Positions 1-21,200 of a stretch of 21,200 bases of DNA are shown here, in pieces. The notes beneath the pieces are model-generated. The model worked only from the letters and a program-made list of their open reading frames with translations, did not search any database and was not told the DNA's origin. The translations under genes and the position numbers were made by a program. The DNA lies in the IMG/VR virus record IMGVR_UViG_3300044823_000114, positions 1-21,200 of that record; one strand, written 5' to 3'. Positions within the stretch are counted from its first letter, which is position 1, and the number at the start of each line of letters is the position of its first letter. The stretch comes from a virus.

Positions 1-426
1 CGCCTTTATGTCTTCTACATTCTCTTCAAGAGCGGGTTCCATAAACGGATACGCCTGTGAGCCCGGGTGTTGTACTTGTTTTGTGAATACGTCGCCATCA
101 TCTGCAACGAAGTGTAATGCTAGGGCTTTTACCGGCACGATTAGGTGTGGTTTCGTTCCCTTCTCAAGATACCAGCCATATGATTTCGATGTATAGACTC
201 TTCCTTCGAGGTTTCCGGGCGTTGCCGGTATCGTGTGGATGCTAATCTTAAGCTGGCCGCTTTTTACGTGTACCTTTATCTTAGCGGACGTCTCTACGAT
301 AGCTAAACCTGCATTAATCGCGGCAACTAGCATCGGATTCGTTGCACTAATCTTCTCGCCGAACCTAGCCACAACTGCGGATATACCTTCTACTTTACAT
401 CCTACGCCGGTTTCAGCATCGACCAT
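1..426 (-). CDS. HK97 gp10-like tail-completion protein (3' end cut by window edge)
   Basis: The frame is open from an ATG at 426 to the left edge, giving 142 residues with no stop. The second half carries the pattern typical of the HK97 gp10 family: GWYLEKGTKPH (84-94), then PVKALALHF, then QHPGSQAYPFMEPAL (119-133). Members of this family act at the head-tail or tail-terminator junction during assembly. The start directly follows the stop of the head-closure gene with no gap, and a GAGG Shine-Dalgarno site lies inside the end of that gene. Connector, closure and gp10-like protein in this order is the usual tailed-phage arrangement. Most family members are about 110-160 residues, so little is probably missing. 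The family call rests on motifs read by eye. Confidence 0.85.
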   Translation of the reverse strand, partial: MVDAETGVGCKVEGISAVVARFGEKISATNPMLVAAINAGLAIVETSAKIKVHVKSGQLKISIHTIPATPGNLEGRVYTSKSYGWYLEKGTKPHLIVPVKALALHFVADDGDVFTKQVQHPGSQAYPFMEPALEENVEDIKA

Positions 427-870
427 TTATGTTCCCTCGTCGTCGTATTCTATGATTTCAACAGCACCAATACGAAGATAATGCCATTCGAAGTCTAGGT
501 TTACGAGTGTTACGATGTACCAATACCGAGATAGCCCCGTTTTAAGGTTCGTGTATTTAATAATCATTCTCGGGTCTATTCTCGCGTCATAGCGAACCAA
601 TATCGAATGAGTTAAGATTTCTTGTTGCTGACCCGCCATCATTACGTCGTCGGGATGTGGCGTTTGAATGTCGCAATATACGCCGGTTCCGTCATAGCCG
701 GTTAGATAGTCGACATAATCCTGATATGGATGCCCCCCTATTTCGTCGCCGGTTTTTGGGCCTTCGTATCGCTGAAATACGATTTTTCGCCTAAGTTGAA
801 ATAGCGTATTCCTCGGGTTTCGCTTAGTCGGCGATGGTGAGGGGTCGAATCTAATATCGGTAATGGTCAT
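427..870 (-). CDS. Head closure / head-tail adaptor protein
   Basis: This 147-residue protein resembles the SPP1 gp16 / Phage_H_T_join family, which binds the connector ring, closes the filled head and receives the tail. The N-terminal strand LRRKIVFQRYEG is followed by a loop region, then ILTHSILVRYDARIDPRMII and a final beta stretch (RYWYIVTLVNLDFEWHYLRI), the usual layout of the small beta-barrel. The ATG overlaps the stop of a 30-codon upstream frame as ATGA. The next gene starts right after its stop and is gp10-like, which supports the call. The connector partner lies 3.3 kb upstream instead of adjacent, because large repeat-protein genes sit between them. Confidence 0.8.
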   Translation of the reverse strand: MTITDIRFDPSPSPTKRNPRNTLFQLRRKIVFQRYEGPKTGDEIGGHPYQDYVDYLTGYDGTGVYCDIQTPHPDDVMMAGQQQEILTHSILVRYDARIDPRMIIKYTNLKTGLSRYWYIVTLVNLDFEWHYLRIGAVEIIEYDDEGT

Positions 871-959
871 TTTTTCGCTCTCGTCTTTCGAAACCCGTTT
901 GGAAACTTCTTTATGAGCTGCGCCTTTCGGCTAAGTGATTTTCCTTTTACTTTCGTCAA
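867..959 (-). CDS. Very small basic protein, 30 residues
   Basis: This short frame fills the gap between the 94-residue gene and the head-closure gene. Its TTG start overlaps the upstream stop (TTGA), and its TGA stop overlaps the ATG of the closure gene (ATGA). The peptide starts MTKVKGKSLSRKAQLIKK and is very basic, with about 11 Lys or Arg in 30 residues. No domain is recognised. It could bind nucleic acid or be an assembly co-factor, but that is only a guess from its charge. The two exact 4-base couplings are the main reason to take it as a real gene; the rare start codon and lack of a clear Shine-Dalgarno site are against it. Confidence 0.5.
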   Translation of the reverse strand: MTKVKGKSLSRKAQLIKKFPNGFRKTRAKK

Positions 960-1240
960 CAGAACACCGGCATAAGGGTGATAACATCATTAAAGCCGCC
1001 AGCGTTAATTACGTGAATAAACGTCGCACTATCTACGTTTGCGAACTGTGGTGACTTTGCAGGGTTATAAGTAATAACTGCATATTCGCTAACGAAAGTA
1101 GATGGCGCTATAATACCAACACTAACGTTCGACGTGGCGGAGTGTAGAAGTCTAATGCTCGGCTGATACTGTGAGACAAAGGGGCCAACGAACTCTTGCG
1201 TTCCCGCGAATACGGTCACGTTGTATTGATATGAGGTCAT
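956..1240 (-). CDS. Small beta-rich structural protein, function unknown
   Basis: This 94-residue protein is mostly alternating hydrophobic and polar residues, as expected for a compact beta sandwich, with no signal peptide or membrane segment. It reads MTSYQYNVTVFAGTQEFVGP at the start and ends in Cys. The ATG lies just after the stop of the 837-residue repeat protein, and a good Shine-Dalgarno site (AGGTGA) spans that stop, so the two are probably made together. It may be a partner or chaperone of the large protein, or a small virion component; nothing in the sequence decides between these. Confidence 0.75.
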   Translation of the reverse strand: MTSYQYNVTVFAGTQEFVGPFVSQYQPSIRLLHSATSNVSVGIIAPSTFVSEYAVITYNPAKSPQFANVDSATFIHVINAGGFNDVITLMPVFC

Positions 1241-3754
1241 CTAGTCACCTAATATTATGATATAAACATTATCAGTAGCCGAGGTTACTTCAATCGTACT
1301 TCCCCACGTCGCTACCGGAAATTGGCCGAAGAACGCGCATTGTTGCGGCTGTAACGTAAACGTATATAGTGTATCTTTAATCGTTAGGTTATACGTATGA
1401 GCGGTTCCGTATTGTTGATTCTGTACGCAAATAACTTCGATTCCGGTATTAGTAAACGCCGTATCGACGGGTGCGGGGATGTATGTGTAACTTGGTACAG
1501 TACCGGAACTTGAAAGGGCGATTGCAGAAAGCGCCGCCTCTAGTGGGGTATTCGCTCTCATCTTCGCAGTCGCAGTTACACCTAAAATTGAAACCTGTAC
1601 GACCGGAACGTTCGCGGTCGGGGTAACAACTGCTGTAACACCTGTAACGGCTGTCGGGATAACGCCAACGTTCGCGGTCGGATGAGCCGTCGCGGTAATT
1701 CCAACGGTGCTTGTCGAGATAACCGACACATATGCCGTAGGGGCGTTAGTAGCGGAAACACCATAGATGCTTACGTTAACTGGAAGTGAATTCGCGGTAG
1801 GATTTACCGTAGCTGTTACGCCCGATACACTCACGCCCGGTTGCGAGACATTTGCAGAAGGACTAATACTAGCGGTAACTCCCGAGACTATTATCTCAGA
1901 ATACCCAAATAAAACATAACAAATCTGCGTCGCTACAGCGTTATTAGTCGACCAGAACGGGGCAAAGCCGCCCTTTTGGAATAGATAGGCGTTAGGGTTA
2001 TGGCTATCGTTGTTTACAATCATCGTGATTCCGTAACTATTAATCCAAAAGCCTTCTCCTTCATCGAGTGAAAGCTGAGCGTAGAGCGGATACGATTGCG
2101 CCCCGCCGCTAGTATTCATTTTTAAAATATCGGTATAAAGAGGATTGTAGCCGAGAGAGAGATAGAGATTCCCGTCGTAGTATTTTATATCCTGCACGCA
2201 CGAGATAGTGGGACTTGGCGTTATAGCGCCAATATACGCTCCCGTCGTTAAATTGTATTGATAAATATACTGTGGATTATTATAACAGCCAGTGACCCAT
2301 AGGATGTTATGGTCGGGGTCTGCCGCGCATCCCGACGGGTCGAATCCCTGTGCAGAGACGTCCCAATAAGTAACAAAGCTTAAATCCGACGCGTTAAATA
2401 TGCCGATTCTACCCTGATTATGAGACGAACCGTTCATTTGTGCGGTGTAAATCTTTCCATCATAATACGTGATACCACCACAATGGTCGTCACCGGTCTG
2501 TGTAGCTATGTTAGTATTCGTAGCGATAACGTTCCAATTTGAATCGTATTTATAAAGCGCGGTCGCTCCTGAACCATAGGTGTACACTCCATCACTTTCG
2601 ACGCCCTGACTACAACTAAGCGCTCCGCTTACCGCTACCGTTCTCATCGCCGATATTACGCCTAATGCTTCGGTAGTAGCCGTGTCGTTATCGCTTATCT
2701 GTAGACTTTCGGTAGTATATTGCCCCTTTTTAGTTACCGTTGTCGTAGCGCCATTCTTATCGGTATGCCACGCGACCTGAGAGTTGTTAGACGAGTCCGT
2801 AGCGCCTATCATTAGTCTATGCCCGGTTAACACGCTTCCCGACGCGGCGTGACTATCCGACATTAGCAATACGCTAGTTGACGATATTCCCGAAGCCGCT
2901 ACTGAATCGAATACGGGGCCAAGTGTGCTAGTTGATTTTGACCAATTTCCGACCTGATACTTTCCGCCTTTTAGGCATAGTGTAATCATATAGTAACTTG
3001 CATAGCCGCTACTATTCGTGTCCCACGCGAGTCTAAACCCATTCGAGAGCATCGCGCCCGTCGCGTGACTCGTTATCGTCGTACCAGCGCCCACGCACGC
3101 GACTACAGAGCCATCGGTGACTTGTAACCTTGTAGCGGAAGACGTAGTTTGACCCGCGAGGCTATACCCCCATTTAGCCCATTGATTCGTTCCGTCATAC
3201 GCGCCAAGCATATAGAGTAAATTTGACGTATTACTTCCTGACGCGACTGCCGCACCTGCGTGAAGTACGACGTCGGGCTGAAATCCCGGGCTTGTAATAT
3301 CTTGATTTCCTGTAGTAGTCTGTGCAGTCCACGGTACAACCGTTGCGTTCGTTATGTCGCTTCCGCCGAGAGCGAGGAAGTGATACGTCGGGGCGAATGT
3401 GGTCGTTGTCCAGTTTATCGTAAACCCATCAGCGTCAAGCGACGTAAGTGCGCCTTCGTGGATAGTACTACCCGTATATTGTACATAGCCGCATATTGCG
3501 CTATTATTCATTCTACGATACGACGAGGTAGTAGTAACGCCGCTATTCGCGACGATAGCGATATAGCCTTGATGAGTGCTATCCGTAGCGAAGCCGTAGC
3601 AGAACTGACAATCGGTTCCGGCAGACCACCCCTCGGCAGCTTGCGCGGTTCCCCAAATGATAAGTGCCTTCGGCTGGAAGCCCACACCCGTAATAGATTG
3701 CGATTGCGGACTCGCTGGCGCGTCAAAGTTACCTGTTTTGGAGTAAAACGTCAT
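1241..3754 (-). CDS. Large modular virion surface protein with inserted beta-propeller and 20-residue repeats
   Basis: This 837-residue protein is probably a fibre or adhesin. Residues 1-371 plus 598-617 align with residues 1-398 of the 1385-residue protein: shared anchors include GVGFQPKALIIWG, FLALGGSD, PGFQPDVVLH, TLCLKGG and ATQICYV. Between the halves, residues about 372-597 hold blades such as GGITYYDGKIYTA, HNILWVTGCYN and QDIKYYDGNLYLS, typical of a YncE/NHL-like beta-propeller. Residues 621-740 hold six 20-residue repeats, and 745-837 form a final beta domain. There is no signal peptide or transmembrane helix. The ATG lies 4 bases after the preceding stop and no clear Shine-Dalgarno site is visible, so expression may depend on coupling. 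A role in host or glycan binding is inferred from architecture only. Confidence 0.85.
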   Translation of the reverse strand: MTFYSKTGNFDAPASPQSQSITGVGFQPKALIIWGTAQAAEGWSAGTDCQFCYGFATDSTHQGYIAIVANSGVTTTSSYRRMNNSAICGYVQYTGSTIHEGALTSLDADGFTINWTTTTFAPTYHFLALGGSDITNATVVPWTAQTTTGNQDITSPGFQPDVVLHAGAAVASGSNTSNLLYMLGAYDGTNQWAKWGYSLAGQTTSSATRLQVTDGSVVACVGAGTTITSHATGAMLSNGFRLAWDTNSSGYASYYMITLCLKGGKYQVGNWSKSTSTLGPVFDSVAASGISSTSVLLMSDSHAASGSVLTGHRLMIGATDSSNNSQVAWHTDKNGATTTVTKKGQYTTESLQISDNDTATTEALGVISAMRTVAVSGALSCSQGVESDGVYTYGSGATALYKYDSNWNVIATNTNIATQTGDDHCGGITYYDGKIYTAQMNGSSHNQGRIGIFNASDLSFVTYWDVSAQGFDPSGCAADPDHNILWVTGCYNNPQYIYQYNLTTGAYIGAITPSPTISCVQDIKYYDGNLYLSLGYNPLYTDILKMNTSGGAQSYPLYAQLSLDEGEGFWINSYGITMIVNNDSHNPNAYLFQKGGFAPFWSTNNAVATQICYVLFGYSEIIVSGVTASISPSANVSQPGVSVSGVTATVNPTANSLPVNVSIYGVSATNAPTAYVSVISTSTVGITATAHPTANVGVIPTAVTGVTAVVTPTANVPVVQVSILGVTATAKMRANTPLEAALSAIALSSSGTVPSYTYIPAPVDTAFTNTGIEVICVQNQQYGTAHTYNLTIKDTLYTFTLQPQQCAFFGQFPVATWGSTIEVTSATDNVYIIILGD
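1535..1888 (-). repeat. Six tandem 20-residue (60-bp) repeats
   Basis: Residues 621-740 of the 837-residue protein form six units with a strict 20-residue period and consensus close to VS-x-x-GVTAT-x-x-PTAN-V. The GVT/GVS/GIT core falls at residues 625, 645, 665, 685, 705 and 725. DNA copies have diverged, but blocks such as acgttcgcggtcgg recur at 1607-1620 and 1669-1682. The units are short beta hairpin-like segments, probably forming a stalk. Confidence 0.85.
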
Positions 3755-3758
3755 TTAT

Positions 3759-4190
3759 TTAGTAATCATACCATCCATTTGTCGGACACGAAACCGTGAA
3801 ATTACCGCCCTGTGCGGCTTTAGCCGTGCCGTAGGTGATGTAGCCGATTAGATATTTCGAACCCGCGTTATTATAAATCACAACGGTCTGCGCGCCGGTA
3901 AACGAAGCGCCTGTCCACGTTTGGTCGGAACTATAGAGTTTCGCATACGCGTTAGGCGCGGTTCCGGTAACTACCGGGTCGTTAAGCGACATAACTGCGC
4001 CGCCCTGTGTATAGCCGTTCGCCGTCGCTAGTTCGTTTGTATTACTATACGTTTCGTCGTTTAATTGGTCTGGTGTTAGACTGCTCGTGTAGAGCGCCAT
4101 ATATACTGTAGAAGTGGCGGCTTTCCACGTTATATCGCCTTTCACGAAGTGCAGTCTAGCCTTTGCGTAAGCATAAGCAACATCTGTCAT
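3759..4190 (-). CDS. Small virion protein, paralogue of the 162-residue protein at 9763-10251
   Basis: This 143-residue protein matches a pattern common in phage head-tail clusters: a start with STVYMALYTSS, then a Tyr-rich segment, GYTQGGAVMSL, TGAQTVVIYNNAG, YLIGYITYGTA and a final NFTVSCPTNGW. The same order of elements occurs in the 162-residue protein at 9763-10251 (YSSYATGGMNP, LISYHDFGG, GTFTVVW), so the two are likely paralogues. Its ATG has a good Shine-Dalgarno site (GAGGGAGA). It directly precedes the 837-residue repeat protein. The function is not established; a small virion or neck component is likely. Confidence 0.75.
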   Translation of the reverse strand: MTDVAYAYAKARLHFVKGDITWKAATSTVYMALYTSSLTPDQLNDETYSNTNELATANGYTQGGAVMSLNDPVVTGTAPNAYAKLYSSDQTWTGASFTGAQTVVIYNNAGSKYLIGYITYGTAKAAQGGNFTVSCPTNGWYDY

Positions 4191-4206
4191 TTTCTCCCTC
4201 TCGTTA

Positions 4207-4857
4207 TTATCTGTACCCGTAACCTAACGAAGCGGTGCCAAAAGGACTCCACTTCACGGCCGAGCTGTCGGCGTAGTCGAACACGTCGAGTTTCCAATCC
4301 TGTAAAAGAACCTCTACTTGTGGTGAAATCGTATAATCCATCTCTTCTCTACTCTGATAGAGCTGAGAAACAAGCATTAGAATCGCTACTTTAATCTCCG
4401 GCGGAACGGCGCTTCTATCATTACCGAATCCGGCAGTATAATCAACCGAGTAATAGCCAAATACGTAGTAATCCCACCAGAACCCCATAAGGAGCTGAAG
4501 ACGTCCCGGTATTGTCATCGTGTCAACGTGATAAATATCTGAATGTTGTACGTGTGCGACGCCTTCTTGGTCGTAAGCAGTAACGTTTAAAACCTCTTGT
4601 AGAGGTGCAGCTCTAAATAAATGAAGCCGCATTGGTAGAATCTCAGGCGGATTCGGCATATACTCCATTCGAAGCGTCTGCGTTAATAGCGCCCTACCTA
4701 TGTATTTCTCGGCCATTCCCGTCGCTGCCGCTATGAGCACTTCAATCGTCTGGTCTTCGCTTTCATTCGATGGGTCAACGTGAAGATAATCCGAAGCCTC
4801 GTCAAGCGTGATAGGATAACCTTCCGGCGGCGTGAGAACTTCAATAGAGCGCTTCAT
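4207..4857 (-). CDS. gp6-like head-tail connector protein
   Basis: This 216-residue protein has the standard N-terminal pattern of the HK97 gp6 / phage gp6-like connector family: LTPPEGYPITLDEASDYLHVD, a pair of helices with DQTIEVLIAAATGMAEKYIGRALLTQTL, then a beta segment ending in PGRLQLLMG, and a final helical stretch VPPEIKVAILMLVSQLYQSRE. Such proteins form a ring under the portal. The start ATG shares one base with the TAA of the 121-residue gene (TAATG), so translation is probably coupled. The closure protein that normally follows is 3.3 kb downstream. Confidence 0.9.
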   Translation of the reverse strand: MKRSIEVLTPPEGYPITLDEASDYLHVDPSNESEDQTIEVLIAAATGMAEKYIGRALLTQTLRMEYMPNPPEILPMRLHLFRAAPLQEVLNVTAYDQEGVAHVQHSDIYHVDTMTIPGRLQLLMGFWWDYYVFGYYSVDYTAGFGNDRSAVPPEIKVAILMLVSQLYQSREEMDYTISPQVEVLLQDWKLDVFDYADSSAVKWSPFGTASLGYGYR

Positions 4858-5222
4858 TATGAATCAACTCCGATAAGTGTGATACTCTGCCCGAGCCGTA
4901 ACAATCCCGACGTGATAATATTCTCCGCGTTTGTTGAGTTATGAATACGTAGCTCGTGGTCATACGTGAGTGGAATAAGAGCTTCGGTATCGGCCTTCGC
5001 AAAAGCGAGCGTTACAGACTCTTCATCTACGTTAATCGAAATTCCGCCGTTACCATCGACTAGGTTATCCTTCTCTAATACGATTCCAGTTAGCGTGTGA
5101 TACATCTTCCACGTAAACGTAGCCCCTTCGACGTCTAGCGGTTCTCCCGCTTTTACTATCGGGATACTAACGGCTATGTCCTCTCCCGCGTCGAATCCTA
5201 TATCTTGATTAATTGCAGCCAT
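4857..5222 (-). CDS. Small Ig-like beta-sandwich virion protein
   Basis: This 121-residue protein has the pattern of a single beta-sandwich domain seen in baseplate-upper-type phage proteins: an N-terminal GEDIAVSIPIV, then GEPLDVEGATFTWKMYHTLTG, VDEESVTLAFAKADTEALIP and a closing YDHELRIHNST. It overlaps its upstream and downstream neighbours by one base each (TAATG on both sides), placing it between the 1385-residue repeat protein and the connector in one coupled set. It could be an assembly partner or cap for the large protein. The fold is read from pattern only and the function is not known. Confidence 0.75.
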   Translation of the reverse strand: MAAINQDIGFDAGEDIAVSIPIVKAGEPLDVEGATFTWKMYHTLTGIVLEKDNLVDGNGGISINVDEESVTLAFAKADTEALIPLTYDHELRIHNSTNAENIITSGLLRLGQSITLIGVDS

Positions 5223-8200
5223 TAAATCCCACCATTAAGTGTAAAATCATCGTTAACCTCGCCGGAGAGGTCTTTAGTATCGGTTTTATCTCCGTTTATT
5301 GAAAACTCGGTATCTACGTCTCCGCTTGCTTCGAGCGTAGAAACATTGCCATTAAGGCTAAACGAATCATCTACTTCACCGGCTGCGTTGATGATTCTCT
5401 GAATTTGATAAATATAAATTTCTTTAATGTCTATCGCATTAGCGACGCACCCTACAGCGCTTACTAAGATACTTGAACTAATCGAGAAGCTTACGGGTTC
5501 ATAATCCGCGACGCCGCTCGGAATAAGACGTATAATGGCGTTAATCGAAGGTGTTACGCTAAGCGAACTCGCGATACCATTTACCATAGAGGCCGCTATA
5601 GACAGCGTAGTTGAAGGCGCTAATGACATAGCGACACCATTTGGTTGCGCTACAACAGGGCCAACCGTCGGCGTTACGCCACTCGCTGATGAAACGCTAC
5701 TCGGTTGTGTCGTAAATGAGTTAAGCGAAACAAAGGATGATTGCGCGAAAGAACTACAGCTCGGTTGTCCTACGAATACAATAAGCGGTGGGGTGCCTAC
5801 GAAAACGCTTGTTCCTGCAACGAAGTCGGAAACCGCACCCGGCGCATTTACCGAAACGTTTGAGCTAACTATAAGTGAAGATAATTGATAATCCGCTACC
5901 GCCTCGACCTGTGAGGCGAGTGTACTTAATGAAGCTTTAATTGATTGTATAATTGCTACGCCGCTCGGTTGCGTACCGGTTACGCTCATTGAAATATATG
6001 GTAACTGCTGGTCAGCGACGCCATCGACCTGCGAGACTAATGCGTTTAATATGGGCGTAATTGATTGAACGTTCGAAGTCGCCGACGGCTGTGCGCAAGC
6101 GATGGCTATACTCGAAATGACGTTTAGGCTATCTGCTATACCACTCGGTGCGCTTGTAGACGTAGAAAGCGATACTACGGGTAGGAGTGCCGCGGTTGTA
6201 CATCCAACGGCGCTTACTACGGGACTATTTATCGGAAATGCCACGTTAGGTAGCTGCTGGTCAGCGATACATCCCGGTTGGGATACATAGACTATATCGC
6301 TCGCGGAAGGAATGATAGCTGGCTGATACGTTGCTACGCAGCCCGAGCACGTTCCAGTTACGCCTAACGACGTTGACGCGGCTTGCGTAGTCGAAATACA
6401 GCCGACTTGAGAAACGTTAGGCGAGTTAATCGGAAACGCTAAGGCCGGTGCTTGAAAATCTGCTGTGCATCCTACGAGACTAGTCGCGACGTTTAGCGAA
6501 GAGGTTATCGGCTGTGCTGATGAGATACTACCCGGTTGCGTTCCCGATATATTCGAGCTAACGGTAAACGTAACCGCTTGCGTAGTAGCTATGCTACTTG
6601 GCTGCGTGCTAGTTGTGCTAAGCCCAACAGAAGCAGTTAAAAGGTTTAAAATACATCCCGGCTGCCCTACAACTACCTGCGCTGCCGTTAAGAGTGTGAT
6701 GGGTTGATACGTTGCGATACCGCTTGGTTGTTTGCCGGTTGCGCTTAATGACAATGCTACAGCTTGCGTAGCCGTAGAACATCCGACTTGTGGTGCTAAA
6801 GGTGAATTAATAGGAATACTAATCGATGCAGCTTGAGAACTAGCAGTACCGCCTAATTGACTTACCGCGCTACTTAACGATGATGCTATTGCTTGTATCG
6901 TCGACGTCGCGCTCGGCTGTGTGCCGATTATGCTAGATGTAACTAAAACTGATTGAATGGTAGAACTTGCGCCTAACTGTGCGACCGTCGTGGCTAACGC
7001 GATAGATGCAGTTAAGAAGTCTGAGATACATCCCGGCTGACCTACAATTACCTGCTCAGCACCTGCCGAGATAGTAATCGGCTGATACGTTGCGATACAG
7101 CTAGGTTGTTTGCCGGTTGCGCTTAATGATAATGCTACAATTTGTGTAGCCGCAGAACAGCCAACTTGTGAAACGTTAGGTGAGTTAATAGGGATACTAA
7201 TCGACGTAGCTTGTTGAGTAGCGGTACATCCTAATTGACTTACCGCGCTACCTAACGATGATGCTACCGCTTGTATCGTCGATGTTGCCGCTGGTTGTGA
7301 GCCGGTTATACTCGAGCTAAGAGAAGCCGCTTGAGATGTAGAACTCGCGCCCGGCTGTGTTCCGGTAGATGTAAGTTTAGTAGAAGCAGTTAAGAAGTTT
7401 GAAACACATCCCGGCTGCGATACCGTTACGCTTTCGGATTCGTTTAGCGTAATAGGTTGGTATGTAGCGATACAGCTCGGTTGTGTGCCTGTTATTCCTA
7501 AAGACGTAGATATAGCTTGTATCGTAGAGATACTAGCCGGTTGCGGTGCCGCGACGTTTGAGCTAACCATAAACGTAACGGCTTGCATATTAGAGGTTCC
7601 GCTTGGTTGCGTGCCGGATACCCCTAATGAGGCTAATGCGGCTTGTCTATCGAAAGTTCCGCTCGGTTGAGTTCCCGTTATACTAAAGCTAGTCGCTACA
7701 GCTTGTTTATCTACCGTACAGCCTAGTTGCGAAGCTGATGCACCAATAGATGATGCCACCGATTGTCTATCCGACGTGCCGCTAGGTTGTGGTGCGGAAG
7801 CGTTTGAGCTAACGGTAAACGTAACCGCTTGATAAGTGGAAGTACATCCTGATTGACTTCCAGTAATTTTTAACGCAGTCGCTACGGCTTGTTTATCTAA
7901 CGTTCCGCCCGGTTGTGTTCCGGTTATGCTACTTGAAATCGATGCCGCTTGTCTATCGGCCGTACAGCCTCGTTGTGTGCCGCTTAGCGACGTACTAATA
8001 GCAACCGCTTGTTGCGCCGATGTCGCGCCCGGCTGTGTTCCAGTTATATTCGAGCTAGACTTAACTGTAATCGCTTGATAGGTCGAAGTCGCTCCCGGTT
8101 GGGTTCCGGTTATATTTGAGGTAACCCCAATTGCTTGTTGTGCCGCCGTACTTCCGCTCTGTGTTCCGGTCACGGAAGCGTTCATTACGCCAGTATTAAA

Positions 8201-9379
8201 CGTAATATAACAAATCTGCGTAGCGGTAGCGTTATTTGTGGCCCACGTCGTCGTAAACTGATTTACCGTTCCAGAAAATGATGTAGTAGCAAGCGCGTCG
8301 GCAGTTTCCGCGTCGTTATCACACACCACGATTGAATTAGCCGTGTACCACCCTCGCGCGGTTACCGTTGTTGTAACGCCGTTTTTATCTTGAAAAGCGC
8401 CTGTATAGCGGTTTGTGCCGTCGTCGGCGCCTACTGTAAGACGTAAGCCAGCTATAATACTCGTTGACGCGGCAGTACTCGCCGTTACAAAGAGCGCACC
8501 TACGGGTACTGACTTACACGTACAGGTAACTGTATCTGTACTTCCGCTAGCGCCGGTCGTTTTCGACCAGCTACCACATCCTAATTCAGACGCGGCTCCG
8601 CCTTTTAAACATAAAGAAAATACGTATTGCGTTGAGCTAGTATTCGTGCCGAAGTTAATAGAAAAACCATCCGAGCCCATCGCACTATACGCGCCTAAGT
8701 TAATTTGAGCATTATTCCAGAGCCCCGAGATACAATTATCCGTTCTCTGTTGTCGATTGGTTACGGTTGTCGTATCGCCGGTCATAGCGTTAACCGACGC
8801 GACCCATTGATTTCCGCTACTATCCATAGCGCCTATCATCTGCACCGCGCTAGTTCCGGTGCCTATCGCGTTCTGTTGGTCGGTAAAGTGAAGAACTAAA
8901 TCCGGTTTAAATCCAACGCCGGTTACGCTCTGAACGCCCGTTCCTGCGGCAATCTGCCACGACTTAACGTACGCGTTCGATAAATCACCACCGAGGGCGA
9001 TATATGAAATTTGATAACCCGACGCGTACGTAGTACTCCATGTTATCGTGAATCCGGTAGGGCTAGAGTTAAACGACGTGAGCGTCGCTTCGAGCCTAGT
9101 AGTTCCGGTAGAGTCTACTTGCGTTATGCACTTAGTAGTAGAGTTTCTACGTGTCGCGACTGAGGTAGTCTGTGCGGCGAGCGACGTCGTACCTGTAGAC
9201 GCCATATTCGAGCTAGACGTCGCTACACCGATTCCATTTAGATATGTGACCCACCAACCGGCTACCGCGACGGCGTGAAAAAAGATAATAGCCTTTGGGG
9301 TAAACGGCGTGCTAACTGTCTGCGCGCCATTAGACGTAGGAGAGGTAAACACCCCAACAGAAGTAGTTATACCGGCCAT
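5222..9379 (-). CDS. Giant repeat-rich virion surface protein (1385 residues), fibre or adhesin-like
   Basis: Residues 1-398 form a module shared with the 837-residue protein, itself two related halves (PFTPKAIIFF and GVGFKPDLVLH; ISYIALGGDL and FSLCLKGG). Residues about 402-1313 hold some 44 degenerate repeats of 17-24 residues centred on TGTQPSGTSTYQAV or SQVGC variants. About 20 units carry a Cys, unusual for a phage fibre. Residues 1331-1384 hold three copies of GEVDDSFSLNG-like motifs. There is no signal peptide or membrane helix, so it is probably a virion component, not a secreted protein. The ATG overlaps the stop of the Cys-rich 127-residue gene (TAATG) behind AGGA. Ser, Thr, Ala and Gln dominate, while Lys, Glu, Met and His are scarce in the repeats. 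A role in host binding or head decoration is inferred. Confidence 0.85.
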   Translation of the reverse strand: MAGITTSVGVFTSPTSNGAQTVSTPFTPKAIIFFHAVAVAGWWVTYLNGIGVATSSSNMASTGTTSLAAQTTSVATRRNSTTKCITQVDSTGTTRLEATLTSFNSSPTGFTITWSTTYASGYQISYIALGGDLSNAYVKSWQIAAGTGVQSVTGVGFKPDLVLHFTDQQNAIGTGTSAVQMIGAMDSSGNQWVASVNAMTGDTTTVTNRQQRTDNCISGLWNNAQINLGAYSAMGSDGFSINFGTNTSSTQYVFSLCLKGGAASELGCGSWSKTTGASGSTDTVTCTCKSVPVGALFVTASTAASTSIIAGLRLTVGADDGTNRYTGAFQDKNGVTTTVTARGWYTANSIVVCDNDAETADALATTSFSGTVNQFTTTWATNNATATQICYITFNTGVMNASVTGTQSGSTAAQQAIGVTSNITGTQPGATSTYQAITVKSSSNITGTQPGATSAQQAVAISTSLSGTQRGCTADRQAASISSSITGTQPGGTLDKQAVATALKITGSQSGCTSTYQAVTFTVSSNASAPQPSGTSDRQSVASSIGASASQLGCTVDKQAVATSFSITGTQPSGTFDRQAALASLGVSGTQPSGTSNMQAVTFMVSSNVAAPQPASISTIQAISTSLGITGTQPSCIATYQPITLNESESVTVSQPGCVSNFLTASTKLTSTGTQPGASSTSQAASLSSSITGSQPAATSTIQAVASSLGSAVSQLGCTATQQATSISIPINSPNVSQVGCSAATQIVALSLSATGKQPSCIATYQPITISAGAEQVIVGQPGCISDFLTASIALATTVAQLGASSTIQSVLVTSSIIGTQPSATSTIQAIASSLSSAVSQLGGTASSQAASISIPINSPLAPQVGCSTATQAVALSLSATGKQPSGIATYQPITLLTAAQVVVGQPGCILNLLTASVGLSTTSTQPSSIATTQAVTFTVSSNISGTQPGSISSAQPITSSLNVATSLVGCTADFQAPALAFPINSPNVSQVGCISTTQAASTSLGVTGTCSGCVATYQPAIIPSASDIVYVSQPGCIADQQLPNVAFPINSPVVSAVGCTTAALLPVVSLSTSTSAPSGIADSLNVISSIAIACAQPSATSNVQSITPILNALVSQVDGVADQQLPYISMSVTGTQPSGVAIIQSIKASLSTLASQVEAVADYQLSSLIVSSNVSVNAPGAVSDFVAGTSVFVGTPPLIVFVGQPSCSSFAQSSFVSLNSFTTQPSSVSSASGVTPTVGPVVAQPNGVAMSLAPSTTLSIAASMVNGIASSLSVTPSINAIIRLIPSGVADYEPVSFSISSSILVSAVGCVANAIDIKEIYIYQIQRIINAAGEVDDSFSLNGNVSTLEASGDVDTEFSINGDKTDTKDLSGEVNDDFTLNGGI
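5441..8176 (-). repeat. About 44 degenerate tandem repeats of roughly 21 residues
   Basis: Codons for residues 402-1313 of the 1385-residue protein. The best-kept units read TGTQPSGTSxxQAVTxSLx; others replace the core by VSQPGC, VSQLGC or VSQVGC. The count was made by eye from Q-P or Q-x-G cores and may be off by two or three. Similarity is clearer in protein than in DNA except in the super-repeat section, so most copies are old. Confidence 0.85.
6338..7471 (-). repeat. Higher-order super-repeat, three periods of about 126 residues (378 bp)
   Basis: The segment IATYQPIT starts at residues 637, 762 and 888, with a weaker copy (VATYQPAI) at 1015, so groups of six units recur as a block. Inside each block the order is the same: YQP unit, SQPGC or GQPGC unit, a TQ/AQ unit, an STIQA unit, an SQLG unit and an SPxxxQVGC unit. 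DNA supports a recent duplication: 26 bases at 6726-6751 are identical to 7104-7129, exactly 378 bp apart. Confidence 0.85.
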
Positions 9380-9762
9380 TATTTCCTATCGTTCGTACCG
9401 TATTTTCCGTCTTCAACTCCCGGTAAATAGCCGTGAGGTGGTCTTTTTATCTTACTATCAAACCACGGACACCCCGTATCGTTCCACCGTTTACCTTCAC
9501 ACCACATACCGAAGGTTCGTGCCTTCGTGTTAGCGCATCTATTGTAAAATCTCTCTTTATTGGCGCTAATGTTCGGGCCACCGTAGCGACAGGAAGTGCA
9601 ATTATAGACCTCATGAGGTCTAGGAAATACGTCGTTTTCTATCTTAACCGTAGGGTCAAGCGCGGTAGCGTAGATATGCCATAGCTCCGGCTCCGCCGCT
9701 ACCTGCGCTTTAAACTCCTTCTCGTCGTCTTCATCGAAGACGCGAAACGGCTTGTCGCTCAT
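9379..9762 (-). CDS. Cys-rich, probably metal-binding protein of unknown function
   Basis: This 127-residue protein has an acidic N-terminus (FDEDDEKEF) and a central Cys cluster: C55-x2-C58, C76, C88 and C98, with Trp and aromatic residues between (FGMWCEGKRWNDTGCPWF). That layout suggests a zinc or iron-sulfur site; the reader should note five cysteines and no matched family. The ATG follows directly after the TAA of the 162-residue gene, and its own stop overlaps the start of the 1385-residue gene. It may help fold or attach that protein, whose repeats also contain many cysteines, but this is only suggested by position. Confidence 0.75.
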   Translation of the reverse strand: MSDKPFRVFDEDDEKEFKAQVAAEPELWHIYATALDPTVKIENDVFPRPHEVYNCTSCRYGGPNISANKERFYNRCANTKARTFGMWCEGKRWNDTGCPWFDSKIKRPPHGYLPGVEDGKYGTNDRK

Positions 9763-10251
9763 TTACGACGCTGCCGAGATGGTTATCTTAAATACGCCCG
9801 GTTGTGGTGAGTTAGCCCATACTACGGTAAACGTACCGCTTGTTACCTGTTGCACACCGCCAAAGTCGTGATAGCTAATTAGTGGTGTGGTCGAGGTCGT
9901 TATCGCTGCACCGTCGCCTTTTACGAACGCCATATACGCGATAAACGTAGCAGACGACCATTGACAGTCGGCCGCGTCGTAGTAGCATACGCTAGAGCTA
10001 AGCGCACCGGTTGTTATAGAGGTCGGGTTCATTCCACCCGTCGCGTATGACGAATAGGTTCCGTGTGAAACCTCGTGGGCTTCACTTGTAATGTCTGCAT
10101 ACGTAGCGTATGAGGTTTTATTAGTCCCACAATCGGTTAGGCACGTAGTATCGCCGAGAGCGCACCATTTCGTAGCTTGCTGGCCGGTCGTCCAATTAGT
10201 GAGGGCGGAACCCATCTTAACCATTGCGTTATCAAATACTGCTGAAGTCAT
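9763..10251 (-). CDS. Small virion protein, paralogue of the 143-residue protein at 3759-4190
   Basis: This 162-residue protein shares its layout with the 143-residue protein upstream of the other large repeat protein: an early helix, a Tyr-rich segment TYSSYATGGM, IAYMAFVKGDG in place of the VVIYN strand, PLISYHDFGGVQQVTSGTFTVVW and a closing strand PGVFKITIS. Unlike its paralogue it holds five cysteines (30, 37, 41, 89, 96). The family is frequent next to phage head genes but has no settled function. The ATG overlaps the preceding stop as ATGA and has a good Shine-Dalgarno site (GGAGAG). Confidence 0.75.
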   Translation of the reverse strand: MTSAVFDNAMVKMGSALTNWTTGQQATKWCALGDTTCLTDCGTNKTSYATYADITSEAHEVSHGTYSSYATGGMNPTSITTGALSSSVCYYDAADCQWSSATFIAYMAFVKGDGAAITTSTTPLISYHDFGGVQQVTSGTFTVVWANSPQPGVFKITISAAS

Positions 10252-10484
10252 TCTATATTCTCTCCATCATTAACGTTATTTTGAATCATCACAGACGCCT
10301 CACAAGCACCGGCGTCACCTGTCGGTGCTTTAACCGAATTAAAGTGTGAGAGTAATTTTTCAATTTCTTGAATAGCGCCATTATATGCGTTTAAATTTGC
10401 CTCTGCTTGCGCGCGAAGCTGTGATTCTTCTGCTAGTAATTGGTCGAGTCTTTTCTCGAGTAATTCTTGTGTAATTTCTACCAT
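10248..10484 (-). CDS. Small coiled-coil phage protein
   Basis: The first 50 of 78 residues are strongly helical with heptad spacing (ITQELLEKRLDQLLAEESQL, then NLNAYNGAIQEIEKLLSHF). The NAYNGAIQEIE segment resembles a short helical protein commonly found near head or tail genes of phages, usually of unknown function. The last 25 residues look disordered. The start ATG is 4 bases after the stop of the upstream gene without an evident Shine-Dalgarno site; its stop overlaps the next start (ATGA). No specific role can be given. Confidence 0.7.
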   Translation of the reverse strand: MVEITQELLEKRLDQLLAEESQLRAQAEANLNAYNGAIQEIEKLLSHFNSVKAPTGDAGACEASVMIQNNVNDGENIE

Positions 10485-10488
10485 TTTT

Positions 10489-10980
10489 TTACGCTGTCGA
10501 TATGTAGTAAATCTTATCGCCGCTATGCTGGAACTGATAGTAGATGTTATGTAAATCCGAGCACGCGAGGTCGATTGAAAGACCTGCGTATAGCGGAAAG
10601 TGTGGTGTGCTCGAGTTACCGATTAAAACTCCAGAAACGTCATTACCTGCATCAGCGACTACTCTAATCCGCGCCCCACAGGGCGTTGAAGATGCCGCGA
10701 ATCTATGAGCTAGTAAATCAGACTCAGTAATCGCGCCGTCGACTGCGGCCGTTGGTGCGACTATTGTAATTGGGATTGTGCCATTTAAAGCGCTTACGCC
10801 CTGTAAATAGACCGTATTAACTTGAACTGAGACGTTAGTATTTACTACGCCATCGTCTATAATCGAGTTAAGAAGCGTCGCCCATTCTATCTTCGCAGTT
10901 CCGTCGGCGTTCCACGCACCACCGCTCATATCGCCTGCGGTATCTATACCGACTCGTGTAGGCCCCTCTGGAAAGCTCAT
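10489..10980 (-). CDS. Probable small virion or decoration protein
   Basis: This 163-residue protein is beta-rich with few charges and no signal peptide or membrane segment. The N-terminal half contains GGAWNADGTAKIEWATLLNS and a strand NTNVSVQVNTVYLQGV; the C-terminal half is a likely separate beta domain (RIRVVADAGN, SGVLIGNSSTPHFPLYAGL) of the kind seen in capsid-accessory proteins. The Shine-Dalgarno site AGGGAG lies about 10 bases before the ATG. It sits in the series of small genes after the major capsid gene, which is the main reason to call it structural. Confidence 0.7.
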   Translation of the reverse strand: MSFPEGPTRVGIDTAGDMSGGAWNADGTAKIEWATLLNSIIDDGVVNTNVSVQVNTVYLQGVSALNGTIPITIVAPTAAVDGAITESDLLAHRFAASSTPCGARIRVVADAGNDVSGVLIGNSSTPHFPLYAGLSIDLACSDLHNIYYQFQHSGDKIYYISTA

Positions 10981-10995
10981 CTTTCTTAAACTCCC

Positions 10996-11586
10996 TTAAG
11001 CGGTTTGAACGTAGATTAGATAAACGTCAAGCGAACCAACTGTTGCGCTTCCGCCTGCGGTTACGTAGCCGTTAACGGTCGTTTGCGCTGCGTAAAACTT
11101 TGCACCTTTCTTAGCCGTCGCGTCGTAGAGGTCTGCACCTAATGAAGATGCGACTTCACCAGTTACCGCGTTAAGTGTTAGTGTCGAAGCGGTAATTATT
11201 TTAGTTTGATTACCGGAATAACCAATCGTTACACCCGGGGACGGCGCTGAGCCATCGAAAGCTGTGGTACAAACAGAAATTGCTTGAAGTAGAATCGCGC
11301 CTGCGGGAAGTATCGCTATAGCTTGCGTAGCGCCACCGTTCCACGTTACGGTTCCTTTCACTTGATGAACCGTTCCTGCACCTAATTGCGAACCGAGAAT
11401 ACCGGCTGTTGGTGATACCTGCGTTGTGGTAATCGAGGCATTTTGTATTTTCGTTGGTGTAACCGCTTGGTCATTAAGTTTAGCCGTTGTAATTGCCTTA
11501 TCTGCGAGGTCATTAGTCGTAAACGCGCACGTATAGTCCACGTAGAGACAGCCAGCGGAGTCAGCAGAAACTAATGTTTTTGTCAT
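10996..11586 (-). CDS. Probable head fibre or decoration protein with short N-terminal repeats
   Basis: Residues 27-58 of this 196-residue protein carry degenerate short repeats (ADKAITTAKLNDQ, AVTPTKIQNA, SITTTQVS), a type found in phage fibres and collars that is thought to form a thin trimeric stalk. Residues 75-196 look like a compact beta domain (VKGTVTWNGG, GVTIGYSGNQTKII, GSLDVYLIYVQTA). A stalk plus knob fits a capsid-attached fibre. The start follows a strong Shine-Dalgarno site (AAAGGGAGG) that overlaps a potential hairpin. The exact position in the virion is inferred. Confidence 0.7.
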   Translation of the reverse strand: MTKTLVSADSAGCLYVDYTCAFTTNDLADKAITTAKLNDQAVTPTKIQNASITTTQVSPTAGILGSQLGAGTVHQVKGTVTWNGGATQAIAILPAGAILLQAISVCTTAFDGSAPSPGVTIGYSGNQTKIITASTLTLNAVTGEVASSLGADLYDATAKKGAKFYAAQTTVNGYVTAGGSATVGSLDVYLIYVQTA

Positions 11587-11594
11587 TTTCGCCT

Positions 11595-11629
11595 CCCTTT
11601 AAAAAAGGGGGAAGGGAGAGATTTCTCTC
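11595..11629 (-). promoter_or_regulatory. Two small potential hairpins covering the ribosome binding site of the 196-residue gene
   Basis: In the minus-strand RNA, GAGAG (11629-11625) can pair with CTCTC (11620-11616) right after the stop of the 69-residue gene. CCCTTT (11609-11604) can pair with AAAGGG (11600-11595), with a 3-base loop. The second stem takes up part of the Shine-Dalgarno site of the next gene. It could tune translation; the stems are too short to claim a terminator. Confidence 0.3.
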
Positions 11630-11839
11630 TCACTTTTTCTTTACTTTCGCGCTTCGCATCATCTTATCTTTCGGCGGTGCCTCTACCATTTTAGAAACCT
11701 CGGGTTCGGTAACGATTTTATTCTCGACGTATCGAGCTAATCCGTTAAACACGAGCCTTTGAGCTTCCTCATCGGAAAAGCACGCTATTTCACCGATATT
11801 ATAAGGCGATACTAGTTGCACGAATAGTACTTCTTTCAT
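11630..11839 (-). CDS. Small conserved head-cluster protein
   Basis: This 69-residue protein contains SPYNIGEIACFSDEEAQRLV followed by FNGLARYVE, the hallmark of a short domain often found just after capsid genes in phages (a GE-I-A-F-xxEEA-xxL-xx-G-xA pattern). Its role is unknown; it may be a head-tail or capsid accessory factor. The last 15 residues are basic (KDKMMRSAKVKKK). It lies 8 bases after the 209-residue gene and has a weak Shine-Dalgarno site (GCGAGAA). Confidence 0.75.
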   Translation of the reverse strand: MKEVLFVQLVSPYNIGEIACFSDEEAQRLVFNGLARYVENKIVTEPEVSKMVEAPPKDKMMRSAKVKKK

Positions 11840-11847
11840 TTTCTCGC

Positions 11848-12477
11848 TTACTGCCCCGGAGAGTAGTAGGGCTTAGTTCCGCCCATCGTACCGCCGCTTA
11901 TAACGGGCATTGTGTCACCAGCGCCGAGCAGTAGGTTAACGTCTGCGGTAATCGCAGAATCGGCGGTTGCTGCACCCGTCTTCGTGTTAACGACCGTCAC
12001 ATACGGCGCGATGTACTTTCCAATAACGTTAGCGTCTCGGAGTGTCCCGAAGATTCGGGCGTCGAGAACGGTAGCCGTTGCGGACGCGCTTGTAGGCGAC
12101 GTGAACGTGTACGCTTGGTCTTGGAAACCCGCGGGAACCGCGTTATATCCTGCGGTCGTGCCGGTTGCGTTAAGATAGAGCTGTTTGTAGTCCGCGTCGG
12201 CGGACGAAATGCTCGTGAAGTCCGTAGGACTCGTGAACGATGTTCCGTCGGTCGAAGACTGCATTTTAACAGCTAGAGACGTGGTGTTAGTCGCGTACAT
12301 CGCACCCTTTAGAACTACTTGTAGAATATACGAGTAGTATCCAGTTCGGTCGACGAAGAGACAGTTTGAATCTCCAACGTCGATGTGCGTTGTAGCGGGT
12401 GACGCACCGGGCGTAACCGTTACTGCGTGAGCGAGGTTAATAACCTGTACTCTGCTTGAAATATCGTAATACCTCAT
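11848..12477 (-). CDS. Probable capsid-associated structural protein
   Basis: This 209-residue protein is beta-rich and lies directly after the major capsid gene, the usual place of a decoration or cement protein. Visible elements are an N-terminal strand set (RVQVINLAHAVTVTPGA), a patterned section GYYSYILQVVLKGAM, a low-complexity Thr/Ser/Ala loop (128-138) and a closing ANVIGKYIAPYVTVVNTKTG followed by ADVNLLLGAG. No membrane segment or signal peptide is seen. The start has a strong Shine-Dalgarno site (GGAGTGAGGAAA). Position, not a known domain, carries most of the call. Confidence 0.7.
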   Translation of the reverse strand: MRYYDISSRVQVINLAHAVTVTPGASPATTHIDVGDSNCLFVDRTGYYSYILQVVLKGAMYATNTTSLAVKMQSSTDGTSFTSPTDFTSISSADADYKQLYLNATGTTAGYNAVPAGFQDQAYTFTSPTSASATATVLDARIFGTLRDANVIGKYIAPYVTVVNTKTGAATADSAITADVNLLLGAGDTMPVISGGTMGGTKPYYSPGQ

Positions 12478-12491
12478 TTTTCCTCACTCCT

Positions 12492-13736
12492 TTAAGCAGC
12501 GCCCCAACCTTTAACTGACTTCATAACAGCGCCAGCGAGGTCGTATCGCATTGCGAAATCGTGCATACTAACCGCTCGAATAACCGTTTGGTCCTCCGAG
12601 AAGGTTGCTACGACGTTCATTCCATCGTAATAAGCCGCCGTATTGCTAACGTCTATTCTCACCTGCATTGAGTCGCCAATGAACGCGTCATCGAAGTTCA
12701 CAAAGTAGATTTCTGAACAGTTAGAAACCGGACTACCCGTAGTTGAATCAGTTAGGTTAGTCGGAATCTGAGTCGTGACAGCGTAGGGGAATCTAAGCAA
12801 CTTGCCTGTCGCCATTTCGGGCTGGAAAGCGTAGTTACCGAGCGAATCCCTTATTGTCATAAGGTAATACTCAATCTGAGGTGCGAATATCCAACCGCAG
12901 TTTGTCATGGGTATGTTCGCTTGGCGCAATTTGAGGATGCACGTCGCGAGGTCATTCGTGACACTCTGAAGGTTAGAATAGGTTGGTGTGCCTCCTTCTG
13001 CCGAGGGCTGCGTAGCCGCGAATTGGTTCGTTGGGCTAATCCAGTTAAGAAGACCTTTTGGCGTATTAACAGTGCCGTCGCCTCGCATAAAGGCTTGGTC
13101 TTCGCGCTGCGCCATCGCTTTAACGAGGTCTTCTCGTACGATTTGGTCGGCAGCGATTGTGTTTACCTGCAAAAGCTCGTTTGAGATTGGGACAAGTGCG
13201 GCTAGTTTCTTAGCTGCAAGTGTTATCTGACCAAAGCTCTGTTGCGTTGCTTGTATGTTGACGTTTTCACCAACATAGGTCGCGTTAGCACCACCCGTCA
13301 CCTTCGGAATACTCATCTGAAGGTTGTTGAGAGGTAGCACTCTAGCGCCCATAGAACGCATAACAGAGGCGGGTCTTAGGAATTCAATAATCTCAGTCGA
13401 TAGGACTTCTGGAACCAAAAACCCACCACTAACATCTTGGTTCGCACTAAGAGCCTTTGTAACTTCGGCTTTATCGCCGAAGACTCTAGTTGCGAAGTTA
13501 AGTGGGCTTTCACGGTTCTTCTCAGCCATAACGAGAGCTTTAATGAATCCGCTAACTGTATTTCCCATCTGAGCTGAAGCAGCGGTTTTCGTAGAAGTCT
13601 GCTCGCCTCCAAGTTGTGAACGAACGTTAAGATTATCGCGGATTGCCGCGCCTTTCTTAACCTCTTCCATAACGGGAGCAAGCATATCCTTAATCAACGC
13701 GCTAATATCATTGCGCGTCATATGTGCTTCTTCCAT
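12492..13736 (-). CDS. Major capsid protein, HK97 fold
   Basis: This 414-residue protein shows the standard HK97-family course. Residues 1-95 form a mainly helical delta region, cut off by the protease during maturation. The mature part starts near ANQDVSGGFLVPE (98-110), followed by a segment ending in MRSMGARVLPLNN, then MSIPKVTGGANATYVGENV for the E-loop side and LVPISNELLQ, QREDQAFMRGDG and TPKGLLNW for the spine helix and P-domain. The C-terminal A-domain contains FDDAFIGDSMQVRIDVS. Start ATG 13736 is preferred over 13721 because GGAGA lies 7 bases upstream. The exact cleavage site is not determined. Confidence 0.93.
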   Translation of the reverse strand: MEEAHMTRNDISALIKDMLAPVMEEVKKGAAIRDNLNVRSQLGGEQTSTKTAASAQMGNTVSGFIKALVMAEKNRESPLNFATRVFGDKAEVTKALSANQDVSGGFLVPEVLSTEIIEFLRPASVMRSMGARVLPLNNLQMSIPKVTGGANATYVGENVNIQATQQSFGQITLAAKKLAALVPISNELLQVNTIAADQIVREDLVKAMAQREDQAFMRGDGTVNTPKGLLNWISPTNQFAATQPSAEGGTPTYSNLQSVTNDLATCILKLRQANIPMTNCGWIFAPQIEYYLMTIRDSLGNYAFQPEMATGKLLRFPYAVTTQIPTNLTDSTTGSPVSNCSEIYFVNFDDAFIGDSMQVRIDVSNTAAYYDGMNVVATFSEDQTVIRAVSMHDFAMRYDLAGAVMKSVKGWGAA

Positions 13737-13789
13737 AGATATGTCTCCATTTTTAAGCTGCGCTATTTTAAATTACGAGAGAGCACAGC

Positions 13790-16102
13790 CTACAAATTTA
13801 ATTGCTTTTTAAGCTCGGTTACGGTGTCTTTCAACATTTCACCAAGCTCATTCACGTCGACGGTGTAGACTTCTTCGACGTCTTCGAGTTTCTTTGCAGT
13901 TGGTTGTCCGGGCGTTGTCGGCGGGTTCACCGGCTCTTGGTCTTCGGGTTCGGTGTTCTGTTCGTCGTTACCACCCTCTTCCTTATCGAGAACCGATTTT
14001 ACCGCATCGAAGCCTTTCTGATAGCACTTGATAGCCTCGTCGTGAGCCGCTGCCGCTTTCGCGTGGGCTTTCGTTACCGCCTCGTGTGCTTTCATGGCTG
14101 CTTCGTGATGCCCGAATCCTTCTGAGAATTTACCGAGCGCTTCGTTAAGCGCTGTGCCGGTATCCTTAGAGATTCGTCTACCTGCCTTCGTCGTCGTAAT
14201 ATCCATCATTTTTTTGAATAGTTTAGTCGCTTCTTTCTCGTCGTCGGACTCCCACGGTGCGCTATCGCCGAAATCGTGGTAGTGCTTCTCGAGATGTGAT
14301 TTAATAGCAGCTAGGTCACCGGCTGGAACCTTAAGAGGACTCCGTGCTCCTTGTATAGCTCCACCGCAACCCTGCACGCCGTTTAATACGCACGAGTGCG
14401 AACCGCTTGCCATATGATGCGGAAGCTTGTAACTACTCTTCGCGTCGGGGTCACCATCGGGGTCGACCCACGTACACATAATCTTTAAATCATCGGGTTC
14501 GGCTGCTGCGATTTGACCGGGGCCGTCCCACGCTGCGTCTTCACTGGCTAGGGGTGTTTTCGTATAAGGAATTGCACCCTTAGTCGTCTTACTTCCGCGA
14601 GCTTCGTCGCAGTCGGTCGGAGATTTGTCTTCTTTACATTTCTCGTCAGCGAAATTATCGCACCCACCGCATTGCCTACCGTTCGGTGCTTTCTCGTGCT
14701 TCTCTTCGTCTTTAGGCGGCTCTTCATCTTCACCGTCATTAGAATTATCACACGAGTCGGGAGTTTCGTCTTGACTACACTGCCCGTCTTTGAAGTTCTT
14801 GCACTCGCCGCACGCGTCTTCGTTTGCACTAACAGCTTTCTCGTCGACTTCTTTCGTAGCCTCTTCGACGTCTTTAACTTCGTCTTTAGATTCTTCGACG
14901 TCTTTAGCTACGTCTTCTTTAGAATCGACTTCCTTTTGCTTAGCAGAACCCGATTGGTCATCGGTACTAACATCCCACGGTAAGTCTTCTTTAAACTCAC
15001 TCATATGTTGGTTCATATGGTCGAGAATAATCTGGTTATCGTTCTGCGTGAAACCGAGGTGGTCAACGTCGCCATCCTGAGTACTTTCTTGTTTCATATG
15101 CCCCTCGTCGTCCTGTTCTGGTGTGACGAGTAGCTGTGCGGCGACGGCTTTACCGATTCGCTTAACCGCTTTTAGATTAACCTCATGAGGCGCATCGCCT
15201 GTGTGATGTGCATATTGATAACCGTCTTTAGTCGACTCGTCATCGCCGGTAAATCCCGCGTGCATTGCGCGAAAGTGCTCTGCCTTAGTAGCCTTAGAGC
15301 GTTCTGAATTCGCGTTCCACGTGGCGTCTTTAGCAGAGAGTGGCGTGCCGTTTGGGTGAGCGTCTTTATAACTTATCGCTCCTTTTCGCATTTTGACATC
15401 TCCTTTATTATTAGTGTCGCCGCCTTCAGGCACAAGTGCGCCACCTGCGGCCTCATCTGAAATTCCTAACGCTTTTTCGTTAGGACACGAACAATTTTTA
15501 AGGGCATCTTCGGCCCATTTCTTAAGCTCGACCCTCATCGATTTAAGTTCATTATTCGTAACGTCCTTCGCGCTCGCGCCTATTTGCAGCGCTCCGGGAT
15601 TCGACGGCACAGGTACACAAGAGTATTCAATTAAATCTTGCTTCATAAAGTGCGTACCGCCTAAATAATTCGCATCTCCATTCTGTTTCTTCATAGCCTC
15701 CCAATCGATAGGATAAAAGCCAGCAGAAACAGCGTTAAGAAAACCATTTTTATAAAATCTAAACACGGTGCTTCCACGAAGTCCGTGATAATCCGCGTCG
15801 TATAATTCGTCTGGTGTAAATTCAACTATTGAATTAAGCGCAGTTCCCACGACCCACGTCTTTATAGCGCGGCCTACGGGGAGCTTCGTATAATCGTGAG
15901 CCCACATGACGACGGGGTTTTTGGTGTAATTACCGAGCGTCCACCCTTTTGCGTCTAAACTATCGCCGTCGCGGTCGACCTCTTCGTTGCTTACGGTAAA
16001 AGCAAGACGCATCGCGCTATCGGTTGAAACGTCTTTAACTTCGCTTAGCTTAAGGGTCTTATAGACCGGAACGCCCTGTACAACCTCATCTATGAGCGTC
16101 AT
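13790..16102 (-). CDS. Prohead serine protease fused to accessory domains and a scaffold-like tail
   Basis: This 770-residue protein is far longer than a plain prohead protease (about 180-250). Residues 1-180 match the S78 / HK97 family: NPVVMWAHDY with likely catalytic His69, LNAVSAGFYP with likely Ser126, and LIEYSCVPVPSNPGALQIGA. Residues 239-377 and 508-618 are two diverged copies of a domain with SAKDATWNA / ASEDAAWDG, YQYAHH / YKLPHH and a closing MSEFKEDLPWD / YHDFGDSAPWE; such a domain occurs in other phage proteases. Between them lie an acidic linker and two Cys knuckles. Residues 641-770 are helical and charged with repeated AHE/AHD motifs, like a scaffold or delta domain. The ATG has AAGGTGGAAG upstream. 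It cleaves capsid precursors and may also scaffold them. Confidence 0.88.
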   Translation of the reverse strand: MTLIDEVVQGVPVYKTLKLSEVKDVSTDSAMRLAFTVSNEEVDRDGDSLDAKGWTLGNYTKNPVVMWAHDYTKLPVGRAIKTWVVGTALNSIVEFTPDELYDADYHGLRGSTVFRFYKNGFLNAVSAGFYPIDWEAMKKQNGDANYLGGTHFMKQDLIEYSCVPVPSNPGALQIGASAKDVTNNELKSMRVELKKWAEDALKNCSCPNEKALGISDEAAGGALVPEGGDTNNKGDVKMRKGAISYKDAHPNGTPLSAKDATWNANSERSKATKAEHFRAMHAGFTGDDESTKDGYQYAHHTGDAPHEVNLKAVKRIGKAVAAQLLVTPEQDDEGHMKQESTQDGDVDHLGFTQNDNQIILDHMNQHMSEFKEDLPWDVSTDDQSGSAKQKEVDSKEDVAKDVEESKDEVKDVEEATKEVDEKAVSANEDACGECKNFKDGQCSQDETPDSCDNSNDGEDEEPPKDEEKHEKAPNGRQCGGCDNFADEKCKEDKSPTDCDEARGSKTTKGAIPYTKTPLASEDAAWDGPGQIAAAEPDDLKIMCTWVDPDGDPDAKSSYKLPHHMASGSHSCVLNGVQGCGGAIQGARSPLKVPAGDLAAIKSHLEKHYHDFGDSAPWESDDEKEATKLFKKMMDITTTKAGRRISKDTGTALNEALGKFSEGFGHHEAAMKAHEAVTKAHAKAAAAHDEAIKCYQKGFDAVKSVLDKEEGGNDEQNTEPEDQEPVNPPTTPGQPTAKKLEDVEEVYTVDVNELGEMLKDTVTELKKQLNL
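14606..14815 (-). repeat. Two Cys-knuckle copies inside the protease gene
   Basis: C431, C434, C442 and C451 of the protease and C478, C481, C489 and C498 share the spacing C-x2-C-x7-C-x8-C, and the surroundings are alike: CGECKNFKDGQCSQDETPDS and CGGCDNFADEKCKEDKSPTD. Each is likely a small zinc site. They are joined by an acidic linker. Confidence 0.8.
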
Positions 16103-16150
16103 TCTTCCACCTTCTTTACTTAATTAACGTCTTTCATACCCCAGTTGTGT

Positions 16151-16804
16151 CTAGGGCAGGCCTCCAAATACATGAAATGAATACGAGATAAACACTAAGA
16201 TACACAAGAACGCGAATGATGCAAACGCACCTATAATCTTCCAGTTAAATCTAATTTTGTCGTGTAAAACCTCAACACGTAAGGTCTCCACCTTCTCATC
16301 CGCTCTTTCCTTAGCGGCCAAAGTCTTTTCATCGGCACGTTCAAGCGCTGCGAGTGTCTTTTCATCGACGCTCGCAAGAGCGGTGAGTAGATGTGCGTCC
16401 CTCGTAGACTCGCGCGCTATGGCTGTACGTTCAGTCTCGGCGAATTTGCTTGTCATGCTAAGACTAAAAGCGTCGACCTTCGTTACTATGTTATGAATAT
16501 CATCACCCACGCCGTCGATTTTTCCGTCGAGTGTATTAAGAATGCCGTTTTGTCGAATACTATTAGCCTCGTACGCTTTAAGGCGCTCGTCGTGCTGACC
16601 AATGCTTATCTGACATTGTTTCACGCAGGCTTCCATTGCGTCTAGTTCTACTTTTTGCGCAAGCGTGGCGTGCTTTTGCTCGTCGCGTATGCTTTCGATA
16701 AGTGTGATATTCTGTTCTAACTTGGAATTAACACCATTAATTTTCTTAAGTTCCGAGTCTAGCTCAGTTTTAACGGCCTTAACGTCCTTCTTCAAGTCTT
16801 CCAT
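16151..16804 (-). CDS. Coiled-coil protein with C-terminal membrane anchor
   Basis: Most of this 217-residue protein is charged helix. Residues 147-170 hold an 11-residue tandem pattern (DEKTLAALERA, DEKTLAAKERA, then DEKVETLRV), typical of a hendecad coiled coil. Residues 187-210 form one hydrophobic segment (IIGAFASFAFLCILVFISY), and the last residues are HVFGGLP. This predicts a tail-anchored protein with a long coiled-coil stalk. It lies between portal and protease genes with a Shine-Dalgarno site (CGGTGGAAG), so it may be made with the head proteins. A membrane role in assembly, lysis or exclusion is possible; nothing chooses between them. Confidence 0.75.
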   Translation of the reverse strand: MEDLKKDVKAVKTELDSELKKINGVNSKLEQNITLIESIRDEQKHATLAQKVELDAMEACVKQCQISIGQHDERLKAYEANSIRQNGILNTLDGKIDGVGDDIHNIVTKVDAFSLSMTSKFAETERTAIARESTRDAHLLTALASVDEKTLAALERADEKTLAAKERADEKVETLRVEVLHDKIRFNWKIIGAFASFAFLCILVFISYSFHVFGGLP

Positions 16805-16817
16805 ACTTCCACCGCCG

Positions 16818-17045
16818 TTAGGTATTATCGTTAGGCCGCAACTTCACGTCGATTAACTTATTCTGCTCTTCTTTCTCGAGCGTTGCTAGCTTTATAAAAC
16901 ACGGATTACAGAGCCACTTTAGATGTTCGGGAGTTCCAAATAATGTGAATCGTTTTGATGTACCGTCATCGTTAAACCACGACGTTTTACAGTTAGCGCA
17001 GTGGTCGGGCGGCATTAAAGTGATAATGGGTAATTTTGTAGGCAT
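16818..17045 (-). CDS. Small Cys4 zinc-binding protein
   Basis: This 75-residue protein has two CxxC pairs (HCANCKTSW and WLCNPCFIKL) about 30 residues apart, as in a zinc ribbon, followed by a short charged helix and an unstructured end. The ATG shares a base with the TAA of the portal gene (TAATG), so it is probably translated by re-initiation after the portal. Function is unknown; association with the portal or packaging complex is only suggested by position. Confidence 0.75.
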   Translation of the reverse strand: MPTKLPIITLMPPDHCANCKTSWFNDDGTSKRFTLFGTPEHLKWLCNPCFIKLATLEKEEQNKLIDVKLRPNDNT

Positions 17046-18460
17046 TATTGTTTCCTCGGTCGTCGTGTGTACCGTTCTAAGTCTCTTAGGCGTTTTGTTT
17101 TCTTACCGCGAATCTTGCCGAACGGCGTTTTAGTCTCGCCATATGCCTCTTTACCGGCTTGCGGTGGTGGCGCGACGGCCGGAACCTGCACTATGCCTTT
17201 CTTTAGACTCGAAAGAACCTGTACGTTAATTGGTACAACGAAACACTCGCCGTCACCATCGGGTAACGGGTCGTATTCCATTAATGCTCGCCATTCGTCA
17301 ATCATAAGCGCCGTCGGCATAAACCGAGCAGCTTTTAGGATTATGTCCTTATCTTTCTGCACCGGATTAACGTAGAGCATCACCAATTCGCCAGTGTCGT
17401 CGAATCGGGGAATTAGTTGTTTATTAAGAACCTCTTGTAAAAAGTCAAGTCGGGGTCGAAGCGTATAACGAGAAAAGAATAAGTCTGCTGCGTCGATAGT
17501 TGCTCTATTCGACGACTGAAGAATTCCAAGTATCTCGGGTGGCACACCGATAACTGAAGCCACGACGTCTCTCTGATGCTGTCGTAGGTTTACAATATCC
17601 GCGCCTTCGAACTTCTGAGAGAGTTCTTTTATCTCTACCTTTCGGCTTAAGAATCGAACTTTTCCGGCGTTCCAAAATCCCTGATGCTGTAGGTTCCAAT
17701 CGTCTTCGAGCTGCTTCACACGTTCTGCGTTAAGCCCTTCTCCGTAAATGAGCAGTGGTGGCCGTGCTTGATTATTAAAGTAGCTTAATACATAACGAGA
17801 AGCAGCGTCGTCCGTGTCGAGGTCATGAGAAAGAGATTGCGCTAGGCCAACACCTCTAGAATACGGGTCGGCCGGGTCTGGGTGCGCGAACCAGATAACC
17901 TCGCCCATATCGAGCTTGAATTCGCCCTTCGGCCCCGAAATAGTAAAATACGGCTCATCGGCGGTTGGTGTTCGAACTACCTTACCGGGGGATATAGGAT
18001 AAGCGTTTATGACGCCCTGTATCGGCACCATCCACCAAAAAGCCTCACCTACAAGTTCTAAATAAACTTGCGTGAGCCATATTAATTGTTGAAAACTAAA
18101 CTGAGAATTAGGATTATTAATAAAAACTTGAAGCGGAATAATTTCTTGCGGCTCTTCCTCTATAACGTTCATTCCGCCCGTTTTATTGGGCTCGTTTCGA
18201 ACGAAACGAATGTCCCAATCGTTCTGAGCGATAGAATTAGCTACCTTTGTTACCGAGGTTCGTAACCACGGGAGTTCTGCAAAAGCTTTTAAATATGCGG
18301 GAATATCTCGCTTTATAGAAGCAGTAACTTGGTCACCGACGATTCTCGCGAGAACGTCTTGGTCGCTACTCGGCGTTTGATTTAATTGTTGAATACCTGC
18401 GCGTAGACCAAGTCTATTAGTGAACCTTCGAAAAAGCGTCCGCTCTTCGGATTGAGCCAC
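17045..18460 (-). CDS. Portal protein, HK97 type
   Basis: This 471-residue protein matches the HK97-type portal family, which forms the dodecameric DNA entry channel at one capsid vertex. Visible landmarks are VTKVANSIAQNDWDIRF (70-86), NNPNSQFSFQQLIWLTQVYL then GEAFWWMVP (115-146), VIWFAHPDPADPYSRGVGLA (188-207), FNNQARPPLLIYGE, VASVIGVPPEILGILQSSNR and SRYTLRPRLDFLQEVLNKQL. The stem and wing regions are complete. The C-terminal about 50 residues are Pro-, Lys- and Arg-rich. Start is GTG at 18460; no strong Shine-Dalgarno site is seen, but no better start precedes the conserved part. Confidence 0.93.
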   Translation of the reverse strand: MAQSEERTLFRRFTNRLGLRAGIQQLNQTPSSDQDVLARIVGDQVTASIKRDIPAYLKAFAELPWLRTSVTKVANSIAQNDWDIRFVRNEPNKTGGMNVIEEEPQEIIPLQVFINNPNSQFSFQQLIWLTQVYLELVGEAFWWMVPIQGVINAYPISPGKVVRTPTADEPYFTISGPKGEFKLDMGEVIWFAHPDPADPYSRGVGLAQSLSHDLDTDDAASRYVLSYFNNQARPPLLIYGEGLNAERVKQLEDDWNLQHQGFWNAGKVRFLSRKVEIKELSQKFEGADIVNLRQHQRDVVASVIGVPPEILGILQSSNRATIDAADLFFSRYTLRPRLDFLQEVLNKQLIPRFDDTGELVMLYVNPVQKDKDIILKAARFMPTALMIDEWRALMEYDPLPDGDGECFVVPINVQVLSSLKKGIVQVPAVAPPPQAGKEAYGETKTPFGKIRGKKTKRLRDLERYTRRPRKQ

Positions 18461-18543
18461 CGTGTATTAGAAGCTTGCGTATCCTGATAAGCGTTCGCTA
18501 CCGCTTGTTACAAGTCTCTCTTACCAAAAAAGTAGTAGTTATC
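18461..18543. other. Intergenic gap between HNH and portal genes
   Basis: This is the longest non-coding stretch of the window (83 bases). It contains an 11-base palindrome CTTGTTACAAG at 18504-18514, suitable for a dimeric DNA-binding protein. On the minus strand TTGTAA and TTATCA are 17 bases apart, a weak match to a bacterial promoter. No terminator stem with a T-run is seen. Confidence 0.3.
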
Positions 18544-19047
18544 TTACACCTCTAAAAATTCAAGTGATTTTTTATATGCCTCGATAAGTTCGTCTCTACT
18601 CGGTAATTCACCTCGTTTTGTTTTAAGTCTATGACACGTCGCGCAAAGAATCTGAAACCCATCTGGAAAATCATTCGCGATAATCCACGCGGTAATAGAA
18701 TTAGACCCCACTTCTACTCGGTGTTTCGCACCGTCTCCGTTTTTATGGTCAATCTCTAAACAATCATAAATCGGTAATCCACAATTTGTACAATACAGCG
18801 TTCCATCTGTATAATGTGTAATAACTTTAAGTCTGTACCGCTCACTTGCACAATTACGTTTTTCCGGGTGTTCCCAATAATACTCCCGTTGTTTTCGGTT
18901 ACGTTCTTCGCTAAATTCGGGAATCTTTCGTTGTTCTCGTAGATTTTTACGCCTACGTTCTTTCTGACCTTCGCGATATTCTTTGTTATTCTTATACCGC
19001 TCGCGAGCATATTCGCGATATTCGGGGGTTTTATAATCTGTACTCAA
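18544..19047 (-). CDS. HNH endonuclease, free-standing
   Basis: This 167-residue protein has a basic helical N-terminal half (residues 8-75, rich in Arg, Lys and Glu) likely to bind DNA, and a C-terminal HNH domain: C86-x2-C89, the catalytic-type LEIDHKNGDG with H101 and N103, GFQILCATCHRLK with C135, C138 and H139. The Cys pairs should hold a structural zinc. Such stand-alone nucleases in phages are often homing elements, or assist packaging when they sit near terminase and portal genes. Start is TTG at 19047, the first possible one after an in-frame stop; the Shine-Dalgarno signal is weak. Confidence 0.88.
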   Translation of the reverse strand: MSTDYKTPEYREYARERYKNNKEYREGQKERRRKNLREQRKIPEFSEERNRKQREYYWEHPEKRNCASERYRLKVITHYTDGTLYCTNCGLPIYDCLEIDHKNGDGAKHRVEVGSNSITAWIIANDFPDGFQILCATCHRLKTKRGELPSRDELIEAYKKSLEFLEV

Positions 19048-19075
19048 CGTTTCGTTATTAAGGTTCTAACGTTAT

Positions 19076-19258
19076 TTAGTTTACGTAACAAGCATACATC
19101 GCGAGAACGATTACCGCGATTCCTGCTGCCGCTCGCGCATAACGCTCGCCATCAAACCAGAAAGTATGATACTGTCCGCCCTGTATAAGCGCGCTACCTA
19201 TGCCGTCTAGTACAATAGTTATACCTATCATTATGAGCAAAATAAAATACCATAACAT
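19076..19258 (-). CDS. Small two-helix membrane protein
   Basis: This 60-residue protein has two hydrophobic segments, about 1-18 (MLWYFILLIMIGITIVL) and 40-58 (ARAAAGIAVIVLAMYACYV), separated by a short polar loop with a charged centre (FDGERYAR). A good Shine-Dalgarno site (GGAGAG) lies in the end of the previous gene. Size and layout would suit a holin-like or other small phage membrane protein, but there is no family match and no endolysin nearby, so the function stays open. Confidence 0.65.
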   Translation of the reverse strand: MLWYFILLIMIGITIVLDGIGSALIQGGQYHTFWFDGERYARAAAGIAVIVLAMYACYVN

Positions 19259-19260
19259 TT

Positions 19261-19398
19261 TTACTCTCCTATCAACACCCTACGAATATAGCCGTTAAAA
19301 AACTTAGGACAACAATTAAACTCATCAGGTTCCCTACCTATGTCGCATACTTGTTCTTTTAACGCTTGTTTAAGATGTCCGCAGTTTTTACACTTCAT
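19261..19398 (-). CDS. Cys-rich microprotein, 45 residues
   Basis: The frame starts at an ATG that overlaps the stop of the 91-residue gene (ATGA) and ends at a TAA 2 bases before the next gene. It begins MKCKNCGHLKQALKEQVCDI and contains C3, C6, C18, C29 and C30, compatible with one zinc knuckle. The Shine-Dalgarno site of the next gene (GGAGAG) is within its last codons. No family is recognised. Exact coupling on one side and the CxxC start support a real gene. Confidence 0.65.
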   Translation of the reverse strand: MKCKNCGHLKQALKEQVCDIGREPDEFNCCPKFFNGYIRRVLIGE

Positions 19399-19670
19399 CC
19401 TTCAATACACTCATGACAGTCAAGCTTCGACGGAAGATTAAAGCCCCATATGCAAAGATGCCCTTTATTTATCGATTCTTCGTTCTTACATCGTGCCGGG
19501 CCTCTGTGTCCTACGCTCGCGCGCATTGGTGGTTTCTCTTCTTCTTCTTCTTTAGTTCTCACGGCTAAATTAACTAAGTTATTAAACGCCTGTTGTAGCT
19601 CTATAATCGCTATCTCGAGCTGCGTCACGCGCTCTTCAATCGTTAGTTCTTCGTTCGGTTCTTCGTTCAA
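19395..19670 (-). CDS. Coiled-coil protein with C-terminal Cys cluster
   Basis: This 91-residue protein begins with an acidic coiled coil (residues 8-38, ERVTQLEIAIIELQQAFNN), followed by a run of five Glu and a Cys segment with C61, C73, C85 and C88 (ending DCHECIEG), probably a zinc site. Start is TTG at 19670, chosen because GAGGTGGAG lies just upstream and it overlaps the previous TGA (TTGA). Its stop overlaps the next ATG. It could be a small oligomeric adaptor; the function is unknown. Confidence 0.7.
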   Translation of the reverse strand: MNEEPNEELTIEERVTQLEIAIIELQQAFNNLVNLAVRTKEEEEEKPPMRASVGHRGPARCKNEESINKGHLCIWGFNLPSKLDCHECIEG

Positions 19671-19792
19671 ATCTCCACCTCATTTTTTTCCTTATAACAT
19701 TTCTTATGCCAACGTTGCGTTTTTGATGCTAGATGTGACTCGCCAACGTCTATCTTCTGATTACATTTCGCGCATATAAACGGATTTTTCAT
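19667..19792 (-). CDS. Zinc-finger-like microprotein, 41 residues
   Basis: It reads MKNPFICAKCNQKIDVGESH at the start and ends with WHKKCYKEK, so C7-x2-C10 and H29-x2-C32 make a plausible single treble-clef or LIM-like zinc site. Its ATG overlaps the stop of the 97-residue gene (ATGA), and its own TGA overlaps the TTG of the 91-residue gene (TTGA). Coupling on both sides and the clean Cys/His pattern are the evidence. Target and role are unknown. Confidence 0.65.
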   Translation of the reverse strand: MKNPFICAKCNQKIDVGESHLASKTQRWHKKCYKEKNEVEI

Positions 19793-20082
19793 TTTTTACT
19801 CTTCGCGAGAATTGTATCTAGTTTCTCGAGAAACATAATCGTCCGGCATTCTGTACACTTATTTGTGTTCATCGCGTAATGCTGGTCGCACGAGCGTTGT
19901 TGTAATGTGCAAAAGTCGATAATGTTTTCCGTTTTAATGTCGTAGATTTTTTTAGTTCCGAGAATCGCATCTAGATAATCATTAATGAAAATACCTCTAC
20001 ACTCTTCGCACTCGCTACTCGACATATTATAATGTGAAGTACATGGTTGTTGGGTTATAGCACAATAGTTTGGGTCGCTCAT
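19789..20082 (-). CDS. Protein with two tandem Cys3His-Cys zinc motifs
   Basis: This 97-residue protein consists of two copies of one motif, 51 residues apart: C7-x6-C14-x2-H17-x7-C25-x2-C28 and C58-x6-C65-x2-H68-x7-C76-x2-C79. Both are followed by a similar helix (FINDYLDAILGTKK and FLEKLDTILAKSKK). A tandem duplication of a zinc-binding unit is therefore clear, though the metal is inferred. Both ends are joined to neighbours by ATGA overlaps. No known family is recognised; nucleic-acid or protein binding are both possible. Confidence 0.75.
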   Translation of the reverse strand: MSDPNYCAITQQPCTSHYNMSSSECEECRGIFINDYLDAILGTKKIYDIKTENIIDFCTLQQRSCDQHYAMNTNKCTECRTIMFLEKLDTILAKSKK

Positions 20083-20246
20083 TCTTCAAACCTTACATCG
20101 TAAGCTACCCTAAGCGCTTCTTGTATCGCTTCATTAAATGTTGCACTACGTTTTAGATTTTTCGATAGCTCAAGCCGCACATCAAGAAGTGCAAAATATG
20201 TGTTATCGTGAATCACTATTTGTCGTTGTTTATTTCGGTCACTCAT
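20079..20246 (-). CDS. Ribbon-helix-helix-like small protein, 55 residues
   Basis: The sequence begins MSDRNKQRQIVIHDNTYFAL, has a helix up to about residue 30, then ATFNEAIQEALRVAYD. A short beta strand with alternating residues, a first helix, a turn and a second helix ending at AIQEAL fit the ribbon-helix-helix DNA-binding fold (Arc or antitoxin type). It would act as a dimeric regulator. Start and stop overlap the neighbouring genes as ATGA. There is no toxin gene next to it that I recognise. The fold call is by pattern only. Confidence 0.6.
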   Translation of the reverse strand: MSDRNKQRQIVIHDNTYFALLDVRLELSKNLKRSATFNEAIQEALRVAYDVRFEE

Positions 20247-20449
20247 AATTCCTCTACACTATCTATCTTATTATTACTCGTCGTGATTCGAATCATCCTC
20301 GGGGTTCCGGCATAGAAAGATAAATTGATTAGATACGCCCCGTTACAGCCTTCGATTGAGTATTTTTTCGCCCACGAGTATTCTTCTTTCACGAACGCGG
20401 CGACACGCTCATCGAGCGTTATCGTCTTCGTCTTCTTCTTTCTCTTCAT
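20243..20449 (-). CDS. Small basic hypothetical protein
   Basis: From the ATG at 20449 it has 68 residues and a strongly basic start (MKRKKKTKTITLDERVAAF), then a mixed helix and beta part (GAYLINLSFYAGTPRMIRIT). An earlier in-frame ATG at 20491 would make 82 residues but overlap the upstream gene by 83 bases; the shorter form still overlaps it by 41. Neither start has a clear Shine-Dalgarno site. The stop overlaps the next ATG (ATGA), which supports the frame. No family recognised. Confidence 0.55.
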   Translation of the reverse strand: MKRKKKTKTITLDERVAAFVKEEYSWAKKYSIEGCNGAYLINLSFYAGTPRMIRITTSNNKIDSVEEL

Positions 20450-20654
20450 CGGAGAACCGTTCAAAGTTTCTTCCCGGTTTTGTCTCTTCATTACGAAGTC
20501 GCATTAGTAGAATCGCACTATACGGAACGAAGTCTTGTCCCTTCTCGTGTTCTACCATTATACCGTCGTCGTTATAATATCTTAACTTAACGTCCATACC
20601 ACCCTTATTAACAAGAAAGAGTTGTACGGTTCTCTCTAACCAGTTAGTTAACAT
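20409..20654 (-). CDS. Small hypothetical protein with acidic tail
   Basis: This 81-residue protein has a good Shine-Dalgarno site (AAGGAGAG) 8 bases before its ATG. The central part looks like a small beta sheet (VQLFLVNKGGMDVKLRYYND, then FVPYSAILLMRL), and the last 20 residues are very acidic (SDEEKEEDEDD). No domain is recognised and no membrane segment is seen. It overlaps the start of the following gene in another frame. Confidence 0.65.
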   Translation of the reverse strand: MLTNWLERTVQLFLVNKGGMDVKLRYYNDDGIMVEHEKGQDFVPYSAILLMRLRNEETKPGRNFERFSDEEKEEDEDDNAR

Positions 20655-20657
20655 ATG

Positions 20658-20807
20658 TTAATCTCTCCTTATGCTTTCGTTACAGTGTCGCGCTAGTTCT
20701 CTTCTCTCGCGGTCAATTTCTTTTTGTAGCGTTCTAAGCCGGTATTTATCGGCTAAAAGTCCGTGACGTCTTACGACGCATATCTTCTCGCGTCTATCTA
20801 ATGGCAT
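20658..20807 (-). CDS. Small basic helical protein, 49 residues
   Basis: The frame starts at an ATG that overlaps the end of the 105-residue gene by 14 bases and ends just before the next gene, with the Shine-Dalgarno site of that gene inside its last codons. It is rich in Arg and Lys with a helical centre (LADKYRLRTLQKEIDRERRE), as in a short coiled coil. Evidence is limited to an open frame that tiles exactly with its neighbours. Function unknown. Confidence 0.5.
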   Translation of the reverse strand: MPLDRREKICVVRRHGLLADKYRLRTLQKEIDRERRELARHCNESIRRD

Positions 20808-21111
20808 TTTCTACCTCTTTACCGAACTGATGTAATAATAGTCCTTCCTGCCACGCCTCATGGCCGATAATCACCCCTACGTTGCTTCGCGCTTTTTTTA
20901 GAATCTTACGAGTGTCATCTATCCTCCACATCTCTAAGTGGCTCATCTTTCCTTTTGCGCGTTGGTCTTGAGTATGTGCGAACAATTTTCGTTCAATTAT
21001 ACCTAAAAGTCCGTGAATCTGCTCAAGCGTGAGTTCTTCGAGTGAAAGAACCACGTCGCTATCATCGTTAAAGTTCTCTTTTAGAAAGGTTCTCCATTCA
21101 TCTGATGCCAT
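20794..21111 (-). CDS. Hypothetical helical protein
   Basis: This 105-residue protein is mostly helical and mixed-charge: an acidic start (MASDEWRTFLKENFNDDSDV), then LSLEELTLEQIHGLLGIIER and a basic middle (QRAKGKMSHLEMWRIDDTRK). No known motif or membrane segment is seen. A good Shine-Dalgarno site (GAGG) precedes the ATG within the end of the upstream frame. Function unknown. Confidence 0.65.
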   Translation of the reverse strand: MASDEWRTFLKENFNDDSDVVLSLEELTLEQIHGLLGIIERKLFAHTQDQRAKGKMSHLEMWRIDDTRKILKKARSNVGVIIGHEAWQEGLLLHQFGKEVENAIR

Positions 21112-21113
21112 TT

Positions 21114-21200
21114 TTATGCCTCTTCGTATTGTACCCTCATCTGTAGGTAGAACAAACTAATCATTATCGCTAGTATCATGGAGAGTTCTAGGTTCGTGTT
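21114..21200 (-). CDS. Partial small membrane-type protein, 5' end outside the window
   Basis: An open frame enters from the right edge and ends at the TAA at 21116-21114, giving 28 residues. It contains a hydrophobic stretch (MILAIMISLFYLQM) followed by a short charged end (RVQYEEA), as in the end of a single-pass membrane peptide. The next gene's Shine-Dalgarno site lies in its last codons. Too little is visible for a name. Confidence 0.4.
   Translation of the reverse strand, partial: NTNLELSMILAIMISLFYLQMRVQYEEA

Follow-up and report, generated by a model that had tools for sequence, protein, structure and literature searches.

A predicted five-bladed propeller nested in a hairpin turn of a three-repeat phage scaffold protein

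The window, that is, the whole 21.2-kb stretch of a virus record analysed here, carries the late genes of a tailed phage on its minus strand. Their order is portal, a PHROG major-head/protease-type match and major capsid, then head-tail adaptor, head closure and neck genes. Two large proteins are encoded among them, one of 837 aa (1241-3754) and one of 1385 aa (5222-9379). According to the Pfam and PHROG annotation of the window, the gene for the 837-aa protein sits between head-tail connector genes, in the late structural cluster. The genes that concern us are the following.

1241..3754, minus strand: gene for the 837-aa putative virion protein with the nested propeller-like domain (open reading frame; present in two assemblies)
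3759..4190, minus strand: phrog_644 gene, immediate upstream neighbour of the 837-aa gene (PHROG E 2e-15)
8189..9379, minus strand: paralogous uninterrupted scaffold, which forms the N-terminal part of the 1385-aa protein (gene 5222-9379; BLASTP 37%; three intact repeats)
9763..10251, minus strand: second phrog_644 gene, lying two genes upstream of the gene for the 1385-aa protein (PHROG E 2e-7)

A sequence-only reading of this DNA had proposed that the two large proteins share an N-terminal module, interrupted in the 837-aa protein by about 225 residues of propeller-like blades. The common module was recovered by BLASTP, which aligned aa 8-373 of the 837-aa protein with the 1385-aa protein at 37% identity (E 3e-42). 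What that reading had missed is that the module, hereafter called the scaffold, consists in both proteins of three tandem repeats of about 130 aa each, with the consensus TGVGFQPKAII ... SFDSDGFTL ... YLALGG. A repeat HMM was built from 24 scaffolds, with the 837-aa protein left out, and an AlphaFold2 model was made that covers aa 1-622, its strands being assigned with DSSP. The protein divides as follows.

3359..3754, minus strand: scaffold repeat 1, aa 1-132 (repeat HMM E 4e-31; model pLDDT above 90)
2963..3358, minus strand: scaffold repeat 2, aa 133-264 (repeat HMM E 6e-26)
2642..2962, minus strand: scaffold repeat 3, N-terminal part, aa 265-371 (HMM positions 4-106, E 3e-14; strand 360-371)
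1970..2641, minus strand: inserted five-bladed propeller-like domain, aa 372-595 (Foldseek; homologues L106 and L037; blade motifs)
1895..1969, minus strand: scaffold repeat 3, C-terminal part, aa 596-620, GFAPFWSTNNAVATQICYVLFG region (HMM positions 105-130)
1511..1894, minus strand: stalk of short degenerate repeats of the V.GVTAT..PTAN type, aa 621-748 (from the translation; boundary approximate)
1244..1510, minus strand: C-terminal region, aa 749-837 (no family match in Pfam, PHROG or NCBIfam searches)

Stalk-like stretches also follow both scaffolds of contig L003. In the 1385-aa protein, the part past the scaffold (5222-8188, minus strand) is a very long stalk of degenerate repeats of about 20 residues, of the GTQPGATSTYQAV type, at the end of which stand three copies of a (V/E)D..F(S/T)(L/I)NG motif.

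The repeat HMM matched repeats 1 and 2 of the 837-aa protein whole, and repeat 3 in two pieces lying 221 residues apart, the second of which (E 0.04) is weak alone. The right flank was also recognized by BLASTP, aa 578-649 and 578-623 matching two scaffolds of the related phage L109 with E 1.5e-7 and 8e-7, respectively. An insert of about 224 residues, with the alignment resuming on both sides, had thus been rightly perceived, and its proposed position (1964-2641, i.e. aa 372-597 of the minus-strand frame 1241-3754) was right within a few residues. At the level of sequence, these comparisons show that a complete domain has been inserted at one turn with the scaffold kept: as in nesting of the evolved-Dit type, a foreign domain lies within one scaffold domain and the flanks resume around it.

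We considered the possibility that there is no functional nesting, and that the arrangement results from an assembly chimera or from a recent broken fusion, as could be suspected from the presence of the insert in one lineage only and from the weak HMM match of the short C-terminal half. Yet, the same junctions were present in a second contig from another dataset, with 100% protein identity in the region, which makes an assembly chimera unlikely. The reading frame is open throughout and the GC3 of the insert (0.469) is normal for this phage (mean 0.460); its composition is not foreign and therefore does not point to a recent insertion. With the C-terminal half also finding its counterpart in L109, we regard this explanation as very improbable.

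In the AlphaFold2 model, nearly half of the residues had a pLDDT >90, and these are scaffold residues with few exceptions; the strands of the C-terminal part of repeat 3 (596-603 and 610-619) reached 85-93. The insert occupies the last long hairpin of repeat 3, between strands 360-371 and 596-603. In repeat 1 the matching strands are 97-107 and 110-118, and in repeat 2 they are 225-236 and 239-244; a turn of two residues joins each pair, which indicates that a two-residue turn has been replaced by about 224 residues in repeat 3. Both flanks are predicted to belong to one beta-sandwich domain. Since the alignment given to the predictor already joined the flanks, the model supports the strand pairing without being independent proof of it. 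A search with the whole 622-residue model did not provide a reliable name for the scaffold fold, the output of Foldseek being swamped by propeller matches, and the BFVD matches were weak, save for a protein of an uncultured phage that showed 26% identity across 140 columns.

The insert contains five DG-type blade motifs (at aa 387, 431, 481, 526 and 565), spaced by 39-50 residues, so that its sequence repeats of about 40-50 residues correspond to five blades, the last of which is poorly modelled. Because the propeller of L106, a homologue described below, was misplaced when aligned with the scaffold set, scaffold and propeller were modelled separately, the input for the latter being the window sequence and one homologue. 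The resulting model had a mean pLDDT of 67 and a pTM of 0.72, with blades 2-4 mostly at 70-90 and a poor last part. Foldseek found 820 PDB matches to it at E ≤ 0.001, and the best 50 of these 820 were overwhelmingly propellers; the top matches were the five-bladed glutaminyl cyclases 3mbr (E 2e-9, TM 0.65), 2iwa and 2faw. The insert is thus predicted to fold as a five-bladed propeller, in line with the blades initially read from the sequence, though the confidence of the model is modest. At the sequence level, Pfam returned for the propeller sub-threshold matches of propeller type alone (KIB1-4, DUF1513), and phmmer found nothing significant in the PDB.

Two homologues of the propeller were identified. 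One lies in a 1482-aa protein encoded on a different viral contig, L106 (36% identity over 183 aa, E 6e-22), which provides a second phage context for the domain. The other, L037, is a free-standing, secreted-looking protein of the actinobacterium Embleya (27% over 162 aa). L037 clears the gathering cut-off of DUF6923 (PF21959) with 30.7 vs 27 bits, and the window propeller is in this way linked to that family by homology; unlike L037, however, it is not itself a DUF6923 domain (no match at E ≤ 10), nor is it free-standing. In L106, the propeller (5992-6681) is near the C-terminus with other sequence on each side, and is perhaps a second independent nested insertion. The motif hits L031-L036 were mostly unrelated; L033 and L029 look like other phage propellers but have a weak link to the window. 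In tblastn searches, the scaffold and both propellers had no relative among cultured phages.

The structural matches raised the question of whether the propeller, instead of serving as a binding head, could be a virion-displayed enzyme with a glycan-degrading or cyclase-like activity. Its best fold matches are plant-type glutaminyl cyclases (3mbr, 2iwa), which likewise have five blades, and phage endosialidases are also propellers, as pointed out in the work on phage phi11 (PMC4901313). Yet, its identity with the plant-type cyclases is 12-15%, with no sequence-family match, and neither Pfam nor NCBIfam assigned it to an enzyme family. Furthermore, glycines, aspartates and tyrosines that belong to the blade motifs make up most of the residues common to the three propeller homologues. 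An enzymatic function appears quite unlikely to us on these grounds.

The distribution of the scaffold was assessed by scanning viral and genome contigs; the genome scan was seeded with a closer set of eight scaffolds, the 24-row alignment being too diverse as a seed. At least 87 distinct scaffold proteins were found, the two of the window included, and 73 of the 87 have three or more near-complete repeats (at least 235 such repeats altogether). No Pfam or PHROG family matched the scaffold. The sequence-only reading had also interpreted the insertion as the swap of a binding head, and this part found no support: none of the other members among these at least 87 proteins carries a large insert, and hence a different domain, at the turn of repeat 3. 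The nearest case, L053 (Archangiaceae bin), uses another loop: close to where repeat 3 begins, some 205 additional residues form a different, beta-looking domain. What stands of the initial proposal is a propeller-like domain nested in a turn of a shared scaffold. Two candidates for further split repeats, L100 and L104, were rejected, as they represent a divergent subtype with shortened repeats.

Other scaffold proteins carry additional domains outside the repeats. In L003/L109, a PHP-like stretch separates two uninterrupted scaffolds, and in L013 the scaffold is followed by a LamG domain. The PHP-like stretch (HCHTTNSDG...SDHDY, in L003/L109:1-3462, minus strand) matches Pfam PHP with E 0.025, below the cut-off. 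Adjacent pairs of scaffold genes occur in L018 (7215-9653) and L097 (2992-6674), indicating that several scaffold copies per genome are not unusual.

The neighbours of the other scaffold genes belong to tail fibre, collagen-like minor tail, head closure and head-tail adaptor families, and from these virion genes the scaffold family appears to belong to the virion. In L109, the uninterrupted scaffold lies beside the same neighbour as in the window: a phrog_644 homologue, 63% identical, precedes the scaffold gene. This pair is downstream of the tape-measure and Dit-like genes in L109, whereas that of the window is among connector genes. Genes similar to phrog_644 closely precede scaffold genes in the window (both copies), L003, L006, L010, L012, L017, L054, L067 and L097; their product is possibly a partner or attachment protein for the scaffold proteins.

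We also considered that the propeller might be a structural or assembly element (a spacer, a trimer platform or a contact with another virion protein) that does not bind the host. Propellers often act as protein-protein platforms, and the 837-aa gene stands among head and neck connector genes. However, the propeller is missing from both the paralogue in the same genome and the related phage, so the scaffold does not need it, and one of its homologues, L037, is found on its own as a secreted-looking protein. We therefore consider a purely structural role fairly unlikely.

Two known systems provide closer parallels. The receptor-binding protein Gp45 of Staphylococcus phage phi11 contains a five-bladed propeller that is structurally closest to glutamine cyclotransferase and that its authors think holds GlcNAc (PMC4901313). 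The window propeller resembles it, when compared by fold, in being a predicted five-bladed domain of a putative phage structural protein for which glutamine cyclotransferase is closest, but the Gp45 propeller follows in line after a coiled-coil stem and belongs to a trimeric baseplate platform, whereas that of the window interrupts a hairpin turn in an unrelated scaffold. In lactococcal 936 phages, evolved Dit contains carbohydrate-binding modules as internal insertions, and neck passage proteins bear such modules as well (PMC6669499). A binding domain is there housed within a conserved virion protein or carried by neck fibres, a placement that the putative binding domain of the window would share. 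These modules offer an extra host-binding surface beside the main receptor-binding protein, and the same is proposed for the 837-aa protein. The differences are that their cargo is BppA-like, with tested binding, and their scaffold is Dit or a neck protein, while here a propeller with putative binding is carried by an unnamed three-repeat protein. That a phage scaffold can house a binding domain in one of its loops is thus already known from evolved Dit and neck passage proteins, and domain shuffling is general in tail fibres (PMC10684548). The scaffold family and its combination with a propeller are undescribed in the libraries and literature searched.

These parallels with phi11 and with evolved Dit and neck passage proteins favour an accessory adhesin over a structural element or an enzyme. 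Taking the analysis as a whole, we think it probable that the 837-aa protein is an accessory virion adhesin, whose nested propeller would most likely bind surface carbohydrate or another envelope ligand. The phage, a tailed one that is uncultured, would bear the protein as an appendage of its head, neck or tail. At some ancestral stage, two long strands of repeat 3 would have exchanged the two-residue turn that joined them for a whole five-bladed propeller, whose neighbouring ends are suited to such a position. The scaffold would still fold, showing the propeller next to the repeat stalk. We infer the position on the virion, surface display, ligand binding and adhesion; the function of the propeller as a binding head is suggested, and its putative role in host range is possible.

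The 837-aa protein need not be the main receptor-binding protein, as the same phage encodes a separate giant lectin-like protein after its distal-tail gene. The companion contig L001/L110 overlaps the window and runs on into tape measure, Dit and this giant protein, which is a candidate for the main receptor-binding protein. The open frame (L110:1-7446, minus strand; at least 2482 aa) comes after Dit and a 134-aa gene and, judged by inspection, contains LamG-looking and lectin-type-propeller-looking stretches.

These results point to a phage structural family that standard libraries miss. They also provide a clear case of a whole propeller accommodated in a two-residue turn, for which the uninterrupted paralogue in the same genome and the related phage serve as built-in controls. 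If the propeller does bind cell-surface glycans, the scaffold would be a natural insertion-tolerant display domain. More tentatively, and with considerable doubt, the scaffold could serve many phages as a display platform that has so far escaped description, its turns, and those of repeat 3 in particular, taking up entire foreign domains while the fold is preserved. On that tentative reading, the phages of many uncultured bacteria might be trialling adhesins on it, such as the propeller, the L053 domain, the PHP-like stretch of L003 and the LamG domain of L013.

Elsewhere in the window, beside the portal gene, a 167-aa open reading frame (18544-19047, minus strand) with Cys and His motifs resembles an HNH endonuclease and is possibly a homing gene.

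Follow-up and report, generated by a model that had tools for sequence, protein, structure and literature searches.

Here, we propose that a single 770-residue chain serves an HK97-type tailed phage as a prohead protease-scaffold polyprotein that cleaves itself and carries a nested start, a reading to which we give an even chance of being right. This is based on a protease fold with its catalytic triad, a pair of homologous accessory domains, a conserved Shine-Dalgarno (SD) sequence with its ATG, and capsid-like motifs, all of them supported by sequence comparison and structure modelling. The gene lies in a 21,200-base IMG/VR virus record (here called the window; Table 1), and its start ATG is preceded by an SD-like sequence (GAAGGTGGAAGA-ATG). 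A first-pass annotation had described the chain as a protease joined to a duplicated domain, Cys knuckles and a helical tail, and the open reading frame (ORF) and all of these parts are confirmed here.

Table 1. Coordinates of the features discussed, numbered on the window
Feature	Residues	Coordinates	Strand	Basis or remark
Major capsid protein	414 aa, pro-region 1-94	12492-13736	-	PF05065 1.8e-51; HK97 alignment
Predicted capsid cut	K94/A95	13455-13457/13452-13454	-	Aligned with HK97 K103/S104
Proposed protease-scaffold ORF	770 aa plus stop	13790-16102	-	
Prohead protease domain	1-182	15557-16102	-	phrog_617, invariant H/S/E, AF2 and Foldseek
Catalytic residues	H69; S126; E159	15896-15898; 15725-15727; 15626-15628	-	
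Capsid-type cleavage motif 1, EKALGISDEAAGGALVP	209-225	15428-15478	-	Predicted cut K210/A211
SD core GGAGAT of candidate nested start		15398-15403	-	Strongest of 87; codons identical in four lineages
Candidate nested in-frame start ATG	M238	15389-15391	-	Product 533 aa (13793-15391), without protease
Accessory domain copy 1	238-377	14972-15391	-	Homologous to copy 2 (hhalign)
Acidic linker	378-430	14813-14971	-	19/53 D/E; AF2 pLDDT <50
Capsid-type cleavage motif 2, EKAVSANEDACGECK	421-435	14798-14842	-	Predicted cut K422/A423
Cys knuckle 1	431-451	14750-14812	-	C-x2-C-x7-C-x8-C
Cys knuckle 2	478-498	14609-14671	-	C-x2-C-x7-C-x8-C
Accessory domain copy 2	505-619	14246-14590	-	66 related loci; AF2
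Helical charged tail	620-770	13793-14245	-	GRxxS...ALNEALG motif; C-terminal helix 750-769
Coiled-coil ORF	217 aa	16151-16804		Between portal and protease genes
Portal gene		17045-18460		Upstream of 770-aa ORF

By sequence and structural model, residues 1 to about 170-182 are an HK97-type (S78-like) prohead protease, as the first-pass annotation had it. In a PHROG profile search, phrog_617 aligns through its protease part with residues 8-197 (E 2e-16); the NCBIfam model TIGR01543 matches the window protein weakly, below its cut-off (E 0.0023), and the Pfam S78 family (PF04586) is reached by wider relatives and not by the window protein itself. Aligning 30 relatives left seven positions without variation, the putative catalytic residues H69, S126 and E159 among them. 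The AF2 model of this part is confident over most of residues 1-170 (pLDDT mostly >90), and among PDB structures Foldseek finds one significant match to it, the T4 gp21 capsid assembly protease (5jbl, E 1e-4), with herpesvirus proteases ranking next without being significant. Family and fold similarity and a His-Ser-Glu set are thus found together with adjoining portal and HK97-fold capsid genes. In L012:5764-8736, an S78-like prohead protease and an AAA+ ATPase (PF00004, E 6e-19) are fused into one 990-aa ORF upstream of a capsid gene. In three other loci (L069:1138-2836, L073:3139-5002 and L078:3142-5017) the protease is apparently split over two ORFs: one of about 200-245 aa ends soon past the Ser-type motif (GYSIGY...), and the next opens with what appears to be the last protease strand, followed by an accessory domain and a GRVLS tail. 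Either a frameshift or a genuine split could account for this arrangement.

The genes run portal, protease, capsid, the capsid gene following directly on the 770-aa ORF; a 75-aa Cys protein and a 217-aa coiled-coil ORF stand between the portal gene and the protease. As had been claimed, no scaffold gene separates protease from capsid, either in the window or in the related loci L004, L007 and L008, which have portal, protease and capsid genes and no separate scaffold gene. The coiled-coil ORF has a hydrophobic C-terminal segment; it is kept in L004 and was not seen in L007 or L008. As a scaffold candidate it is disfavoured by that hydrophobic C-terminus and by the lack of any such ORF between the portal and protease genes of L007 and L008. 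Elsewhere in the window, an HNH-endonuclease-like ORF (18544-19047; CTNCG...EIDHKNGDG) lies immediately upstream of the portal gene, and two highly repetitive structural proteins are encoded, one of 1385 aa (5222-9379) with many GTQPxxxS/TxxQA-like units and one of 837 aa (1241-3754) with many GVTAxxxPTANV-like units.

What does the missing scaffold gene say about the protease? On its own it proves little, and it is what an HK97-like phage would lead one to expect, because the capsid protein has a pro-region of its own. Its Phage_capsid match (PF05065) begins only at residue 104, and in an alignment with HK97 gp5, whose scaffold (delta) domain and cut at K103/S104 are known (PMC10275583), K94 falls on K103, the residue before the cut. 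The capsid protein thus appears to have an HK97-type N-terminal pro-region of about 94 residues, with an N-terminal coil that looks shorter than that of HK97. A search of genome contigs with the capsid protein gave no match. For systems of the lambda C/Nu3 and Mu I/Z kind, one expects no other scaffold in the phage; here the capsid pro-region is present, and it may make another scaffold unnecessary. An alternative would be an ordinary HK97-like system, with the capsid pro-region as scaffold, a protease produced at full length only, and an extension that brings it into the prohead or touches the portal. We regard this as unlikely, if less so than the other alternatives below: the alignment of the 94-residue pro-region with the HK97 scaffold domain speaks for it, as do the shorter helical tails and single accessory domains of many related prohead proteases, but it leaves unexplained both a nested SD and ATG conserved over saturated divergence and capsid-type motifs between the domains. 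The earlier suggestion that the fusion is protease and scaffold in one is therefore favoured on these two grounds, a conserved candidate start at M238 with a strong SD and the capsid-type motifs, rather than on the argument from the missing gene.

The motifs were sought with a leave-one-out PSSM built from six capsid cut sites. Motif 1, between the protease and accessory domain 1, is the best non-capsid match among the coding-strand ORFs of the window (15.6 bits, p 0.002), and motif 2, between accessory domain 1 and the knuckles, is the second best in the window (11.6 bits, p 0.004). Motif 2 is the weaker claim, since the next match, in the repetitive 1385-aa protein, scores nearly as high (11.2 bits). 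The best non-capsid match also falls in the protease ORF in L003, L007, L008 and L009. Scores reach 15.5 and 14.0 bits in L003, 24.9 in L007 and 27.7 in L009; L008 has lost the linker motif but has a capsid-type motif at residue 468 (15.0 bits), and the PSSM found no such motif in L048 or L049. When each linker was compared with its own capsid protein (for L003, with the nearly identical capsid protein of the window), the capsid cut region was picked out in the window, L003, L007 and L009 (p 0.001-0.002), the window match being KALGISDEAAGGALVP against KALSANQDVSGGFLVP. Over 48 pairs there was no general match between protease linker and own capsid site; only the five types of the window's clade match convincingly.

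The simplest reading of motifs 1 and 2, and a plausible one from sequence, is that the protease cuts itself where the capsid-type motif recurs. Self-cleavage between the domains had been raised in the first-pass annotation; capsid-type motifs do stand there, as candidate sites. Motifs of this type could also be evolutionary relics or serve in binding. The main rival to self-cleavage derives the linker motif from an ancestral protease-capsid fusion, as a relic and no cleavage site; we think this rather improbable. Such fusions have a precedent in phrog_617, which joins both proteins in one profile (protease at positions 4-171, capsid protein at 304-624), and the similarity between linker and capsid extends past the scissile bond into the capsid N-arm GGFLVP. 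A relic sits poorly, however, with the conservation of the motif in diverged lineages, with its position elsewhere in L008 and its second copy at residue 421, and with the end of capsid-like sequence after the linker motif.

Beyond the linker, the duplication of the accessory domain is real: profile-profile comparison (hhalign) shows the two copies to be homologous (E 4.5e-8, 29% identity). Copy 1 is found only in the window's clade, whereas a domain related to copy 2 is carried by 66 IMG/VR loci; in many of these it stands in an S78-like protease, between the protease part and a helical tail. Copy 2 is modelled well by AF2 (pLDDT 92, pTM 0.87) and copy 1 with low confidence only. The family conserves YKLPHH and H-L-x-x-H; copy 2 has YKLPHH...HxxxH and copy 1 keeps HH (299, 300), H362 and H366. 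The HH ... HxxxH pattern is conserved in both window copies and in most of 45 relatives, and it is a possible metal site. Searches of the PDB gave neither a sequence nor a fold match for the accessory domain; the accessory domains, the knuckles and the tail are without a model in Pfam, PHROG and NCBIfam; and a search of genome contigs with accessory domain 1 found no match. The domain also occurs in the head maturation protease of Thermus phage Riverbug and in MuF-type fusions of Streptomyces phages, and Foldseek matches of copy 2 in BFVD include the prohead protease of Halobacterium phage ChaoS9 (E 0.019). The Riverbug protein (L039:3485-4801) is apparently a Mu-like protease with the same accessory domain as the window protein, and it has a strong SD and ATG (M277) right after that domain, as a nested scaffold would predict. 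The single-copy domain is thus a widespread phage head module, well folded by prediction, that neither Pfam nor PHROG models and that matches no PDB fold, and its duplication together with Cys knuckles is restricted to a small clade. The duplicated domains and zinc knuckles had been called unusual; this applies to the combination, and not to single copies, which occur in dozens of phage head proteases, or to the knuckles, which number from none to about five in close relatives.

The two knuckles are identically spaced, as first described. They have no Pfam match; by their C-x2-C-x7-C-x8-C pattern they are candidate zinc knuckles, which may bind zinc. One knuckle is present in L003, at least four in L008, and none in L007 or L009, where another conserved module (NLQDLSAYHRRxHMFAAQGN...; L007:6001-8055, L009:71-2185) stands in the place of the knuckles and accessory domain 2. 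Their varying number and this replacement make the knuckles a variable insert. Within the extension, conservation is highest in the tail, above all in its ALNEALGxFSEGF stretch and C-terminal helix. As had been supposed, the tail is predicted to be helical, with four AF2 helices (620-635, 646-675, 680-706 and 750-769; pLDDT mostly 60-85). The variable insert would suit a different role for the accessory domains and knuckles, as proteins of the virion or the capsid interior (in nucleic acid binding or as a packaged effector, for example) that are delivered as a fusion to the protease, and the conserved His and Cys could bind metal. We nevertheless judge this reading improbable, with an extension that is acidic throughout, against nucleic acid binding, and with conservation concentrated in the tail and not in the insert.

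The candidate nested start, M238, is the first residue of accessory domain 1 and so marks the border with the protease. It is preceded by AATAAAGGAGATGTCAAA-ATG, which pairs more strongly with the anti-SD (duplex energy -8.7) than do the sequences before the 770-aa gene's own start (-7.3) and the capsid gene (-6.4). On the coding strand of the window, ORFs of at least 120 aa contain 87 internal in-frame ATGs, and the SD of M238 ranks first among them; the homologous SD ranks 1/93 in L007, 2/60 in L008 and 2/28 in L009. Synonymous shuffling of the window sequence by itself does not make the nested SD significant (p 0.18), so the case rests on conservation across lineages. Only 21-44% of 4-fold degenerate sites are identical between the window, L007, L008 and L009, a saturated synonymous divergence, despite which all four have GGA GAT here, codons that these genes use for only a minority of their Gly (18-25%) and Asp (27-41%). 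The ATG 8 nt past GGAG is likewise kept in all four lineages, including L008 with its inserted residue and different neighbourhood, and Met is absent at this position from most other members of the accessory-domain family. An in-frame internal start with an SD is thus found between the protease and the putative scaffold, as a sequence signal and in its conservation, and initiation at M238 is the use that we would predict for it. SD-like pausing has been proposed for other genes, and the SD-like sequence here does sit on a domain boundary, but that it slows ribosomes to aid folding, without starting translation, is very improbable in view of the retained ATG and the missing Met elsewhere. In relatives with one accessory domain, the top-ranked nested start lies just after the domain in L048 and L049 (-12.5 and -11.8; products of 176 and 175 aa) and just before it in L064 (-11.6; 272 aa). 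The top SD and ATG of some wider loci were rejected as starts, being merely accessory-domain coding sequence (GVAAAMAALLGARGG).

How might such a polyprotein work? The full-length chain would enter the prohead as protease, while a shorter and probably more abundant product from M238 would consist of the accessory domains, knuckles and helical tail, without the protease. The two would co-assemble, the M238 product acting as an internal scaffold or core, and the conserved C-terminal helices would bind this core to the shell or portal. Completion of the prohead would be followed by cleavage of the capsid protein after K94; using the same motif, the protease would also cut itself at K210 and probably K422, a step that would free it from the core and break the core up. 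We infer both the cleavage at K210 and K422 and the scaffold function, and the clade behind this proposal is small, with five distinct sequence types.

Several known systems invite comparison. The herpesvirus UL26/UL26.5 layout consists of a protease, a release site and a nested scaffold (PMC12474303). If our inferences hold, the window has the same protease, release site and shorter in-frame product, UL26.5 being the main herpesvirus scaffold. The systems differ in that UL26.5 is a gene starting inside UL26, whereas an internal ribosome-binding site is proposed here, that the window protease gives only a weak, non-significant structural match to herpesvirus protease, and that the window capsid protein also has its own pro-region. 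To our knowledge, UL26 is without accessory domains and knuckles. In lambda C/Nu3, the scaffold start lies in-frame within the protease gene. In Mu and Mu-like phages, too, the scaffold starts in-frame inside the protease gene, with an SD about 8 nt upstream (PMC4378225). The window shares with Mu I/Z and lambda C/Nu3 a candidate in-frame internal start with an SD in the protease gene, although the protease families differ. We know of no capsid-type motif at the border in either of them.

Closer to the window, HK97 gp4/gp5 also pairs an S78-type protease with an adjoining HK97-fold capsid protein that has an N-terminal scaffold domain and a cut site aligned at Lys, but gp4, at about 225 aa by record coordinates, is without accessory domains or nested scaffold, against 770 aa here. 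Single-domain proteases (L048, L049 and L064) are likewise S78-like, with an accessory domain, a GRVLS...N helical tail and, in some, a nested SD and ATG; they differ in having one domain copy and no Cys knuckles and, in L048 and L049, no capsid-type motif. We therefore file the window protein with the HK97-type prohead proteases, and as a member of neither the UL26/UL26.5 nor the Mu-like systems, which it would resemble by analogy in its working.

HK97 is the textbook case of a scaffold inside the capsid protein, whereas lambda, Mu and the herpesviruses nest the scaffold in the protease gene. We tentatively suggest, at somewhat less than an even chance, that the present HK97-type lineage runs two scaffolds at once, one being a capsid pro-region in shortened form and the other a nested core linked to the protease, and that a single protease frees the two through the same motif, as a phage counterpart of UL26/UL26.5 in the S78 family. 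If this is true, a cheap way of predicting prohead cleavage sites suggests itself, namely to seek the motif of the capsid pro-region in the protease gene, and a phage combining the two scaffold strategies, with one cut motif for both, would form a link between them.
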